Shown here piece by piece: positions 1-64,000 of a DNA stretch of 64,000 bases. Position 1 is the first letter of the stretch; each line of letters begins with the position of its first letter. Position numbers and translations under genes: made by a program. This DNA comes from Spirosoma aerolatum (GTDB lineage: Bacteria; Bacteroidota; Bacteroidia; Cytophagales; Spirosomataceae): assembly GCF_002056795.1 (NCBI RefSeq), contig NZ_CP020104.1, positions 6,147,501 to 6,211,500 of the forward strand, in the 5' to 3' direction. A model generated the notes under the pieces. That model saw nothing but the letters and a program-made list of their open reading frames with translations, did no database searches and was not told the DNA's origin.

Positions 1-2
1 TA

Positions 3-446
3 CTGGCCGTCTTACTGGGCAATTCGGGCGCGGGTTGCAGCAGTACCAAAAGCGACGATCCACAGCCGCAGGACGTAAAACTGCTGGTGGGTGGCCTCTG
101 GGAAATCACCAGAACCTACACTGTTACTCCGAGCGACAAGGTTACGCTGCAAATGAAAAAAGGCGCGCTGGGCCTGAAATTTTACGCCGACGGAAAGTTG
201 GAAACCTGCTCGTTTGGAACCTGTAAGACCATGGGCCGCTGGTCGTTTTTGCTGCAAAGCCAGGGGGCGGGTACCGGCACGCTCACGGTCTATGTCGACA
301 ACCCAGATACTCAGACCGTCTACGGAAAAGAACTGGAGGGATCCCTCGACATTTCCACCGACAATCTAATTCGCTGGATCATCAAAGGAAATCCGATAGG
401 GAATACGGACGCCACCGAGATGCAATGGACCATGGAGCGGTCTTAA
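3..446 (+). CDS. Lipocalin-like exported lipoprotein, 5' end outside window
   Basis: The reading frame is open from the first bases of the window, so the start codon lies upstream; 147 residues are visible. The first visible residues are hydrophobic and end in SGAGC (Cys 12 of the visible part), a plausible lipobox, followed by a Ser/Lys/Asp-rich linker (SSTKSDD). This suggests a lipid-anchored envelope protein. The mature domain begins LLVGGLWEITR and contains alternating beta-strand-like segments and a closing WTMERS, the look of the small lipocalin-like proteins common in Cytophagales. There is no catalytic motif. A GTG at 87 is in frame but would remove the signal region, so it is not the true start. 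Function is unknown; ligand binding is only suggested by the fold. Confidence 0.6.
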   Translation: MAVLLGNSGAGCSSTKSDDPQPQDVKLLVGGLWEITRTYTVTPSDKVTLQMKKGALGLKFYADGKLETCSFGTCKTMGRWSFLLQSQGAGTGTLTVYVDNPDTQTVYGKELEGSLDISTDNLIRWIIKGNPIGNTDATEMQWTMERS

Positions 447-662
447 GATTAATCACTATTTTTTGACCCAAAAACTGACAACTTATTTTCAGGATCGGAC
501 ATGTTATGCTAAGACCGTTTACTATTCAATAAAGCGCTTTTCAATGATGAATTCGTTAACGCCAGATGAATCGGTTATCTTGTACAGCTATTTTCATGAA
601 ATGTACAAAACGCTTGTTTATCGGCTTATAACGATTATCCTTATTTAAGAAGCCATCAATCG

Positions 663-2126
663 TCATTGTGTGGCCAACATCATGATTTGTTCTTCAGTCG
701 CTTCTTCACGGCTCAGTTCGCCCGTAAGCTGGCCGTCACGAATCACCAGAATACGGTCGGCGAGGGCCAGTAGTTCAGGAAGTTCACTCGAAATAAGCAG
801 CATGCCCTTGCCCTGAGCCGCCAGGCCCCGGAGAATAGCGTAAATTTCTGCTTTGCCCCCTACGTCGATGCCATGCGTTGGTTCATCAACAATCAGTACG
901 TCGGGGTTGACCAGCAACCAGCGAGCCAGCATTGTTTTTTGTTGGTTCCCGCCACTCAGATTACCCGCTATCTCCCGGACAGAAGGCGTTCGGATGCCTA
1001 GTTGCTGACGAAATGATTCGGCTAAAGACCTTACCCGATTCCGATTATACCAGGGCCCTGATGCTGGCGACTGGGCCGCAACTATATTCTGAGCAACAGA
1101 CTGTTCTATGAATAAGCCCAGTCGTTTACGTTCTTCGGGCAGGTAGCCAATCCCATACCGGACGGCATCAGCCGGGTGCGCAATAGTCACTACCTCCCCA
1201 TGAAGCTGGACGGTACCTGAATCGTGTTTGTCGATCCCAAAAATAGCCCGCGCAATTTCCGTTCGCCCGGCCCCTACCAGGCCTGCCATACCCAGAATTT
1301 CACCCTTATGGAGCTGAAAACTGATCTGTTCAAACCGCTCACCCGACAGGTTTTGAATCTGAAGCAACACCTCATCCGTGGCGGATGACGAACTTTTCTC
1401 CGCCATTAAACGCCGACCAACCATTCGGCTAATAAGCGCATCGGGCGTGGTGCTGGTCATTTGGTCTGTTCCCTGGTAGCGTCCATCTTTCAGCACCGAA
1501 ACCCGGTCGGCCAGTTCGAATAGTTCGGGGAGTCGATGCGAGATATAGACGATGGCTTTACCCTCTGTTCGTAACTGCCGTAGTAACGCAAATAAGGTGG
1601 CCGTTTCTCGGTGTGTAAGGGAGGCCGTTGGTTCATCCAGTAGTAAGATTGCCGGATTTTGCGACAAGGCCTTGGCAATTTCAACCATCTGCTTCTGCCC
1701 CGGCGACAGTTCACTCACCAACTCCTGCGGCCGGATATCGGGTAAGGCAAGTTCATTCAGTAAAGCCTGCGTATGGGCGTGTAAGGTTTTATACTGGATT
1801 AAACCAAAGCGGTTTTTGGGCTGGCGATTTGCATATATATTTTCCGCGACGGTCAGACTATCGACCAGACTCAGTTGCTGGTAAACGATAGCAATGCCCA
1901 ATGCAGTTGCATGGGCCGGGTTCTCGATCTCAACCGCCTGTCCGTTCAGCAGAATCTGACCTGAATCGGGATGCAGGTTCCCTGTCAGTATATTCATTAA
2001 CGTGCTTTTACCAGCCCCATTTTCACCACAGAGGGCATGAATTTCGCCCGAATCAACGGATAGTGATACGTTATCAAGCGCCATTACGCCGGGGAATTGT
2101 TTGGTTATGTTGAGTAGCTGAAGCAT
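663..2126 (-). CDS. Sugar ABC transporter ATP-binding protein, RbsA/MglA type
   Basis: Cytoplasmic ATPase of a CUT2-type sugar importer, about 487 residues with two fused ABC domains. The first domain has a canonical Walker A (GENGAGKST, about residues 34-42), signature LSPGQKQ and Walker B LLLDEPTASL. The second has the degenerate Walker A usual for this family (GLVGAGRTE), signature LSGGNQQK and Walker B VDEPTHGID. The ATG at 2126 was chosen because homologous proteins begin a few residues before the NITKQFPGV motif; an in-frame TTG at 2141 would overlap the preceding stop codon. It lies directly downstream of the Gfo/Idh/MocA gene and should pair with the permease (7637-8581) and binding protein (8578-9588) of the same locus. 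The likely cargo, from context, is D-apiose. Confidence 0.93.
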   Translation of the reverse strand: MLQLLNITKQFPGVMALDNVSLSVDSGEIHALCGENGAGKSTLMNILTGNLHPDSGQILLNGQAVEIENPAHATALGIAIVYQQLSLVDSLTVAENIYANRQPKNRFGLIQYKTLHAHTQALLNELALPDIRPQELVSELSPGQKQMVEIAKALSQNPAILLLDEPTASLTHRETATLFALLRQLRTEGKAIVYISHRLPELFELADRVSVLKDGRYQGTDQMTSTTPDALISRMVGRRLMAEKSSSSATDEVLLQIQNLSGERFEQISFQLHKGEILGMAGLVGAGRTEIARAIFGIDKHDSGTVQLHGEVVTIAHPADAVRYGIGYLPEERKRLGLFIEQSVAQNIVAAQSPASGPWYNRNRVRSLAESFRQQLGIRTPSVREIAGNLSGGNQQKTMLARWLLVNPDVLIVDEPTHGIDVGGKAEIYAILRGLAAQGKGMLLISSELPELLALADRILVIRDGQLTGELSREEATEEQIMMLATQ

Positions 2127-2137
2127 ACGCGGTTGGA

Positions 2138-3184
2138 TCAATTTGTCAGGTTAACAACTTCATTCCGCCGGGCCGAATCATAGGCGGCATAGACCAGCCG
2201 GATCGTCTCGAAATTATCGGAACCTGTGGTTTCGGCAGGGCCAGTAAGGGACCGATTTTGCAGCTGTAAATCAGCAAGTAAGTTTTGATTACAGGCAACG
2301 ATAGATGAATGAACGAGCGCATACGCCGGATCGGCCCACGCATAGTTGGAGGGTGGCACCGTGGTGGTTGTCGTTCCGGCAGCGGTTGTCGTTTTGAGCA
2401 CATAGTCGTTGGTCAGCACCAGCGAACCGGCTGATCCTTCAATGCTGACGAGCGTTTGCGGAAAGGCTTCTTTTTCCAGAATAGAAGCATATGACATCTC
2501 CACGTAGCAGCTCAGGCCACTCTTCATACGGAGCAACACGTTGGCTACATCTTCTCCTTTAATGTGGGGATTTATGCGTGCCGTCTGGCAATAAATCGAC
2601 TGTGCTTCGCCGAACAGAAATCGGGTAATATCCAGAATGTGTGACCCAATATCGGTTAGAATAAACTGCTCCAGCTCGGCCAGAAAAGGTTGATTATCGA
2701 AAACCGGGAAGGCCGAGCAGAAACTGACCCTTGCTTTAAACGCCCTACCAATCACGCCTGACTCCAGTACTGTTTTAACGGCTCGAATAGGCGTTTGCCA
2801 GCGAAAATTTTCGTGAATATATAGTCGGGTTCCCGCTTTTTGGCAGATTTCCAGCATCTGTCTGGCCTCATGGAGGCTTGGTCCCATGGGTTTCTGACAA
2901 ATCACATCCAGTCCCCGTTCGGCTGCTTTCCTGGTGAAATGCAGATGTGTATCCACATCCGTGATGATATCTACGAAGTCGAGTTCGTGTGCATGATGGT
3001 CCAGCAGTTCATCAATCGAATCGTACACATTTGGGACGTTGAACTGCCGGGCAAACGCATCGGCTCTGGCTCTGGTACGGTTATAGAGTGCAATCAGTTC
3101 AACTCCGCCAACGGTAAACCAGGCAGGAATCTGATAGTTAGCCCAAAATCCTGTTCCAATTACAGCAAATTTTAACGACTTCAT
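2138..3184 (-). CDS. apsD: Gfo/Idh/MocA oxidoreductase, candidate D-apiose dehydrogenase
   Basis: A 348-residue NAD(P)-dependent dehydrogenase. Rossmann motif GTGFWANY lies near the N-terminus (about residues 10-17), the conserved Lys is in CQKP (replacing the usual EKP) near residue 97, and the substrate-domain motifs HENFRWQ and TDIGSHILD are present. No signal peptide, so cytoplasmic. In the described D-apiose pathway ApsD belongs to this family and oxidises apiose to apionolactone. The assignment here rests mainly on the neighbours: a GH140 apiosidase, an ApnO-type protein and an OiaC-type TIM barrel. Family membership is certain; the substrate is inferred. It is the first gene of the minus-strand transcript and is followed after about 11 bp by the ABC ATPase. 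Confidence 0.72.
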   Translation of the reverse strand: MKSLKFAVIGTGFWANYQIPAWFTVGGVELIALYNRTRARADAFARQFNVPNVYDSIDELLDHHAHELDFVDIITDVDTHLHFTRKAAERGLDVICQKPMGPSLHEARQMLEICQKAGTRLYIHENFRWQTPIRAVKTVLESGVIGRAFKARVSFCSAFPVFDNQPFLAELEQFILTDIGSHILDITRFLFGEAQSIYCQTARINPHIKGEDVANVLLRMKSGLSCYVEMSYASILEKEAFPQTLVSIEGSAGSLVLTNDYVLKTTTAAGTTTTTVPPSNYAWADPAYALVHSSIVACNQNLLADLQLQNRSLTGPAETTGSDNFETIRLVYAAYDSARRNEVVNLTN

Positions 3185-3292
3185 TCCGTGTAACGTTTTT
3201 CTACGACGTATAATTTGTAGAGCTGCGAGCCGTAGTAACTGCTAATAGCGGACTGCTCTACGGCAACTATTTTTACTTTTTAAACGATTTTG

Positions 3293-3322
3293 TTTGACTA
3301 TTTCAAAAAGGCAGTACATTTG
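3293..3322 (+). promoter_or_regulatory. Bacteroidota-type promoter for the GntR-led operon
   Basis: TTTG at 3293-3296, an 18-nt spacer, then TACATTTG at 3315-3322. This matches the Bacteroidota sigma consensus TTTG (-33) and TAnnTTTG (-7) with normal spacing, about 100 bp before the GntR start codon. Transcription would begin near 3328-3330. Confidence 0.6.
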
Positions 3323-3351
3323 TCTCACTGTACTCTACTCTACTGTACTGC
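3311..3351. promoter_or_regulatory. Candidate operator with repeated TGTACT half-sites
   Basis: GCAGTACA (3311-3318) and TGTACTGC (3344-3351) form a perfect 8-bp inverted repeat. ACTGTACT also occurs twice as a direct repeat 15 bp apart (3327-3334, 3342-3349). The cluster overlaps the -7 element and presumed start site of the promoter at 3293-3322. AraR-type GntR regulators bind TTGTAC/GTACAA half-sites, so the adjacent regulator is the obvious candidate to bind here. Binding is inferred. Confidence 0.45.
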
Positions 3352-3420
3352 TTAAACTGTGGAGCAAATGTAGTTTCTTTTGCCTTATTCACAAGAAAAT
3401 CTAAAAAAGTAGCACATCAT

Positions 3421-4461
3421 ATGCCAGATAGCCTTGTCGATCTGCCAACAGCCCAGCCTAATGCGGCCCAGCCTGATGCGGCTCAACCAAAATATCAGCA
3501 GTTAATTGAAACTATCCTGGTGGGTATTGAACAGGGAACACTGGAACTGGGTCAGCAACTACCCTCCATCAATGAGTGGGCCAGTAATCAGGGGGTAGCG
3601 AAAGTGACTGTAGCGAAAGCTTATGAAGACCTTCGGCAACGGGGCGTTGTACGGTCGCAGCATGGTAAAGGATTTTACGTAGCCAGCACCAACGTACGAA
3701 CATCGCTGAATGTGCTGATGATTTTCGATACACTCAATGCCTATAAGGAAACCCTGTACGATGAATTGAAGGCGGCTTTACCAGCCGATGCCAGCCTGAG
3801 TGTATTCTTTCATCACTACAACCCCAGCGTGTTTGAATCACTGATCCGGAACAACCTCGGCCGATACAACGCCTACGTAGTCATGCCCCATTTCGATAAC
3901 GATGTAACGGATACTGTAGCGCTGATTCCGGCCGATAAACTGCTACTGCTGGATCAGCTATTGCCCAATCTGCCAGGCGATTATTCCGCAGTTTATCAGG
4001 ATTTCGAACAGGATATTTATCAGGCGCTGACTGCTGCGTTTGAACAACTGAAACTATACAGCAGCCTGACCCTGGTGCAGTCGAAAGACCGGTTTCAATA
4101 TATTCCGGCGGCTACGCTGGCGGGTTTCCAGCAATTTGGTCAGGATCATAACTTCCCCTGCCATATTGTCGACTCCTATTCGGATGCGTTAGTACGGGCA
4201 GGAGAGGCTTTTCTCTTCTTTGCCGACCGGGATCTGGTTTCCTTCCTGAAACAGGTTGACCGCCTGGGCCTCAGGCTGGGTCAGGAAGTGGGACTATTAT
4301 CGTACGACGATACGCCGATGAAAGAAATTCTGGCTGGAGGAATAAGCGTTATCTCAACCGATTTTGCCCAGATGGGTCAAACAGCGGGTCGATTGCTGAC
4401 CAGCCGCCAGCGCGAGAAAATTGCCAACCCCGGCGGATTAATCCGGCGAAACTCCCTGTAG
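3421..4461 (+). CDS. GntR-family regulator with LacI-type sensor domain (AraR-like)
   Basis: A 346-residue repressor-type regulator. After a short AQP repeat (AQPNAAQPDAAQPK, residues 11-24) there is a GntR winged helix (about 25-92, with GQQLPSINEWA and KVTVAKAYEDLRQRG), then a periplasmic-binding-protein-like effector domain (about 95-335, with FFADRD and LLSYDDTP segments). This architecture is that of AraR and related sugar-responsive repressors rather than FadR or HutC types. It heads the plus-strand operon and stands divergent to the dehydrogenase and ATPase genes, so it probably controls both arms of the locus. The effector is likely apiose or a catabolite of it (inference). The start ATG is about 100 bp after a well-formed promoter. 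Confidence 0.88.
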   Translation: MPDSLVDLPTAQPNAAQPDAAQPKYQQLIETILVGIEQGTLELGQQLPSINEWASNQGVAKVTVAKAYEDLRQRGVVRSQHGKGFYVASTNVRTSLNVLMIFDTLNAYKETLYDELKAALPADASLSVFFHHYNPSVFESLIRNNLGRYNAYVVMPHFDNDVTDTVALIPADKLLLLDQLLPNLPGDYSAVYQDFEQDIYQALTAAFEQLKLYSSLTLVQSKDRFQYIPAATLAGFQQFGQDHNFPCHIVDSYSDALVRAGEAFLFFADRDLVSFLKQVDRLGLRLGQEVGLLSYDDTPMKEILAGGISVISTDFAQMGQTAGRLLTSRQREKIANPGGLIRRNSL

Positions 4462-4464
4462 GTC

Positions 4465-5283
4465 ATGCAACTTGGAATCGGGACATATACGTTTGGCTGG
4501 GCGGTAGGAACACCCGGCAATCGCCCAGATCACCCGCTCGACGAACTGGGCCTGTTGAACCGCGCAACCGCGTTGGGGTTCAGCCTGGTTCAAATTGGCG
4601 ACAATTTACCCCTGCATACGCTGTCTACTGAACAATTATGTGCCTTTGAGCAACAAGCCCAACAACAGGGCATCCGGCTGGAAGTTGGCGCACGCGGGCT
4701 AACAGAAACCAATCTTGATCAGTATATCAACTTGGCTGCAGGCCTGAAAAGCCGGTTGCTCCGCTTCGTGATTGATTCATCTGCTTACGAGCCAACCCTC
4801 GATACGGTCATTGGCATTCTGAAAAACGCGGTGCCCAGCCTGAAGAAGGCAAAAATTACACTGGGTCTGGAAAATCATGATCGATTATTGGCCCGCGAGT
4901 TTGCTCATATTGTTGAACAGGTTGGGAGTGAACACCTCGGTATCTGTCTGGATTCTGTCAACTCAATGGGCGCGGGAGAAGGACTGGCTGAGGTCGTACA
5001 AACATTAGCGCCGTACACGGTCAATCTGCACCTGAAGGATTTTGGTATCCGGCGATTATCCCATTTGATGGGTTTTCAGATTGATGGACGACCCGCCGGG
5101 CAGGGTCTATTGAACATACCATGGCTGGTAGAGCAGGTAGCCACTCGCAGCCGCTGCCAGACCGCCATTTTAGAGCAGTGGGTAGTGCCTGAGTCAACGC
5201 TGCCAGCCAGTATCGATAAAGAGGAAAACTGGGTAACCGATAGCATAAATTACCTCATAAACAGCAACTTATTTACTAGATAA
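4465..5283 (+). CDS. oiaC: TIM-barrel isomerase/epimerase-like enzyme, candidate 3-oxo-isoapionate decarboxylase
   Basis: A 272-residue cytoplasmic protein of the xylose-isomerase-like TIM barrel family (AP_endonuc_2). Visible metal-site and barrel motifs are LGLENHDR (about residue 133), GICLDSVNSMG (about 154), NLHLKDFGI (about 190) and AILEQWV near the C-terminus, giving the usual Glu/Asp/His/Glu set. It starts 4 bp after the regulator stop codon and precedes the ApnO-type gene. In the published apiose pathways OiaC belongs to this fold and decarboxylates 3-oxo-isoapionate to L-erythrulose. The fold call is firm; the specific reaction is inferred from context and a generic sugar isomerase or epimerase cannot be excluded from sequence alone. 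Confidence 0.68.
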   Translation: MQLGIGTYTFGWAVGTPGNRPDHPLDELGLLNRATALGFSLVQIGDNLPLHTLSTEQLCAFEQQAQQQGIRLEVGARGLTETNLDQYINLAAGLKSRLLRFVIDSSAYEPTLDTVIGILKNAVPSLKKAKITLGLENHDRLLAREFAHIVEQVGSEHLGICLDSVNSMGAGEGLAEVVQTLAPYTVNLHLKDFGIRRLSHLMGFQIDGRPAGQGLLNIPWLVEQVATRSRCQTAILEQWVVPESTLPASIDKEENWVTDSINYLINSNLFTR

Positions 5284-5318
5284 AGTACCCGTTCATTTTT
5301 TCAACGTATCTAAATAAA

Positions 5319-6152
5319 ATGACCAAAATTGCTTTAGTGGGCGCGGGCGGCAAGATGGGCTGCCGACTAACTGACAACTTTTTGAAACTGGCTACGTATG
5401 CGGTTTCCTACCTGGAAATAGCACCACAGGGTATTGAAAACCTTCGGCAGCGGGGCGTATCCGTTAGTGAACACAGTGCCGCCATTGCCGATGCTGATGT
5501 TGTTATTCTGGCCTTGCCCGATGTGGCCATTGGCAAGCTTTCAGAGCAGATTATTCCGCAAATGAAGTCCGGCGCACTCGTGCTGACACTGGACCCGGCA
5601 GCCCCGCTGGATGGGGTAATTGCCCACCGCGACGATCTGGGTTATGTGATCGCGCATCCCTGTCACCCGTCGGTGTTCAACTGGGAGCCAACCGAAGCAG
5701 CTTTCCGGGATTTTTACGGCGGCATCTCCGCAAAGCAATCCATCGTGGTGGCACTTATGCATGGCACAGAAGCGCATTATACGCTGGGCGAACAGGTGGC
5801 GCAGGACATGTATGGACCGATTAAGGATACCCATCGAATTACGCTGGAACAAATGGCCATTCTGGAACCGGCTATGGTGGAAACGCTCGCCCAGACCTGC
5901 ATGGAAGTCGTGAAAGAAGGCTTCGACCGAATTGTAACCCTCGGCGTTCCTGAAGCTGCCGCCCGCGACTTTGTGCTGGGTCATCTGCGCATTCAGATTG
6001 CGGTGCTGTTCAGGGAGGTCAATGGGACGTTTTCCGATGCAGCGTATAAGATCTCGAAACGTGCCAAACCCATTCTGTTTCGTGAAGGCTGGGAACGCAT
6101 TTTTGACATGAACGACATCCGCGAACAGGTCAAGGATATTACAGCCCGCTAG
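5319..6152 (+). CDS. apnO: Candidate D-apionate oxidoisomerase (ApnO family)
   Basis: A 277-residue NAD-binding protein. It opens with an unusual Rossmann loop, GAGGKMGCRLTDN (about residues 8-20), then DVVILALPD (about 60-68) and AHPCHPSVFN (about 111-120). A phosphogluconate-dehydrogenase-type C-terminal helical domain follows, with LEQMAILEPAM, GVPEAAARDF and GHLRIQIAVLF. The combination GAGGKMG plus HPCHP is what I associate with D-apionate oxidoisomerase, which oxidises and rearranges apionate to 3-oxo-isoapionate. Length fits that family. It lies 35 bp after the TIM-barrel gene and upstream of a GH140 apiosidase, which is strong context. It is cytoplasmic, with no signal peptide. Confidence 0.78.
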   Translation: MTKIALVGAGGKMGCRLTDNFLKLATYAVSYLEIAPQGIENLRQRGVSVSEHSAAIADADVVILALPDVAIGKLSEQIIPQMKSGALVLTLDPAAPLDGVIAHRDDLGYVIAHPCHPSVFNWEPTEAAFRDFYGGISAKQSIVVALMHGTEAHYTLGEQVAQDMYGPIKDTHRITLEQMAILEPAMVETLAQTCMEVVKEGFDRIVTLGVPEAAARDFVLGHLRIQIAVLFREVNGTFSDAAYKISKRAKPILFREGWERIFDMNDIREQVKDITAR

Positions 6153-6206
6153 TATGAAGTCGGTTTATCGGCGTTTAACGACCCTATTCTCTTTCGTTAC
6201 TAAACC

Positions 6207-7595
6207 ATGAAACAGTCTATTTTTCTACTCTTGTTTGTTGTAATACAGGGTCTGGTTATGGCCCAGAAGCCCTTCACTGGTGGGCGGCTGAAGGTGTCTG
6301 ACAACAAACGTTATCTGGTCCACCAGAACGGCACTCCTTTTTTCTGGATGGGCGATACGGCCTGGGAGCTCTTTCATCGACTAAACCGCGAAGAAGCGGA
6401 TCAGTATCTCAGGCACCGCGCCGAACAGGGATTTACAGTAATTCAGGCGGTGGCGCTGGCCGAGTTCGATGGGCTCAAAGAACAAAACCCCTACGGTGAA
6501 GTACCCCTTCAGGATAATGACCCCACCAAACCCAACGAAGCCTATTTCAAACACGTCGATTACATCATCGACAAAGCGGCCGAGTATGGTCTGGTGATCG
6601 CATTTCTACCCACTTGGGGCGATAAAGTTTTCAAGGACAAATGGGGCAACGGACCGGAGATTTTCAACCCCACGAATGCCAGAACGTATGGCCAATACCT
6701 GGGAAATCGCTACAAAAACCGCGAAAATATCGTCTGGGTGCTGGGTGGCGACCGGCAACCCCGCGATGGTTCATCGGATGTAGAAATCTGGCGGGCCATG
6801 GCCGCCGGGATTCAGCAGGGCGTTGGCGGTACGGCAAAGCCGCTTATGACCTATCATCCACAGCCCAACGGCCTGGCTGGAGGAGCATCGAAATGGTTTC
6901 ATAAAGATGACTGGTTCAGTTTTAATATGCACCAGAACGGCCACTGCCGCAATACAGCTATGTACGATAACATCACCATATCCTACAACCTCCAGCCAAC
7001 CAAGCCAACGATGGATGCCGAACCGATCTACGAAGATCATCCGGTTTGTTTTAATGTTAAAGACCTCGGTACGTCCAATGCCTATGATGTGCGTTTGTAC
7101 GCTTATCTGGATCTGTTCGCAGGGGCACATGGACATACCTACGGCTGCCACGACATCTGGCAAATGTATAGCGCCAAACGACCGGCGGTCAATGGCCCAC
7201 ACATCTACTGGCAGGAAGCTATGGACCTGCCCGGTGCCAATCAGATGAAACATGTTCGAAAATTGATGACGTCCCGGCCACTTCTTGACCGTGTGCCCGA
7301 CCAGTCGCTCATTGTCGAAAACAACCTGAGTCCGGCAGAACGTATTCAGGCCACTCGAGGTGCCGACTACGCCTTTGTGTATACAGCCGTTGGTAAGCCA
7401 TTCACGGTGAACCCCGCCAAGATTTCCGGCAAAAGCATTACCGCCACCTGGTTTGATCCCCGAACGGGGAAAACGCAGTCGGCAGGTACGTTCGATAATC
7501 AGAAGCCATTTCAATTCAAGCCGCCCACGCAGGGTTACGGACAGGATTGGGTACTGGTGCTGGACGATGCCGCCAAAAATCACGCTGCTCTTTAA
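6207..7595 (+). CDS. GH140 family glycoside hydrolase (DUF4038), candidate apiosidase
   Basis: A 462-residue exported enzyme with a signal peptide (about 1-19, ending LVMAQ). The body is a DUF4038 TIM barrel (about 25-365): FFWMGDTAWELFHRL near the start, WVLGGD with Asp 182, and TMDAEPIYED with Glu 272. A C-terminal collagen-binding-like domain follows (about 370-455, with ATWFDPRTGKTQ). The founding GH140 enzyme, BT1012 of Bacteroides thetaiotaomicron, is an apiosidase acting on rhamnogalacturonan II with an Asp and a Glu catalytic pair; Asp 182 and Glu 272 sit at comparable places. Its position inside a locus of apiose-catabolism homologues makes D-apiose release the best call. Likely periplasmic; no T9SS tail is visible. 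Confidence 0.82.
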   Translation: MKQSIFLLLFVVIQGLVMAQKPFTGGRLKVSDNKRYLVHQNGTPFFWMGDTAWELFHRLNREEADQYLRHRAEQGFTVIQAVALAEFDGLKEQNPYGEVPLQDNDPTKPNEAYFKHVDYIIDKAAEYGLVIAFLPTWGDKVFKDKWGNGPEIFNPTNARTYGQYLGNRYKNRENIVWVLGGDRQPRDGSSDVEIWRAMAAGIQQGVGGTAKPLMTYHPQPNGLAGGASKWFHKDDWFSFNMHQNGHCRNTAMYDNITISYNLQPTKPTMDAEPIYEDHPVCFNVKDLGTSNAYDVRLYAYLDLFAGAHGHTYGCHDIWQMYSAKRPAVNGPHIYWQEAMDLPGANQMKHVRKLMTSRPLLDRVPDQSLIVENNLSPAERIQATRGADYAFVYTAVGKPFTVNPAKISGKSITATWFDPRTGKTQSAGTFDNQKPFQFKPPTQGYGQDWVLVLDDAAKNHAAL

Positions 7596-7636
7596 CTAAG
7601 TCGAGCGTTTACTAACCAACATTTATAGCTAACAGG

Positions 7637-8581
7637 ATGCGCATACTTCTTCAGGAACGAATCTATTCGCTGACATTAACGATTTTGCTGGTGGGCGTTG
7701 GCGCGACAATAGCTTTTCCGCAGACGTTTCCAACCATGGGAAACTGGAGTCAGCTCCTGCTGAATCTGAGTAACGATACCATTGTGGCCATCGGGATGAT
7801 GCTGCTGTTAGTATCCGGGGCTTTTGATTTATCAGTTGGCTCGGTCGTTGCGTTTTCGGGTGGAGTGGCCGCGTATGGTATGATGGCATTGAACCTGCCC
7901 ATACCCCTGGCACTGCTCACAGCACTGGCCTGCGCCGGGGTTATCGGGCTTGCGAATGGTTATCTGATTGCTTATCAAGGCATAAATCCCATGATTCAGA
8001 CGCTGGCCACCATGGGTATCGTTCGGGGTGGAGCGCTCCTAATGGGTGGCTCCGGTATTCAGAATCTACCCTACTGGTTTAATGCCATCAGTCAATCCCG
8101 CCTGCTGGGGGTACAGATGCCCGTATGGTACATGTTGATGCTGGTGGGTACGTTTGCTTTCCTGATGAATAAAACGATATTTTTTCGGCGCTACTACTAC
8201 ATTGGCGGCAACGAACGAGCAGCAGAACTGTCGGGAATCCGCGTTAAAAAGATGAAGCTCTGGGGCTTTGTCATGACCTCTTTACTGGCTGGAGCAGCTG
8301 GTATTTTGCTAGCCTCCCGACTCGGCACCGCCTTGCCCACCGCAGGCCGCGGCCTGGAACTCAGGGTGATTACGGCCGTCATTCTGGGGGGGGCCAGTTT
8401 GTCGGGTGGGCACGGCAAAATTCCCGGCGCGTTGCTTGGTGCGGTATTCATGGGGCTGGTCAGCAATGTAATGGTACTCGCCCGGGTGTCGGGCTACTGG
8501 CAGGAAATCATTCTCGGTCTGATTTTAATTACCGCCGTCTGGACCGATAAAGCCCTACAAAAACGGGTGACTCTATCATGA
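7637..8581 (+). CDS. Sugar ABC transporter permease, RbsC type
   Basis: A 314-residue inner-membrane permease of the BPD_transp_2 family with about eight hydrophobic segments. Diagnostic motifs are GAFDLSVGSVVAFSG (about residues 56-70), NGYLIAYQGINPMIQTLATM (about 110-130) and VILGGASLSGG HGK (about 249-261, EAA-like loop region). It forms the membrane channel for the ATPase at 663-2126. Its stop overlaps the start of the binding-protein gene (ATGA at 8578-8581), showing translational coupling. CUT2 sugar importers are uncommon in Bacteroidota glycan loci, which generally use SusCD with MFS or SSS permeases. Confidence 0.93.
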   Translation: MRILLQERIYSLTLTILLVGVGATIAFPQTFPTMGNWSQLLLNLSNDTIVAIGMMLLLVSGAFDLSVGSVVAFSGGVAAYGMMALNLPIPLALLTALACAGVIGLANGYLIAYQGINPMIQTLATMGIVRGGALLMGGSGIQNLPYWFNAISQSRLLGVQMPVWYMLMLVGTFAFLMNKTIFFRRYYYIGGNERAAELSGIRVKKMKLWGFVMTSLLAGAAGILLASRLGTALPTAGRGLELRVITAVILGGASLSGGHGKIPGALLGAVFMGLVSNVMVLARVSGYWQEIILGLILITAVWTDKALQKRVTLS

Positions 8582-9588
8582 AAAAACTACTGTTATTCAG
8601 CCTCCTGGGCGTGGCTTCCTGTGAGCTGCCTCCCCGTCAGGGTTCGACTGCCGGAGTAGCAAACACCTTTACCGAAACAACCCCGCCAGGCGCTACGGAA
8701 GAGTACGTCATGGTGACAACTGCCGTGTCGATGCCCATGTACGTTAACCATGATCAGGCTACGTTCCTCCGTTGGGGCCGTGCGCACAAGGTGAAGGTAT
8801 CCATTCTGGGGCCTGCCGATTGGGACGTTCCGGCACAGATTAACACGATTGAGGAGGTGATTGGCACCCGTCCGGCGGGTTTACTTATCAACGGCACCGA
8901 TCCGGCCATTGGGCCGGTTCTTAACAAGGCAGTGGCGGCAGGCATACCCACGGTGGTGTACGATTCGGATATACCGAACTCAAAACGCCATGCCTTCCTG
9001 GGCACCGACTGGTATGAGATCGGTAAGATGCAGGGCAACGAGATGGTGCGGTTATTGGGCGGGAAAGGCAAAATCGCCTACATGGGTATTCTGGGCCTCA
9101 CCAACATGGAAGCGGGCTTTCGGGGGCTACTGGATGTGGTAAAGAACTACCCCGGCATCGAAATCGTCGGAAAATTTGACGATAAGGCCAACGTGGAAGA
9201 TGCTGCCCGGATCACTTCCGATCTGCTGGCAGCCCACCCCGACCTGGCCGGGTTGTGTGGCTTCGACTCCAACTCAGGACCAGGCATGGGGTTGGCCGTG
9301 AAAGAAGCCGGACGCGTCGGAAAGGTGAAAATCACTACGGTCGACTGGGAGCCGGAGCACCTTCAACTCGTTCAGGAAGGGGTTATCCAAATGCTGGCGG
9401 GTCAAAAACGAGAATTGTTTACCTGGTATGGGGCTCAGTTCCTGTATGATATGGTTCATCAAACCAACCGGCTTTCGGCTCATGATGAGCAAGCTGGCAT
9501 CACCAATATCCCTACCGCAGTGAATACGGGATTACTACGTATCACGAAAAAAAATGTGAATGAATTTATCAGCCGTTCGGCCAACTAG
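8578..9588 (+). CDS. Sugar-binding lipoprotein of ABC importer (Peripla_BP_4)
   Basis: A 336-residue substrate-binding protein of the RbsB type. The signal ends in GVASC with Cys 15, a lipobox, so it should be anchored to a membrane facing the periplasm. The mature protein shows the two-lobe ribose-binding fold: MVTTAVSMPMYVNHD, RPAGLLINGTDP, PTVVYDSDIPNSKR, FLGTDWYEIGKMQGNEM, CGFDSNSGPGMG and TTVDWEPEHLQLV. It is the last gene of the plus-strand operon and overlaps the permease stop by 4 bp. The ligand is inferred to be D-apiose from the catabolic neighbours; ribose, xylose or another aldose remains possible. Confidence 0.9.
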   Translation: MKKLLLFSLLGVASCELPPRQGSTAGVANTFTETTPPGATEEYVMVTTAVSMPMYVNHDQATFLRWGRAHKVKVSILGPADWDVPAQINTIEEVIGTRPAGLLINGTDPAIGPVLNKAVAAGIPTVVYDSDIPNSKRHAFLGTDWYEIGKMQGNEMVRLLGGKGKIAYMGILGLTNMEAGFRGLLDVVKNYPGIEIVGKFDDKANVEDAARITSDLLAAHPDLAGLCGFDSNSGPGMGLAVKEAGRVGKVKITTVDWEPEHLQLVQEGVIQMLAGQKRELFTWYGAQFLYDMVHQTNRLSAHDEQAGITNIPTAVNTGLLRITKKNVNEFISRSAN

Positions 9589-10227
9589 TTTTTCTTGCTT
9601 ACTGGGCCAAACCAAGGGTATTGAAATCAATATCCAGCAATTGCCGAATACTGCTAACTACCAGTTGATTTCTCACCCATGATCCATCCAGTTTCATGGT
9701 TACCTGGCGGAGAAGCGTCTGTGCCTGCAACTGGCAATTAATAGTCACGACTAGTAACCTGAGACGAACGCAGGAATTCATGAATAGTCAAGAGGATAGG
9801 CGTTTACAAATACGGGTTAAGACCCTATTCGCCAAATAAGTAAAGCCCCTACGATTATGCGATTCCAATCCGTTCAGATGTTTGGTCCTACAAAGAAGTC
9901 ATGAACGCCTTAACTGATTGTTCAGCTAACAGTATATACCCAGTGTCCTTATTTAGTTTTAACTACGTCGGCTCGGTACAACGTGCTGTGTTCGTTAATG
10001 ACTTCATTGGTGCAAGCACCACTGTGCTTGCCAGGACGAGCCAATATTAAAATCGTTCAAGAACAGGTATGGGAGTGTGCAATATTCGCCGATAATGCAT
10101 TGATAATAAGGCAATTATTACATCTCTGTATCATTCAAATTGTCCGCGAAAACGCCCGAATAAAATCAGGGCATAACACCCCTCGTATTATCTCCAGGCA
10201 ATATCGGCGGTTAATTTTCAGGCACAT
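9589..10227. other. Intergenic stretch without a supported gene
   Basis: About 640 bp between the binding-protein gene and the decayed PA14 region. The short open frames here (for example 9599-9781 minus, 60 codons, and 9983-10234 plus) lack recognisable domains and supporting context. The stretch probably holds decayed DNA connected with the adjacent pseudogene. Confidence 0.5.
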
Positions 10228-10622
10228 GAAATAATGCTGAAGCTGGTGCTCGGCGATGCCTTCTGTCTGCCACTTCCACTCAAGAATGGGCTTTCCCTCG
10301 CCCGTATAATGATAATAAATTCGGAAGGGATGGTAACCTGCTTTTAAGTTGACCACTGCCGAAATGGGAAGCATCAATTTAGGCTGATCGGGATAGAGCT
10401 GCGGTCTAAAACCAGCGCTTCGTGTAGCCGCAAAACATAGCTACCGTTTCCATACATACTGAACTGGTACATGCCATCCTTGGGTATTTTTAGATAACCT
10501 TCCAGGTAAACCATACCTGGCTGAATTCCTGTTTTGGTCAGGTCGGTATTCGGTTTGATACCCGATTGCGTGGTTGGACAACTGCTAAGATCTGCTACCC
10601 AGGGGAATGCGCCCATAACGCT
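10228..10622 (-). pseudogene. Decayed PA14-type domain, former C-terminal extension of the sulfatase
   Basis: Directly after the sulfatase TAA (10623-10625) the same frame continues as SVMGAFPWVADLSS and then a PA14-like segment (GMVYLEGYLKIPKDGMYQFS, then LRLHEALVLDR). Near 10398-10403 the frame shifts by one base; the other frame carries on as LYPDQPKLMLPIS, LKAGYHPFRIYYH and GKPILEWKW. Together they form one recognisable PA14 carbohydrate-binding domain of about 130 residues broken by one stop and one frameshift. The in-frame junction suggests the domain was once fused to the sulfatase. Homology is judged by eye. Confidence 0.6.
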
Positions 10623-11993
10623 TTATTTAGCTTTTCGCACCGGCATGGATGCGCCGACTTCCTGCCGCCAGTTACGGAGCAATTTGGCTAATTCAGCGGT
10701 TTTAGCCGTATTATTCTGGCTTAGGTCATGCGATTCACTAAGGTCGTTACGTAGGTTGAACAGCTCGCGCTGACCCGTTTCGTAGCTCTCCACCAGTTTC
10801 CAGTCGCCCAGACGAACGGCTCCGGCCGGTCGTCCCAACTGATTGCTGAAATGCGGATAATGCCAGAAAATAGCGCCCCGATTAAGTGAGTCGGTTGGGT
10901 TTGTCAATAACGTCCGAAAACTTCGGCCGTCGGGTGTTTCCTGAGTCGGTATGGGGTGGCCAATCAGGTCCAGCAGTGTGGGAGTAAAATCGGTATTGAT
11001 AACGTAACTGGTTGCTGTCTGGTTCTGCGGAATCGTACCCGGCCAGCTCACCACCAGCGGCACCCGAATTCCACCTTCGTAGACATGGCCTTTCCATTTC
11101 CGAAGCGGAGCCAGATTGGTTGGCGTTGGACCCAGTTCGGGCAATCCTACGCCCCCATTATCGGATGTAAAAATGACGAGGGTGTTTTTAGTTAGTCCCA
11201 ACTCGTTCAATTTCGCCACGATCCGCCCTACGCCGTCGTCGAGACTTTCGAGCATGGCTGCGTAGTACGGATTGTAGTCTTCGCCCCACTTATTGTAATT
11301 CATCAGGTATTTATTCAGCTTGTCGGCACGGGGTATAATCATAACATGGGGAGCCGAATAGGGCACATACAGGAAAAAGGGCTTCTGGCGGTCGGCCTGC
11401 TGAATAAAGTCAACGGCGTAGTCGGTCAGTTTATCGGTCAGATACGCCTGACCGTTGTCACGGAATTCGGTTTTATAGCTATCCTCATAAATACCATACT
11501 TGTAATAATCCAGCCCATTACGACCAATAACCCGGGTATAGCCAAATCCCTGCGACCAGGGGGCCAGTGAATCAGCGCCCCCCAGATGCCACTTCCCGAC
11601 CATTCCCGTCTGATACCCCAGTGTGCGTAAGCGCTCAGCGAGCGTTACTTCTGAACTGGGCAGGTATTGCCGCCAGGGAGCCGGATCGACAGGCGAAAGG
11701 GAATCGGTTCGTAGACCACCCAGAAAATTGGTCAATTGAAGGCGGGCCGGGTGCTTGCCTGTCAGTATAGCAGCCCGACTGGGTGAACAAACCGGACTAG
11801 CGGCATAGGCTTGTGTGAACCGAATGCCTTTCCGCGCCAGCGAGTCAATAAACGGCGTTTGGTGGCGTTTATGACCATAGCAGCTCAGATCGGTATAACC
11901 CAGATCGTCGGCTACAATCAGGACGATATTCGGTCGGGGTGACTGAGCCATTATCCCCATAGGTAGTAGTAGCAGGAAAAGGAGTTGCTTCAT
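10623..11993 (-). CDS. Exported sulfatase (arylsulfatase family S1)
   Basis: A 456-residue sulfatase with a signal peptide (MKQLLFLLLLPMGIMAQ). The metal site begins VLIVADDLGYTDLSCYG, and the formylglycine signature is CSPSRAAILTG (about residues 67-77), where the Cys would be matured to formylglycine. Further conserved parts are GKWHLGG (about 136-142), APHV and TSDNGG (about 280-285). It hydrolyses sulfate esters, presumably on a glycan, in the periplasm or at the surface. A PA14 remnant follows in the same frame, so the present C-terminus (VRKAK) may be a secondary truncation, although the catalytic domain itself looks complete. The other sulfatase lies 23 bp upstream on the same strand. 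Confidence 0.92.
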   Translation of the reverse strand: MKQLLFLLLLPMGIMAQSPRPNIVLIVADDLGYTDLSCYGHKRHQTPFIDSLARKGIRFTQAYAASPVCSPSRAAILTGKHPARLQLTNFLGGLRTDSLSPVDPAPWRQYLPSSEVTLAERLRTLGYQTGMVGKWHLGGADSLAPWSQGFGYTRVIGRNGLDYYKYGIYEDSYKTEFRDNGQAYLTDKLTDYAVDFIQQADRQKPFFLYVPYSAPHVMIIPRADKLNKYLMNYNKWGEDYNPYYAAMLESLDDGVGRIVAKLNELGLTKNTLVIFTSDNGGVGLPELGPTPTNLAPLRKWKGHVYEGGIRVPLVVSWPGTIPQNQTATSYVINTDFTPTLLDLIGHPIPTQETPDGRSFRTLLTNPTDSLNRGAIFWHYPHFSNQLGRPAGAVRLGDWKLVESYETGQRELFNLRNDLSESHDLSQNNTAKTAELAKLLRNWRQEVGASMPVRKAK

Positions 11994-12016
11994 AACAGCT
12001 TACTGTCTATTGCAGT

Positions 12017-13687
12017 TTATTCTTTCATTTTCAGCTCTTTACTGGGCAAATAGCCAATTCGCTGCGCAACGACCCGTAATGAATCGCCCGGCTGGAGCAT
12101 CAATATCTGGCCACTATATACCTGCCAGACATTGGCTTGATCCGTGCCATGTTTGAGAATATACCCTACTGAAGCCCCCGGTGTAGCGCATCGAATACGA
12201 ATGGTATGCCCGGTTTTTACCAGTTCTGGCGAAGCGGTTTTTGGGGGCTCATTTCCCCCATTCCACATCTGTTTTAGCATGGCTGCCTCAGAAACAGCGC
12301 TCTTATCCCCCACCTTTTTCAGCCAGGCATCCATCTGGCCACGTAATTCCTCAAGCTTGGCCTTGTATTTCGGATTGTCGACCAGATTGGTAAACTCATC
12401 GGGATCAGTTTGGGTATCGCATAGTTCTTCGGCGGGTTTGGTCGGGCGGAACCACATCATCTGGGTTGCGTTCAGTTTGCCTTCGTCGCGGAGTTGCAGC
12501 AGTTCCTTCATCATCGGCATATTCAGTCGGAATTCAATGTTCTGGTAGTACGGTTTTTCGGGCATGAAATTCCGGTAGTACTTAAACCGCCCATCGCCCA
12601 CGGCCCGTACCCGATCTACCGGCATATCCATCCGATCTCGCCCGGCAAAAATGTAGTTACGTGGTGATTTAGCCTCCTGCGCTCCTAAGAAAGCCTGCCC
12701 CTGAATATACTCAGGAATCGGAATGTTGGCCAATGACAGCACCGTAGGCGCCAGATCGACAAAGCTAATGAGTTGGTCATCTATTGATCCCACACGGCCA
12801 GCGCCTTTGATGCGGAACTGCTCAGGAATCCGAACAATCATGGGTACACGTAGCCCCCGGTCATACACTTCCCGCTTCACGAAGGGGAGTCCATCGCCGT
12901 GATCGGAATAGAAAAAGATAATCGTGTTATCGTAGAGGCCGTCGTCTTTGAGTTGCTGAATGATGCCGCCCATGATCGAGTCCATCCGCATTACGTTGGT
13001 CAGATTTCGGGCAATGTCATGTCGTACGGTTTTGGTATCAGGATAATAGGCTGGGACGATCACCTCTTCGGGCCGAACCAGCAGCGGCTCCTTTTCCCTT
13101 GACCAGATTTGCGACTCATGGGTTATAACGGAGTTAAAGATGGCAAAGAAGGGCTTACCAGTAGGCCGGTTTCGCCAGTGGGCTTTTGGGCTGCTTTCGT
13201 CCCATACCGTAACGGGAGGCAGAAACTGGTAATCCTGTTTTACATTATTGGTACAGTAATAGCCCGCTTTACGTAGGTATTCCGGAAAGCAATGGACATA
13301 ATCTGGAATCACAGCCGAATACGTTTTCACGGGCGAAAATTTATGCGGATACGGATCGCCCTGTAGTGTACGCATGTGCTGAGTTCCGATCGACATCTGA
13401 TACATACCCGTAATAATGGACGACCGACTGGGTGCGCAAACCCCAGCCGTTGAATACACATGCGAATACCGGACGCCTTCAGCAGCCAGTCGATCAAGAT
13501 TAGGTGTTTTCACCTGCTTGTCGCCAAAACAGGCCAGATGATAGGACATATCCTCGCAGGTAATCCAGAGAATATTCGGACGTTCAGGTACCTGAGCCGC
13601 TGGCTCGCGAATCGAAAAAGAGGCCCAACCCGATAGCTGGGTAGCCAGACCTACCAGAATGGCAAACAGTGGAAATCGATAAGTCAT
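12017..13687 (-). CDS. Exported sulfatase, heparan N-sulfatase-like
   Basis: A 556-residue sulfatase with an N-terminal signal (to about residue 22). It has ILWITCEDMSYHLACFG for the metal site, the signature CAPSRSSIITG (about residues 84-94) with the Cys that becomes formylglycine, FYSDHGDG (about 256-263) and RVPMIVRIP. Asp/His placement and the CEDMS opening resemble the sulfamidase-type branch of family S1. The last 80 or so residues (from about 470) look like a beta-rich C-terminal domain seen on some surface glycan enzymes. It is followed by the 456-residue sulfatase and is likely co-transcribed with it. The substrate is unknown; sulfated plant or algal glycans are possible. Confidence 0.9.
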   Translation of the reverse strand: MTYRFPLFAILVGLATQLSGWASFSIREPAAQVPERPNILWITCEDMSYHLACFGDKQVKTPNLDRLAAEGVRYSHVYSTAGVCAPSRSSIITGMYQMSIGTQHMRTLQGDPYPHKFSPVKTYSAVIPDYVHCFPEYLRKAGYYCTNNVKQDYQFLPPVTVWDESSPKAHWRNRPTGKPFFAIFNSVITHESQIWSREKEPLLVRPEEVIVPAYYPDTKTVRHDIARNLTNVMRMDSIMGGIIQQLKDDGLYDNTIIFFYSDHGDGLPFVKREVYDRGLRVPMIVRIPEQFRIKGAGRVGSIDDQLISFVDLAPTVLSLANIPIPEYIQGQAFLGAQEAKSPRNYIFAGRDRMDMPVDRVRAVGDGRFKYYRNFMPEKPYYQNIEFRLNMPMMKELLQLRDEGKLNATQMMWFRPTKPAEELCDTQTDPDEFTNLVDNPKYKAKLEELRGQMDAWLKKVGDKSAVSEAAMLKQMWNGGNEPPKTASPELVKTGHTIRIRCATPGASVGYILKHGTDQANVWQVYSGQILMLQPGDSLRVVAQRIGYLPSKELKMKE

Positions 13688-13735
13688 AGGAAGCTATTTT
13701 TAGACAGCATTAACAGGCTTGGAAATCACTGACAA

Positions 13736-14047
13736 TCAACTGGCTAATCGGGTGAGAAAAAAAAGTTTTACATGTTTTAATTCCATTTTTTCGGGGGGTT
13801 TACGGACGCGGATGGTAAGTGTTGTCGGCCCAGCCTTCAATGGGAGCCAGCCTACGGACTTCGGTATCCACTTATCAGAGGTAAGACCATCAATCGCTTT
13901 CTCTACCGATACGTCGCCCGCCGAAACCTGTAAAACCGGCTCTCCAACGCTTTTCCCCTGAAGAGTCAAGGTGATGTCATAATTGCCTGATCGTATGCTA
14001 CTGGAATTAGTAGTCGCTAAACCAGTATGAATACCTATCTTAATGAT
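13736..14047 (-). pseudogene. Remnant of a sulfatase-type C-terminal domain
   Basis: A frame of about 104 codons without a proper start, preceded in frame by a stop near 14050. It reads SGNYDITLTLQGKS, WIPKSVGWLPLKAG, TTLTIRVRKPPEK and VKLFFLTR. This resembles the beta-rich C-terminal module of Bacteroidota N-acetylgalactosamine-6-sulfatase-like proteins (pattern GNYDVTLTY ... TLTLRATK ... VRLLMLTR). The sulfatase catalytic domain is absent. I read it as the 3' stub of a deleted gene next to two intact sulfatases; the family match is from memory. Confidence 0.4.
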
Positions 14048-14213
14048 TTATTAGGCTATAACCGGGGCGCCAGAGCGTAAGGAGAACCAGTTTTTACGCC
14101 TACAAACGGAAGCCTACCAAACCGTTATTCAAATCGCGGAAGAACAATTTCATAACCCTATCATAAAAAAGCCGGTCCGCACCGGCGGACCGGCCAAGCG
14201 GCCGAAAAGTTAA
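14027..14213 (+). pseudogene. Possible IS helper/orfA transposase remnant
   Basis: In two plus-strand frames (ATG at 14027 reading MNTYLNDLLGYNRGA, then a +1 shift) the DNA encodes ENQFLRLQTEAYQTVIQ, IAEEQFHNPIIKKP and stops at 14211-14213. A glutamate-rich helix followed by an IPIRKKxG-like tail is typical of the coiled-coil end of IS3-type OrfA proteins in this phylum. No OrfB or terminal repeats were found, and it overlaps the sulfatase remnant, which would fit an insertion-and-deletion scar. Confidence 0.3.
14165..14194 (-). terminator. Intrinsic terminator after the ECF sigma gene
   Basis: GCCGGTCCGC (14171-14180), loop ACCG, GCGGACCGGC (14185-14194) is a perfect 10-bp stem. Read on the minus strand it is followed immediately by six T residues (AAAAAA at 14165-14170 on plus). 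It lies about 100 bp after the sigma-factor stop codon and would end the long minus-strand operon. Confidence 0.75.
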
Positions 14214-14292
14214 CTCGTCGCTACCTTAGTGGGTTTACTATCTGTCCAACTCAATCAGTAGCATGCGGTTGCGTATTGGCCTGTGACCATTG

Positions 14293-14877
14293 TTATAAAG
14301 CACCCAGTTTCTCTAATGATTTCTGCACATAAACCCGTAGACTCTTCAGGGCTACGTTGAGAGTGTTGTAGACCGTTTTTATGGATATATCCATCACCTC
14401 AGCGGCTTGCTGATACGTCAGCCCTTTCATGTACACCAGATAAAGTATCTCTTTCTGGCGCTTGGGCAGTTTGTTCAGTTCTGCCCTGACTACCCAGTTT
14501 TGCTGGTCGGCCAATTCCCGTTCAACCATGGCCTGCTCATAGGACTGACTGAAAAGATCGGCCTGATCAAAATGGTACTCCTCCGAAGACAACCGCTTCA
14601 GCCGACTTACTGCATCCAGCAACCGACGGCGCAAAGCCCGGTAGAGATAGAACCGGATGTTATCGGTAGCACCCAGCCGATCCCGGTTTTCGTATATATG
14701 CAGAAACAAGCCGTGCAGGCAATCTTCAACGAGAGGCTTGTTCCGAACCAGGTTATACCCATACCGATACAAATCTGCCGCAAACAAATCATAGAGCTGC
14801 GAGAAAGCGTCGCGGCTTCCGGCACGACAGGCATTCCACAACTGGACGTGTTCGCTGGTAGTCAGTCGGTTATTCAT
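14293..14877 (-). CDS. ECF-type RNA polymerase sigma-70 factor
   Basis: A 194-residue sigma factor with region 2 (about 25-92, including YRYGYNLVRNKPLVEDCLHGLFLH and FYLYRALRRRLLD) and region 4 helix-turn-helix (about 130-185, including LPKRQKEILYL, MKGLTYQQAAEVMD and SIKTVYNTLNVALKSL). This is the RpoE-like group that in Bacteroidota normally partners a FecR anti-sigma and a SusC-type transporter. No FecR gene is adjacent here. It lies 17 bp downstream of a glycan-enzyme gene at the very end of the minus-strand PUL and is followed by a strong terminator, so it may be co-transcribed with the PUL. Confidence 0.9.
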   Translation of the reverse strand: MNNRLTTSEHVQLWNACRAGSRDAFSQLYDLFAADLYRYGYNLVRNKPLVEDCLHGLFLHIYENRDRLGATDNIRFYLYRALRRRLLDAVSRLKRLSSEEYHFDQADLFSQSYEQAMVERELADQQNWVVRAELNKLPKRQKEILYLVYMKGLTYQQAAEVMDISIKTVYNTLNVALKSLRVYVQKSLEKLGAL

Positions 14878-14894
14878 GGATGGACGGTAAAGAG

Positions 14895-16409
14895 TTACTG
14901 AAATGTCACCAGGCTTTTATCGGCAATCAGGATGGGCGCGTCGTAGATCGGGATGTCCGTAAAGGTGTAGAGGCTGCCCGTTTTTTTCCATTGACTGGCC
15001 GGAATTTCGTACACGCCACCCGTAATGATGTCTACGTAAACCGGCGTGTCGAGGTTGGCGTTGGAAAACGTGAACGACAGGTTGCGGGTTGCGTTCGACT
15101 CGACGGGAATGTAATCGTTCGCCCAGATTGTAAATAGCTGTTTCTTTGTGTCTTTATGCTGGTAGCCATACACGGCCAGGCTCCGGTCGGTACCCGGCGA
15201 AAAGGTCATTTCGGCCTTGTTTTCAGGAACAAACGTCCGATTGAAGCTTTGCTCCAGCTTTTTGATGCGTTGAAGCGAATGGTCGAAGATGGCCGTCACG
15301 TTCTGAATGGCATAGTAGGCGATTTTGGGCCGGATCGCCCGTTTCGTCGAATCAGACTTGATAATCCCTTTGTAGTTGAGCCGATGAATGGGCCCGCTGG
15401 TATACGCCATTTCAATGATACCGAACACACTCGATTCAATGTCGTGCCCCAGATCGCCCAGCATCCGGCGGGTGTCCCATTTGGCCTGCGTCAACTCCGA
15501 CCACTCGTAATCACCCAGGGCCCCCCGACCAAAACCGGGACTCGATGGCGCACCATTTTCGCCCTGTCGCAGTGGAATAGTGGGCGCGTATTTATCCAGG
15601 ACAGCCCGTAACTGCATTACTTTCGGATAGTGCGAATCGGGGTTGTAGGTATAGTCGTGGTAGGTAAAATTATCGAAGAGGTTGATCTTCTTTTTCTCGG
15701 CTAGCACCTTGAAAAACCGGTCTGCATAATCCAATCCGATATGTCCCAGTGCCAGCCCCGACACCTTTGCTTCGGGTTGGATGCGCTTGATAATGTCGAT
15801 GGTTCGGATATTCAGGGCAGCCGCTTTTTCGGGGGTGTTCTCCTGATTGTCGCCAAAGTTGGGTTCATTCCAGATTTCCCAGTCTACCACTTTGTCTTTA
15901 TACCGTTTCACCATCGCTTCCACCCAGCGGTCCCAGGCTTCCAGTGCTTCGTTAGAGGTAGGCACTCCGGCACCCAAATTCGACCCACCCCCATTAGGAT
16001 AATTATGGTTGCCGTATGAGGTTTGCAGCCAGGGTTTCAGCCCCCGTTTATGAGCGTCATCAATGATGTGGTCAAGCCATACCCAGTCATATTGACCCTT
16101 TATTTTTTCGGTTTTGTCCCAGCCAGCCTGCATCCTCAACCGCTTGATTCCCAGCGGAACGAGATATTCCTTATACTGGTCATAATCGGTAAAGTCGCGG
16201 TCCATCGTCTCGCAGCCGATTAGCCAGTTAGAAGATTCAATTTCTCTGGTCGAGCGGGGCTTCACGCTACCCAATCGGGGCAGAGAAATTGAAAAATCTG
16301 TTTTCACCCGGTCTTTCGATGTATCAATGGACTGAGAAAAAACCGCATCCATTTGGATTGCGAGCAAACAAAGGGCAGTAAATGTGATGTTAACGAAATT
16401 GGTTGCCAT
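14895..16409 (-). CDS. Clan GH-A glycoside hydrolase, paralogue 1 (GH39-like)
   Basis: A 504-residue exported protein (signal to about residue 25). It has a TIM-barrel layout with VVDWEIWNEPN, where Glu 182 is the expected acid/base, and RQGENGAPS, where Glu 284 is the expected nucleophile. A beta-rich C-terminal domain (about 400-504) ends DAPILIADKSL. It is a clear paralogue of the proteins at 25234-26670 and 26675-28108, sharing DRDxTDYxxYKxYL, the SYGN motif and the C-terminal IYDAPILIAD block. The arrangement is like GH39 but I cannot assign a numbered family with confidence. Substrate unknown; it probably trims oligosaccharides in the periplasm as part of the PUL. Confidence 0.78.
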   Translation of the reverse strand: MATNFVNITFTALCLLAIQMDAVFSQSIDTSKDRVKTDFSISLPRLGSVKPRSTREIESSNWLIGCETMDRDFTDYDQYKEYLVPLGIKRLRMQAGWDKTEKIKGQYDWVWLDHIIDDAHKRGLKPWLQTSYGNHNYPNGGGSNLGAGVPTSNEALEAWDRWVEAMVKRYKDKVVDWEIWNEPNFGDNQENTPEKAAALNIRTIDIIKRIQPEAKVSGLALGHIGLDYADRFFKVLAEKKKINLFDNFTYHDYTYNPDSHYPKVMQLRAVLDKYAPTIPLRQGENGAPSSPGFGRGALGDYEWSELTQAKWDTRRMLGDLGHDIESSVFGIIEMAYTSGPIHRLNYKGIIKSDSTKRAIRPKIAYYAIQNVTAIFDHSLQRIKKLEQSFNRTFVPENKAEMTFSPGTDRSLAVYGYQHKDTKKQLFTIWANDYIPVESNATRNLSFTFSNANLDTPVYVDIITGGVYEIPASQWKKTGSLYTFTDIPIYDAPILIADKSLVTFQ

Positions 16410-16440
16410 GTAGGAGATGAGTTTAACAGACAGTCCGGGA

Positions 16441-18303
16441 TTACTTCTGTTGCGCTGGTTCGTATAGACTTCCCGGAATGATCTGAACTACTAGTTTAGT
16501 GGTGCAATTGGCTGGCGACGCCAACCGAACGACAATCCGGCTCAAACCCGGATTGGGGGAATCCTGCGGATTTTTTGCTTCCGAAACATCCTCAATGTCG
16601 ATGGTTCTACCAACCGACGATTCAACGATTAAGGCTAGTGACTTACCATCCTGACGCAACAGCAAGCCGTTCGGGGTCCGGGTTATGGCTGCTTTGGTGA
16701 GCCACTGCCACGACGCTTCAACGGGTTTGTTACCGGTAGACCACTGGTCTTCAATGGTCACCGACCGGTCGGCATTGAGCGTCAGGTCGCGTTGTACACG
16801 AACGACCTGGTTCCGGTAAAGGGATGTCAGATCGACCGAGTTTCCCAGGCTACCCTTTTTTGTCGGTAACGGATTGACTTCGCCTTTGCCGGTGATGTCC
16901 TGATAGGCTCCATCAAACCGGAGGATGTTGTGCCCTTCCGGACCAACCCGGAATGTAGACCAGCGGGTACTGTTTTGGGCATAGCTCCAGAGATCGAGTT
17001 TTGCCGCCCGCATCTTATCGTAGCTTTCCGTTCCCAGGTCCAGTGCCCAGCGAACGCCATCGGCTTCGAGTACAAAACTGCCTACATCCATGTGCGCGTG
17101 GGAGTGATTGGGCGTCCCCCCTTTCAGGGCCACAAAAGTTGCCAGCGGGTCATTCCAGGCCGAGCGCATCACGACCATAGGCAATACGCCCTGCGAGGTC
17201 CAGTGGCGGGGTGATGCCGTCGTGGAGGGTGCGGCCAGCGTGGGCTCCCACCACAGCAGTTCGAGGGGCGTATGCCGGTTGGGATGAACGCTGGATTTGG
17301 TATTCGAAACAGCCGCCCTGTACAATGTATTGACAGCGACAAGCTCCTGCCGGACGAGATCCGGGCGACGGGTTTCGCGCGCAAACCAGATCATAATAGG
17401 CTCGTTCTGTGTTTCGAGGTGATAGTCGGAATAGTTGAAATCCAAGCCGCTCGGCCCCACCATTTGCAGGTTATAATCAGCGGTTTTGAGGAAGCCGGGA
17501 AACTGTTCCAGCCCAAAGCTGGTGCCCAGTGTCGACCGCAGTGCTTCGATAAGCAGCACATGAAACGTAGTGCCGTACGACCAGTAACTAGGCCCTTCGG
17601 GATAGGCTCCGTCGGGTGCATAAACGGCTCCGGCATGGGGCAGGTTTTTAATGGCCCGGTTAATAATTTGTCTGGCCAGTTCGGGTTCCCGTTCGGCAAT
17701 GGCCAGAGCGCCCACTGTTAGTCCGCTGTGGCACACCTGCGTCCAGTTAAAATCACCATCTACCCAACTCCCGTTTCCCTCCGTAACGTCCAATGAGGGC
17801 AACAGGGCGTTTTGGACAATGGATCGGGAAATTTGATCGCGTTCATCTGGTGTCAGCTCTGCATACAGCCAGTCGAGACCGATGCCAGCCGCCAGTGCTC
17901 CTTCGCCTACGTCCAGAAAATGGTTCGGAGCCCAGTCGGGCAGGGCAGCCAATTGAAGGAGCTCCTGCCGAGCCCTGTTCAGAAACCGTTCGTCGCCCGT
18001 CAGCCGGTAGCTCATGGCAAGTACGATTATTCGTCCCTGTACCTCACGCATTGGCCCGAATTTAAAACCTTTCGACGGGTACACGATCTGCTCGGCCGTC
18101 AGTGTTTGTTCGGCGGTTTTCCGAATGTAAGCCCGCAGTTGTCGGGAGACCGAGTCGGTCTGGTTTTTCACCTTGACAAACCGGGTGGCATTGGCAAACA
18201 AACGTGGGTGGTCGGGTAGGTGCTGAAGCTGTACCTGCGCGTTGGCAAACGTACTCAGCCAGTGTAGCAGCCAGACTCCCCACAAACGGTTTAGAAGTCG
18301 CAT
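16441..18303 (-). CDS. Exported heparinase II/III-like polysaccharide lyase
   Basis: A 620-residue protein with a signal peptide (to about residue 22, TFANA). The N-terminal half is an alpha/alpha toroid with an alginate_lyase-type region (DVGEGALAAGIGLDWLY, FNWTQVCHSG, YPEGPSYWSYGTTFH). The C-terminal half is the heparinase II/III beta domain with the metal/catalytic motif GGTPNHSHAHMDVGSF (about residues 395-410). Such proteins cleave uronate-containing glycans by beta-elimination. Its start overlaps the 3' end of the upstream ADH gene by 13 bp, indicating one transcript. A second, cytoplasmic relative lies at 19814-21943. Confidence 0.85.
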   Translation of the reverse strand: MRLLNRLWGVWLLHWLSTFANAQVQLQHLPDHPRLFANATRFVKVKNQTDSVSRQLRAYIRKTAEQTLTAEQIVYPSKGFKFGPMREVQGRIIVLAMSYRLTGDERFLNRARQELLQLAALPDWAPNHFLDVGEGALAAGIGLDWLYAELTPDERDQISRSIVQNALLPSLDVTEGNGSWVDGDFNWTQVCHSGLTVGALAIAEREPELARQIINRAIKNLPHAGAVYAPDGAYPEGPSYWSYGTTFHVLLIEALRSTLGTSFGLEQFPGFLKTADYNLQMVGPSGLDFNYSDYHLETQNEPIMIWFARETRRPDLVRQELVAVNTLYRAAVSNTKSSVHPNRHTPLELLWWEPTLAAPSTTASPRHWTSQGVLPMVVMRSAWNDPLATFVALKGGTPNHSHAHMDVGSFVLEADGVRWALDLGTESYDKMRAAKLDLWSYAQNSTRWSTFRVGPEGHNILRFDGAYQDITGKGEVNPLPTKKGSLGNSVDLTSLYRNQVVRVQRDLTLNADRSVTIEDQWSTGNKPVEASWQWLTKAAITRTPNGLLLRQDGKSLALIVESSVGRTIDIEDVSEAKNPQDSPNPGLSRIVVRLASPANCTTKLVVQIIPGSLYEPAQQK

Positions 18304-19307
18304 TGGAGCAGGTATTTCATCCCGGCAGGATTGTTGTCAATGGTTTCAAAAACCGCCTGTGCGTCGGCTAAAGGCGAAATCTGGGTAATCAGCGTGTTGA
18401 GCGGCAGCGTATCCGAAGCAGCCAGCGCAATAGCTTCATCGAAGTCTTCGGGTTCATAAACCCGTGCCCCAATCAATTTTAACTCGCGCCAGAAAAAACG
18501 GAACAGGTCAACGGCTTTGGGTTCAGCATGGATGGCGACCATGACGATTCGCCCCCGCACCCGCGCCAGTTGCGTCATAGCCGTAACGCCAGCCTGCACG
18601 CCCGATACTTCAAAGACAACATCAGCCATTGCTCTATCGGTAAACTCCTCCACCCAGGCAACCAGATCCGTTTCTTTGGGATTGACGGTCACCAATCCCA
18701 TCGACTCGGCCAATTTTAACCGGGCTTCATTGACTTCTGAAATGAGTACTTTAGCACCTTTCTGTTTAGCAACCAGCGCAATCAACATGCCGATAGGCCC
18801 CCCACCAATGATTACAACGTTTTCGCCAGCTTTCACTTCGCCAAGCCGCACATCGTGACAGGCGACAGCCAGTGGCTCTACCATTGCGCCAATCGTAAGG
18901 GGCAGGTCGTCGGGTAGCCGGTGGAGGGTGTACGCAGGTACGTTCCAGTACTGCTGCATACCGCCGGGGGTATCGATGCCGATGAATTTCAAGTTCTGTC
19001 CTATGTGCTGAACACCGTTGTCGACCGCCATTTCCTGCCCTGGCTTGAGTGGCCGAACGGTTACCCGGTCGCCGGGCTGCCAGCCCGTAACCCCCTCGCC
19101 TACCGCGTCTATTTCGCCCGACACTTCGTGACCAATCACCTGCGGCAACGTGAGCCGTTGTGCCATTGCCCCGTGATAAATGTGAACGTCGGTGCCGCAT
19201 ACGCCACAGTATGCCACTTTCAGACGGACCTCGCCAGGTAATGGCGGCAGCAGATCTACGTCCTGTAAATCAAAGGTTTTATTGCCGATATAATTGAGTG
19301 CTTTCAT
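18291..19307 (-). CDS. Zinc-dependent alcohol dehydrogenase (MDR superfamily)
   Basis: A 338-residue cytoplasmic dehydrogenase. CGVCGTDVHIYHG (about residues 31-43) carries the catalytic-zinc Cys; GHEVSGEIDAVGEGVTGWQPGDRV follows in the GroES-like domain; the Rossmann motif VVIIGGGPIGMLIALVAK is near 164-181. The structural-zinc Cys cluster is not evident in the loop (PLKPGQEMAVDNG), a known variation in sorbitol or threonine dehydrogenase-like proteins. The ATG at 19307 was chosen because upstream in-frame codons run into an intergenic repeat. Placed between a VOC protein and a lyase, it likely oxidises or reduces a sugar acid released by the PUL. Confidence 0.88.
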   Translation of the reverse strand: MKALNYIGNKTFDLQDVDLLPPLPGEVRLKVAYCGVCGTDVHIYHGAMAQRLTLPQVIGHEVSGEIDAVGEGVTGWQPGDRVTVRPLKPGQEMAVDNGVQHIGQNLKFIGIDTPGGMQQYWNVPAYTLHRLPDDLPLTIGAMVEPLAVACHDVRLGEVKAGENVVIIGGGPIGMLIALVAKQKGAKVLISEVNEARLKLAESMGLVTVNPKETDLVAWVEEFTDRAMADVVFEVSGVQAGVTAMTQLARVRGRIVMVAIHAEPKAVDLFRFFWRELKLIGARVYEPEDFDEAIALAASDTLPLNTLITQISPLADAQAVFETIDNNPAGMKYLLQCDF

Positions 19308-19343
19308 ATGATAAAGAGCGAAATCGGACCGCCGAAGCGGAAT

Positions 19344-19437
19344 GAAAGAGCGAAAGAGTGTATGAGTGCATGAGAGAGAATGAAAGAATGTGGAACACGC
19401 CAACCACATATTCGCTCATTCACTCTTTCGCTCTTTC
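19344..19437. repeat. 17-bp inverted repeat captured by a gene end
   Basis: GAAAGAGCGAAAGAGTG (19344-19360) and its exact reverse complement (19421-19437) enclose a 60-bp spacer. The right arm forms the last codons of the VOC gene (tail ILERAKE). The left arm lies in the gap before the ADH start. Simple GAAAGAG units suggest a slipped, palindromic intergenic repeat. Confidence 0.7.
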
Positions 19438-19809
19438 TAAAATTTGTAACATGTTCCCATCGGGGTCAAACAGGTTGCGGACTTTGCCGCCACCGATGGC
19501 ATTGATGACCGAACCGCCCCAACGAACCCCTTTTGTGTCGAGAAAAGCGATGGCTTCGTCGATGTTTTCGACGCGCAGGGCCAGGTGCGACCAGCCGGGT
19601 GTCCAGGTGGTACGTTCGGGACGAGCGGTGTCGTCTTTGGGCATTACTTCGAGCAGTGTACCATCGGGCGCTTTCAACATCCAGACCGGCTTCTCGTGGC
19701 GAAACCACTTTTCGTAGCCGAAGACATCGCAGTACCAGTCGGCGAGGGCCTCCACATCGTTGGCCGCTACGCCGGGGTGGTCGATGCCCGTAATTTTCAG
19801 TTGACTCAT
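19420..19809 (-). CDS. VOC (glyoxalase/bleomycin resistance) superfamily protein
   Basis: A 129-residue protein with two beta-alpha-beta-beta-beta modules. It opens ITGIDHPGVAANDVEALADWYCDVFGY, with a metal-ligand His near residue 10, has LLEVMPKDD (Glu ligand candidate near 54) and SHLALRVENIDEAI (His near 75), and ends LFDPDGNMLQILE with a closing Glu. The His/Glu/His/Glu metal set is therefore complete. Cytoplasmic. It lies 4 bp after the heparinase-like gene in the PUL operon. Its substrate is unknown; a role as isomerase, epimerase or ring-opening enzyme on a keto-sugar acid is possible. The final residues derive from an inverted repeat. Confidence 0.85.
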   Translation of the reverse strand: MSQLKITGIDHPGVAANDVEALADWYCDVFGYEKWFRHEKPVWMLKAPDGTLLEVMPKDDTARPERTTWTPGWSHLALRVENIDEAIAFLDTKGVRWGGSVINAIGGGKVRNLFDPDGNMLQILERAKE

Positions 19810-19813
19810 TGGC

Positions 19814-21943
19814 TTAGATGCGAATCAGGGAATACGTAGTGTCTTGCGGTACGACATCCCACCGCCGACCATGTCCCGAGATCAGGGACAGGTGACAGGT
19901 GGCTTCGTCCTGGACGATCAGCGTCCATTGCTTCTGGTCATTCGATAGGGTAAAAGCGTTCGCTTCCTGCTTTAACTGCCATTTATCCAGCACAATAGCC
20001 TCATCAAGAGCAATTGCATGAACGACCGTACGAGTGGTTGCTGGGGCCGATTCTGTCCAGCGATAAAGCAGGCCACTACCGGGCTTCCCTTCACCGTACT
20101 GGTTAGGTTCAACGTGGTAGGCATCATGCACATAACCATAGACCGGATGACCGATGGTACCGTTACCGGTGTGGAATAACTTCATCCCCGCTTCGTTTCG
20201 CCGAACGGTTAGGCACTTGTGGTGCGCATCGGCCTGCGCCTGTCCGTCGCGGTTATTGACGAGCCAGTTCCAGACTGTTGTCACGGGTTGCGACGCTTCG
20301 ATCCGGTCAATGACGAACAGAACGTGGCTACCTCCCATGAGCCAGAACCGTGAAAAGTTCTGAATTTGCGCCCCATACGTCGTCCCAACTTCTGACCCCA
20401 CCACGGAAACCGCATCATCCCGCTCAACGAGCAATCGCCGGTTGCCCCGGTCGACGGTTGGGCCAGGTACGCCGTTGACCAGCAGCCGTCTAGGCAGTAC
20501 GCTTTTCTGTTCCAGCATGATGGCTTTGGCCTTGTCTTCCTGTAGCCCCAGTGTTTCCGATTCCAAGAGGAAGGTGCAGGTATTGTGCGTTTGGGTGCTA
20601 CTTTCCAGTCCGTGAATCAGGTTCCGGTAGCAGCTATGGCCGGGATCGACCAGCAGCCGTTCGCGGTTGTGAACCAGGATAAAACTGTTCAGATCGCCGT
20701 GCAGATGACCGGGTCCGTAGAGTCCGTCGCCACCGCCGTTTATAGCCACGATGGTCTTGCCCACCCAGGCATCCCGTATAAACGTGTGGCCGTTGCTGAA
20801 TGCGGTCGTCAGGGGTAGTCCCACTTCCTGGGGACTGGTAGCTTTTGTTTCGTGAGTCAGCAGTGGCAGGGTTAAAAAACCCCAGTCGTTGTGCATCCCG
20901 AAGGTAGCCAACTCGTGCGGCCCCTGCGTGAAAATGGGCTCATAATAGGTGGCGAACAACCCACGGGCCAGTCCTTTTTCTTCAGCTGAATCGCTGCGTG
21001 CAGCCAAGTGCAACAGCAGATCGCCCGATGGTCGGAAGAGGGCCGCACTGTCGTTGAAATTGGCTGCACGGGCGCGGGGTTCGGTTCCCCAGAAAGCACT
21101 ACCATTGTCGGTAAGGGGTTTGGTATAGAACATACAGCTGGCTACCCACCGAATGCCTTTTCCGTAGGCTCCTACGTTGAGTAATGCCGCTTTTTCGGGG
21201 TATTTTCGGCAAAGTGATTCGTAGGAAAGCATAAGCGCAAAAGCCAGGTAATTTCCGTATTGCAACGACTCCCCATAGGAGCCGTCGGGTTGAAAGGCCA
21301 GCGCACACTGTTGCCATTCCGATACGTATTGATCAATCAACTCCTGTTCGTCAAGAACCGCTGCCGCTACTAGTATACCCGATGTCAGGATACCCCGCCA
21401 ATTGGCCAGGTGCATATTTTTGTCGATCCACCGCCGACACAGGGCAATCCCTTTTCCGGTCAATGCTTCCCGGATTTCGACTTGCTCCGACTCAGAAAAC
21501 GCATCGCGGGCCAGGTCATAGACGGCACTCAGTGCCCAGCACAGATGCGCCGTTTCGAGGTGACCCGTCAGCGATTCTGAATGGTCGCGGAAGGCAGGCC
21601 CGACCCAATCGTAAGTGGGCGTCCGGGTAATGTCGAGGGTAACGGTACGGAGCCATTTGGCCAGCCGTTCTTCAGGGAAAAGTGCGTACAACATAGCCGC
21701 GTCGGACAGGTACTCGGCCGCCGGGTAATACCAAGCCACTGTGGCGTCGGGACCGAGTAAGCCTTTGGTGGCTACCCGCTCATAAACACGCTGGTGCAAA
21801 GCCGACTTAAAACGACGCAGCACCGAGTCACCCGTTCGTAGCCCATCCAGAATCCGGGAGCGGTCAGACTCGGACAGAAAACAAGCATCCAGCTCCCGTA
21901 TAGGTGACTCAATTTGCATAGCTGTATCAGAAATAGCCTCCAT
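19814..21943 (-). CDS. Heparinase II/III-like lyase without signal peptide
   Basis: A 709-residue protein. The N-terminus (MEAISDTAMQIES) has no signal peptide, unlike the exported lyase at 16441-18303, so cytoplasmic action on imported oligosaccharides is likely. The alpha-toroid part contains SLTGHLETAHLCWALSAVYD, NMHLANWRGIL and YGESLQYGNYLAFAL; the beta domain carries GPGHLHGDLNSFIL (about residues 415-430) and DPGHSCYRN. These match the heparinase II/III family. It overlaps the RraA-like gene by 17 bp at its start and is followed by the VOC gene after 4 bp, so these genes are translationally coupled. Probable product: unsaturated or free uronic acid monomers. Confidence 0.8.
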   Translation of the reverse strand: MEAISDTAMQIESPIRELDACFLSESDRSRILDGLRTGDSVLRRFKSALHQRVYERVATKGLLGPDATVAWYYPAAEYLSDAAMLYALFPEERLAKWLRTVTLDITRTPTYDWVGPAFRDHSESLTGHLETAHLCWALSAVYDLARDAFSESEQVEIREALTGKGIALCRRWIDKNMHLANWRGILTSGILVAAAVLDEQELIDQYVSEWQQCALAFQPDGSYGESLQYGNYLAFALMLSYESLCRKYPEKAALLNVGAYGKGIRWVASCMFYTKPLTDNGSAFWGTEPRARAANFNDSAALFRPSGDLLLHLAARSDSAEEKGLARGLFATYYEPIFTQGPHELATFGMHNDWGFLTLPLLTHETKATSPQEVGLPLTTAFSNGHTFIRDAWVGKTIVAINGGGDGLYGPGHLHGDLNSFILVHNRERLLVDPGHSCYRNLIHGLESSTQTHNTCTFLLESETLGLQEDKAKAIMLEQKSVLPRRLLVNGVPGPTVDRGNRRLLVERDDAVSVVGSEVGTTYGAQIQNFSRFWLMGGSHVLFVIDRIEASQPVTTVWNWLVNNRDGQAQADAHHKCLTVRRNEAGMKLFHTGNGTIGHPVYGYVHDAYHVEPNQYGEGKPGSGLLYRWTESAPATTRTVVHAIALDEAIVLDKWQLKQEANAFTLSNDQKQWTLIVQDEATCHLSLISGHGRRWDVVPQDTTYSLIRI

Positions 21944-22646
21944 TCTTTACGACGTCGGTTGGTTTCATGCCGCTTTCGACCATTTCCCGGATTTCGTCTT
22001 CCTTGTGCATAATCTTCTCAGCGGCAATCAGCACCTCGTAGGCGATATGTTGCGGAATCGAGATCACCCCGTCGATGTCGCCGAATACCCAATCGCCGGG
22101 CTTCACAGTCACTTCGCCCATGAGCACGGGTTTCTGGTAGTGGTGCATCCGGAAACGACCCAGCATACCCGTATTGGCTTTGTACTTATGAAAGACCGAG
22201 AAACCCAGTTCCAGAATAGCCTGCGTATCGCGGATGCCATTGACAACGGCGCCCCGGCAACCAATTCGCATGGCGGCCATGGTCATCACTTCGCCCCACT
22301 GCGAGGTGACGGTATCGCCGGTGCAGTCCCAGACAACCACGGAATCCTGATGTAGGTCTTCGAGCATTTGCGCGCGCATTTCAAACTCACCGTCGGTGGT
22401 AATATCGGGACCACCTTTCACGGTGAAAGCCAGGCCCGCCATTTTCATGGCTTCCCGGAGGGGGGCAAACTCCGGCGGCAAACTGGTGGCGTGCATGTTG
22501 TAATTAAACCGCAGCACATCGTTGACCGCGCCGGTGTAGAGTCGCAGGTATCGCTCCCGCATCTCGGAAACGGGGATGGGGAAAGGCGATGGAGCAACAG
22601 CCTGGCCGTTGCCGTTCGTATGGGTATGGAGTGTGTTCGTTATCAT
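21927..22646 (-). CDS. RraA-like family protein (possible aldolase/decarboxylase)
   Basis: A 239-residue protein of the RraA/demethylmenaquinone-methyltransferase-like superfamily. Conserved parts are VWDCTGDTVTSQWGEVMTMAA (about residues 105-125), GAVVNGIRDTQAI with the Arg-Asp pair (about 133-145), and GDWVFGDIDGVISIPQ (about 190-205). True RraA inhibits RNase E, but most relatives in catabolic clusters are metal-dependent aldolases or oxaloacetate-type decarboxylases of the HMG aldolase group. Its operon with two lyases, an SDR, VOC and ADH makes a carbon-carbon cleavage role in sugar-acid catabolism the better guess. It shares ATGA with the upstream SDR. Confidence 0.8.
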   Translation of the reverse strand: MITNTLHTHTNGNGQAVAPSPFPIPVSEMRERYLRLYTGAVNDVLRFNYNMHATSLPPEFAPLREAMKMAGLAFTVKGGPDITTDGEFEMRAQMLEDLHQDSVVVWDCTGDTVTSQWGEVMTMAAMRIGCRGAVVNGIRDTQAILELGFSVFHKYKANTGMLGRFRMHHYQKPVLMGEVTVKPGDWVFGDIDGVISIPQHIAYEVLIAAEKIMHKEDEIREMVESGMKPTDVVKNGGYF

Positions 22647-23344
22647 CCTGCCAGAAAATTCATGTTGTCGAAATTGATTTCACGGATCACGACGTAATCC
22701 GGTTGGTTGAGCACAAACGTGATCACGCTGGCCACATCTTCCACCTTTAAAAACTTTTCGCGGGGCACCTTACGGTCACCCCAGTAATCGCTATCGGTAG
22801 GGCCTGGGTTTACGTCGGTCACTTTGATACCCTCTTTAATAACCTGATCGGCCAGGCCGCTGCTCAGTCCCCGTGCACCAAACTTCGAGGCTGCATAGAC
22901 CGGCGCGTTGGGATTGGTGCGCTGACCAGCCATCGAAATAACGGTTAGAATATGCCCCTTTTTCTTCGGCTTCATCACCTTCAGGGCTTCGCGGTTGCAG
23001 AGAAATACGCCCCGCATATTCACGTTCATCATTTGCTCGTAGGCATCCAGCTCGGTTATGGAGAGGTCGGTTGTCAGCATGCCCATGCCCGCGTTGTTCA
23101 GGAGCACGTCGATGGTACCGAAGGCGTCCAGGCAAGCGGCAAATCCGGCCTGTACATCCGCTTCCAGGCTCACATCACCTTTAAAGGAGCGCAGGTTTTC
23201 GTGCTGCACTTCATCGGCAAGCTGCCGGGTTCGGCTGAAATCAAAGACATTCGCCCCTTGTTCGAGCAATTGAAGGGCCGTGGCTCTGCCAATACCACCC
23301 GACGCACCGGTGATAAAGCACACTTTATTGTCGAGGTAACTCAT
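22643..23344 (-). CDS. Short-chain dehydrogenase/reductase
   Basis: A 233-residue classical SDR with TGASGGIG (about residues 12-19), NNAG (about 87-90), catalytic Ser in VISMAG and YAASK (about 151-155) and the NPGPTDSDYWGD loop. Cytoplasmic. It heads the block SDR, RraA-like, lyase, VOC, ADH, whose members overlap or nearly touch. It may reduce the open-chain uronate (DEH-type) released by the lyases, as alginate-pathway DEH reductases of the same family do; this is inferred from position only. The gene upstream is a sodium/solute symporter. Confidence 0.86.
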   Translation of the reverse strand: MSYLDNKVCFITGASGGIGRATALQLLEQGANVFDFSRTRQLADEVQHENLRSFKGDVSLEADVQAGFAACLDAFGTIDVLLNNAGMGMLTTDLSITELDAYEQMMNVNMRGVFLCNREALKVMKPKKKGHILTVISMAGQRTNPNAPVYAASKFGARGLSSGLADQVIKEGIKVTDVNPGPTDSDYWGDRKVPREKFLKVEDVASVITFVLNQPDYVVIREINFDNMNFLAG

Positions 23345-23398
23345 AATTTTAAGGTTGTAATTCGAATAATCTTAGGTTTTTGCAGAGTGGACAATTTT

Positions 23399-23543
23399 AC
23401 CCCACCCCAACCCCTCCCCTTAAACCAGGGGAGGGGCTAACTTCGGCAGTTTGTAAGTTCCTCTCAATATTTAAAAGGAGGGGCTAATTTCAACGGCTTG
23501 TAAGCCCCTCCCCTTTTTTTAAGGGGAGGGGTTGGGGTGGGGT
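23399..23543. repeat. 23-bp perfect inverted repeat with internal direct repeats
   Basis: Arms at 23399-23421 and 23521-23543 are exact reverse complements (C-rich, CCCCAACCCCTCCCCTT core) around 99 bp. Inside, GGAGGGGCTAA...TTTGTAAG-like units occur twice. The right arm forms the C-terminal codons of the symporter gene (tail PPQPLPLKKGEG), a known footprint of this kind of intergenic repeat. Confidence 0.8.
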
Positions 23544-25220
23544 CCCTGTAGTTTCTTCCTTGATAATAGCCGTTACCTTTCGCGCTTTTGACCATAAACC
23601 GTAAGCGAGAATGAGGCATAGCGTACCAGCGCCGAGGGCCAGTTGCCCGCTTAGCATGTTCCGTGATGGAAATCCCATAATCACAAACATCAGGCCCGTC
23701 AACCCGAACGCAATGCCGTACATAAGCTTGATCGCGTCTTTGAAAACGTCCTGATCGTTTGAATCGGCTTCGGCAACAAATGGCACGGCCAGCTTATGAA
23801 AAAAGGCGTTTACCTTCGCATTGTAAGCTGCATCCTTCGACGGGAAAAAGCCCGATACGATAAAGAGTACAGTACAGAAGGCAATCTCGATCAGGGTGGC
23901 GGCTTCCCAGCTGATGGCTTTGTTCATGTTCAGGACAAAACCTAGCGCAGTGCCCAGAAACAGCGTAGCCAGGGCGCCCCAGGGCTGTGGTTTTCGGAGG
24001 AGAATCCCGAAGATAACCGGTACAATCATGGGTACAGCGAAGACCCCCGCCAGTAGTTTGTTGGCTTCAAAAGCCCCCCCAAATCCACCCACGAAAAGCG
24101 CCCCGACCGTCACGGTGAACCCAACCAGCAGCGTCATCAACCGACCCACCAGCAGCGACTCTTTTCCACTCGCATTGGGGCGAAACACCCGCTGGTAAAT
24201 ATCGCGGGTCAGTACGCTGGCCGTTACGTTGTATTCGGCACTCAGCACCGACATGGTAGCTGCAAACATGGCCGCAATCATCAGGCCCATAATGCCTTCG
24301 GGCAGCAGCTTGAGGCACAAGCTTACATAGGCCATTTCGGGGTTGTCCAGCTTCGGTAAGATGACCCTGGCGGCCAGGGGCGGAAACAGGAAGATGACGG
24401 GGAAGATGAAAAATAAGACAGACGAAAGAATCGCTAGTTTCTGTCCGTCGGTTTCGTTTTTAGCACTGTAAAAACGCTGAATAAACGTCCAGTTGCCGCT
24501 GTACCGGATGATGATCAGCACGTAATAGGCGATCAGGAAAAGCGGCATCCCTTTTTTGCCGTTGAACCAGGTCATATTCTGCGGCATAACCGCCTGCATA
24601 TGCTCGAAACCACCGGCGGCATTATAGGCCAGCGGCACCAGGATCAACGTAGCAAAAAAGAGAATAACGAACTGCACCACATCTGTCACGATCACCGCCC
24701 AGAAACCGCCCACCACCGTGTAGAGCGTCACGACAATGCCGCAGCCAATAACCGCTGTCTCGAATGGAATACCCGACGCGGCCGTTACGAACAGGCCAAT
24801 CGAGTAGAGCTTGATCATATCGTCGAGAAGTTTGAAGGCGACACCACTCCACGAGAAAATCTGCCGAATGGGCGCGTTGTAGCGGGTTTCCAGAAATTCG
24901 ACGGGACTCAGGATACCCGCCCGTTTCCAGCGTTTGGCGAAAAAGAAAACGGCAATCAGCGACGGAAAAATGGTGCTCCACAGCACCGTGATCGCCACCA
25001 GCCCATCGGAGTAAGCGATGCCCGCGTAGGCCACGAAAATAAAGGTACTGAATTTAGTCATGAAGTTGCTAATACCCCCGGCAATCCACGAAACGCCACT
25101 CCCCCCCTTGAAATAGTCATTAATATTTTTGACAAATCGGCCTAAAAAAATACCAATCCCCGACATCATAATCATGTAGAGAATGATGGCTGTGTAATCG
25201 AGTGCTTTGAGTTGACTCAT
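23490..25220 (-). CDS. Sodium/solute symporter (SSS family)
   Basis: A 576-residue inner-membrane protein with about 13-14 hydrophobic segments. The start (LDYTAIILYMIMMSGIGIFLGR), GISNFMTKFSTFIFVAYAG, SPVEFLETRYN and GLMIAAMFAATMSVLSAEYN are typical of SSS sugar or sugar-acid transporters found in uronate loci. It probably brings oligosaccharides or uronates released in the periplasm into the cytoplasm, where the signal-less lyase and the SDR/RraA/VOC/ADH enzymes act. The last 15 or so residues come from a repeat element that has captured the stop codon, so the native C-terminus was probably shorter. Confidence 0.92.
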   Translation of the reverse strand: MSQLKALDYTAIILYMIMMSGIGIFLGRFVKNINDYFKGGSGVSWIAGGISNFMTKFSTFIFVAYAGIAYSDGLVAITVLWSTIFPSLIAVFFFAKRWKRAGILSPVEFLETRYNAPIRQIFSWSGVAFKLLDDMIKLYSIGLFVTAASGIPFETAVIGCGIVVTLYTVVGGFWAVIVTDVVQFVILFFATLILVPLAYNAAGGFEHMQAVMPQNMTWFNGKKGMPLFLIAYYVLIIIRYSGNWTFIQRFYSAKNETDGQKLAILSSVLFFIFPVIFLFPPLAARVILPKLDNPEMAYVSLCLKLLPEGIMGLMIAAMFAATMSVLSAEYNVTASVLTRDIYQRVFRPNASGKESLLVGRLMTLLVGFTVTVGALFVGGFGGAFEANKLLAGVFAVPMIVPVIFGILLRKPQPWGALATLFLGTALGFVLNMNKAISWEAATLIEIAFCTVLFIVSGFFPSKDAAYNAKVNAFFHKLAVPFVAEADSNDQDVFKDAIKLMYGIAFGLTGLMFVIMGFPSRNMLSGQLALGAGTLCLILAYGLWSKARKVTAIIKEETTGTPPQPLPLKKGEGLTSR

Positions 25221-25233
25221 AAGGGTATAGCGG

Positions 25234-26670
25234 CTAAAAAATCAGTGTTGATTGATCGGCAATCAGAACCGGCGAATCGTAGACCGGTAGGTTTCTGAAG
25301 GTGTAGGTAGTGCCCGTTTTCGTCCAGTTTCCTTTCGGAATTTCGTAGACGTGCCCCGTCAGTAGATCCACCCAGACCGGTGTGGTAAAATTCCCGGATG
25401 AGATGGTTATGTCGATGGGGGTTGTCCTGAACACATTGTTGGGCGTCTTACTATCAAACCAAAGGGATACAAGCTGCTTTTTTCCCGCTTTCCGGTGATA
25501 AACAAACGTCGAAATCGGCTCTATCGCGGTGGTGGTGACGGTTGCGGCCGGGGCTAGCTCAAGGCGGCTGTCGAAAACAGATGTAAGGTTCTGCACTGCG
25601 TAATACGCCACTTTGGGGCGAATGGCCGTTTTGTCCAGATCTGACTGAATTAACCCCTTCGTATTCAGCACGGGCGGATTAAATGCGTACCGAATGTCGA
25701 TGATGGTGAAGACCGACGTTTCGATGTCGCGGCCCAGATCGCCCAGCAGTCGGCGCATGTCGTATTTAGCCTGGCTGTATTCCGTCCAGTAATATTTGTC
25801 AAGGGCAAAGCTGGGTATGTAGCCCGATGGCGCCCCGTTTTCGCCCTGCCGCAGCAACAGCGTTTTTGAATACTTGCCGATTACGGCTTTCAGCGCCATC
25901 ACCCCTTTGTACGAATCTTCGGGTCGGAAGTCGTAGCTATGGTACGAAATCCACTCGAACAGAGGGAGCTTACCCTTGTCGCTAATGACCTTCAGAAACC
26001 GATCCAGGTACGCGGTATCGGAATGCGACGCAAAGGCCAGTCCGGCAATTTTGGCATTCGGCTGAATACGTTTAATGATGTCGGCGGTACGGATATTGAG
26101 TTCAGCCGTTGTTTCCGGGGTGATTTTCTGTAGGGGATGGTCGGGTTCATTCCAGATTTCCCATTCATGTACCCGGTCCTTGTAGCGGGTTACCAGTGCT
26201 TCGACCCAGCGGTCGTAGGCCGCATAGCCTTCGGGCGAAGTCGGCATACTGTTGAGCAGATTCGTACCGCCCCCACCTTCATAAATGGGGTTGCCATACG
26301 ATGTTTCCAGCCAGGGTTCAATCTTGTTAGCCACGGCAAAATCAATCACCTCATCGAGCCATTTCCAGTCGTACACGCCCTTCTTCGGCTCACACTTGGC
26401 CCAGCCTGCCTGCAACCTGATTTTTTTGGCTCCCAGCGGAGGCAGGTACGCCTTGTAGGCATCGAAGTCGGTATAATCGCGATCCAATGTCTCACAGCCG
26501 ACCGTAATCCTCGACGATTCGATCTGATTCGTAGACCGGGGCTTCAGCGTTCCAATTCGTTTCAGGCTAACGGCCAACGGCGTTTTCACCCGCTCGGCAG
26601 CGGTGTCGATGAACTGAGCAGCAGCGCTGACCGAGCAAAGAAAGAGGCAGGTAAATAGGATTCGTTTCAT
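25234..26670 (-). CDS. Clan GH-A glycoside hydrolase, paralogue 2 (GH39-like)
   Basis: A 478-residue exported protein with a signal peptide (to about residue 19, VSAAAQ). HEWEIWNEPD gives Glu 175 as acid/base candidate and LRQGENGAPS gives Glu 277 as nucleophile candidate. The C-terminal beta domain ends YDSPVLIADQS. It is closest in organisation to the proteins at 14895-16409 and 26675-28108; with the latter it also shares SYGNPIYEGGGG. Only 4 bp separate its start from the stop of the upstream paralogue, suggesting tandem duplication. The numbered GH family and the substrate are not assignable by eye. Confidence 0.78.
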   Translation of the reverse strand: MKRILFTCLFLCSVSAAAQFIDTAAERVKTPLAVSLKRIGTLKPRSTNQIESSRITVGCETLDRDYTDFDAYKAYLPPLGAKKIRLQAGWAKCEPKKGVYDWKWLDEVIDFAVANKIEPWLETSYGNPIYEGGGGTNLLNSMPTSPEGYAAYDRWVEALVTRYKDRVHEWEIWNEPDHPLQKITPETTAELNIRTADIIKRIQPNAKIAGLAFASHSDTAYLDRFLKVISDKGKLPLFEWISYHSYDFRPEDSYKGVMALKAVIGKYSKTLLLRQGENGAPSGYIPSFALDKYYWTEYSQAKYDMRRLLGDLGRDIETSVFTIIDIRYAFNPPVLNTKGLIQSDLDKTAIRPKVAYYAVQNLTSVFDSRLELAPAATVTTTAIEPISTFVYHRKAGKKQLVSLWFDSKTPNNVFRTTPIDITISSGNFTTPVWVDLLTGHVYEIPKGNWTKTGTTYTFRNLPVYDSPVLIADQSTLIF

Positions 26671-26674
26671 AAGT

Positions 26675-28108
26675 CTATTTTCCCCCTACGTATTGGACGG
26701 CCAATTTATCCGCTATCAGCACGGGGTAATCGGGGACGGGGATTTCAGAAAATGTCCATTGATCACCAGATTTCAGACATTGCTTTTTGGGTATTTCATA
26801 GACATTACCGGTAATCAAATCCACAAAAACCGGCTGGTTAAACTGCCCTTTAACGGTTACCGTTGTTGGTTTAGGCATGTATTGCTCGGCGGGTCGGGCT
26901 TCGCCATTCCAGAGTGTAACCAGACTGCCATTCCCTTTCGTTTGCCGGTAGACAAAGGCCGTTACGGTTTCCTGGCTGACCGCTGGTTTAGTCGATGGCA
27001 GCCGTTCGACCTGATCATCGAAGAGTGAGAAAACATGCTGGGCTGCTTTGTAAGCCAGTTTGGGTCGCTTAATGGTTTTATCGGGATTGGTTTGTAGCAA
27101 TCCTTTTGTATTCACCCCCACCATATGGTCGCCAGCGGTGTAGTGTATATCGCTGATCGTGAACAGATTCGTAGCAATACCGCGTCCGTGGTCGCCCAGC
27201 ATCCGGCGAAGGTCCCATTTGGCCTGGGTCAATTCGCTCCAGTCCTGATCACGCAAGGCACCAATCGTTACGGCTTTCGGTGTAGAAGGGGCTCCATTTT
27301 CGCCCTGCATAAACACGACGTTTGCCTTGTAGCTCCATACCAGTTGCCGCATTTTTTCGATGTTCGGATAGGATGAATCAGGGTTGTGAGCGTAGCCATG
27401 ATACGTCATAATATCGACCAGATCCAGCGCGTTTTCCTTTTTCAGTTCCTCGTAGAAGTCCTTCACAAAGTCCAGCTTTGTTACGCTCGCCATACCCAGC
27501 GCAATGAGCCGGGCATTGGGCTGAATCGACTTCACCAGCCGGGCCGTGCGGACGTAAAACTGGCCAATTTCCGTACCCGTATGCGTTGGGTTGAGATCGG
27601 GTTCGTTCCAGATTTCCCATTCAGGCACCTGACTTTTGTAGCGCGTCACGATGGCCCGAACCCAATTGTCCCAGGCCGTCAGCGCTTCGGGTGAGGTTGG
27701 GATATGGCCCGCCAGTTTGGCCTCGCCCCCACCCTCGTAAATTGGATTACCGTATGACAATTCCACCCAGGGAGCCACCCCGCGCGAAGCCGCATCGGGA
27801 ATGACGGCATCGAGCCATTGCCATTCATACGTCCCTTTTACCTTTTCGCACTTGCTCCAGCCGCCCTGTAGCCGAATTCGTTTGGCACCCAGCGGCCCCA
27901 GGTATGTCTTGTACGATTGGTAGTCGGTGTAATCCCGGTCGAGGGTTTCCCCGCCAATACTCCAGGCGCTGGATTTGATGGATTTCGCGTCGCGAGTTTT
28001 CAACTGCCCAACCACTTTCCAATCGGGTTGAGATAGAGCTACGTTCGGCTGGGCGAACCCTGTCTGGATGAAAAGAAAACCGGCGACAATGAGTAATCCA
28101 ATACGCAT
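26675..28108 (-). CDS. Clan GH-A glycoside hydrolase, paralogue 3 (GH39-like)
   Basis: A 477-residue exported protein (signal to about residue 19, QTGFAQ). PEWEIWNEPD places the acid/base candidate at Glu 169 and MQGENGAPS the nucleophile candidate at Glu 270. It shares the ETLDRDYTDYQSYKTYL block, SYGNPIYEGGG and the C-terminal DYPVLIAD block with the two other paralogues. It lacks the short AAERVKT-type segment that follows the signal in the other two, so it is probably the most divergent of the three. It follows the GH38-like gene after a palindromic repeat (28224-28282). Confidence 0.78.
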   Translation of the reverse strand: MRIGLLIVAGFLFIQTGFAQPNVALSQPDWKVVGQLKTRDAKSIKSSAWSIGGETLDRDYTDYQSYKTYLGPLGAKRIRLQGGWSKCEKVKGTYEWQWLDAVIPDAASRGVAPWVELSYGNPIYEGGGEAKLAGHIPTSPEALTAWDNWVRAIVTRYKSQVPEWEIWNEPDLNPTHTGTEIGQFYVRTARLVKSIQPNARLIALGMASVTKLDFVKDFYEELKKENALDLVDIMTYHGYAHNPDSSYPNIEKMRQLVWSYKANVVFMQGENGAPSTPKAVTIGALRDQDWSELTQAKWDLRRMLGDHGRGIATNLFTISDIHYTAGDHMVGVNTKGLLQTNPDKTIKRPKLAYKAAQHVFSLFDDQVERLPSTKPAVSQETVTAFVYRQTKGNGSLVTLWNGEARPAEQYMPKPTTVTVKGQFNQPVFVDLITGNVYEIPKKQCLKSGDQWTFSEIPVPDYPVLIADKLAVQYVGGK

Positions 28109-28223
28109 GATTTGTCTGTTTTAATGGCTTTACAAGAAGACCCGCACGATGCTCACCGCTCCGGTGGCCTTTCGAAACCAACCTAGGTTAGTTTCCGAAC
28201 CTCCAGGAACTGTCTTAGCAAAC

Positions 28224-28282
28224 CCCAACCCCTGAAGGGGGCTTTGCTCACACTCTAACTAAGCCCCCTTCAGGGGGTTGGG
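28224..28282. repeat. Imperfect inverted repeat between two PUL genes
   Basis: Arms 28224-28244 and 28261-28282 are complementary over 21 bp with a single-base indel in a C run (core CCCTGAAGGGGGCTT), with a 16-nt loop. On the minus strand it lies just after the GH38-like stop codon and could form a strong RNA hairpin that attenuates or processes the transcript. Confidence 0.65.
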
Positions 28283-28297
28283 TGTTGCAATACCTGC

Positions 28298-30949
28298 TCA
28301 AAATTGCAGCCGATACGTATTGATCTGCCGGGCGTTGAAATTCGTTTTCAAGCTGGTTTTAGCTGGTTTCAGGCTTTGTTCATTCGTTTCGATATGCGTT
28401 GTTTGCCAGGCCCGGTGAATCGGCAATGCCCAATTCAGTGTGGGGGTGGAATGGGTTTTATTCAAATTCCAGAACCGGGCGATCAAGCCGTTTCCGATGC
28501 CTTCTTCACTGGGTTTCAACGTCCAGATCAGCAGGCCCGGCGTATCGGCTTTGAGCAGTGAAAAGTTCGTTTCAGGATAGGTTGCCTGCGTGCCGGTTAC
28601 GGCTCCAGCCACCAGTGGATTCTGATCTTCGAGCGCGAATCTCATGGCCGTCAGAGCATCGAAAGCTGCTGTGCGGGTTGTCAGGGCAAAATGGTAGCGA
28701 AACTTCGTCACTCCGTTCTGGTTATAAATGCCGAGCCGTAGCGTATCTTTTTTACCCGATCCATAGGTATCGACCTGTCCACCGGCCAGCGCGTTAAACT
28801 GTGCCGACGTTTCCCAAAGCGAATCAGGAGTACTTTTCCCCAGCTTGAAAAAACTACAATCCTGATTCGAGATGGTAAGTCCAAACGCTGGCTCACCGAT
28901 GTCGGCAAAATGGTTGAATGTCTGCCAGTCGTAGCGGGCATTCTGGCTAGCGTAATGCCCACCGCGCGTTTCCTTTTTAGCCGTCAGAACGGCCCCCAAC
29001 TCTTCGTGATTGGTCGTCGGGTTTGTCAGATTCAGCGAAAACGCCCAAGTCTTTACGTCGCCGAAGTTGGCTTGCAGGCTGTCTTCAATGTCAATGCGGG
29101 GCGATCCGCCTTGGCGGCTGTTGCGGAATAGCGTTACCCGAACAGTGTGGGCAATGGGATCATTGGAAACGGCTTTAAGCGTTACCGAAACGGGGCCTTT
29201 GTTTTCCACGACGAGCGCGTTCCCGGCGTCTGGGTTTGTTGTGCCAATGTCGTTAAACCACCGTTCGCCCGGAGACCCGACGTTTGGCGTCTTCACTAGT
29301 TGCCGATTGGCTTTCCGGTCGTAGAGTTCACTGATAACGCCCGATTTTTTTAGCCGGACCCGGTAGTGTTCATTCTGGATAACCTCTCCGTTTACCTGGG
29401 CCGCATCGGGCTGGCTGGCTGGCGTTCCTTTCTGAATTTCATACACCTTATAGCCCACCGACGGTACGTTTTCAGCCCAGATTCGTACGAACGACTTGCC
29501 GCCTTTCTGAATCCGCTGGCTCACTACCTCGCGTTTTGTTTGCAAATCGATTACCCGAACGGCTTCCGCTCCCGGGTAGTCGAGGTCGGCCGCATCATTG
29601 CGCGACCAATTCAACGGATTAAATACATAGAAGCGTGAGGCAGCTGCGCGGGATGGGGCCATTTTGAGTTGTTGCCCCATAGCCAGCGACGCCCTGTTGA
29701 ACAGGGTATCGACGTACCCAACGATCCGGTGATGCAGTTTCGTTTGCCAGTTGGCCCGATCCCGTTTGGATACGGGTCCGTCGGCTGTCCAGTCATGTTC
29801 CCAGTAAAGGCCATACGCTTCCCAGGCCAGGTCCCGGGCTTCTGCCAGATCACGGGCAAAGGTGCTGTCTTTGAGGGATACCAATGCCGAGAGTGCTTCT
29901 GCCGACCGCAGCTTCTCCGTGGCTCGCCGGATGTGGGCCGTGGTTTCGTTCATCGACACCGGGTAAACATCCCATTCGTTGCCATAGCTCACCGATTCGG
30001 TGGGCAGTTTGGGGTAGCTGCGGTCTACATCGGCAAAAAAATCCTCTTCGTTCGACACCCGCACTTTACGCAACGGAGTCGAATAGCGTTGTGCTGCCTG
30101 GATAAACGGGGGCGATACGTATGTACTGAGGTCATCCCAGCCATAGCCAAAGGCACCTGCTACGTTGAACGGATAAGCCGATGTTGTTGTAACGGTATCA
30201 CACATCACCGTCATATCCTCCACCACTTTACCCATGTCGCCCACAATGTCTTTGGGGTCTTTTTCGCGTCGGGCTTCGGCATAGCCACCCAGGGTGCGCC
30301 CGTTATAGATGGGCCGGCTGTACCATTTCATCGTCACCGAACGACCATCCTGCCCCATGTACCTATACAACTGATTCCGGCGATGGGCCAGACTGGCATT
30401 GGGTATCCGGCTGGCACAGCCACAAACGCCCCGCCAGCTATATTTTGCTCCCGACCCCGCCCATAACGAACTCAGACCCAGCGGCAGGGTCTGGTTTTCC
30501 ATACAGACGGCCAGCCGAAACCGTAAATTCCATTGTCGTTCCAGCTGGCCCGCGTAGTACATGCCGCGCAACACGGCCTCGGTGGGTTGTCCGCCATACG
30601 TACTAACCAGGCCCGTAAGAGGGCTGCTGATGTGGCCTGTGCGGATACGACTAATTAGTCGTTCAACCTGAGCCGGGCTGCGGAATTTCTGATACGTTTT
30701 GATCCAATAACTCCCATCCAGATTGAATCGGGCCTGAAAATCGGCCGGGTTGTTCTGCGTCGAGTCGATTTGAGCCAGGTAATAGTCGATCATTCTGACA
30801 AAAACCGTATCGTACTGGGCTTCGTTACCCGTCCACATGTAGTCGGTATGGTCATCATTAGCCAGATACAGCCGTTTGACCGGTTGCGCTGATAGCGTCA
30901 AGCCAAGAAATAGAAGAGCCGAAAACAGTAGATACGATGCTGGTTTCAT
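28298..30949 (-). CDS. GH38-like glycoside hydrolase (alpha-mannosidase superfamily)
   Basis: An 883-residue exported protein (signal to about residue 21, LTLSAQ). The N-terminal domain opens with LANDDHTDYMW, a His-x-Asp metal motif in the place where GH38 has HxHxD, followed by RFNLDGSYWIKTYQKFR. The middle (about 330-480) is helical, and the large C-terminal part (about 480-883) is beta-rich as in GH38 (NEHYRVRLKKSGVISELYDR is characteristic). The segment around MENQTLPLGLSSLW differs from the usual nucleophile region, so the catalytic Asp cannot be placed with confidence. It follows SusC and SusD and is likely the first enzyme of the PUL. Confidence 0.72.
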   Translation of the reverse strand: MKPASYLLFSALLFLGLTLSAQPVKRLYLANDDHTDYMWTGNEAQYDTVFVRMIDYYLAQIDSTQNNPADFQARFNLDGSYWIKTYQKFRSPAQVERLISRIRTGHISSPLTGLVSTYGGQPTEAVLRGMYYAGQLERQWNLRFRLAVCMENQTLPLGLSSLWAGSGAKYSWRGVCGCASRIPNASLAHRRNQLYRYMGQDGRSVTMKWYSRPIYNGRTLGGYAEARREKDPKDIVGDMGKVVEDMTVMCDTVTTTSAYPFNVAGAFGYGWDDLSTYVSPPFIQAAQRYSTPLRKVRVSNEEDFFADVDRSYPKLPTESVSYGNEWDVYPVSMNETTAHIRRATEKLRSAEALSALVSLKDSTFARDLAEARDLAWEAYGLYWEHDWTADGPVSKRDRANWQTKLHHRIVGYVDTLFNRASLAMGQQLKMAPSRAAASRFYVFNPLNWSRNDAADLDYPGAEAVRVIDLQTKREVVSQRIQKGGKSFVRIWAENVPSVGYKVYEIQKGTPASQPDAAQVNGEVIQNEHYRVRLKKSGVISELYDRKANRQLVKTPNVGSPGERWFNDIGTTNPDAGNALVVENKGPVSVTLKAVSNDPIAHTVRVTLFRNSRQGGSPRIDIEDSLQANFGDVKTWAFSLNLTNPTTNHEELGAVLTAKKETRGGHYASQNARYDWQTFNHFADIGEPAFGLTISNQDCSFFKLGKSTPDSLWETSAQFNALAGGQVDTYGSGKKDTLRLGIYNQNGVTKFRYHFALTTRTAAFDALTAMRFALEDQNPLVAGAVTGTQATYPETNFSLLKADTPGLLIWTLKPSEEGIGNGLIARFWNLNKTHSTPTLNWALPIHRAWQTTHIETNEQSLKPAKTSLKTNFNARQINTYRLQF

Positions 30950-30972
30950 ATAAAAATCAGGGAGGAAGTTTT

Positions 30973-31003
30973 ACCCGCTAAGGTGATGGCGACCTTAGCG
31001 GGT
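30973..31003 (-). promoter_or_regulatory. Strong RNA hairpin between susD and the GH38-like gene
   Basis: ACCCGCTAAGGT (30973-30984), 7-nt loop, ACCTTAGCGGGT (30992-31003) is a perfect 12-bp stem. It lies just after the susD stop on the minus strand and lacks a following T run, so it is more likely a processing, stabilising or partial attenuation element than a full terminator. Confidence 0.6.
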
Positions 31004-31013
31004 TAGTTGTTGA

Positions 31014-32459
31014 TTAATACCCTGTATTCTGGGTGATTGATTTATTCAGGTCGATTTCCCGTTGTGGGATCAGGTAGAGCTGATTAAAATCTTTCACCTT
31101 GTAGCCCTTAGCAGTCATAACGGGTATGAACCGGCCCGTTCGAACGAGATCGAACCAGCGGTGCCCTTCAAACGCCAGTTCGACCCGGCGTTCCTGCTCC
31201 ATTGCCAGCCGAAAATCGGCCTGCGATAGTCCGGTTTTATCGGCTAGCCCCGCCCGTTTCCGAATCTGATTGAGGTAGGTAAGCCCTTCTGCCGTGCGGC
31301 CCAGTTCGTTCAGCGTTTCGCCATACATCAGCAACACATCGGCGTACCGAAGCAAGGGAAAGTCCACGTCAGAATCGGCATTCAGCGCCCCCTGCTGGCG
31401 GAATTTAACCACATACCGTTCATTTACCGTACTTCCATTGGCTGCTTTGTAGGAATTAAGCATGGATGCATCCTTCCGCAAATCGCCGGGCTCGTAGGCA
31501 GCGTCCATGTCGGCGGTGGGTCGGTTGAAGCCGCCCCCCGTGCCACCCCCTGCGCCCAGCAACGCAACACTTGCATTCACCGCAGCCCAGTTCGACCACA
31601 GATCGCTACCCTGACCAACCTGACCCGATTTATACTGTACCGCGAAGATGTATTCCTTGTTATTGACGAACGATGTAGTAGCCGGGAAAATATCCGCGTA
31701 TTTAGGCATCAGGCTGAAGGCATTTCCATCAATTACTTCTTTCAGCTTCGCAGCCGCATTGTCGTACTGTTTCAGTGTCAGATAGACTTTCCCCAGGAGG
31801 GACTTAGCCGCCCAGACCGAAGCCCGGCCAGCCTCTGAAGCAGGAATGGTGGCTGGCAGCTTCGTCTCGGCGGTTTTTAAATCACTAATGATCAACGCAT
31901 AGACATCAGCAGCGGGTGACCGGGGCAGGCTGTTGGCCCCATAAGGCGATGTGATCTCGTGCGTTGCTAACTGAACATCGCCAAAGAAGCGAACCAGGTT
32001 AAAGTAAAACAAAGCCCGCATGAATTTAGCCTCCCCTTCGAACCGGTCTTTCGAAGCCTGTGGAATGTTCACGGCCGGTAAGCGGTCGAGGATGGAGTTC
32101 GTCCGGGCAATACCGGCATAGTGACTGGTCCAGGCGTTGGAAATGGTCGTGCTGGAGAGGGCGAAGTTGAAATCCTCAAAATAATACAGTTCTGTAGCAG
32201 TACCACCCCGGGCCTGTCCCGTATCGGTATTGTCGGTCGAGAGTTCGGTCATATAGAGGTATGAGCCACTTCCTTTTTCAATAATACCCGGTAGTTTAAG
32301 CGCCCCATAAACACCGACAATGGCATTGTAAAAGTCGGCGTTGGTTTGGTAAAAATTGGCTTCGCTACGCTCCGTCTGTGGAACCTGGTCAAGCGAAACA
32401 TCCTGGCAGGCTCCCAGCAGACAAGCCGACAGAATGATAAGAAAAAGACTGATTTTCAT
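31014..32459 (-). CDS. SusD/RagB-family outer-membrane glycan-binding lipoprotein
   Basis: A 481-residue lipoprotein. The signal ends LLGACQD with Cys 18, and the mature N-terminus reads SLDQVPQTERSEANFYQTNADFYNAIVGVYGAL, typical of SusD. TPR-like parts (FMRALFYFNLVRFFGDV at about 148-164) and the C-terminal block MEQERRVELAFEGHRWFDLVRTGRF are hallmarks of the family. It caps the SusC transporter encoded 27 bp upstream and binds the oligosaccharide at the cell surface. It is followed by a 12-bp hairpin and then the GH38-like enzyme. Confidence 0.95.
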   Translation of the reverse strand: MKISLFLIILSACLLGACQDVSLDQVPQTERSEANFYQTNADFYNAIVGVYGALKLPGIIEKGSGSYLYMTELSTDNTDTGQARGGTATELYYFEDFNFALSSTTISNAWTSHYAGIARTNSILDRLPAVNIPQASKDRFEGEAKFMRALFYFNLVRFFGDVQLATHEITSPYGANSLPRSPAADVYALIISDLKTAETKLPATIPASEAGRASVWAAKSLLGKVYLTLKQYDNAAAKLKEVIDGNAFSLMPKYADIFPATTSFVNNKEYIFAVQYKSGQVGQGSDLWSNWAAVNASVALLGAGGGTGGGFNRPTADMDAAYEPGDLRKDASMLNSYKAANGSTVNERYVVKFRQQGALNADSDVDFPLLRYADVLLMYGETLNELGRTAEGLTYLNQIRKRAGLADKTGLSQADFRLAMEQERRVELAFEGHRWFDLVRTGRFIPVMTAKGYKVKDFNQLYLIPQREIDLNKSITQNTGY

Positions 32460-32486
32460 ATAAATAAGACGTTATAAGTCGGCAGA

Positions 32487-35400
32487 TCAGAATGATAAAT
32501 TGACACCAAACGTTACAGTTCGCGCTTGTGGATAGGCCCCGAAGTCAAGCCCGAACGAGGTGAAGCTATCCCCGCTGATATTGGTTTCGGGGTCGTAGCC
32601 GAAGTAGCTGGTGAAGGTGTACAGGTTGGTAGCCGTGGCATAGACCCGTACGCCCCCCAGTCCCAGCCGATTGACAAGCGTGTTGGGCAACGCATAGGCC
32701 AGTGTTACGTTCCGGATACGCCAGAACGACGCATCGAACAGATATACGGAGCTGTACTGGGTGTTATCGTTTTTGCCCCCGCGAATAGCCCGGCCAAACA
32801 ACCCATTACCGGGCTGATCGGGCGAAACCCAGCGGTTGTCGTACACGTACTGGGCGTTATTCTGCACTCCGGAGTTGTTGAGGTAGAAGGAGTTATTGTA
32901 GACCTGCTGACCCACCTGACCACTGGTCATAATATCCAGCGAAAAACCCTTGTATGTAAAGGTGTTATTAAATCCGAAGTAGTATTTGGGATAGGGGCTG
33001 CCAATCACTTCCTTATCATTATCGTTGATGACCCCATTCCCATCGATATCTTTCCATTTGACGTCGCCAGCGTGGGCGTTTGGCTGAACCGTGTAGGCTT
33101 TCGCTTCTTCCTCAGTTCGGAAAATACCCAGGAACCGACGACCGAAGAAACTGCCGATGGGATAACCCGCCTGCGTAACCGCATAAGCAGGCCGACCACC
33201 GGACGCACTTAGAATCCGCTCGGCATCGGTACTCATTTGCAGTACTTTGTTGCGGTTGAAGGTGATGTTAAAATTGGTATTCCATTTGAACGCACCCACC
33301 AGATTTCGGGAACTCATACTCAGTTCAACCCCTTTATTTTCTACCTTACCCAGATTGACCACGGCACTCGTCAAACCCGTTACGGCGGGTGTCTGAATAG
33401 TGAACAACATATTGGAGTTCACCTTGCGGTAATAATCGGCGGTGAAGGAAAGCCGGCTGTTCAACACTGATAAATCAAGCCCAACATCAACCTGCGTGGT
33501 CGACTCCCAACCCAGTTCGGGATTGGTGAACGACGAACGGCCCAGACCGGGTGTCAGTACATCGCCAATGACGTAATTGGCACCGCTCAGTTGCCCAATA
33601 GCCCGGTAGTTGCCAATGGCGTTGTTTCCCGTCAGGCCGTAGCTGGCCCGCAGTTTCAGATCACTCACAAGACTCTGACCTTTCATGAACCCTTCTTCCG
33701 AAACGCGCCAGCCTACCGACGCCGACGGGAATGTTCCCCAGCGGTTATTGGCTCCGAAGCGCGACGAACCATCCCGACGCAGTGTAGCCGTAATGAGGTA
33801 TTTGTCCTTATACCCATAGTTAACACGGGCCAGAAACGATTGTAAGGTATAAATCTGAGTACTCTCGCTGCCACTGGTTACCGTTCCCCCGTTAATATTA
33901 GGGATCAGATTGTCGGGGAAGTTGCCGGCGGTAGCGATGACTAGATCACTGTAGGAACGTTGGGCTGTGTAGCCAATGATGGCATCGACGGTATGATCGT
34001 TAAACTGCCGTTTGTAATTGAGCGTGTTCTCATTCAACCAGCTATTGTCTTCGCCATTCCGCGCTTCTGCGGTCGATGGGTTACTTGGATTGATCGTGTT
34101 AGGCGTCCAGGTCCGTCGCTTGAACTGATTGATATCGGTACCAAATGTCACGCGAAGCTTAAGGTCCTTCAGGATGGAATAGGTAGCAAACGCGTTGCCC
34201 AGAATCCGGAATTGAGAGGGGTGAATTTTGTACTCATTGGCAATCTGAACCGGATTTGCAATCGATGGCTGGCCTTCTGTTACGACAATATAGGAACTGT
34301 AGGAACCATCGGCATTGTACACCGGCACAAAGGGCGGCATGGATTGAGCAGCACTCAAAATCCCCAGTGCTCCATAGTGTCCTTCGGCATTCACATCGTT
34401 CTGATCGGTATAGCTGGGCGTGAGGTTTACCCCTATGCTCACTTTATCGGAGAGCTTGCCTTCCAGATTTGCCCGGAACGTATACCGTTGCAGTCCCGAA
34501 CTGATAATGATCCCCTGCTGATTGAAGTAACTCCCCGACAGGGCATACCGGAAATTATCCGTTCCACCCGAAGCTGAAATCTGGTAGTTCTGGATGGGTG
34601 CTGTTCGGAAAATAGCATCCTGCCAGTCGGTGGTGGTTAACTTAGAGGGATCCTGAAAAATGGCAGGAATCTGGTACGAGCTGGCGCGTTTGCTATTAGG
34701 GTCATTGATATTGGCTCCTGCTACATTATCGAGATAAGACGCATTGCGGGCTTCAGTCACCCAGGCCGCATATTCCTGGGCGTTCATCATCTCGATTTTT
34801 CTGGTCACCTGCTGGAAACCTGTGTAGGCGTTCACTTCAATCTTAGCCTTACCCGATTTTCCTTGTTTGGTGGTAATAATAATGACCCCGTTGGAGCCAC
34901 GTGACCCATAAATAGCGGTAGCCGACGCATCTTTCAAAACATCAATCGACTCGATATCGCCCGGATTAATGGTGTTCAACGGATTACCGAACCCAGCATT
35001 ATTGACCGGGAAGCCATCAATTACATAGAGTGGCTCATTACCACCCGTAATGGAGCTAATCCCCCGAATTAGGACGCTGGTGTTACCGCCCGGCGCCCCC
35101 GATGTATTGGTAATCTGCAAGCCAGCCACCTGGCCTTTCAATGCCTGATCGAAACCCGAAACAGGTACCTTCTGAATGTCTCTCGAACCAATCGTAGCTA
35201 TTGCTCCGGTCAAATCCTTCTTTTGCTGCGTACCGTACCCAACTACGACCACTTCATTCAGGGTTTTATCGCCAGGAGCCAATTGGACATCTATTGTAGA
35301 TCGCCCATTTACAGCAACTTCCTGACTTAAATACCCCACATAGGAAACCACTAACGTAGTATTCCCCGTAGGCAACGACAGCTTATAAACACCTTCGGCA

Positions 35401-35609
35401 TTTGTGGTTGTGCCGTTGTTTGTGTTTTTCACGAGCACGGTTACACCGGGGAGCGGTTGCCCGCCTTCATCGGTCACACGACCCGAAACCGACGACGACG
35501 TTTGAGCCAGTAGCTGACTCAGGGTTAAAAGCAAGGCTAACCCCAATAGCCCGGCCCGGTAGTGGTAAAGAGAGAGGTTATGCATAAGGGCTTTAATTTT
35601 ATTTATCAT
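32487..35609 (-). CDS. SusC/RagA-family TonB-dependent glycan transporter
   Basis: About 1040 residues. After a signal peptide (LLTLSQLLAQ) come a CarboxypepD_reg-like domain (about 40-120: VSGRVTDEGGQPLPGVTVLVK, VVSYVGYLSQ), the TonB-linked spacer ending EVVVVGYGTQ, a plug (about 125-245: VSGFDQALKGQVAGLQI, IRGISSITGGNEPLYVIDG, SIDVLKDASATAIYGSRGSNG) and a 22-strand barrel ending VTFGVNLSF. It imports the glycan across the outer membrane with its SusD partner. Two starts are possible: 35609 or an in-frame ATG at 35585 (MHNLSLYHYR). The latter leaves the palindromic GATAAAT sites upstream of the coding region and still gives a good signal peptide. Confidence 0.95.
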   Translation of the reverse strand: MINKIKALMHNLSLYHYRAGLLGLALLLTLSQLLAQTSSSVSGRVTDEGGQPLPGVTVLVKNTNNGTTTNAEGVYKLSLPTGNTTLVVSYVGYLSQEVAVNGRSTIDVQLAPGDKTLNEVVVVGYGTQQKKDLTGAIATIGSRDIQKVPVSGFDQALKGQVAGLQITNTSGAPGGNTSVLIRGISSITGGNEPLYVIDGFPVNNAGFGNPLNTINPGDIESIDVLKDASATAIYGSRGSNGVIIITTKQGKSGKAKIEVNAYTGFQQVTRKIEMMNAQEYAAWVTEARNASYLDNVAGANINDPNSKRASSYQIPAIFQDPSKLTTTDWQDAIFRTAPIQNYQISASGGTDNFRYALSGSYFNQQGIIISSGLQRYTFRANLEGKLSDKVSIGVNLTPSYTDQNDVNAEGHYGALGILSAAQSMPPFVPVYNADGSYSSYIVVTEGQPSIANPVQIANEYKIHPSQFRILGNAFATYSILKDLKLRVTFGTDINQFKRRTWTPNTINPSNPSTAEARNGEDNSWLNENTLNYKRQFNDHTVDAIIGYTAQRSYSDLVIATAGNFPDNLIPNINGGTVTSGSESTQIYTLQSFLARVNYGYKDKYLITATLRRDGSSRFGANNRWGTFPSASVGWRVSEEGFMKGQSLVSDLKLRASYGLTGNNAIGNYRAIGQLSGANYVIGDVLTPGLGRSSFTNPELGWESTTQVDVGLDLSVLNSRLSFTADYYRKVNSNMLFTIQTPAVTGLTSAVVNLGKVENKGVELSMSSRNLVGAFKWNTNFNITFNRNKVLQMSTDAERILSASGGRPAYAVTQAGYPIGSFFGRRFLGIFRTEEEAKAYTVQPNAHAGDVKWKDIDGNGVINDNDKEVIGSPYPKYYFGFNNTFTYKGFSLDIMTSGQVGQQVYNNSFYLNNSGVQNNAQYVYDNRWVSPDQPGNGLFGRAIRGGKNDNTQYSSVYLFDASFWRIRNVTLAYALPNTLVNRLGLGGVRVYATATNLYTFTSYFGYDPETNISGDSFTSFGLDFGAYPQARTVTFGVNLSF

Positions 35610-35628
35610 TGATAAATATTAATTTATC
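35601..35628. promoter_or_regulatory. Candidate operator with alternating ATTTATC/GATAAAT half-sites
   Basis: ATTTATC (35601-35607), GATAAAT (35611-35617) and ATTTATC (35622-35628) form two overlapping perfect palindromes at the start of susC. A fourth half-site GATAAAT (35856-35862) lies just before the divergent kduD start. The AT-rich 250-bp divergent gap (35610-35863) otherwise shows no gene. An IclR-type regulator is encoded nearby (37985-38722) and could bind here; this is inference. Confidence 0.4.
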
Positions 35629-35863
35629 ATTACAATACTATTATCAAATTAATCATCCGCCAAATTTTTTCAGATATTTATTTTTTGTAGGATTATTTTT
35701 AGCAAATCAATCGTTTGAAAAATTATAAACGAGCTAATAATCCTGCGATCAGAAGCGTGTATCTCCTCAAAAAAGTACAAAAATTACTACTTTCTCATTA
35801 AAATGAGTTTTATATTTTGACATATATAAATTAAACTTGCACTTACTATCACAATGATAAATT

Positions 35864-36633
35864 ATGAGCTTTTTACAACAATTTGATCTGTCGGGTAAAA
35901 CCGCGCTCGTAACCGGGTGCAAACGTGGGATTGGCCGGGCAATGGCTGTGGCTTTGGCCGAAGCAGGTGCCAACATTATTGGGGTGTCGGCTTCGCTGGA
36001 AATAGATGGAAGTGCAGTTGGGGAAGCGGTGATGGCTGTAGGCCGTTCGTTCCGGGGCTATCAATGTAATTTAAGCGACCGGGCAGCTTTGTATTCGTTC
36101 TTGGAAAGCCTGAAGCGAGACGCCCCCGTTATTGATATTCTGGTAAATAATGCTGGTACAATTCTCCGTAAACCTGCCGCCGATCACCCCGATGAATACT
36201 GGGATGAGGTCATCGACACCAACCTGAATGCCCCCTTTATCCTGACCCGGGAAATTGGCCGCGACATGGTGGCGCGTGGATCAGGGAAAATCATTTTTAC
36301 GGCTTCATTGCTTACTTTTCAGGGGGGATAACCGTACCGGGGTATGCCGCCAGCAAAGGTGCTATCGGAAGTATGGTCAAAGCATTTGCTAATGAATGGG
36401 CCGCAAAGGGCGTTAACGTAAATGCGATTGCGCCGGGTTATATTGCCACTGATAATACGGAAGCACTTCGGGAAGATGCTGAACGTAGCAAAAGCATCTT
36501 GTCCCGAATTCCGGCCGGGCGCTGGGGTGAGCCTGAGGATTTCAAAGGTCCAACCTTATTTTTGGCATCTGAAGCCTCCCGCTACGTCCACGGCACCATC
36601 CTGACCGTAGATGGTGGCTGGATGGGACGGTAA
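35864..36633 (+). pseudogene. kduD: kduD-like dehydrogenase, frameshifted in a G6 run
   Basis: Homologue of 2-dehydro-3-deoxy-D-gluconate 5-dehydrogenase (KduD), an SDR that acts on the keto-sugar acids made from unsaturated uronates. The first frame (35864-36331) has TGCKRGIGRAM and NNAGTI and runs to ASLLTFQGG, then hits TAA. The second frame continues with [15 protein letters not shown] (catalytic YxxxK) and GWMGR at the C-terminus, stopping at 36633. The break lies at six G residues (36322-36327); a seventh G restores an intact protein of about 256 residues, the normal KduD length. It may be a real mutation, a phase-variable tract or a sequencing error. It is divergent from susC. Confidence 0.85.
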
Positions 36634-36718
36634 CTTTAATGAATAATGGATAATCGGGGCCGCCCTTTAGGTTTGTCTTGTGGTAAGATTTCAAGATTTG
36701 GTAGCTTGTCAACTAGTG

Positions 36719-36787
36719 AACAGGGTGGGCTACCCTATGGGGCCGCAGAGTTCCAGCTCTAGGCGCGGATTCAGGACCCACCCTGTT
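36719..36787 (+). ncRNA. Candidate bridge-RNA structural core of the IS110 element
   Basis: AACAGGGTGGG (36719-36729) pairs perfectly with CCCACCCTGTT (36777-36787). Inside is a second hairpin, CCGCAGAG (36743-36750) with CTCT (36757-36760) and GCGG (36765-36768), with a 6-nt loop. It lies 105 bp before the transposase start, where IS110-group elements encode the bridge RNA that specifies target and donor. Structure is visible; function is inferred from the family. Confidence 0.4.
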
Positions 36788-36892
36788 TTACTTGCTTGAA
36801 GGCTCGAATGGAAATGAGGGCAACTAGGCCCATTAGCAAGGGTTTGAGCACCAAAGCAAGAACTTATTGAACACCCTAAATTACTATCTCTC

Positions 36893-37900
36893 ATGGACAT
36901 TCGCTACTTCATCGGTGTTGACGTTTCGAAAGCTACCCTTGACTGGGCCGTCTTTGATGGCAAAACCATAGTATTGCAAGCTCAATCGGTTAACTCACCA
37001 GCAGCGATTAGGGCCACCGTCAAATTGGTGAAGGCGTTGCCTGGATTTACGGTAATGGAATCGGTCTGCTGTCTCGAACATACAGGCATTTATTGTGCGC
37101 ATCTTTTATCTTCCCTTTACAAATTGAAGCTACCTATTTGGTTGGAAAGTAGTCTTCAAATTAAGAAGGCCGGGGGCCTTCAGCGCGGTAAGAGCGACAC
37201 CATTGACGCAATCCGCATTGCCGAGTACGCCTTCCGTTTTCGAGACAAAATGTGCCTTTGGCAGCCACCAAGGCCTATTCTGCAAAAACTAGCCACGTTA
37301 AGTGCCCTTCGTCAACGGCTTCTTCGCGTTCGCCAGCAACTTCAACAACCTATTGACGAACAGCAGGGCTTCGCGGAAAAGTCACTCCAAAAGCAACTGG
37401 CCCAAAACTGCCAGGCCTCGTTAAAAGCCATCACTGCCGATTTGGCAAATGCCGAAAAACAGATCGATACGCTCATCCAAAGTGATGATCGCTTGAAGGA
37501 GCTTTTTGCCTGGATTACCTCCGTTCCCGGTGTGGGTGATGCCATAGCGACTGAAGTGTTGGTGGCTACCAACGAATTCAAGGCTATCAACGATCCTAAA
37601 AAACTGGCCTGTCACGCGGGTGTGGCACCCTTTGAATACCGATCGGGTAGCAGTGTGCGTGGCAAAACGCGGGTGAGCCAACATGCTCGTTTACGTCTAA
37701 AATCTCTGTTTCATTTAGGGGCCATGTCAGCGATCCGGATGAAAGGTGAGCTACAGACCTACTACCAGCGCAAGGTAGCTGACGGCAAAAATAAGATGCT
37801 CGTTCTCAACGCGGTTCGCAATAAGCTAATCCACCGGGTTTGCTCGGTGGTTCATCGAGAACAGAAATATGACAAAAATTATACGCCAGCGCTTGCATAA
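36893..37900 (+). CDS. IS110-family transposase (DEDD recombinase)
   Basis: A 335-residue transposase. The N-terminal RuvC-like DEDD domain is complete: IGVDVSK (Asp 10), LEHTGIY (Glu 62) and GKSDTIDA (Asp 102 and Asp 105). A coiled-coil segment (about 130-205) leads to the C-terminal Transposase_20 domain with ITSVPGVGDAIATEVL (about 208-223) and HAGVAPFEYRSGSS (about 241-254), which holds the candidate catalytic Ser. No frameshift or truncation is seen, so the element may be active. It separates the kduD-like gene from the IclR regulator, and probably interrupted their common unit. Confidence 0.95.
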   Translation: MDIRYFIGVDVSKATLDWAVFDGKTIVLQAQSVNSPAAIRATVKLVKALPGFTVMESVCCLEHTGIYCAHLLSSLYKLKLPIWLESSLQIKKAGGLQRGKSDTIDAIRIAEYAFRFRDKMCLWQPPRPILQKLATLSALRQRLLRVRQQLQQPIDEQQGFAEKSLQKQLAQNCQASLKAITADLANAEKQIDTLIQSDDRLKELFAWITSVPGVGDAIATEVLVATNEFKAINDPKKLACHAGVAPFEYRSGSSVRGKTRVSQHARLRLKSLFHLGAMSAIRMKGELQTYYQRKVADGKNKMLVLNAVRNKLIHRVCSVVHREQKYDKNYTPALA

Positions 37901-37984
37901 ACCATGGAAATCCGTGCGGTACAATGAATAATACATCTACCCAGCCATTACTCATTATCCATTATTCATTTTACATTCTTTACT

Positions 37985-38722
37985 ATGGTCTTAGTCATTG
38001 TTAAAGCGTTTGATATTTTGGAATGGGTGGCCCGCGATCCCGGAAGAGCCTATTCACTTACGGAAATTGCTGAAGCCTTGCAGATGAACCAGGCTACCTG
38101 CGTCAATATTTTACAGACACTGGTCGCTAAGAATTATCTCGAACATTTAGGTCGAAAAAAAGGGTATCGGCTGGGGCCAATGGCCTACAACTTGACCAAT
38201 AACCTCTCCTACAGCCAGAATCTGGTGCTGGCGGCTAAAGAGGAGATGGAGAAACTGACGGCCGAGCTAAATGAAACGTCGATTTTAGGGATTATCCGAA
38301 ATCAGAAACGATTCATCGTTCACCTGGTCAACAGCGACCAGGATTTACAGGTGCGCAGTCGTTCGGAGCGTAACGTGTATGAAACCGCTACGGGCCGTTT
38401 GCTGCTGGCCTTTATGTCGGATAAAGAACGGGATAGCTTTCTGCAAAGTAATGGTTTACCGTCTGAGGAAACCTGGCCCGATGCCACAACAGCTGCTGAC
38501 CTGGATACGGCCCTGGCTAAAATCCGTACCCATTCGCTGGCCATTACACACTCTAAAGCCCATATTATTGGCCTGGCGGTACCCATTCGGAAGAGTGGGC
38601 TCGTTGTAGCCAGTCTGAGCGTTTTTTTACCCGAAATTCGCTGTTCGGCCTCCCGACAGAAAGAAATTGTGCTGGCCCTTCAGCAGGCAGCACAGGTTAT
38701 TAATGAACGGCTGGATGCGTAA
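37985..38722 (+). CDS. IclR-family transcriptional regulator
   Basis: A 245-residue regulator. The N-terminal winged helix (about 5-65: AFDILEWVARDPGRAYSLTEIAEAL, NQATCVNILQTLVAKNYLEHLG) and the C-terminal IclR effector domain (about 75-240: ETATGRLLLAFMS, LAVPIRKSGLVVASLSVFLPE) are complete. KdgR, the KDG-responsive repressor of pectin catabolism, belongs to this family, and the neighbouring kduD-like gene suggests a similar role in controlling the PUL. Only the family is certain. The promoter may now be influenced by the IS110 element inserted just upstream. Confidence 0.9.
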   Translation: MVLVIVKAFDILEWVARDPGRAYSLTEIAEALQMNQATCVNILQTLVAKNYLEHLGRKKGYRLGPMAYNLTNNLSYSQNLVLAAKEEMEKLTAELNETSILGIIRNQKRFIVHLVNSDQDLQVRSRSERNVYETATGRLLLAFMSDKERDSFLQSNGLPSEETWPDATTAADLDTALAKIRTHSLAITHSKAHIIGLAVPIRKSGLVVASLSVFLPEIRCSASRQKEIVLALQQAAQVINERLDA

Positions 38723-38784
38723 GTTGCCGAACGTAGTTTTTGGAATGCCCTGGTAACACCCGTTTCTTACACAACTTTGTTTAC

Positions 38785-39357
38785 ATGATGCAGGAAAAAC
38801 TACGGAATTATATAAGGACACGCGTTGGCCAGGATGATCCTAATCTGGAACAGGTTCTGGCAAATTTCAAACCCATCAGCTATCAACGGAATGAACTGAT
38901 CCTGCGCGAAGGGGACATGGCTCATTATTGCTTTTTTGTGGTGAAAGGCTGTATTCAGGTGTTTGTCTATGACAAAGAGGGCAACGAAATGACGCGCGAT
39001 TTTGTCATCGAAGAAAGCTGGCTAATGGAACTCAACAGTTTTACAAACAATGTGCCAGCCATCGAAAACCACCGGGCCACTGAACCAACACAGGTACTTG
39101 CCATTAACCGGTTCAACTTCCGGCGCCTGATGGAACAGGTACCGCAATTTGAGCACATTTACCGCCAGATTATGGAATTATCGTACGCCAACACGGTTTT
39201 TCGACTGAACACCTTTATTGCAATGGACGGCCTCGAACGGCTGCAATGGCTAATTGCTCATCAGCCCCGCTTAGCTACCCGGCTTTCCAGCAAAGCGCTG
39301 GCATCCTACTTAGGCCTTTCTCCAGAAACCCTCAGCCGCTTAAAATCAAAGCTCTGA
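38785..39357 (+). CDS. Crp/Fnr-family cyclic-nucleotide-binding-domain regulator
   Basis: A 190-residue protein starting MMQEKLRNYIRTR; the ATG at 38785 was chosen because the upstream in-frame part has no family counterpart. The cNMP-binding beta-roll (about 25-115) shows ILREGDMAHYCFFVVKGCIQVFV and EESWLMELNSF. A short C-terminal HTH_Crp (about 140-190, ending SPETLSRLKSKL) completes it. The Arg that binds cAMP phosphate in E. coli Crp is not obvious, as in many Bacteroidota members. Downstream YCII and DoxX-like genes may be its targets; a TTGACAAATGTCAA palindrome lies between. Confidence 0.88.
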   Translation: MMQEKLRNYIRTRVGQDDPNLEQVLANFKPISYQRNELILREGDMAHYCFFVVKGCIQVFVYDKEGNEMTRDFVIEESWLMELNSFTNNVPAIENHRATEPTQVLAINRFNFRRLMEQVPQFEHIYRQIMELSYANTVFRLNTFIAMDGLERLQWLIAHQPRLATRLSSKALASYLGLSPETLSRLKSKL

Positions 39358-39362
39358 AAACG

Positions 39363-39376
39363 TTGACAAATGTCAA
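39363..39376. promoter_or_regulatory. TTGACAAATGTCAA palindrome, candidate Crp/Fnr site
   Basis: Two 6-bp inverted half-sites (TTGACA, TGTCAA) with a 2-bp centre, placed 6 bp after the Crp/Fnr gene and about 62 bp before the YCII start codon. The spacing and symmetry resemble Crp/Fnr boxes; binding is not demonstrated. Confidence 0.35.
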
Positions 39377-39437
39377 GCGTTGGGTTTGCTCCTCCCCCGA
39401 CCTTTGTGACGGTCAATTCATCAAACCATTTTTCGAC

Positions 39438-39785
39438 ATGAAGGAGTTTATGCTTTTGTTCCGCAACGTCAGCGGAGATGGCCAGTACGTTTCAACACCT
39501 CAGGATATGCAGGAAGACCTACCCAACTGGCAGGCATGGATCGGCGGATTAGCCAGCCGGGGGCAACTGATCGATACACGCCCGATTGAGTACGCCGGTC
39601 GGGTTGTCAGCAATACCGGTGTACGTGAGTCGCCTTACAAAACCGAGAATTTTCTGGTGGCCGGTTATCTCATTTGTCAGGCCACTACGCTCGAAGAAAT
39701 TACTGATTATGCCGGCGCCTGCCCGATTCTGAAGTATCCGCAGGGCAGCGTCGAAATTAGGTCCATTATGCCGTTTGAAATTTAA
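39438..39785 (+). CDS. YCII-related domain protein
   Basis: A 115-residue cytoplasmic protein starting MKEFMLLFRNVSGDG. It has the YCII fold pattern: QEDLPNWQAWIGGLASRGQLIDTRP, then NFLVAGYLICQATTLEEITDYAGACPILKYPQGSVEIRSIMPFEI split over two parts, with the ACP-hinge typical of YciI relatives (dimeric alpha-beta ferredoxin-like). The start at 39438 avoids a long overlap with the upstream Crp/Fnr gene. It sits between a Crp/Fnr regulator and a DoxX-like gene. The biochemical role is unknown. Confidence 0.82.
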   Translation: MKEFMLLFRNVSGDGQYVSTPQDMQEDLPNWQAWIGGLASRGQLIDTRPIEYAGRVVSNTGVRESPYKTENFLVAGYLICQATTLEEITDYAGACPILKYPQGSVEIRSIMPFEI

Positions 39786-39795
39786 GTCGACAGCC

Positions 39796-40167
39796 ATGGA
39801 AAAAGTAACCGCCCTGGGCAAATGGCTCTTCATTCTGCCCTTCACGATGTATGTGCTACTGCACTTTGGCAAAGCGCAGATTGGAGCAGCCTTCGTGCCA
39901 AAGTGGATTCCGTTCCCGCTCTTCTGGGATTACTTTACGGGTGTCTGTATTCTGGCCTTCATGGTTAGCTGTCTGATCGGCAAATTCGATAAGCTGGCCA
40001 CGCTACTCATGGCGTTGTATGTATTCCTGATGATTCTTCTGGTTCACATTCCGCGAGCAGCCAGCAACGAAAACGACCTACTGAACATATTCCGCAATAC
40101 AATGGTGGTTGGTGGCCTGTTGCTCTATGCTCGTTACGTTGCCAGAGATAAGCGGCTAACGGGATAA
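39796..40167 (+). CDS. DoxX-like small membrane protein
   Basis: A 123-residue protein with four hydrophobic segments (about 10-30, 43-65, 70-90 and 100-118), starting MEKVTALGKWLFILPF. The GHFG-like stretch (YVLLHFGKAQIGAAFVPKWIP) and four-helix layout are those of DoxX/DoxD-type proteins of Bacteroidota. It follows the YCII gene after 10 bp and is closed by an intrinsic terminator at 40188-40222, so YCII and DoxX form a two-gene unit. Function is not known; redox-stress roles have been proposed for relatives. Confidence 0.8.
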   Translation: MEKVTALGKWLFILPFTMYVLLHFGKAQIGAAFVPKWIPFPLFWDYFTGVCILAFMVSCLIGKFDKLATLLMALYVFLMILLVHIPRAASNENDLLNIFRNTMVVGGLLLYARYVARDKRLTG

Positions 40168-40187
40168 TTCGCATCTGTTTACTTTCT

Positions 40188-40222
40188 AAGCCCGATCTCA
40201 TCCCTGGTTATCGGGCTTTTTT
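40188..40222 (+). terminator. Intrinsic terminator after the DoxX-like gene
   Basis: AAGCCCGAT (40188-40196) pairs with ATCGGGCTT (40210-40218), 13-nt loop, followed by a run of T to 40222. It lies 20 bp after the stop codon at 40167. Confidence 0.85.
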
Positions 40223-40504
40223 GTTGACCCTGTTTAACCTTTCCCTTTTATAGAAAATAGTAGGCTGTTTTGTCATTTCTCCTGCCGTACCGACGGACCG
40301 GTCGAAATGACAAAAAACTATTTATTTTTAACGAAATCTGGAAAGTTTAAACAGGTTCGTAGTTTGTCCTATGAACAATTAACAAATTACCCCGAGTTAT
40401 TTAGCTTACTCTTTAGTACCAAATTCCGTTTGCTCTCAAAAAAACGGGACCGCTCTGTAATATTTTGTAGGATTCAGCGACTAATAAGCTAAAGCTTAAA
40501 AACT

Positions 40505-40774
40505 ATGCAGGCTAATAATCAATCCACGAAATCGCTATCAGTTAAGGTTAACCGTTTTATGTATGGGGCATTTGTGCTCATGAGCCTCTACTTCTATCTG
40601 ACCGGCTCGTATCAGGATGCGATGAGCAACCTGGGAATTGCCTTGATTTTTGATCCCTTCGATCAGACAGTTCGCTGGGATAATCGCCCACGCTGGCAAC
40701 GCGCCTGGCTGATTATTCACCTGATGGTCCTGGCAGGCATTGGTTTAGTTTATTGGAAAACGGTCGGCGCTTAA
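40505..40774 (+). CDS. Small hypothetical two-helix membrane protein
   Basis: An 89-residue protein with two hydrophobic stretches (FMYGAFVLMSLYFYLTGSY at about 18-36 and AWLIIHLMVLAGIGLVYW at about 66-83), joined by a hydrophilic loop with FDPFDQTVRWDNRPRWQR. The amphipathic Trp/Arg-rich loop before the second helix suggests a real membrane protein, and similar short proteins are frequent in Spirosoma-like genomes. No named family is recognised. It stands alone between a terminator and an ECF sigma gene. Confidence 0.6.
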   Translation: MQANNQSTKSLSVKVNRFMYGAFVLMSLYFYLTGSYQDAMSNLGIALIFDPFDQTVRWDNRPRWQRAWLIIHLMVLAGIGLVYWKTVGA

Positions 40775-40984
40775 ATCGATTCTAAAAAAACAGGCTCTCC
40801 CCACCCTATTGGCTAGCCGTTGCCTTGATTCGTTTTGGTAGTAGTTGACGGATACTGAGACGACAGGCTTTATTCAGGTATTGCTAGAACTAACCCGCAG
40901 CTAGGGTCAGCTTGAGTTATAAACAGTTTGACTAAACAAACGATCTCGCTTTAGCGACTTAATTGTCCCTCGCAATTGCTCCTC

Positions 40985-41470
40985 ATGTTGTCAGAGCAGG
41001 AATTTATCCGACAGATTCGCCAACATCAGAAAATTATTCATAAAGTTTGTCACCTCTATGCGGACAAACCAGAAGATCGCGAAGATCTATTTCAGGAAAT
41101 CCTGCTAAATGCCTGGAAAGCCAACCGCACGTACCGACAAGAGGCTAAGTTTACGACCTGGCTCTATCAAATAGGGCTGAATACGGCTATCGCCTACTTG
41201 CGAAAAACAAAACGAAACCCAACGCAGGAGGGCCTTGAGGATGTTCTTCAACTTCCTGATTTGACGGACGACCCTACAGAACAGCAATTTAGTGCGCTTT
41301 ACCAGGCCATTGGCCAGTTAGATAAAATTGACAAAGCGGTGGTCATGCTCTATCTCGATGAGTATGATTATACGGCTATCGGTCAGGTGTTGGGGATTAC
41401 GCCTAATTATGTAGCGGTAAAAATGAATCGGATCAAGCAACAACTCAAACAAACTGTACAACAAAACTAA
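40985..41470 (+). CDS. ECF-type RNA polymerase sigma factor
   Basis: A 161-residue sigma factor starting MLSEQEFIRQIRQHQ; the in-frame TTG at 40976 is less likely. Region 2 (about 12-80) has YADKPEDREDLFQEILLNAWKA and FTTWLYQIGLNTAIAYLRK; region 4 (about 105-158) has LDKIDKAVVMLYLDEYDY and ITPNYVAVKMNRIKQQLK. This belongs to the short ECF group of Bacteroidota in which the next gene encodes a membrane protein. That gene starts 3 bp after its stop, so the two are surely co-expressed and probably form a sigma/regulator pair. Confidence 0.9.
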   Translation: MLSEQEFIRQIRQHQKIIHKVCHLYADKPEDREDLFQEILLNAWKANRTYRQEAKFTTWLYQIGLNTAIAYLRKTKRNPTQEGLEDVLQLPDLTDDPTEQQFSALYQAIGQLDKIDKAVVMLYLDEYDYTAIGQVLGITPNYVAVKMNRIKQQLKQTVQQN

Positions 41471-41473
41471 CGG

Positions 41474-42106
41474 ATGGAACTAGATGAGTTTAAAGCCTTT
41501 TACCAAGCTCATTTCGAGTTAGTTCCTGACAAGTCGGGACCTGATCTGGAGGAAATGCTTCAAACTAGATCGCATACGGCTATCGAGCGTATTTTACGAA
41601 ACCTGTTACTGGAAGTCGGTACGGCACTGGTATTCATGCTCGTATTGGCCTTCGTAATGATTACCTGGTCATCAACGGTTTTTCGGTGGGTGGGTGGCAG
41701 CCTGGTTATACTTGGTATCATCCAGATGGTTACGTTTATCCGGCAGTACCTTCAGCTTCGCAACCAGTTGAATTGGTCTTTAGGGTCCGTAAAACAGTAT
41801 TTAGTAGGAATGGAAGCCATAATTAGTCGGTTTGTGCTACTTTATTATCGCTATTGTATGCGTTCGATTCCAGTGGGAATGGTAATAGGTGGCATACTTG
41901 GGGCCTACGTCGGTGTTACTGGTGATACAAGCGACCCTGCCTTTTCAGCGTTGCCTGAGCATCCCGGTGTTGGTTTTCTAATTACCTCGCTGGTATTATC
42001 CGTTCTTTCGGTAATTGGCACTTATTTTATGCTTAGGTGGTACATTCAGCGGTTGTATGGTCAGTACCTGGATGAACTCAAGGCCTGTATTACGCAGCTT
42101 GAATAA
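41474..42106 (+). CDS. Membrane protein paired with the ECF sigma factor
   Basis: A 210-residue protein with an acidic cytoplasmic N-terminus of about 50 residues (MELDEFKAFYQAHFELVPD) and four hydrophobic segments (about 53-72, 76-95, 135-155 and 178-200). It shares no FecR motif. Translational spacing of 3 bp to the sigma gene points to an anti-sigma or sensor role in which the N-terminal domain would hold the sigma factor; this is inferred from gene order. No enzymatic motif is visible. The downstream AraC gene begins about 50 bp later. Confidence 0.72.
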   Translation: MELDEFKAFYQAHFELVPDKSGPDLEEMLQTRSHTAIERILRNLLLEVGTALVFMLVLAFVMITWSSTVFRWVGGSLVILGIIQMVTFIRQYLQLRNQLNWSLGSVKQYLVGMEAIISRFVLLYYRYCMRSIPVGMVIGGILGAYVGVTGDTSDPAFSALPEHPGVGFLITSLVLSVLSVIGTYFMLRWYIQRLYGQYLDELKACITQLE

Positions 42107-42155
42107 GGCCTATGTTCACTACATACTGCCATACAGCAGCATCAAGCACCAATCC

Positions 42156-43091
42156 ATGAACCAGCCCCCTATCCCGATCATTGACCCGGATACGTTTGTC
42201 GATCAATTCGTCGACGAGGATGCCCGCCAGCAGGCACGGCATCCCCATTCATGGTCCGATAGCCACTTTCCGACCAACCGTTTTTTTACTCTGATGCGGA
42301 TTGAGGATTTTGCTCGCCGGATTGCATTTCCGATCCCAACCAGCCGGAGTTTTCATTATGATTTTATGCTCCTGACCCGTGGCTCCATTCAGCGGACGTA
42401 TGGTTTAGAGTCTTACACGATTGGTCCAGGCATGTTTTCAGTGTACCGGGCAGGTGATATTGTCTCAACGGATAGCTGCATGGCCGATGCCACCGGATTT
42501 TATGGTCTGTTCGATGCTGAGTACGTATTAGCTACGCTTAAAAATCCTCATGCGTTAGCCGAACTGAGCTTTTTACAGCCTGATGCCAGCCCGGTATTGT
42601 CGCTTGGCCCGGTAATTTTATCGGACTTGCTGGCGCAATTAGGCCGAATTGAACGGGCACTTCTAAGCCAGCGTACGGATAGCCAGGCGTATATCAGCTC
42701 GTTGTTCTATGCATTCTTACTGGATGTGCAGCAGCAATATGGTCATCGTAAGCAGAGTCGTCAGCTAACTTCGTCGGCGTTGCTTACGGCCAACTTCCGG
42801 CAGTTGCTGACCCGTCATATCCTGAGCAAACGCACCGTAAATGAATACGCAGATTTACTGGCCGTAACCCCGAACCACCTCAACAAATGCATAAAAGAAG
42901 CCACCGGTAAGCCTGCCAGCGTATGGATTGCCGAGATGCTTCTCCTGGAAGCGAAGGTACTGCTTGGTCAACCGAGTTTGTCCATCTCGGAGATTGCTTA
43001 CCGACTCAGTTTTGACGACCTATCGTATTTTGCCCGTTTCTTCAAAAAACATACCGGCCTCAATCCGACCCAATACCGTCAGCAGGCATAA
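42156..43091 (+). CDS. AraC-family transcriptional regulator
   Basis: A 311-residue regulator starting MNQPPIPIIDPDTFVDQ; the longer frame upstream overlaps the preceding gene and was rejected. The N-terminal part (about 45-190) is a cupin-like sensor (FHYDFMLLTRGSIQRTYG). The C-terminal double helix-turn-helix (about 210-311) is typical: KRTVNEYADLLAVTPNHLNKCIKEATGKPASVWI and LSISEIAYRLSFDDLSYFARFFKKHTGLNPTQYR in two parts. It probably regulates the TspO-like gene that follows on the same strand, or unlinked genes. Confidence 0.9.
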   Translation: MNQPPIPIIDPDTFVDQFVDEDARQQARHPHSWSDSHFPTNRFFTLMRIEDFARRIAFPIPTSRSFHYDFMLLTRGSIQRTYGLESYTIGPGMFSVYRAGDIVSTDSCMADATGFYGLFDAEYVLATLKNPHALAELSFLQPDASPVLSLGPVILSDLLAQLGRIERALLSQRTDSQAYISSLFYAFLLDVQQQYGHRKQSRQLTSSALLTANFRQLLTRHILSKRTVNEYADLLAVTPNHLNKCIKEATGKPASVWIAEMLLLEAKVLLGQPSLSISEIAYRLSFDDLSYFARFFKKHTGLNPTQYRQQA

Positions 43092-43187
43092 ATTGTGCGT
43101 CAATTGCCCCGATTTGTCCTAGTCCTGTGCTGAATAGGGCCGCTACTTTTGTGCTGTCGCGTTGAAACAAGAGCGGCACCTTTAGTC

Positions 43188-43727
43188 ATGAAATCGACAT
43201 CATTTGTTCAGGTACACGGCGATTCAGCGAATGGGTCAGGCACGGGAAGCAGGCCCATCTATGTGCTGGTTTTCTTTTCAATCGGTACGTTAGGGCTAGG
43301 CATGCTGACGGCCTATCTCAGCTTTTCGCTATTCCCATTCGATAATACCTACAGGTTACCAGTTATTTATCCACCCCAATGGGTGTTTTGGGTGGTTTGG
43401 CTTGTGCTCTACCCCACTATGGGTTTAGCGGCCGGGTATGTCTGGCTTCAACGAAATACGTTTGACATCCGGGGAGCCATGATCTACTACGTATCCATCT
43501 TGTTGACGAACGTTCTGTTTCTGCCCATTGCCAATGTGTCTAAGGGTAATCCAGCCATCATGACCTTTATGGACATCAATGGCGTGCTGACAGCAGTGCT
43601 CCTGGGCTGGCTGTTTTTGCGTTATTCAAAACGAGCCTTTTACTATTTGCTACCCTTGATTATCTGGATGCCGGTAACGACCACGTTTAAGATTTTGTTG
43701 TGGTTGGCTAACCCGACAAACCCCTGA
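43188..43727 (+). CDS. TspO/MBR-family membrane protein
   Basis: A 179-residue inner-membrane protein with five hydrophobic segments. YPPQWVFWVVWLVLYPTMG (about residues 61-79) is the TspO signature region, with Trp-rich helix 2. TspO proteins bind tetrapyrroles and are linked to redox or stress control. The N-terminal 25 residues (SFVQVHGDSANGSGTGSRP) are longer than in typical TspO. It starts at ATG 43188, about 95 bp after the AraC gene, and ends before a terminator at 43790-43822. Confidence 0.75.
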   Translation: MKSTSFVQVHGDSANGSGTGSRPIYVLVFFSIGTLGLGMLTAYLSFSLFPFDNTYRLPVIYPPQWVFWVVWLVLYPTMGLAAGYVWLQRNTFDIRGAMIYYVSILLTNVLFLPIANVSKGNPAIMTFMDINGVLTAVLLGWLFLRYSKRAFYYLLPLIIWMPVTTTFKILLWLANPTNP

Positions 43728-43745
43728 ATGCATTGACGGTCTTAT

Positions 43746-43757
43746 GTTGACGTCAAC
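43746..43757. promoter_or_regulatory. GTTGACGTCAAC palindrome
   Basis: A perfect 12-bp palindrome between the TspO-like gene and the second Crp/Fnr gene, 78 bp before the latter's start. It shares TTGAC/GTCAA half-sites with 39363-39376 but has different spacing, so a common regulator is uncertain. Confidence 0.3.
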
Positions 43758-43789
43758 TTGTCGACTGCGGCCCAATTTTCACCTTCTTT

Positions 43790-43822
43790 GCCCGAACATT
43801 TTCCTGGTGATCGGGCTTTTTT
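43790..43822 (+). terminator. Intrinsic terminator after the TspO-like gene
   Basis: GCCCGA (43790-43795) pairs with TCGGGC (43811-43816), followed by six T (43817-43822). It ends 13 bp before the start codon of the next Crp/Fnr gene, so that gene either starts very near the T run or is expressed by read-through. Confidence 0.7.
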
Positions 43823-43834
43823 GTAGTTTGTTCT

Positions 43835-44434
43835 ATGAACAATCAGCGACTTACCCCCGACCAGCGTTTGCGGCATCAGATTGAGCAGTTTGTACCCTTA
43901 ACCGACGATGACTGGGGTTTGCTGGCTCCGCATCTAACGATTTCAACCCTTAAAAAACACGCCTTATTTGCTGAGGAAGGGCGCGTTTCGGTCGAGGTGG
44001 GCTTTGTGATCGAGGGGATGTTCCGACAGTTCTACACGAAAGATGGCGAGGAACGAACGACCTACTTTTTCTTTGAAAATCACTTTCTCTCGGCCTATAT
44101 CAGTTGCCTAACCGGCAAACCCTCTCTCATTACCATCGAAGCCCTCAGTGACAGTACGTATATTGGCTTTCCGTACGCCTTACTCAAAAACCTGTTCGAC
44201 CAACGCATGGCCTGGCAGAAGTTCGGGCGGCTCATTGCCGAATACCTGACCATTGGCCTGGAAGAACGAATGGCTAGCCTGCTCCTGCTCAGCCCCGAAG
44301 AACGCTACCTTGATTTGCTGGAAGGCAGCAAAAAGAAAATTCTGGAACGGGTACCTCAGCACTACATCGCCAATTACCTAGGCATTACACCCGTGAGCAT
44401 GAGCCGAATACGAAACCGGATACAGAAAAAATAA
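43835..44434 (+). CDS. Crp/Fnr-family cyclic-nucleotide-binding-domain regulator
   Basis: A 199-residue protein. The cNMP-binding roll (about 30-125) shows LKKHALFAEEGRVSVEVGFVIEGMFRQF split in two and RTTYFFFENHFLSAYIS; the C-terminal part (about 140-199) ends with a short helix-turn-helix, YLGITPVSMSRIRNRI. It belongs to the group of Bacteroidota Crp-like proteins that lack the cAMP-binding Arg/Ser pair. It precedes the SRPBCC gene by about 86 bp on the same strand. Not a duplicate of the protein at 38785-39357: only the general fold is shared. Confidence 0.88.
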   Translation: MNNQRLTPDQRLRHQIEQFVPLTDDDWGLLAPHLTISTLKKHALFAEEGRVSVEVGFVIEGMFRQFYTKDGEERTTYFFFENHFLSAYISCLTGKPSLITIEALSDSTYIGFPYALLKNLFDQRMAWQKFGRLIAEYLTIGLEERMASLLLLSPEERYLDLLEGSKKKILERVPQHYIANYLGITPVSMSRIRNRIQKK

Positions 44435-44520
44435 GGCTCAGGTGATTCCTTATCTTTTGTTAACGTTCCGGGCGAGCGGGCAGGTGCAATTTTGTATCAT
44501 CAAGTTAACCATAACGCAAG

Positions 44521-45090
44521 ATGAACACAATCGCTAAATCAACCATGCTGGCTGCCCTGATGAGCGTATCGGGCTTTGCCGCCATTACCTCAAACAAGGC
44601 TACCCTGGCAGTAGCCCCCAACAAATCAAATGACCGATCAGCCAGCAAAACCATGAACGTACTAACAAACCCCAAAGCACCCGTAACGTGCAGTAAACGT
44701 ATTATCATTAACGCCAGCCCCGATAAAGTCTGGAACCTGCTGGCCAACATCAACAACTGGGCGAGCTGGCAAACCGACATTACGAAACCATCACTCAACG
44801 GGCCCGTGCAACCCGGCACTACGTTCGACTGGAAAACGGGCGGGGCAGGTATTCACTCGACGCTGCATACCGTTGAACCCAACAAAAGCCTTGGTTGGAC
44901 GGGTAAAACATTTGGCATGTACGCCGTTCATAACTGGACACTGACCGAAGTACCCGGCGGTACGCAGGTAGCAGTCGATGAATCAATGGAAGGGTTTCTG
45001 GCCGGGCTATTTAAATCGTCGTTCAACAAGAATCTGGCAAAAGATATGCAGCATTGGCTGGAACTGCTCAAAGCAGAATCGGAGAAGTAA
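44521..45090 (+). CDS. SRPBCC-family protein with signal peptide
   Basis: A 189-residue protein. The N-terminus (MNTIAKSTMLAALMSVSGFAAIT) looks like a signal peptide, followed by a linker to about residue 58. The domain then reads CSKRIIINASPDKVWNLLANINNWASWQ (two segments), FDWKTGGAGIHSTLHTVEP and LGWTGKTFGMYAVHNWTL, the standard START/SRPBCC (polyketide cyclase) helix-grip pattern. Most such proteins are cytoplasmic, so export is noteworthy. A second in-frame ATG (residue 47, MNVLTNPKAPV) would give a cytoplasmic form; the first was kept because the leader is well formed. Ligand unknown. Confidence 0.82.
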   Translation: MNTIAKSTMLAALMSVSGFAAITSNKATLAVAPNKSNDRSASKTMNVLTNPKAPVTCSKRIIINASPDKVWNLLANINNWASWQTDITKPSLNGPVQPGTTFDWKTGGAGIHSTLHTVEPNKSLGWTGKTFGMYAVHNWTLTEVPGGTQVAVDESMEGFLAGLFKSSFNKNLAKDMQHWLELLKAESEK

Positions 45091-45108
45091 AGAGGACAAG
45101 CAGCCATT

Positions 45109-45134
45109 CGTCTGCAAGTATCTCCTTGCAGACG
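45109..45134. terminator. Hairpin between convergent genes
   Basis: CGTCTGCAAG (45109-45118), 6-nt loop TATCTC, CTTGCAGACG (45125-45134): a perfect 10-bp stem between the SRPBCC gene (ends 45090, plus) and the HxlR gene (ends 45171, minus). It probably stops transcription, although the T run is weak. Confidence 0.55.
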
Positions 45135-45170
45135 TTGGTTATAACAGGTGAAAGCAGCACAAGGCTAGGT

Positions 45171-45569
45171 TTAGCGTGCAGACTGACTAGCCGCTTCGGC
45201 CTCGTAGCGCTCCTGTACGCGTTGGGTCAAGTTGTGAGCCAGCCCCCAATCGTACACCTGCGCCAGCAGCGGAAGGAGCGACTGACCCAGTTCCGCCAGA
45301 TAATACTCGGTGCGGGGAGGCACTTCGGCGAAGATCGTTTTTCCGATGAAGCCATCCTGCTCCAATTCCTTCAGTTGCTGACCCAGCATTTTCTGCGATA
45401 GCCCCGGCAGTTGGTTCCGCAACAAGCTAAAGCGGTTTATGTCCTGGGCAATGTTCCAGATCAGGGCAATTTTCCACCGACCTCCCAGCAGGTGAAAGGT
45501 ACTCAGAATGGGGCAGTTGGCTGTTAACTGCTTCGCGTTTTGGGTATTGGTAGACGTAGCTTTTCGCAT
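45171..45569 (-). CDS. HxlR-family transcriptional regulator
   Basis: A 132-residue winged-helix regulator. The signature is CPILSTFHLLGGRWKIALIW (about residues 19-38), with the conserved Cys that in some members senses aldehydes or oxidants. It continues RFSLLRNQLPGLSQKMLGQQLKELEQDGFIGK and ends with the dimerisation helix. It is divergent from the SDR gene at 45663-46376 with a 93-bp gap, a standard arrangement for HxlR proteins controlling a neighbouring oxidoreductase, so regulation of that SDR (and perhaps the SnoaL-like gene) is likely. Confidence 0.9.
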   Translation of the reverse strand: MRKATSTNTQNAKQLTANCPILSTFHLLGGRWKIALIWNIAQDINRFSLLRNQLPGLSQKMLGQQLKELEQDGFIGKTIFAEVPPRTEYYLAELGQSLLPLLAQVYDWGLAHNLTQRVQERYEAEAASQSAR

Positions 45570-45662
45570 CTCACTTTTTTGTTACAGACTCACTAATCCG
45601 TGACTACTTGAATGCCTTTTGCGAGGGATTGAATTTTGCACCGTCAATTCAACAATAAACCA

Positions 45663-46376
45663 ATGGCATTCAGCAACAAGAACATCGTCATCATCGGAGG
45701 AAGTTCAGGCATCGGTTTCGCAACGGCTCAACTCGCCTACCAACAGGGGGCTACCGTCACTATCACTGGCACCTCTACGGCCACTGCTCAACAGGCGGCC
45801 CAACGCATCGGTAACGTAGCCGCTTACCCACTCGACATTACCGACGAACAGGCCGTTAATCGGTTCTTTAACCAACTCACTGCCATCGATCATGTATTTG
45901 TGTCGGCGGGTGGTACTAAGTTAGGCAGCCTTTTCGAGGGCAGCGTGGCCGACCACACCACACCCATCCAATTGCGACTACTTGGTAATATCCACGTTGT
46001 TCGGGCGGCTGCCTCCAAATTACGCCCTGGCGGTTCCTTTACGTTCACCGGTGGCCTTTCGACCGACCGCCCTGTGTCGGGAGCCTGGGTGTCGGGTATC
46101 GCCACAGCCATAGCCGAGCAGATGGCCCGCGTACTGGCGCTGGATTTGGCGCCCATCCGCTTCAATGCCATTTCGCCCGGGTATACCGACACCCCGATGT
46201 GGAATAACGTGCTGGGCGATAATCGGGAACAGGTGCTGGCTACTGTAGCGCAAACCCTCCCCGTTAAACGCATTGCTCGGCCCGACGAAGTGGCCAAGGC
46301 GGTACTTTTTCTCATGCAGAACGAATCCGTCACGGGTGAGGTGCTTCACGTGGATGGCGGAGCACGGTTAGTCTAA
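45663..46376 (+). CDS. Atypical SDR lacking the YxxxK catalytic pair
   Basis: A 237-residue SDR starting MAFSNKNIVIIGGSSGIG; the ATG at 45663 fits the family start. It has the nucleotide motif GGSSGIG (about residues 10-16), LDITDEQAV and a C-terminal VDGGARLV. The usual NNAG is VSAGG, and where YxxxK is expected the sequence reads GAWVSGIATAIAEQ, so the catalytic Tyr and Lys are replaced by Trp and Ile. A distinct branch of SDR-like proteins in environmental bacteria has this look. It is divergent from an HxlR regulator, a frequent pairing. Activity as a normal dehydrogenase is doubtful. Confidence 0.85.
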   Translation: MAFSNKNIVIIGGSSGIGFATAQLAYQQGATVTITGTSTATAQQAAQRIGNVAAYPLDITDEQAVNRFFNQLTAIDHVFVSAGGTKLGSLFEGSVADHTTPIQLRLLGNIHVVRAAASKLRPGGSFTFTGGLSTDRPVSGAWVSGIATAIAEQMARVLALDLAPIRFNAISPGYTDTPMWNNVLGDNREQVLATVAQTLPVKRIARPDEVAKAVLFLMQNESVTGEVLHVDGGARLV

Positions 46377-46415
46377 TTTCAACCAATTTTTTCAAGTCAA
46401 AACAACCTAAAGTTC

Positions 46416-46769
46416 ATGGCAACTGCAACCATTGAACAAGCCCTCAATGGGCTTGTCGACTTAGTAAATCAAGGTAAACCGATGGACGCTTTCGATACCT
46501 ATTACCATCCCAATCTGGAAAAAACCGACCTCGACGGTGTAACCGTAACGGGCCTGGCCGAAAATTACCGCGTTGGCGAGGAGCTGCTACGCAAAATCAC
46601 CGCGGTTCGGACGTTTGCTCATAGGGGTACCCTTGTGGTTGGGAACCGGAGTTTTGTGGTTTGGGAACTGGATTTCGACCACGCTGACAATGGGCGGGTT
46701 AACGTGACGGAGGTAGCCATTCAGGATTGGCAGGACGGCAAAATAATCCGGGAGCGTTTCATTGCCTGA
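46416..46769 (+). CDS. SnoaL/NTF2-like protein
   Basis: A 117-residue cytoplasmic protein of the NTF2-like fold: IEQALNGLVDLVNQGKPMDAFDTYY (opening helices), NLEKTDLDG, GTLVVGNRSFVVWELDF and VAIQDWQDGKIIRERFIA, the closing strands common in SnoaL-like and ketosteroid-isomerase-like proteins. It follows the SDR gene by 39 bp on the same strand and is likely in one transcript with it. A large palindromic hairpin (46873-46961) closes the unit. Catalytic residues are not assignable. Confidence 0.82.
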   Translation: MATATIEQALNGLVDLVNQGKPMDAFDTYYHPNLEKTDLDGVTVTGLAENYRVGEELLRKITAVRTFAHRGTLVVGNRSFVVWELDFDHADNGRVNVTEVAIQDWQDGKIIRERFIA

Positions 46770-46872
46770 CTAGTCTCGCCGGTTACCACATACGCTATAT
46801 CTCCCCGATTTGGCGTATGTGATCATTAAACAATCGTGAATTATGAATCATTAGAAAAGTAAATCATAGACG

Positions 46873-46961
46873 TTTTGTCATCCCGACGTCAGGAGGGATC
46901 TTCGGTAAGTTGGCGTACTTCGTCTCATGCGAAGATCCCTCCTGACGTCGGGATGACAAAA
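46873..46961. terminator. 32-bp perfect inverted repeat, likely bidirectional terminator
   Basis: Arms 46873-46904 and 46930-46961 are exact reverse complements over 32 bp (TTTTGTCATCCCGACGTC... at the left end), with a 25-nt loop. The ends are T-rich on either strand. It lies between convergent genes (SnoaL-like plus, SDR minus). The length and internal GACGTC symmetry suggest a repeat family rather than a simple terminator. Confidence 0.7.
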
Positions 46962-47012
46962 TTAACTAACTGAAAGCTAATCCTTTACAGAAAAATCTAA
47001 CCATAATTCACG

Positions 47013-47858
47013 TTAAACAACCGTTGGTTTGAAACCCTTTTCGACTACACTCCTGACGATCCCGTGGAACCAGTTTAGGGGTATTATCCGCCGTAAAGCC
47101 AGTAGCAAGGGCGACTGACCACCTACGGGATAGCGAAGCCGGAATGAGCGGTCGTTGGCGGCTACGAAAATTTTCCTGGCCACTACCTCCGGCCCCGGTG
47201 CATCGGCACCCGCTTTTTGGGAGTTGGCGAGCGTAACACGCACATACTCATCGTAGGCCGTCAACCCATCTTTTTGGAGCAAATCCTGCGAGCGGTCGTA
47301 GAAATCGGTTTTAATAGCGCCGGGCTCGATGTTTTTCACGCGGATGTTGAACGGCCGTAACTCAAACGACAACGCTTCGGTGAAGCCTTCAACCGCCCAC
47401 TTGGTTCCGTGATAAATACTGTAGATTGGAAACGTAATGAGCCCGCCCATCGACGTTACGTTGATGATCGTTCCGTTACGTTTCTCCCGGAAGTAGGGCA
47501 GTATTTCGCGGATCACGTTCATCACGCCAAATACGTTGGTGTCAAACTGGCGTTGTACCTGTTCCGGGCTGGCCGCTTCAAATACGCCCACAGCCCCATA
47601 ACCCGCATTATTAACCAGTACGTCGATGCCTCCGAAAGCCGTTCGGGCATCGGCGATTGCCTGCCGAATGCTGTCCATCTCCAGCACATCCAGCCGAAAT
47701 AGCTTAACATTTGGGAGTTTACCAAGCTCGGTTTCTTTGGCAGGTGTCCGCATGGTAGCGGCTACGTTCCAGCCCTGCTGAGCAAAATAAAGCGCGGTAG
47801 CTTTGCCAATGCCCGACGAACTGCCGGTAATAAAAACGGTTTTGGTTGCCTTATTCAT
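47013..47858 (-). CDS. Short-chain dehydrogenase/reductase
   Basis: A 281-residue classical SDR: TGSSSGIG (about residues 11-18), DVLVNNAGYG (about 78-87), catalytic Ser in NVTSMGG (about 136-142) and YHGTK (about 151-155), then NIEPGAIKTDFYDRS. A C-terminal extension of about 35 residues (ALRRIIPLNWFHGIVRSVVEKGF) is usual for the YbbO-type group. It stands next to a TetR regulator transcribed in the same direction 88 bp upstream. No glycan context; a role in detoxification or lipid metabolism is possible. Confidence 0.88.
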   Translation of the reverse strand: MNKATKTVFITGSSSGIGKATALYFAQQGWNVAATMRTPAKETELGKLPNVKLFRLDVLEMDSIRQAIADARTAFGGIDVLVNNAGYGAVGVFEAASPEQVQRQFDTNVFGVMNVIREILPYFREKRNGTIINVTSMGGLITFPIYSIYHGTKWAVEGFTEALSFELRPFNIRVKNIEPGAIKTDFYDRSQDLLQKDGLTAYDEYVRVTLANSQKAGADAPGPEVVARKIFVAANDRSFRLRYPVGGQSPLLLALRRIIPLNWFHGIVRSVVEKGFKPTVV

Positions 47859-47946
47859 GATGGCCTGAGAAATGATTTTATAATGAAAAAATATTCAATT
47901 AAAGACTAAAAATTAAGACGACATGCTACGCCGTCTCTACAACTAG

Positions 47947-48525
47947 TTATCGTTTAACACCGTCCCAGATAACTGAGAATGTCAACTCCCAGTCGCTTTT
48001 GCTAATGGGTTGCTGCGAAAAAAGAGCCTGTTTGGCCAGTTCATTAAGCATACCACAAACCAGCGTGACCAGCAAATCCGGGTTGGCTTCTTTAATGATC
48101 ATTTGCTGCTGACCTTCTACCACCAGATCATAAATGGGTTGCATAACGCTGGCTTCTTCGGCGCGTATGACCTCCGTTTCTGCAAAGTAAGGAGAGCGGA
48201 AATACTGTTCAAAAAAAGCGGCATACTCGGGATATTTTAAATTGTCATCCAGATAGTTACGGGTTATTTTCTGAATTTTAACCCGTAGCGGATCAGTAGC
48301 TGCAATCCCTGCATTGAGGTCGCTGAGGCTTTTGCGAAGCAGATAGGCATAGAGCCGCTGGATCAGGGCAGGCTTATCATCGAAATAGACGTACACCGTA
48401 CCCGTAGCCACACCGGCCTCCCTGGCCAGGTCCGACATTTTGAGCCCCGATAGCCCGGTCTGCATAATGAGCCGCAGGGCCGTATCGAGTATGATCTTTT
48501 CCTTTGCTTCGTCTTTAGTGCGCAT
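47947..48525 (-). CDS. TetR/AcrR-family transcriptional regulator
   Basis: A 192-residue repressor-type protein. The N-terminal helix-turn-helix (about 8-55) shows AKEKIILDTALRLIMQTGL, MSDLAREAGVATGTVYVYF and DDKPALIQRLY; the rest is an all-helical ligand domain ending SVIWDGVKR. It lies directly upstream of the SDR gene on the same strand and probably regulates it along with itself. The gap before it (48526-48669) is AT-rich and carries no gene. Confidence 0.9.
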   Translation of the reverse strand: MRTKDEAKEKIILDTALRLIMQTGLSGLKMSDLAREAGVATGTVYVYFDDKPALIQRLYAYLLRKSLSDLNAGIAATDPLRVKIQKITRNYLDDNLKYPEYAAFFEQYFRSPYFAETEVIRAEEASVMQPIYDLVVEGQQQMIIKEANPDLLVTLVCGMLNELAKQALFSQQPISKSDWELTFSVIWDGVKR

Positions 48526-48669
48526 ACCAATTGGCGTATTGACGATGCAAAGGAAAGTGAATATTTATTCATTTACAAATTTCAGATGAATTTTTATTCA
48601 CTTTATATAAAAACAGACAAGTCGCAAAACCTATCAAACCATTTAAAGGCTTGTTTGCTTTTAAGCGTC

Positions 48670-49398
48670 TTACTGGCCGATGGGCGTTTTATCCGCAATT
48701 TTCTGCAAGCGTTCAGCCTCAGCTTCTGATAATCCGGCAGCAGGTTTACCGTCATGGACGATCTGACGGGGCAGTCCCATTGCCTGTTTGCTGGTGATGG
48801 TTCGGTACAGGATACAACCTGCCAGATAACTACCCGCCAGGTTCGGATGGCGTCCATCGGGACCGTGCAGAGCTATACTGTCGCGCAAGGCTAGTTTCCA
48901 GGCTTCACCCACGGGGGCTACCAGAGCCCCTAACTCCTTACCGATTGTCTGGTAGGCTTCGGTGAGTTTGGGTTGTTCATCGGGTGTGGCTTTAGCCGCC
49001 CAGGTAACATAGAACAGCGTTTTTGCTTTCGTTTTTTTAATTTCAGCGTCGAGTAATCGGGCATATTGAAAAAAAGCGTCCCGGTTTGTGAACGGTCGGA
49101 CACTCTGCTCCTGAAGCACAACAAAATCCCAGGGTTTGCTATAAATAGCCGCTTTGGCCTTACCATCCTCCCATTGTTTTTGGAGGGTGGCCCCTCCTAC
49201 CGTGACCGATGCGTAGCCAAACTTTATGCCCTTCCCTGCCATCAACTGGGCGAGTAATTCGGGGAGGTCGTTGCCATAGGTATAGCTGTTACCAATAAAT
49301 AAAACCCGCACCGAATCAGGTTTGGTGTAAGCAAACAGACTTTCCTGCCCAATGGCATATAAGGCAAAAACCAGGATTAATAAACGAATTTTAGTCAT
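48670..49398 (-). CDS. Exported SGNH/GDSL-type hydrolase (DUF4886-like)
   Basis: A 242-residue protein starting MTKIRLLILVFALYAIG; the ATG at 49398 gives a good signal peptide, while the longer frame does not. Block I is VLFIGNSYTYGNDLPELL (Ser in GNSYT as nucleophile candidate), block III-like WDFVVLQEQSVRP and block V DGRHPNLAGSYLAG with the Asp-x-x-His pair. This is the SGNH esterase pattern found in DUF4886 proteins; relatives deacetylate glycans. It follows a Gfo/Idh/MocA gene on the same strand by about 130 bp. Confidence 0.82.
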   Translation of the reverse strand: MTKIRLLILVFALYAIGQESLFAYTKPDSVRVLFIGNSYTYGNDLPELLAQLMAGKGIKFGYASVTVGGATLQKQWEDGKAKAAIYSKPWDFVVLQEQSVRPFTNRDAFFQYARLLDAEIKKTKAKTLFYVTWAAKATPDEQPKLTEAYQTIGKELGALVAPVGEAWKLALRDSIALHGPDGRHPNLAGSYLAGCILYRTITSKQAMGLPRQIVHDGKPAAGLSEAEAERLQKIADKTPIGQ

Positions 49399-49530
49399 AG
49401 GAGGTATCTGGGACGGTATTAATGGATTACAAAAATAAAATAACCACCGAGGCCCGGAGATCACAGAGTGGAATGGCTAAAAAAGCTCTGTGTTCTCCGT
49501 GACTCTGTAGTTACCATTTGTTTAGAATCG

Positions 49531-50844
49531 TTACACCTTCATTTCCCAGCCTTTTTCGTACTCCCGCTTCCAGAGTTGCGTAGCGGCTTTATTGTCTTTG
49601 ATATGCCCGTTCGTCGTGTCACAGTGCAGGGTTGTGCCGGTACGTTGGGCGATGTTAGCCAGGTGGCAGAGCAGTACGCTTTTGTGTCCTTCGTCAATCG
49701 GTGCGGTTAGTTTCGTATTCTCCCGGATGGTTTCCACGAAGTTGGTGAAGTGCGTCAGTTCCAGATCCCCGGTTGCACTGACCGTGTTATTGGGGTCGAG
49801 TTTGGTACCCGGCTTGATCTCCTTCACCAGTTTATTTTTGTCATCAAAGATCTGGTAATCACCGCCACCTTTGTTGACCAGCGTACCTTTGTCGCCGTAA
49901 ATGATAAAGCCCCGTCCGCTGCCGTCAATGGGGTATGAACTGCAACTCCGACCCTCCCAGGTGATGGCTTTCCCGTTGTCGAACTCAAACGTAGCGACTT
50001 GCGTATCGGGTGTTTGCCAGTCATCTTTAAAGGCATACCGCCCGCCTGACGACGTTACTTTCGACGGGAAATCGACGCCCATAAACCAGCGGCAACAGTC
50101 AATTTCGTGGTTACCATTGTTACAGGCTTCGCCCGTCCCCCAATTCCAGAACCAGTGCCAGTTGTAATGCACCAGATTGTCGCGGTAGTCCTGGCGTGGC
50201 GCTGGCCCCTGCCAGAGGTTAAAATCCAGCGTCGAGGGCACGGCTACCTTCTTACCGATCCCAATGGATTTGCGGGAATTGGTGTACCAAGCTTTGGCAA
50301 AATACGGGTTACCGATAGCCCCGTCCCGAACTTCCTTCGCTGCGGTGATGAGGGTTGGGAACGACCGGCGCTGACTACCAACCTGAATCAGTTTACCGTA
50401 CTTGTTGCGTGCCTGAATCAGCATCTCGCTTTCGTGGGGGTTCTGACCGCAGGGCTTTTCTACGTACACATGCTTGCCGTTGGCAACACCCATCAGAGCC
50501 GCTGGTGCGTGCCAGTGGTCGGGGGCGGCAATGAGTAGCGCATCGAAGTCTTTTTTGGTCACCAATTCGCGAATGTCCTTGATGATGGTGGGTTGACGGC
50601 TGGCATCTTTAACCGCGTCCAGGCCGTTTTTGATAGCTTTTTCTTCTACATCGCACAGATAAGCCACCTCCACGTTCGGCAGTTTGGAAAACGATTTCGC
50701 ATGATAAGCCCCCCGGCTGTTGACGCCCATTACGGCCACGACAACCTTGTTGCTGGGTGCGTTTTTACCGTAAATAGGGAAGTTCAAAATCGTGGTGCTG
50801 GCCGTAGCCAGTGTAGTATTTTTAACAAATGTCCGACGATCCAT
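49531..50844 (-). CDS. Exported Gfo/Idh/MocA oxidoreductase (TAT signal)
   Basis: A 437-residue protein whose N-terminus MDRRTFVKNTTLATAST carries a twin-arginine signal, so it is folded with its cofactor before export. The Rossmann motif is VMGVNSRGAYHAKSF (about residues 38-52), the catalytic Lys is in YVEKPCGQNP (about 130-139), and WHWFWNWGTGEACNNGNHEID and GYEKGWEMKV occur in the C-terminal domain. Relatives with bound NAD oxidise sugars to 3-keto sugars in the periplasm. The adjacent DUF1080 protein is a known partner in 3-keto-glycoside breakdown, so that pathway is the preferred role. Confidence 0.88.
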   Translation of the reverse strand: MDRRTFVKNTTLATASTTILNFPIYGKNAPSNKVVVAVMGVNSRGAYHAKSFSKLPNVEVAYLCDVEEKAIKNGLDAVKDASRQPTIIKDIRELVTKKDFDALLIAAPDHWHAPAALMGVANGKHVYVEKPCGQNPHESEMLIQARNKYGKLIQVGSQRRSFPTLITAAKEVRDGAIGNPYFAKAWYTNSRKSIGIGKKVAVPSTLDFNLWQGPAPRQDYRDNLVHYNWHWFWNWGTGEACNNGNHEIDCCRWFMGVDFPSKVTSSGGRYAFKDDWQTPDTQVATFEFDNGKAITWEGRSCSSYPIDGSGRGFIIYGDKGTLVNKGGGDYQIFDDKNKLVKEIKPGTKLDPNNTVSATGDLELTHFTNFVETIRENTKLTAPIDEGHKSVLLCHLANIAQRTGTTLHCDTTNGHIKDNKAATQLWKREYEKGWEMKV

Positions 50845-50868
50845 AGAAATAAGGTTTACTGGGTAAGG

Positions 50869-51615
50869 TTAGTTAAGTTCTTTGATTTTAATGCTACGGA
50901 AGCTCACCGCATTGCCGTGATCCTGTAGCAGGATACGCCCTTTTGGTGCTTCGCCGAAATGGTCAAAGTCCTTGTATTTACTCTTGGCGACTAATTCACG
51001 AAAGGCGGGCGACCCCCGTTCATATTCAAGTATTTTTATGCCATTTAAATAATGCTCGACATGGTTGTTGGGATATACCACAATCCGACCCGTATTCCAC
51101 TGATCAGGTGGGTTCACAAATTGCTCCTGCTTATTGGCTTTGATCAGATCATACAGCGATGCCTGTGTGCGATTACCATCTCTGCCCTGCTTGGCATCGG
51201 GGTGTAGCTTATCGTCCAGAATCTGATATTCCAACCCAATGACGGCCCCTTTTTCGCCTTCGGATCGCGTCACGAAATACTTCAACCCACTGTTACCGCC
51301 GGGGGCTAACCTGAACTCAAAGCTCAAATCAAACGCGCTGAATTGTTGGATTGTCACGATGTCGCCCCCTACAATGTGTTCATGTCCACCCCTTTCGGCC
51401 ACGCCAATTGTCCCGTCTTTTACTGTCCATCCTTTCTCAGGAAAACCATCTTTGTAGGCACTTTTCCAGCCCGACGAACTCGCTCCATCGAACAGTAGTT
51501 TCCAGCCGTTTTGTTTTTCCGCATCGGTTAGTGTATTGGGTGAATGCTGGGCCGTTGCCAGGTTCACAAAACACACCAATAGGGATAACATACTGAATAT
51601 CACTTGCTTTATCAT
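50869..51615 (-). CDS. DUF1080 protein, 3-keto-disaccharide hydrolase family
   Basis: A 248-residue exported protein (signal to about residue 22, NLATAQ). The concanavalin-like DUF1080 domain spans about 40-245 with LLFDGASSSGWKS, KDGTIGVAERGGH, FEFRLAPGGNSGLKYFV and GRILLQDHGNAVSFRSIKIKEL. Members hydrolyse glycosides whose sugar has been oxidised at C3. It lies 24 bp upstream of the Gfo/Idh/MocA gene on the same strand, the classical oxidise-then-hydrolyse pair. The catalytic residues are not known to me with certainty. Confidence 0.88.
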   Translation of the reverse strand: MIKQVIFSMLSLLVCFVNLATAQHSPNTLTDAEKQNGWKLLFDGASSSGWKSAYKDGFPEKGWTVKDGTIGVAERGGHEHIVGGDIVTIQQFSAFDLSFEFRLAPGGNSGLKYFVTRSEGEKGAVIGLEYQILDDKLHPDAKQGRDGNRTQASLYDLIKANKQEQFVNPPDQWNTGRIVVYPNNHVEHYLNGIKILEYERGSPAFRELVAKSKYKDFDHFGEAPKGRILLQDHGNAVSFRSIKIKELN

Positions 51616-51633
51616 TAGATTTAGATGTAGTGG

Positions 51634-52581
51634 TCAGTTTTTCAATTGCCTGATGACGCGCCAAAAATCATCCGTCAAGGCTTTTTCATCGAGTTTACGA
51701 TACGCTTTTATAAGCCGCTTTGTGTTTTCCGGGGGCGTCGATACATCCTGGATTGTTGCGTTTTGTGGCAGCAAATAAGCCTCCACCAAAGCCAGATCCC
51801 AGAGCGTACGGATTTTATCCTGCGGATTGGTTTCCTGCCAGCGCTGTTTAAGAAGTCGTTGGGCTAGAACTGTATCATCAATTTTATGATAGATCGTATC
51901 CCGCATAAAACGAAATGGGAGGGCGGCATCTATTGGCATTAAGGTAAGATCGACCTTCTGGTTATTCAGCAGATAATCGAAAGCGTTCAGATCATTTCTG
52001 ATATTAAATTCGTTTTTGCTCCAGGCGTTGGTCTGCGGATTGTATTTAGCACCCAGTGCGAACCACCTGACGCGGGGAAGAATTGTAGAGTCTATCAGTA
52101 TAGCAGAAGCAATATTTGTCAGGGCGCCCAGGCAGATTACGTCCAACTTCTCGCCTTGCCGTAACGTTTTAACTGTTCGAATGAGTTGCTCGGTAGCAGC
52201 CGATGGACGGGGTTCATTACCGCCCCAGGCCCGGCCAATCTGGCGGTCGGCACCGAGCGGATGCGGAATGGATAGTTTGCCCATTGCCCGCAGAATTTCT
52301 TCATTGAGTTGCTGGCTAATCGCTACAGTTTTGATGTTCTTCGTTGGGTATTGGTTCCACTTATCAAAAGCAACCAGATCGGCATTGTTGAAATGAGCGG
52401 AACTTAGTCCTACTACGTCAATGGAAGGTTCGGCCAGCAACCGTATAATGGCATACACATCATCGGTTTCGTTGCCAGTGTCGGCGTCGAGCCATACTTT
52501 TTGCTTCTGCGCAAAAACGCTGGTGCAACCAATCAGGAGTAGCAGGCTAAAAGTTAAGTACAGTTGGCGGTTGATGTACAT
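51634..52581 (-). CDS. Exported nucleoside-hydrolase-like protein
   Basis: A 315-residue protein with a signal peptide (MYINRQLYLTFSLLLLIG; cleavage after VFAQ or lipidation at Cys 19 are both possible). The calcium-site motif is WLDADTGNETDDVYAI (about residues 29-44), a variant of the DxDxGxDD loop of IU nucleoside hydrolases. CLGALTNIA and NDLNAFDYLL fit the same fold. Export is unusual for purine or pyrimidine salvage enzymes and suggests activity on ribosides or another N- or O-glycoside in the periplasm. It precedes the DUF1080 gene by 18 bp on the same strand. Confidence 0.82.
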   Translation of the reverse strand: MYINRQLYLTFSLLLLIGCTSVFAQKQKVWLDADTGNETDDVYAIIRLLAEPSIDVVGLSSAHFNNADLVAFDKWNQYPTKNIKTVAISQQLNEEILRAMGKLSIPHPLGADRQIGRAWGGNEPRPSAATEQLIRTVKTLRQGEKLDVICLGALTNIASAILIDSTILPRVRWFALGAKYNPQTNAWSKNEFNIRNDLNAFDYLLNNQKVDLTLMPIDAALPFRFMRDTIYHKIDDTVLAQRLLKQRWQETNPQDKIRTLWDLALVEAYLLPQNATIQDVSTPPENTKRLIKAYRKLDEKALTDDFWRVIRQLKN

Positions 52582-52636
52582 GGGATGACGATTGGCACAA
52601 TTGATTCTAAAAACTTAGGTTGTAACTTTCACTGCC

Positions 52637-53917
52637 TTATAACCAGGTTTTTCGTAAAAGCTGAAACGTTTTATCATATCGGTCATTAACGTTGGATAGA
52701 GCTTTCTGGACATTCTGCTGGGCGGCTTTGTAATTTTTCGTAACCTGCATCAGTCGATTCGTAATCTGCTGTCCCGTTGTCTGCTCGATCTCGAACGTCC
52801 AGTCGCCCAGCCCTAAATCATAGTACATCTGCCCTTTGATCGTATCCTGCGGTTGCCGAAGGTAAAAGCAGGGCGTACCATTCACGGCCGCCATAATGGG
52901 CGAATGGCACTCAAAACTGAGTACCGTATGCGCCTGGGCATACACAGCCGCAGCTTCGTCGGGGAGCCAGTACAGATGCCGGACGACCTTCGCTTTTACG
53001 TCGGCGGGTAGCGGATCAATCAGTAGCTCGTCCATGATGTCTACCTGATACGTCATTTCAGGACACACCAGCACCTTGTTACCCGTTTGCCGTACCCAGG
53101 CAATCATGGCCTCGCGGAGTTTGGCATGATCGGCTTCTTTCCACGCATCGTTCAGGGTATCGACTTCCTTTATTTTGGCATCGCTCCAGCCGGAATTCGC
53201 ATTGATCCTGTAATAGGGCGTCATCCGAAGGCGGGGAATGGCGCAGATAAACTGACGGGGTTTGAGGTCATTGGCCGCTAAAAATGCCTTTGCTTTTTCA
53301 TCGTCGCGGATGGTCAGCGCAAACGTAGCATCTGGCGCAAAGGCGATATGACCACCCGACAGCCCGGCTTTTCGTAATACCTCGATAGAAGCCGTTTCGC
53401 GGGTAAAAATCAACGACGCATTGGCCAGCAGCGTTTTCAGAGCGGGGTAAACATCCTGAATCGTAACGCCAAACAGTCCGAAAGGCTTATGAGTCTGAGC
53501 ATGCCAGGCTTCCAGATAATCGGCAGCTACCACCAGCGGACCGGAGCCATGCAGAAAAAAATCAGCCTGCTGAAATGCCTGCTTCACCTCCTCGGCCTGC
53601 GGTACGTTATCTTTCACCTGGCTGTGAATGATGCGCACATCCGGGTAATAGTGGTTCAACATGGTTTCCACTTTGGCACTGCGACTACGTTTCCAGAGAA
53701 TCAGTTTGGCTTGTGGCAGCCGTTTTTTCAGGAGCGCAATCAGGCCCGGCGTGTGGGCAATATCGCCAATATTGACATCCTGCCAGCCCGAGGTAAACAG
53801 AATAACGGGATCTGACTTACCCGTTGCCAGCACGATCCGGCTAGCCAGCAACGACGCACTCAACAGACTGGTCTGACGCAGAAAGTTTCTCCGGTTTATG
53901 TTCGATGTGTCATTCAT
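52637..53917 (-). CDS. Polysaccharide pyruvyl transferase family protein with TAT-type leader
   Basis: A 426-residue protein. The leader NINRRNFLRQTSLLSASLLAS has a twin-arginine motif. The mature part shows a GT-B-like fold of the PS_pyruv_trans family: VNIGDIAHTPGLIALLKK (about residues 47-64), HGSGPLVVAADYLEAW, LIFTRETASIEVL, and VLSFECHSPIMAAVNGTPCFYL, where family members usually have HxxH. Pyruvyl transferases normally use phosphoenolpyruvate in the cytoplasm, so an exported homologue is odd. It is first in the minus-strand group leading to the nucleoside-hydrolase-like gene. A changed donor or non-enzymatic role is possible. Confidence 0.8.
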   Translation of the reverse strand: MNDTSNINRRNFLRQTSLLSASLLASRIVLATGKSDPVILFTSGWQDVNIGDIAHTPGLIALLKKRLPQAKLILWKRSRSAKVETMLNHYYPDVRIIHSQVKDNVPQAEEVKQAFQQADFFLHGSGPLVVAADYLEAWHAQTHKPFGLFGVTIQDVYPALKTLLANASLIFTRETASIEVLRKAGLSGGHIAFAPDATFALTIRDDEKAKAFLAANDLKPRQFICAIPRLRMTPYYRINANSGWSDAKIKEVDTLNDAWKEADHAKLREAMIAWVRQTGNKVLVCPEMTYQVDIMDELLIDPLPADVKAKVVRHLYWLPDEAAAVYAQAHTVLSFECHSPIMAAVNGTPCFYLRQPQDTIKGQMYYDLGLGDWTFEIEQTTGQQITNRLMQVTKNYKAAQQNVQKALSNVNDRYDKTFQLLRKTWL

Positions 53918-54057
53918 TTCTTTATCGGTAATCTGTTAGTAATCAACACAAAACGCATTCACCTTAATTCAGCATGTCTGTTCAGCGTTTATGCCCTGAA
54001 CCTGATGAACGCCTAACAACGAAAACAAGGCTTTTTTAGGCCCACACTACTGACTCA

Positions 54058-54107
54058 AGCCTGTGCCGTTCGCCATCTTTTTCAATAAACAGCGAACGGC
54101 TCAGGCT
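54058..54107 (-). terminator. Hairpin after the large secreted protein gene
   Basis: AGCCTG-T-GCCGTTCGC (54058-54073) pairs with GCGAACGGC-T-CAGGCT (54092-54107), 15 of 16 positions, 18-nt loop. It begins 15 bp after the stop codon of the 1241-residue protein (minus strand). No strong T run follows, so it may act as an mRNA 3'-end stabiliser. Confidence 0.5.
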
Positions 54108-54121
54108 CAGGTAATTTATTC

Positions 54122-57100
54122 CTACGGCTTTATCAGCTTCAGCGTCTGGCTTTCTGCCAACGTACTGACCCGCAACAGCAACACGCCAGCCGACGACCGG
54201 CCAACCGGCAGCCGAATGTGCTCCGACGTAGCCGCCTGCTCGACCTGATGTTTCGTTACCAGTTGCCCCCGGCTATCAATTAGTTCGGCGCGCAGAAGTT
54301 GACCTTCAGCGCCTGTTACGTCCAGTTGAATGGCATCGCCCTGAATCGGATTGCCGAGCACGATCACCCGTAATCCTGATGGCTCTACCCCTACCCGCGC
54401 ACCAACCGGGTCTGGCTCCTGCCCGTAAACCAACGTACCATTTATATAGGCGGTGATGTGGGTATTTTCCGACAATGCTCCGGCTGGTTTATACGAATAA
54501 TCGTTGGCTTCGTTGAAGTTCGACCAGTCTGATTTATTGATACGTTGCTGAATAATACCCGTCGAGCTGAGTGGGTTCAGTTCGCCCAGTGTCGGCACAA
54601 AACTCAGTTCCAGATACGTATCCGTGCCCGCCCGATTCTCCTTAACAAATTTACTTTTAATGTTGCCATTACCCAGTTCAGCAAAGTCCAGATTGTAAAC
54701 CAACGGGTTAGCTCCTTCGGCACTGAACCAGTAGCGAACCGTTACCTGGCTATAATCGACCGGTACATTGCCAGCGTTGGCCAGTTTCAGATACGTGCTA
54801 ATCTGGTTTGTAGTCGAGGTGCTGTTTTTGTTCTGGGAATACACGTTCAACGCCGTTATGGGGGCAATAGCTGCGGGCTCGACACCCCCGACCAGCACTC
54901 CGTTTTTATAGATCGTGATCCGGTCGGTTTTGGTGTAGACCGCCGTTGGCGCAAACGAATAATCGTCCGATTCGGAAACGTTCGTCCAGTTCTGCTTGCC
55001 AACTCCGGTCTGGATTTCACCCGAATTACTACCTGCCGCCAGTGTTCCTGACGAGGCATCGAAGCTGTATTCAACGTAGCCCAAAGCGCCCTGCCGTGGC
55101 TGTGTCAACGCTACGTAGCGCATCCGGACTTTGCTGGTGCCCAGTTGCGCCCAGTATACTGACAGGTTGGTCAGGGGCGAAAAGTCTTCCACCGTCAGCC
55201 AATAACGAATCGTGATGTCGCTATAGGAGACAGCCGTATTACCTTCATTGTTGAGTTTCAGATATGGTCGGATGACATTGTTGCTGGGTAGGTTATTATC
55301 GCCGTCCCGGTACGACACGCTCAACGTAGCGGGAGGTGCTTTTACGCTAACCGTGACGCTGGTAATTGGGCTGATACAAACACCCACCTGGCAGGTTACG
55401 GCGTAGATGAATTCACCAACCGCCGAGGTCGAGACCACCAGTGAGCTACTACCATCAGGGCCATTCCAATTGACTGTTCCTGAGCAGTTCGGAACGGTTA
55501 AGGTCACATTACCCGTTCCCTGCGTGGCCGATACACTACTGACGTTGGGCGCATCAGGCGTAGCCAAACTCCCCATTACGTTGATAGAGGCCGAAGCGGA
55601 GCACCCCTCAGCGGAGGTGACGAGCACCGAATACGTGCCTGCCTGACTAACCGTTGCTGTATTGCCCGTGCCAATCTGGGTAGCACCGCTACTGAAGCTA
55701 TACGTTAGGTTCGAACCAGACGTAGCGGTTAGGGTAACCGTTGGGCTGGTGCAGCCAATAGTGCCGCTGGCCGTCAACCCAGCCAAGGGCGATGCATTGA
55801 TAGTCAGGTTGAAAGCTGTGGATGTCAGACTGTTAAACCCAGTAACAACGACGTAGTAACTGCCCTGATTGGCGGCCGTCACAGCCGAAAGCGACAACGT
55901 AGCGGTGGTGGCTGACGTAACGCCGGTTAGCGCGTTTCCATCCTTATACCACTGATAAGCCTGTACCGCACCATCGACCATTACTGAAACCCCTGCGGTA
56001 GCCCCCACACAAACGGCCGAGCCACTGGCGGGTTGCTGGCTAAATGAAATGGGCGTACCCTGGAATTCATAAGCGCCGATGTCGACACCAAGTCCCTGCG
56101 GGCGATCTACACCCAGAATATCTTTGGCGGCATACTGCTCTGCCGTGTTACTTCCGGCGTTGATAGCCGGGCTGGAGCTGGCCAGCCGGAAATCGCCATT
56201 GGCGGCATCGACAAACTGAGGGTCCTGCCCGACAATGTTCTGATTATTAGCAAAATAACCATTACCAACTGTACTGAATGTCAGGTTGTTATTCTGTTGA
56301 ATATCAGAGCTGCCCGAAACCGAACTTGGGCTTTCTCCCGGTTTTCCATAGAAAATGTTGTTAAAAATGCGGGCACCAATTGAACCCTGCATAATAAGTT
56401 CATTGTCGATGCCAACGCCAAACCCGCCATCGCTTTGCCCATTCTGATACGTAGTGTTATTGCGGATAATCGCATTATCGGAGTAATTGATATTGATACC
56501 GCGGCCGCCGTTCTTGTAGCACAGGTTATTCTCGACAAGGAATTTACCGGTATAGTCGCCCAGGGGATTTTTAATAGCAGCGGCATTATTGGGATCGGCG
56601 CCCCGGTTATTGTCGAGAATGATACCGTTTCCATCGTAAAACTTACAGTTCGTACCCGTGCCGCCGATGTTCCAGGCGACTTTGAGGATATTACCAAAGC
56701 TGCGGTTCCGGCGAACAATCATTCTGGTATCGGTAGAATTATCATAATTCCAGGAATTGAAGATGCTTATGCCGCTGGTTCCATACACGGTGTACCAGGA
56801 AGTATTGGCCAACATGTTGTCTTCAATCGTGATGTAGTCGGCTTCAATGGCTGATACACCAGCCCCCGCACAATCGTGGACGTTATTGTTGGCAATGACA
56901 ATGTGGTGGGGACGAAGATTTCCCCCCGTGCGGCCTGTGACCGAAATGCCATTCCCGTTGAATCGGGCAATTGGCGTTGCTGCCGGACTCGGCCCCTCGC
57001 AGGCACCGGGTTGCGCCTGAGCCTGCGCCAGGGTTATGTTCGCGTTATTGCCGATGATTTCAAATCCCTGAATCCGGATGTAGGCGGCTGCCGGTAATAC

Positions 57101-57847
57101 ATTGAAAGCCTGCCAGTTGTTGTTACCCAACTGCAAAACGGGCTTGTCGGCTTTGTAGGGCATAAACACAATCCATTTACCGGCCAAGCCAGTACGTTGA
57201 ATACTGACAATGTTGGTGCTCGTCCCGGTGTAGGTACCTGCCATTACAAAAACGGTATCGCCGGGTGCCATCCGATCAGCCGCTTTCTGGATGGTGTTAA
57301 CGGGTAAGGCTTCCGTTCCTGCCGTGTTGGCTGCCGGGGCCGATGCGCTTACGTACCAGTTTCGGGTGCTGGTGTAGGTAGCCGGATAGACGGTGATACC
57401 ATTGTAGCCCGTGCCAGCCTGAATAGCCGTAGCAGAGGCCGAGTTGGTAACCACCGCCCGAAGCTGATAACTTCGTCCATTGGCGGGCACTGCGGGGGCT
57501 GTCCAGACAATCGAGTAGGGAGCCGTCAGGTCTTCTCCAATTTTGGTGTACGTTCCCGAGAAGGCCGCATCGTAAAAAAACTCTACTTTGGTAATAGTTG
57601 TACCGGCCGGGGTCGTTGCTGTGGCCTGAATAGTAATTTCTGCGCCCGATATGTAGGAGGAATTGAACTGTGGAAAGGTCATACCCGCCGAGAGGGTCTG
57701 CGCCTGAACAGCCGCTGATACGGCCCATAAAATTACTAGAGCGAACAAGGATGCTCGATACGGAGCAAACGAGCCTGCTTTACTTCCTGGCGTCCTGACT
57801 GTTTGTCGGCTTAAAACCAACCATTTGTTTTGGTAAACTTTCATCAT
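54122..57847 (-). CDS. Secreted parallel beta-helix protein with two CBM3 modules and T9SS tail
   Basis: A 1241-residue multidomain protein. It has a long signal (to about residue 50, AAVQAQ), a bacterial Ig-like domain (about 55-150), a DUF1565/right-handed beta-helix (about 165-600: NTIQKAADRMAPGDTVFV, then repeats such as YITIEDNML, IIRNNTTYQNGQ and GARIFNNIFYG), one or two Ig-like domains (about 605-850: YQWYKDGNALTG), two family 3 carbohydrate-binding modules (about 855-1000 and 1005-1150: YRDGDNNLPSNNVIRPYLKL, WTNVSESDDYSF; ISTYLKLANAGN, WSNFNEANDYSY) and a type A sorting domain (about 1160-1241, ending TLKLIKP). CBM3 binds crystalline cellulose. The beta-helix may be a pectinase-type catalytic unit, but no catalytic set is identified. 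Confidence 0.85.
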   Translation of the reverse strand: MMKVYQNKWLVLSRQTVRTPGSKAGSFAPYRASLFALVILWAVSAAVQAQTLSAGMTFPQFNSSYISGAEITIQATATTPAGTTITKVEFFYDAAFSGTYTKIGEDLTAPYSIVWTAPAVPANGRSYQLRAVVTNSASATAIQAGTGYNGITVYPATYTSTRNWYVSASAPAANTAGTEALPVNTIQKAADRMAPGDTVFVMAGTYTGTSTNIVSIQRTGLAGKWIVFMPYKADKPVLQLGNNNWQAFNVLPAAAYIRIQGFEIIGNNANITLAQAQAQPGACEGPSPAATPIARFNGNGISVTGRTGGNLRPHHIVIANNNVHDCAGAGVSAIEADYITIEDNMLANTSWYTVYGTSGISIFNSWNYDNSTDTRMIVRRNRSFGNILKVAWNIGGTGTNCKFYDGNGIILDNNRGADPNNAAAIKNPLGDYTGKFLVENNLCYKNGGRGININYSDNAIIRNNTTYQNGQSDGGFGVGIDNELIMQGSIGARIFNNIFYGKPGESPSSVSGSSDIQQNNNLTFSTVGNGYFANNQNIVGQDPQFVDAANGDFRLASSSPAINAGSNTAEQYAAKDILGVDRPQGLGVDIGAYEFQGTPISFSQQPASGSAVCVGATAGVSVMVDGAVQAYQWYKDGNALTGVTSATTATLSLSAVTAANQGSYYVVVTGFNSLTSTAFNLTINASPLAGLTASGTIGCTSPTVTLTATSGSNLTYSFSSGATQIGTGNTATVSQAGTYSVLVTSAEGCSASASINVMGSLATPDAPNVSSVSATQGTGNVTLTVPNCSGTVNWNGPDGSSSLVVSTSAVGEFIYAVTCQVGVCISPITSVTVSVKAPPATLSVSYRDGDNNLPSNNVIRPYLKLNNEGNTAVSYSDITIRYWLTVEDFSPLTNLSVYWAQLGTSKVRMRYVALTQPRQGALGYVEYSFDASSGTLAAGSNSGEIQTGVGKQNWTNVSESDDYSFAPTAVYTKTDRITIYKNGVLVGGVEPAAIAPITALNVYSQNKNSTSTTNQISTYLKLANAGNVPVDYSQVTVRYWFSAEGANPLVYNLDFAELGNGNIKSKFVKENRAGTDTYLELSFVPTLGELNPLSSTGIIQQRINKSDWSNFNEANDYSYKPAGALSENTHITAYINGTLVYGQEPDPVGARVGVEPSGLRVIVLGNPIQGDAIQLDVTGAEGQLLRAELIDSRGQLVTKHQVEQAATSEHIRLPVGRSSAGVLLLRVSTLAESQTLKLIKP

Positions 57848-58003
57848 TGAGTTTTTTTACTGGTAAGGAAAGATTGAGTGACGTATGTTCAGCTAAGTGG
57901 GATAGAGAATTCAACACGTTCCCGACCGAAGCCAGAGGGTTCAGATAGGTATTGACATAAAGTCAAAAAGAAATAAACGACGGTATAAAAATTAACCGCT
58001 ACG

Positions 58004-58420
58004 TTAAATAGTGATGGTATTTATCGACTCTTTACGAACTATGTTGATCGTCTCATCGGATGGGCGTTCATAGATGTAATCTTTCTCGTTGTAATACTCA
58101 TTGGATATGACCAGCACAATAGCCGAATCCCGAAAGTTTTCTAACAGATGCCAGTCGTTGGGTTGGAGAACCAGGCATTGATCCGAGCTGACCAACGAAT
58201 AACATCTGGTATACCTGCCTGTTTCAACCAGTACATCGACACTACCCTGAAGGCAGACCAATGCCTGCCAGGCTCTGTAATGCCGATGCCCACCACGCGT
58301 AGCGCCATCCGCATTAGCGATATAAAAGATGCGTTTGATCGATCCAGGAAGGATATGTTCTAAAACGGTCAAATCACCCCGTTCGCAGGAATACTGAGCC
58401 AGTTTCAACAATAGAGCCAT
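58004..58420 (-). CDS. FdtA/QdtA-type cupin (sugar 3,4-ketoisomerase family)
   Basis: A 138-residue single-domain cupin: RGDLTVLEHILPGSIKRIFYI, ATRGGHRHYRAWQALVCLQGSV (metal-free His cluster) and LQPNDWHLLENF, ending IYERPSDETINIV. This is the WxcM-like C-terminal or FdtA/QdtA family, which converts dTDP-4-keto-6-deoxyglucose to 3-keto isomers for 3-amino sugar synthesis. Partner genes (RmlA, RmlB, aminotransferase) are absent here, so it is an orphan. It lies between the secreted CBM3 protein and a PKD lipoprotein gene, with a hairpin just upstream. Confidence 0.8.
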   Translation of the reverse strand: MALLLKLAQYSCERGDLTVLEHILPGSIKRIFYIANADGATRGGHRHYRAWQALVCLQGSVDVLVETGRYTRCYSLVSSDQCLVLQPNDWHLLENFRDSAIVLVISNEYYNEKDYIYERPSDETINIVRKESINTITI

Positions 58421-58431
58421 TCATCGAAAGA

Positions 58432-58463
58432 AAATGCTTCCCCAAACCTGTGGGGAAGCGTTT
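58432..58463 (-). terminator. Hairpin after the PKD lipoprotein gene
   Basis: AAATGCTTCCCC (58432-58443) pairs with GGGGAAGCGTTT (58452-58463) with one G-T wobble and an 8-nt loop. On the minus strand it follows the PKD lipoprotein stop (58535) by about 70 bp and is T-rich at its end. It lies 12 bp ahead of the cupin start codon. Confidence 0.55.
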
Positions 58464-58534
58464 ACGAAACCAACCTATCAATGGAAACAAATAAGAGCAT
58501 ACTTGGGGCAGCGAATAGTAATTAATACAGGCTC

Positions 58535-59323
58535 CTACGGTATGGTCACCGACGTTATTTTTTGGGCAGCATCGGCACTACCTGTAATACCCGTAGCGGT
58601 CAGGGTAACCGTATACGTACCGGCTTTGGTGTAGGTGTAAATTGGAGCTGGGTCAGCCACAGCCGCCGAGCCGTCGCCAAAATCCCAGGAATAACTAACG
58701 GCATTCACCGAGGTGTTGGTAAATGTAATCTTCTGAGGTACCGTGGCATCGGCTTTGGTTGTAAAATTGGGGGTAGGTTTTAGAATGGTGGGATCGAAGG
58801 AAATGACCGTCGTTTTGAGCAATGGATTGACAGGGGTCTGTGCACTCGCAATACCAACCGCAACGGCCAGTTTCTGCGTTGGATTCGCGCGCAGATAGTC
58901 CAGGTCGATGGTCAGGTTGAACACAGCCGACTCTTGTCCGTTCGGAATAATAATCGAATTCGGCAGCTCAAATTTATCGGTGGGTAAGGCCATCGTTCCT
59001 ATTAATGCACTAGTGCTGATAAGCTTACTGACGGTATCGGCATTGGCAGCAATCGTTACGGGCACATCGCCATCGGCCGAAACGCCACCCCGAAACACGC
59101 CGAGGGGCACAATTATTTTTTTAGCCGTCAGGTCGACCGTGAACCGGTACGTACCCGAGGTTGAAATACTGTTGATGGTAAACAGGCCGTTTTTAGCCGT
59201 TGGCATATAAATGATCTGTTGGGGATAGCTGGCTTTGGCGAGTTCCTCGTAGGTACACGAGCTCAGTAACAGGCTGAACCCAAAGAAGACGAGCGCCAGT
59301 CGAGTGGTATAGGAAGTGATCAT
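58535..59323 (-). CDS. PKD-domain surface lipoprotein (DUF1735-like), PUL component
   Basis: A 262-residue lipoprotein starting MITSYTTRLALVFFGFSLLLSSC, with Cys 23 as the lipidation site; the ATG at 59323 is preferred over 59344 because it gives a standard signal. The first part (about 35-165) resembles the DUF1735/BT_3987 N-terminal domain found in SusE-position proteins (VPLGVFRGGVSADGDVPVTI, FNLTIDLDYL). The C-terminal part (about 180-262) is a PKD domain (SYSWDFGDGSAAVADPAPIYTY in two parts, GTYTVTLTATG). It follows SusC and SusD, so it probably binds glycan at the surface, in the SusE/SusF position. No catalytic motif is present. Confidence 0.85.
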   Translation of the reverse strand: MITSYTTRLALVFFGFSLLLSSCTYEELAKASYPQQIIYMPTAKNGLFTINSISTSGTYRFTVDLTAKKIIVPLGVFRGGVSADGDVPVTIAANADTVSKLISTSALIGTMALPTDKFELPNSIIIPNGQESAVFNLTIDLDYLRANPTQKLAVAVGIASAQTPVNPLLKTTVISFDPTILKPTPNFTTKADATVPQKITFTNTSVNAVSYSWDFGDGSAAVADPAPIYTYTKAGTYTVTLTATGITGSADAAQKITSVTIP

Positions 59324-59337
59324 GAGGTTGTACGTTA

Positions 59338-59404
59338 GGCGCAAACAGGCTCCGGCTGTCTGTTGATGTATGTCTTAGGCAAACAGCCGGAGCCTGTTTG
59401 CGCC
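59338..59404 (-). promoter_or_regulatory. 22-bp perfect RNA hairpin between susD and the PKD lipoprotein gene
   Basis: Arms 59338-59359 and 59383-59404 are exact complements over 22 bp (GCAAACAGGCTCCGGCTG core), 23-nt loop. It starts 7 bp after the susD stop codon and ends 15 bp before the next ATG. It lacks a T run and would block ribosome access to the downstream start unless opened. Confidence 0.7.
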
Positions 59405-59410
59405 GGGTGT

Positions 59411-61111
59411 TTACCAGCCGGGGTTCTGAACCAGCCCTTTTGAGGCATTCAGTTCGCCCTGTGGAATTGGATACAGATACATCTTCGGTTCAAATACCCG
59501 GTTTTCGACCACAATCGGCTTATAGGTGAACGTCCCGTCGCCGTTTTTGGTAATGTCGACACCCATCAGGGGAGCACCCAGGTATTGGGGCCCCTGTAGC
59601 CACCGCCGAACGTCCCAGCCCCGGTGATCTTCAAAAGCCAGTTCAACCCGACGTTCATTCCGAATCCGCTCCCGCATTTCGGCCTGCGATAATCCGGTAG
59701 GCAGACCAGGCAGACCAACCCCTGTTCGGGTACGTACTTTATCGACATAGGTTTTAATGTCGGCATGGCCGGGCGAGACTTCGTTTAGCGCTTCGGCGTA
59801 ATTCAGGTAGACTTCAGCAAGCCGGAATATATTCCAGGAATACACGCTCGTGTTGTTAAGCAATAGATTCAGGTTTTCGTTAACGTACTTCTTCAGGTAA
59901 TACCCCGTTTTTGTGGCGTTGACAATACCCTTCCCATCCCGGCCACCGGACCAGGCTTCCACATTCCGGCCTTTATAGGACGTATTGTTCAGAATAATAT
60001 TGAGCCCCAGACGCGGGTCGCGGTTGGCATAGGGATTGGCGGCCTGAACGGGATTGTTCCAGTTGAATTTCGTGCCGTCGGTCATCTCATAGGCATCGAC
60101 CAGATTCTGGGACGGTGTTGTACCACTGTTGCCCAGATCGTACCCAATGGGGTAGTTCGCTTTCTCGAACTCGTTAGAGGCTGAATTTCGGCGGGAGTAA
60201 ATAATTTCCGGTAAGGTATAGCTATTCGTAATGAACAGATTCCGGTAGTTGGTATTCAGGGCATAGCCCGTACCGGCCAGGTCAATGACGGCTTTGGCGG
60301 CATCGGCGGCCGCTTTCCAACGCGCCTGACGGTCGCCGGTGAGCGCGATGAGTTCCAGATTGCCGTAGCCACTTGCCCAGGTAGGTGTGTTAAACAAATC
60401 GCTGGCGGCATAGAGCAGCACCCGGCTTTTCAGGGCCAGAGCAGCGCCCTTTGTAGCCCGTCCCAAATCGGTAGCCGCGTAGGTAATGGGCAAGTTCTTG
60501 GCCGCCGAATCGCACTCCGCCGTAATGTACTGCATACACTCAGCCAGAGTATTTCGCTTTGTCGCCTGAAAATTATCGTCTACGGAAAAAATCTGGGTGA
60601 CAATCGGTACCCCACCATAGCGTTTGACCAGCTCGAAGTAAAAATAGGCTCTCAAAAACCGGGCTTCGTATTTCCACCGTTTAATGTCATTTAGCCGGTT
60701 CTGATAAATGGTCTGGGCAGAAGGTGCCGGATCAAGCCGATACTGGTCCAGATTGACGCTATCCGTCGCAATCAGGAACTGGTTTACTTTCCGAATACCC
60801 TGGTAGAAATTAGCCCAAAGATTGTCGGGGTTGTCAATAGCATTCCACGAGCCATTATTAAATTTCTGGACATTCGAAGTTTCGAGTGTATGTTCGGCTT
60901 CATCGGTTGCCGACGCGGTCATAGCCCCATCAATCTGGAGGTACCCCGCAGGCACATTGGTATAGAGTGAGTTGACCCGGTACAGGGTATAATCATAGGA
61001 CCGGATAAGTTGTTGCTGCGTTATATCGGTGATGAGTTCCCGATCCAGATTCTCGCAGCTAGTCAGCCAGACAACCGAAGCCACAAAGAGGAGAGAAAAT
61101 ATAGATTTCAT
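59411..61111 (-). CDS. SusD/RagB-family outer-membrane glycan-binding lipoprotein
   Basis: A 566-residue lipoprotein with signal ending VVWLTSCEN (Cys 19). The mature N-terminus LDRELITDITQQQLIRSYDYTLYRVNSLY, the TPR-like FLRAYFYFELVKRYGGVPIV (about 153-172), VYLNYAEALNEV and the C-terminal RERIRNERRVELAFEDHRGWDVRRWL (in two parts) identify a SusD of the longer branch. It partners the SusC encoded 26 bp upstream. It is larger than the first SusD in this window and differs throughout, indicating a different glycan. Confidence 0.95.
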   Translation of the reverse strand: MKSIFSLLFVASVVWLTSCENLDRELITDITQQQLIRSYDYTLYRVNSLYTNVPAGYLQIDGAMTASATDEAEHTLETSNVQKFNNGSWNAIDNPDNLWANFYQGIRKVNQFLIATDSVNLDQYRLDPAPSAQTIYQNRLNDIKRWKYEARFLRAYFYFELVKRYGGVPIVTQIFSVDDNFQATKRNTLAECMQYITAECDSAAKNLPITYAATDLGRATKGAALALKSRVLLYAASDLFNTPTWASGYGNLELIALTGDRQARWKAAADAAKAVIDLAGTGYALNTNYRNLFITNSYTLPEIIYSRRNSASNEFEKANYPIGYDLGNSGTTPSQNLVDAYEMTDGTKFNWNNPVQAANPYANRDPRLGLNIILNNTSYKGRNVEAWSGGRDGKGIVNATKTGYYLKKYVNENLNLLLNNTSVYSWNIFRLAEVYLNYAEALNEVSPGHADIKTYVDKVRTRTGVGLPGLPTGLSQAEMRERIRNERRVELAFEDHRGWDVRRWLQGPQYLGAPLMGVDITKNGDGTFTYKPIVVENRVFEPKMYLYPIPQGELNASKGLVQNPGW

Positions 61112-61137
61112 AGTGTTTATCTTGTTAAATACCTCCC

Positions 61138-63993
61138 TTAAAACTGAAGTCTGGCACCCGCACTGACCGTTCGCAGGGGTGGGTACCCTATCCCACTCAC
61201 TTCAGGGTCCATGTAGCCTTTCAGGTGATCGAGCGAAAACAGGTTGGTTCCGTTTATGAATATCCGGGCATTGATGAGTTTGACTTTATCGACGAGCTGA
61301 CCCGGCAGGGTGTAGCCCAGTTCGAGGCTGCGCAACTTGATAAAGCTGCCGTCGCGCTGCCAGAAACTGGAGTACTGGTAGTTATTCAGGTTATTGGACG
61401 CCGACAGGCGTGGGTAAGTAGCCGTCTCTGCCGTTGCGGGTGTCCAGCGGTCGAGGGCAATGGGACCAACCTGGCCATTGTTCTGAAAGGCCTGGAACTG
61501 GGTTCCGCCAAAATACGCAGTCCTGCCCGTTACGCCCTGAAACAGAAACTCCAGATCAAATCCCCGATACTGGAATTTTGAATGCAGGTTCACCGTAAGC
61601 GTTGGTATCGATGTTTTGCCAATTGGGCGCGTATCGTTCTGGTCGATAATGCCGTCGTTATTCTGATCTTTGTATTTAATATCGCCGGGTTGTACAGGCG
61701 CAAATATCTGGCGGGGACTGGCGGCAATATCAGCCTGGTCTTTAAAAAGCCCCAGTGCTTCCAGACCAAACGGTTGTCCAATGGCCTGACCTGTAGTGTA
61801 TTGGTAATCGAACAGCCGGATAGCCTCAGCATTATAGACGATCTTGTTTTTAGCATACCAGGCGCTGGTTTCCACAAAATACTGGAATTGCCCTGTCGAT
61901 TTACTGCTATAGCGTATAGTGGCTTCGAAGCCTTTATTGGTAGCTTTACCCTGGTTCAGCAGGGGCAGCGTAACACCGGTGTATTGGGGTACCGTACGGT
62001 TGGGGGCTACCAGGATATCATATCGATCATTCTGAAAGAGATCAATCCCCACATCCAGGCGTTTTGCCAGCGTCAGCTCCAGGCCAATATTCAACGTTTT
62101 CTGTTTTTCCCAGCTTAATTGTGTGTTGGCCGCTGCGCCTTCAGCTAAACCGAAAACCTGCGTATTGGCCGTACCCAGGTAATAGGCAGCCGTATAGGGA
62201 AATAGTTGCTGAAACATGAACCGGTTGCCGCCAATCTGGTCGTTACCCGCCAGACCATACGAACCGCGCAGTTTCAGGTAAGTAAGGGTTGAATTATTTT
62301 TAAGAAATGCCTCATTAGACGCAATCCAGCCAACTGAGGCTGCCGGAAAGAACCCGTAGCGTCGGTCTTTCGGGAAATTTTCGGACCCCATATAGCCAAA
62401 GGAAAGCTCCCCAACATAGGTCTTCGCGTAGGTATACGTAACCCGCCCGCCCACGCCCACGTGCTTATAAGGCAGGCTCAACACAGCCGTTGTAGTGTTG
62501 TTGGTATTGGTGTAGCTATCCGAATTATACATCAACAACGCCGACACATCGTGCTTACCGAAGGAGCGGTCGTAATTCAGGAAAGCCTGAAAAACTACAT
62601 TTCGCCACTGGTCGGAATTGTCCTCATTACCGAGTAGGGAGGTCTTCTGCCCAAATCGGCTGTAGAGCGTATCGCCGGTGGCTGTCTTGCTGACCAATGC
62701 CCGCTCATACGTTTTGGTTTTGTTCGAGTAGCTTCTGAAAAAGTTGTTGAACGACGCAGCCGCCGATATAGTCAGGCCCGGCGTAACCATATCCAGTTGC
62801 TCGGTCAGCTTCAGGGTCGACTGGAGGGTGCGGCCATTGGAGGCATAAGACCCCGTTTGCAGCAGGTTGGCGAATGGATTCGATAGGGCACTGGTGCCAC
62901 CGAAACTACCATCGGGATTATAGACCGGGAAGGCATTGGGCGGCAGCGTTGCCAGTGATGTAAAGACCGATCCGGTTGTGGTAGCCGCCGGATTCGCTTT
63001 ATCTTCTACTGACCCACCCAGCGTTAGCGAAGCCGACAGCCGTTTGGTCAGATTCATATCGACATTCGACCGGAAATTGAACCGAGAATATTTCGAGTTG
63101 ACACTTTCGGGCTCCATGTTCCCAACGTTCTGATAGAGGCCATTACTCTTAATGGCGTTCAGCAACACGAAGTACCGAACGGTGCTATTGCCGCCCCGGA
63201 AGTTCAGATTGTAATTGGCGATAGGCGCCGTTTTCTTCAGCACCACATCATACCAGTTTACGTTCGGATGAAAATACGGATCGCTACCGGATCGATACGC
63301 TTCCAGATCGGCATCGGTGTAGCGGGGTGCTTTGCCATCGTTGACGAGTCCTTCGTTATATAAGCGGGCATAGTCGTACGAACCCAGAAACTGAGGTAGG
63401 TTCGACGCGGTGTGAAAGCCCTGCTGAGTACTAAAATTCACCACAAGTGGGCTATCGCTTCCCCGTTTGGTCGTTACCAGCAACACCCCATTGGCACCCC
63501 TTAGCCCATAGATCGCCGTTGCCGAGGCATCTTTCAGGAGCGACACCGATTCGATTTCGTCCGGCACGAGCTGCTCATACGAACTCTCGAAACCGTCGAC
63601 CATAATCAGCAGGTTACGCCCCCCATTGCCAAACGTATTAATACCCCGTCCAATGAGCGACGGGGAATCATTGCCCGGCTCACCCCCGCCCTGCAGAACC
63701 GTAAGGCCCGGTAGGCGGCCATAAAATGTATTGGCCAGGTTAGTCGTAAAGTTTTTTTGCAGATCGCTTCCCGAAACAGTCGACAGGGCACCGGTAATTT
63801 TCCAGGCCGGTTGCCGACCATAGGCGATAGGCCGTTCGACGTTTCGGTTGACAGACGATTGCCGACTTAAAGCAGTAACGTCCGTTGTTGAGTCTGTAAC
63901 GGCTTTCTGTGCCCAGGCGGACTGATTAAAGACCACAGCCAGCACAACGAGCAGCCCGATTGTATAGTAGTTTTTAAGATTCATAAGTGTCAT
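61138..63993 (-). CDS. SusC/RagA-family TonB-dependent transporter lacking the N-terminal CarboxypepD_reg domain
   Basis: A 951-residue outer-membrane protein. The signal ends QSAWAQ (about residue 29). Only about 35 residues separate it from the plug (about 65-170: LANTFYGRLPGLTVLQGG, LIGRGINTFGNGGRNLLIMVDG, SVSLLKDASATAIYGLRGANG), so the usual carboxypeptidase-regulatory-like domain is missing. The barrel fills the rest and ends TVSAGARLQF. Both ATGs at 63993 and 63984 are plausible starts. The gene begins 7 bp from the window edge, so its promoter and any regulator lie outside. It works with the SusD at 59411-61111 and the PKD lipoprotein. Confidence 0.94.
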   Translation of the reverse strand: MTLMNLKNYYTIGLLVVLAVVFNQSAWAQKAVTDSTTDVTALSRQSSVNRNVERPIAYGRQPAWKITGALSTVSGSDLQKNFTTNLANTFYGRLPGLTVLQGGGEPGNDSPSLIGRGINTFGNGGRNLLIMVDGFESSYEQLVPDEIESVSLLKDASATAIYGLRGANGVLLVTTKRGSDSPLVVNFSTQQGFHTASNLPQFLGSYDYARLYNEGLVNDGKAPRYTDADLEAYRSGSDPYFHPNVNWYDVVLKKTAPIANYNLNFRGGNSTVRYFVLLNAIKSNGLYQNVGNMEPESVNSKYSRFNFRSNVDMNLTKRLSASLTLGGSVEDKANPAATTTGSVFTSLATLPPNAFPVYNPDGSFGGTSALSNPFANLLQTGSYASNGRTLQSTLKLTEQLDMVTPGLTISAAASFNNFFRSYSNKTKTYERALVSKTATGDTLYSRFGQKTSLLGNEDNSDQWRNVVFQAFLNYDRSFGKHDVSALLMYNSDSYTNTNNTTTAVLSLPYKHVGVGGRVTYTYAKTYVGELSFGYMGSENFPKDRRYGFFPAASVGWIASNEAFLKNNSTLTYLKLRGSYGLAGNDQIGGNRFMFQQLFPYTAAYYLGTANTQVFGLAEGAAANTQLSWEKQKTLNIGLELTLAKRLDVGIDLFQNDRYDILVAPNRTVPQYTGVTLPLLNQGKATNKGFEATIRYSSKSTGQFQYFVETSAWYAKNKIVYNAEAIRLFDYQYTTGQAIGQPFGLEALGLFKDQADIAASPRQIFAPVQPGDIKYKDQNNDGIIDQNDTRPIGKTSIPTLTVNLHSKFQYRGFDLEFLFQGVTGRTAYFGGTQFQAFQNNGQVGPIALDRWTPATAETATYPRLSASNNLNNYQYSSFWQRDGSFIKLRSLELGYTLPGQLVDKVKLINARIFINGTNLFSLDHLKGYMDPEVSGIGYPPLRTVSAGARLQF

Positions 63994-64000
63994 GACCGAT

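Follow-up and report, generated by a model that had tools for sequence, protein, structure and literature searches.

In rhamnogalacturonan II, apiose is the sugar that binds borate, and it also caps many plant glycosides. An oxidative D-apiose pathway of Proteobacteria was reportedly described by Carter et al. 2018 (Nat Chem Biol 14:696). The p42f locus of R. etli CFN42, whose genes we used as references and take to be active on the apiose pathway, holds a Gfo dehydrogenase and ApnO and also ApnL, an OiaK-like kinase, OiaX, DhaK/L and a CUT2 importer. The solved GH140 apiosidases lie in SusCD pectin loci. In excerpt, PMC6302742 and PMC13001218 cite Carter et al. 2018, and the excerpted text of PMC11747546 names part of the reaction steps of the pathway and describes a growth-tested oxidative apiose cluster in Rhodobacteraceae strain LCG007. 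The units of Pantoea At-9b and Erwinia E602, of which the role in apiose use is putative, have the order MFS - DAK kinase - TPI family - TIM barrel - ApnO. The Pantoea ApnO sits on an implausibly long tree branch and its placement is unsure.

We analysed 64,000 nucleotides of Spirosoma aerolatum (the window). The host is a soil-type bacterium, and apiose is a rare branched plant sugar. The ORF positions and domain profiles confirmed what the sequence-only reading had proposed, that eight neighbouring genes of the following families occupy positions 663-9588, each at the coordinates then given and each uninterrupted over its own length:

663..2141, minus strand, ABC importer ATPase of the RbsA/AraG type, with a TTG start and a 4-nt overlap with the Gfo stop
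2138..3184, minus strand, Gfo/Idh/MocA dehydrogenase (GFO_IDH_MocA; top PDB match 5uhw), candidate D-apiose dehydrogenase (ApsD)
3421..4461, plus strand, AraR-like regulator with a GntR DNA-binding domain (PF00392) and a LacI-type effector domain (PF13377)
4465..5283, plus strand, xylose-isomerase-like TIM barrel (PF01261, AP_endonuc_2), candidate 3-oxo-isoapionate decarboxylase (OiaC)
5319..6152, plus strand, candidate D-apionate oxidoisomerase (ApnO), from PF16896 (PGDH_C), 5t57, R. etli ApnO and a tree
6207..7595, plus strand, exported GH140 apiosidase (PF13204, Apiosidase, plus Collagen_bind_2)
7637..8581, plus strand, ABC importer permease of the RbsC/AraH type (PF02653, BPD_transp_2)
8578..9588, plus strand, lipoprotein sugar-binding protein (SBP) of the importer (PF13407, Peripla_BP_4)

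The genes are closely packed, with 4-nt overlaps between RbsA and Gfo and between RbsC and the SBP gene and a gap of 3 nt between the GntR and OiaC genes. The same eight-gene order is kept in loci L022 and L042-L046 (L044 has one additional gene, between GH140 and RbsC), so this grouping is not due to chance. The families, the gene order, its conservation and the single place of the operator are read directly from the DNA.

Comparison with the R. etli p42f locus showed that both have an ApsD-like Gfo, an ApnO and a CUT2 importer, with an ApnL homologue in the genome, whereas the Spirosoma locus differs by the presence of a GH140, by an OiaC-type TIM barrel in place of OiaK and OiaX, by an AraR-like regulator instead of one annotated NanR, by an SBP of another lineage, by an unlinked ApnL and by the lack of DhaK/L, RpiB and TPI among its eight genes. 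With the Pantoea and Erwinia units the window shares an OiaC-family TIM barrel adjoining an ApnO relative (40-41% identity), but these units own a kinase and an isomerase while the window genome is devoid of Dak1. The LCG007 cluster, as excerpted in PMC11747546, has an apiose dehydrogenase, an apionolactonase and an apionate oxidoisomerase, of which the Spirosoma genome carries homologues.

Taken together, the locus is probably a D-apiose utilisation island which combines release, import and oxidation, and the apiose reading of the gene set is well supported by the sequences. The exported GH140 apiosidase would free D-apiose, in the periplasm or outside, and the sugar would be taken up via the lipoprotein-dependent CUT2 importer (SBP, RbsC and RbsA). 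The Gfo dehydrogenase (ApsD) would convert D-apiose to D-apionolactone, the unlinked ApnL homologue would open the ring to yield D-apionate, and ApnO would oxidise and rearrange D-apionate to 3-oxo-isoapionate, from which the OiaC-like TIM barrel would form L-erythrulose by decarboxylation. The same reaction sequence is known from the oxidative apiose pathway. A GntR/AraR-like repressor would act on a single operator covering both divergent transcription starts and would be released once its LacI-type domain is occupied by apiose or a derivative. What we infer here is which substrates are used, that the regulator represses and what part the distant ApnL plays.

The product of 6207..7595 is near-certainly a GH140 protein. 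Its PF13204 match (421 bits, residues 31-360) is full-length, its D182 and E272 align with 8t9w and 3kzs, and an N-terminal signal peptide is evident from the sequence; we take D182 and E272 to be the catalytic residues of GH140, which makes this a catalytic prediction. The solved family members (8t9w, 3kzs/5msy) are thus alike in the full-length match and the aligned Asp and Glu but, unlike them, the window's GH140 is coupled to ABC import and oxidation. The search for homologues that the sequence-only reading had recommended gave 8t9w ('Apiosidase', E 2.9e-214) as the best solved relative of GH140 and showed identities to the R. etli p42f proteins of 40% for the ApsD candidate (to Gfo) and 44% for the ApnO candidate, both therefore below 50%. 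The ApsD candidate matched 5uhw at E 7.4e-78, a structure to which R. etli Gfo itself is near (E 2.7e-191), and the best solved relative of the ApnO candidate was 5t57 (E 5.5e-79).

Homologues of ApsD, ApnL and ApnO were all found in the genome, with ApnL unlinked and below its equivalog cut-off. No ApnL lactonase was present within 663-9588. A divergent ApnL homologue, an open ORF of 509 aa with a score of 270 bits (curated cut-off 750), lies about 484 kb from the locus and adjoins a GH140 remnant (a broken copy); no operator match was found there. ApnL was present in 18/20 Spirosomataceae with ApnO versus 35/130 without it (Fisher 8.6e-8), and GH140 adjoined ApnL in only 5 of the 20 ApnL contexts examined.

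The SBP, the permease and a double-domain ATPase occur together, as in a CUT2 ABC importer. The lipobox Cys15 of the SBP is invariant in 21/21 aligned sequences. The ATPase, 37% identical to that of R. etli p42f, is closest to AraG/RbsA models. The nearest solved relatives of the SBP are other sugar binders, with 3g1w and 2h3h best, and 5ibq, which we take to be the apiose-bound structure, was far down the list (E 3.3e-9). The R. etli binding protein matched 5ibq at 1e-183, and the two SBPs are just 28% identical over 172 aligned aa. These results bear on whether the locus serves another pentose-type sugar or acid (e.g. arabinose- or xylose-related), with ApnO and OiaC acting on a related acid and GH140 a mere neighbour. 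The top models for the ATPase and permease are the arabinose AraG and AraH, the arabinose binder 6sw4 is fifth among the solved relatives of the SBP and the regulator has the AraR architecture. However, the AraG score (NCBIfam, 534 bits against 689) and that of AraH are both below the cut-offs, GH140, ApsD-like, ApnO and ApnL genes repeatedly co-occur across loci, and sibling ApnO loci have homologues of OiaK (17/79) and OiaX (15/79), albeit below the model cut-offs (for the pair tested, these models were the best NCBIfam matches, at 450 and 473 bits against 700). A locus for another sugar thus appears very unlikely, and the apiose reading is retained.

The TIM barrel, for which we presume the name OiaC, has a predicted structure with a pLDDT of 95.7 and 25 near-invariant family sites, including E136, D163, H189 and E237; since the window protein was part of the alignment that defined these sites, its own 25/25 signature is by construction. 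The signature is common to four proteobacterial genes adjoining dihydroxyacetone kinases, and 21-25 of the 25 sites are kept in proteobacterial relatives beside such kinases. No ApnO-like annotation was found within 8 kb of four of the first five proteobacterial OiaC relatives examined (L126, L127, L129 and L130), and for L129 and L130 a dihydroxyacetone kinase is not annotated nearby. Isomerases are common in this fold family, none of the model matches was to a curated OiaC model, no Dak1 kinase follows this step here and OiaX accompanies OiaC, with which it would be redundant, in 5/79 ApnO loci, all of which would suit another enzyme of the route, such as an isomerase or epimerase. Against this, 59/79 loci hold the TIM barrel without OiaX and 10 the reverse, and the relatives with 21-25 signature sites adjoin dihydroxyacetone kinases, those of Pantoea and Erwinia also adjoining ApnO and a TPI-family protein. 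We therefore consider an enzyme other than the decarboxylase unlikely and keep OiaC as the candidate. OiaX elsewhere in the genome was ruled out by the absence of PF00016 (positive in 5/14 control genomes), as was OiaK, since neither of two NBD_C kinases matched OiaK at E 1e-10; both weakly matched a D-threonate kinase model (88 and 121 bits against 450).

The Dak1 kinase (PF02733), found in 3/14 control genomes, was absent from the genome, and Dak-type kinases were found in 0/150 sampled Spirosomataceae genomes and in just 2 of the 32 further genomes with the locus. A kinase gene close to the loci was ruled out, as no kinase family matched at least two neighbour ORFs in a scan of 67/167 listed ORFs of 220-620 aa, for which the matches listed took in part of the single-member families. 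R. etli DhaK, DhaL, TPI and RpiB had no tblastn match at E 1e-10 in L022-L120. It is possible, at somewhat less than even chance, that the OiaC branch of Bacteroidota, Verrucomicrobiota and Acidobacteriota has an undescribed ending by which L-erythrulose would reach central metabolism independently of any Dak-family kinase; L-erythrulose may, for example, be a direct transketolase donor or be phosphorylated by a kinase of another family. Since ApnL is unlinked and both the Dak-type kinase and the RuBisCO-like OiaX are absent from the genome, the locus was wrongly called complete, while the proposed apiosidase, ABC importer, ApsD- and ApnO-like oxidation and OiaC-like step are supported. The position of ApnL beside the broken GH140 copy and the missing terminal kinase would also fit a decaying or incomplete island with loss of growth on apiose in this strain, but the eight ORFs and that of ApnL are open, the operator is conserved and the same kinase is absent from most other locus-bearing genomes, which makes decay quite unlikely relative to a working island.

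The AraR-like GntR regulator at the divergent arms was likewise borne out. The elements between the arms are:

3293..3322, plus strand, predicted Bacteroidota-type promoter of the plus arm (TTTG at 3293-3296, 18 nt, TACATTTG at 3315-3322)
3327..3350, no strand assigned, operator ACTGTACTCTACTCTACTGTACTG, to which the GntR regulator is predicted to bind, at both predicted transcription starts
3365..3372, minus strand, predicted -7 element of the minus arm promoter, CAAATGTA, which is TACATTTG reversed

The plus arm prediction relies on what we take to be the Bacteroidota promoter consensus. The operator contains two overlapping exact ACTSTACTSTACTSTA matches, and no second place with at most one mismatch was found in the 7.96-Mb genome, which ruled out a broad GntR regulon via this operator. 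The operator was seen at 13 sites (12 distinct loci), with the plus arm-type -7 element at 10/13 and CAAAnnTA at the minus arm -7 position at 9/13.

ApnO was found in 20/150 Spirosomataceae including the window genome, 19 at 78% identity or more and one (G103) at 49%, and PF02653 permeases were above the cut-off in 160/395 Bacteroidota. The gene set recurs in many Bacteroidota and also in Verrucomicrobiota and Acidobacteriota. Among 79 named ApnO loci, 25 of which are under 15 kb, Gfo was found in 57, OiaC in 64, ApnL in 43, GH140 in 37 and the same SBP in 23. In Dyadobacter psychrophilus the set is split into GntR-Gfo-ApnL (L178) and GH140-OiaC-ApnO-ABC (L058). The suggestion that such a locus may be new for the phylum was overstated, because ApnO and the permease family recur among Bacteroidota. 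The open-licence literature matches listed included no account of Spirosoma using apiose, nor any of the oxidative route in Bacteroidota. The locus probably encodes a new variant of the oxidative apiose pathway, whose chemistry is already known from other bacteria.

In this locus one switch would govern how a rare sugar is freed, imported and oxidised, and related loci occur in at least three phyla. A precise predicted operator and a divergent promoter pair are now available for a Bacteroidota sugar sensor, and the fate of L-erythrulose stands out as a well-defined gap in the route that can be tested in a culturable genus.

Rechecking of the ORF coordinates and domain matches bore out the eight ORFs of the putative apiose island and the family assignments proposed in the sequence-only reading of the window genome (7.96 Mb, one contig). 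The GH140 protein, which reads as having an N-terminal signal peptide, matched the solved 'Apiosidase' 8t9w at E 2.9e-214, and the ApnO oxidoisomerase and Gfo candidates matched the solved structures 5t57 and 5uhw at 5.5e-79 and 7.4e-78, respectively. The NCBIfam search of the window proteins returned no ApnO or OiaC model among its matches, so that the names ApnO and OiaC rest on homology and context. The locus is very probably a genuine apiose locus, a variant of the already known pathway. The following features lie elsewhere in the window:

10623-13687, pair of sulfatase-family genes flanked by the apiose island and the 14293-35609 locus
14293-35609 (-), separate polysaccharide-type locus
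36893-37900, IS110-family transposase

The polysaccharide-type locus encodes two GH39-like and two heparinase-like proteins, an RraA-like aldolase, an SDR and a zinc dehydrogenase, together with an SSF symporter, SusD and SusC; its ORF 14293-14877 looks sigma factor-like by eye.

Plasmid p42f of R. etli CFN42, which we take to carry an apiose locus, has genes for an ApnO-like protein, a ribose-type binding protein, an ATPase, a permease, a Gfo protein, a 614-aa protein, DhaK, DhaL, TPI, RpiB, a four-carbon acid kinase and OiaX. Of these, the 614-aa protein and OiaX scored above the cut-offs of the ApnL (D-apionate lactonase) equivalog and OiaX models (1049.7 vs 750 and 783.9 vs 700 bits, respectively), and the four-carbon acid kinase scored under that of OiaK (473.2 vs 700 bits). 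The binding protein matched 5ibq, a structure that presumably contains apiose, and 4ry0 at about 1e-183, while the Gfo protein matched 5uhw at 2.7e-191. Identity of the window proteins to those of p42f was 40% for Gfo, 44% for ApnO, 37% for the ATPase, 36% for the permease and 28% over 172 aa for the sugar-binding protein (SBP). On Microvirga and Rhizobium Q54 plasmids the annotation places ApnO with Gfo and ABC importer genes, and also with a four-carbon acid kinase and a RuBisCO-like gene; by annotation, too, ApnO comes with the latter two plus a TRAP transporter in Cupriavidus, with an OiaK gene in Paraburkholderia, and with ABC and Gfo genes only in a Sinorhizobium medicae stretch. Published papers describe growth tests on D-apiose for a Rhodobacteraceae strain with a kinase-type cluster (PMC11747546) and for E. 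coli lineages with a transketolase-type route (PMC13001218), and credit RuBisCO-like proteins to Carter et al. 2018 (PMC6302742).

Of 150 Spirosomataceae genomes, 20 carried ApnO, the window genome among them: 19 at 78% identity or more and one (G103) at only 49%. Across the phylum sample, 8 of 395 Bacteroidota had an ApnO match at E 0.001; two were strong, the window genome being one, and six were weak and partial. The named scan, limited to the best 80 of 257 relatives, gave 79 ApnO loci, 54 of them at least 15 kb long. At thresholds of 30% identity (50% for ABC genes) and half coverage, these contained OiaC (64), Gfo (57), ApnL (43), GH140 (37), a window-type SBP (23), OiaK (17) and OiaX (15); OiaC occurred alone in 59, OiaX alone in 10, both in 5 and neither in 5. 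The window order of the eight genes was repeated in L022 and L042 to L046, with one extra gene in L044. Six of 85 clustered sources encode a second apiosidase-like protein with DUF5060 (L022:14745-16382), which the window locus lacks.

In an ApnO tree of 84 rows, many of them MAGs, built by a quick search without bootstrap, the window fell inside a 53-row clade (SH-aLRT 100) made up of Bacteroidota, Verrucomicrobiota and Acidobacteriota together with single rows from an Abditibacterium, a Planctomycetota, a record labelled Rubrivivax and an unassigned source; R. etli and Paraburkholderia were placed outside it. Neither OiaX nor OiaK was seen in the loci of this clade, some of which are short. 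Comparison of the window with Verrucomicrobiota loci showed 69-77% identity for ApnO (window 5319-6152) and only 42-53% for OiaC (window 4465-5283); judged by these identities, ApnO is apparently under unusually strong constraint.

The lipobox cysteine was kept in 21 of 21 aligned SBPs, a strongly conserved family (mean column identity 70%). A different RbsB-type SBP was found in 26 of the 79 ApnO loci and a permease of the ureide/sugar-transport families in 5. Of 395 Bacteroidota, 160 had a permease above the cut-off of the PF02653 model, and 59 of 170 genera had a match at E 0.001, figures that are an upper bound for sugar importers because the model, by its own description, also covers branched-chain amino acid permeases. 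An apparent fusion of permease and binding protein in one ORF of 649-662 aa was seen in three Dyadobacter loci and in G103 (L058:12368-14317; L060, L081, L041).

One family from the ORF clustering, with a median length of 619 aa, had members in 44 of 85 sources (some loci counted twice); two of its representatives matched no Pfam family and, in NCBIfam, only the D-apionate lactonase model (259 and 254 bits; cut-off 750). The window locus lacks an ApnL homologue; the single one in the genome (G000:C1:5662460-5663974, 269.8 bits) lies about 484 kb away. Divergent from it is a GH140 remnant (L125:10644-11018, G000:C1 about 5664140) that matches residues 19-143 (125 aa) of the window enzyme at 84% identity before its frame breaks. 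GH140 adjoined ApnL in 5 of 20 ApnL contexts fetched from family genomes and in none of the other 15, which ties some ApnL genes to apiosidases. Four of the five are divergent pairs with a full-length GH140 match in ApnO-less Spirosoma (L165, L168, L169 and L170), so ApnL also occurs outside ApnO carriers. Among Spirosomataceae genomes, it was present in 18 of 20 with ApnO and 35 of 130 without (Fisher 8.6e-8, too kind a value since the genomes are related); both ApnO-bearing genomes without ApnL are fragmented (820 and 570 contigs). In Dyadobacter psychrophilus (G087) the set is split between two complementary loci, GntR-Gfo-ApnL (L178) and GH140-OiaC-ApnO-ABC (L058), each having what the other is without.

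The stretch of 236 nt that separates Gfo from GntR contains the element ACTSTACTSTACTSTA, derived from these loci. With up to one mismatch allowed, a search of the whole window genome found it at a single place, as two exact matches that overlap; its reversed control pattern had no match. The distant ApnL, having no copy, is thus outside this regulon as far as this site goes. The fetched DNA (2.5 Mb, duplicates counted) yielded 13 sites in total, spread over 12 distinct loci, two of which (L032 and L049) had a site without a recognisable adjoining GntR gene. No site accompanied the more divergent GntR genes of Dyadobacter L178 (56%), Prolixibacteraceae L093 (44%) and L063 (35%). TAnnTTYG occurred within 45 nt upstream of 10 of the 13 sites and CAAAnnTA within 60 nt downstream of 9 (mononucleotide shuffles: about 4% and 5%, respectively), with both present at 8. 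These flanking elements fit what we take to be the -7 element of Bacteroidota promoters, which places the predicted operator at both transcription starts.

The TIM barrel alignment (70 rows, the window being one, so that its own signature score holds by construction) had 25 sites at least 97% conserved, including E136, D163, H189 and E237, presumably metal ligands by analogy. The predicted structure, built with 38 of 46 listed relatives, had a mean pLDDT of 95.7. All 25 sites were kept in Marivivens and Pararhizobium, with an adjoining kinase, and in Roseibium; 21 were kept in Pantoea and Erwinia, where the gene lies between TPI-family and ApnO genes, next to dihydroxyacetone kinase. No dihydroxyacetone kinase was annotated near the Roseibium or Shinella (L130) genes. 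Three other TIM barrels kept 15, 15 and 5 sites, and a Deinococcus one, which by its residues may belong to the OiaC-like family, kept 22. The TIM barrel evidence supports the OiaC identity, although its coexistence with OiaX in five loci counts against it. OiaC, OiaX and OiaK occur together, in what looks like redundancy, in L099, L105, L107, L115 and L117 (Flammeovirgaceae, Saprospiraceae and related MAGs), and Rhabdobacter roseus has two ApnO loci (L051 and L096), one OiaC-type and one OiaX/OiaK-type.

Dak1 (PF02733), the Dak-type L-erythrulose kinase, was not found in the window genome, in any of the 150 family genomes, or in 30 of another 32 genomes, hand-chosen across phyla among those with an OiaC-bearing locus and including many MAGs of unstated completeness; the exceptions were those of L112 (Paenibacillus) and L059 (a Croceivirga MAG). 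Three of the 32 (L099, L107 and L115) carry OiaX in the locus and hence may have no need of Dak1. The window genome had no RuBisCO-like OiaX, and the scan of 67 neighbour ORFs (of 167 listed) turned up no kinase family with matches in more than one of them. With no Dak1, OiaX or recurrent neighbour kinase, the known route onward from L-erythrulose is not there; our guesses are that L-erythrulose is used through a transketolase route or another kinase. The surprise is that almost every genome examined lacks the end of the known pathway, rather than that the locus is present in Bacteroidota.
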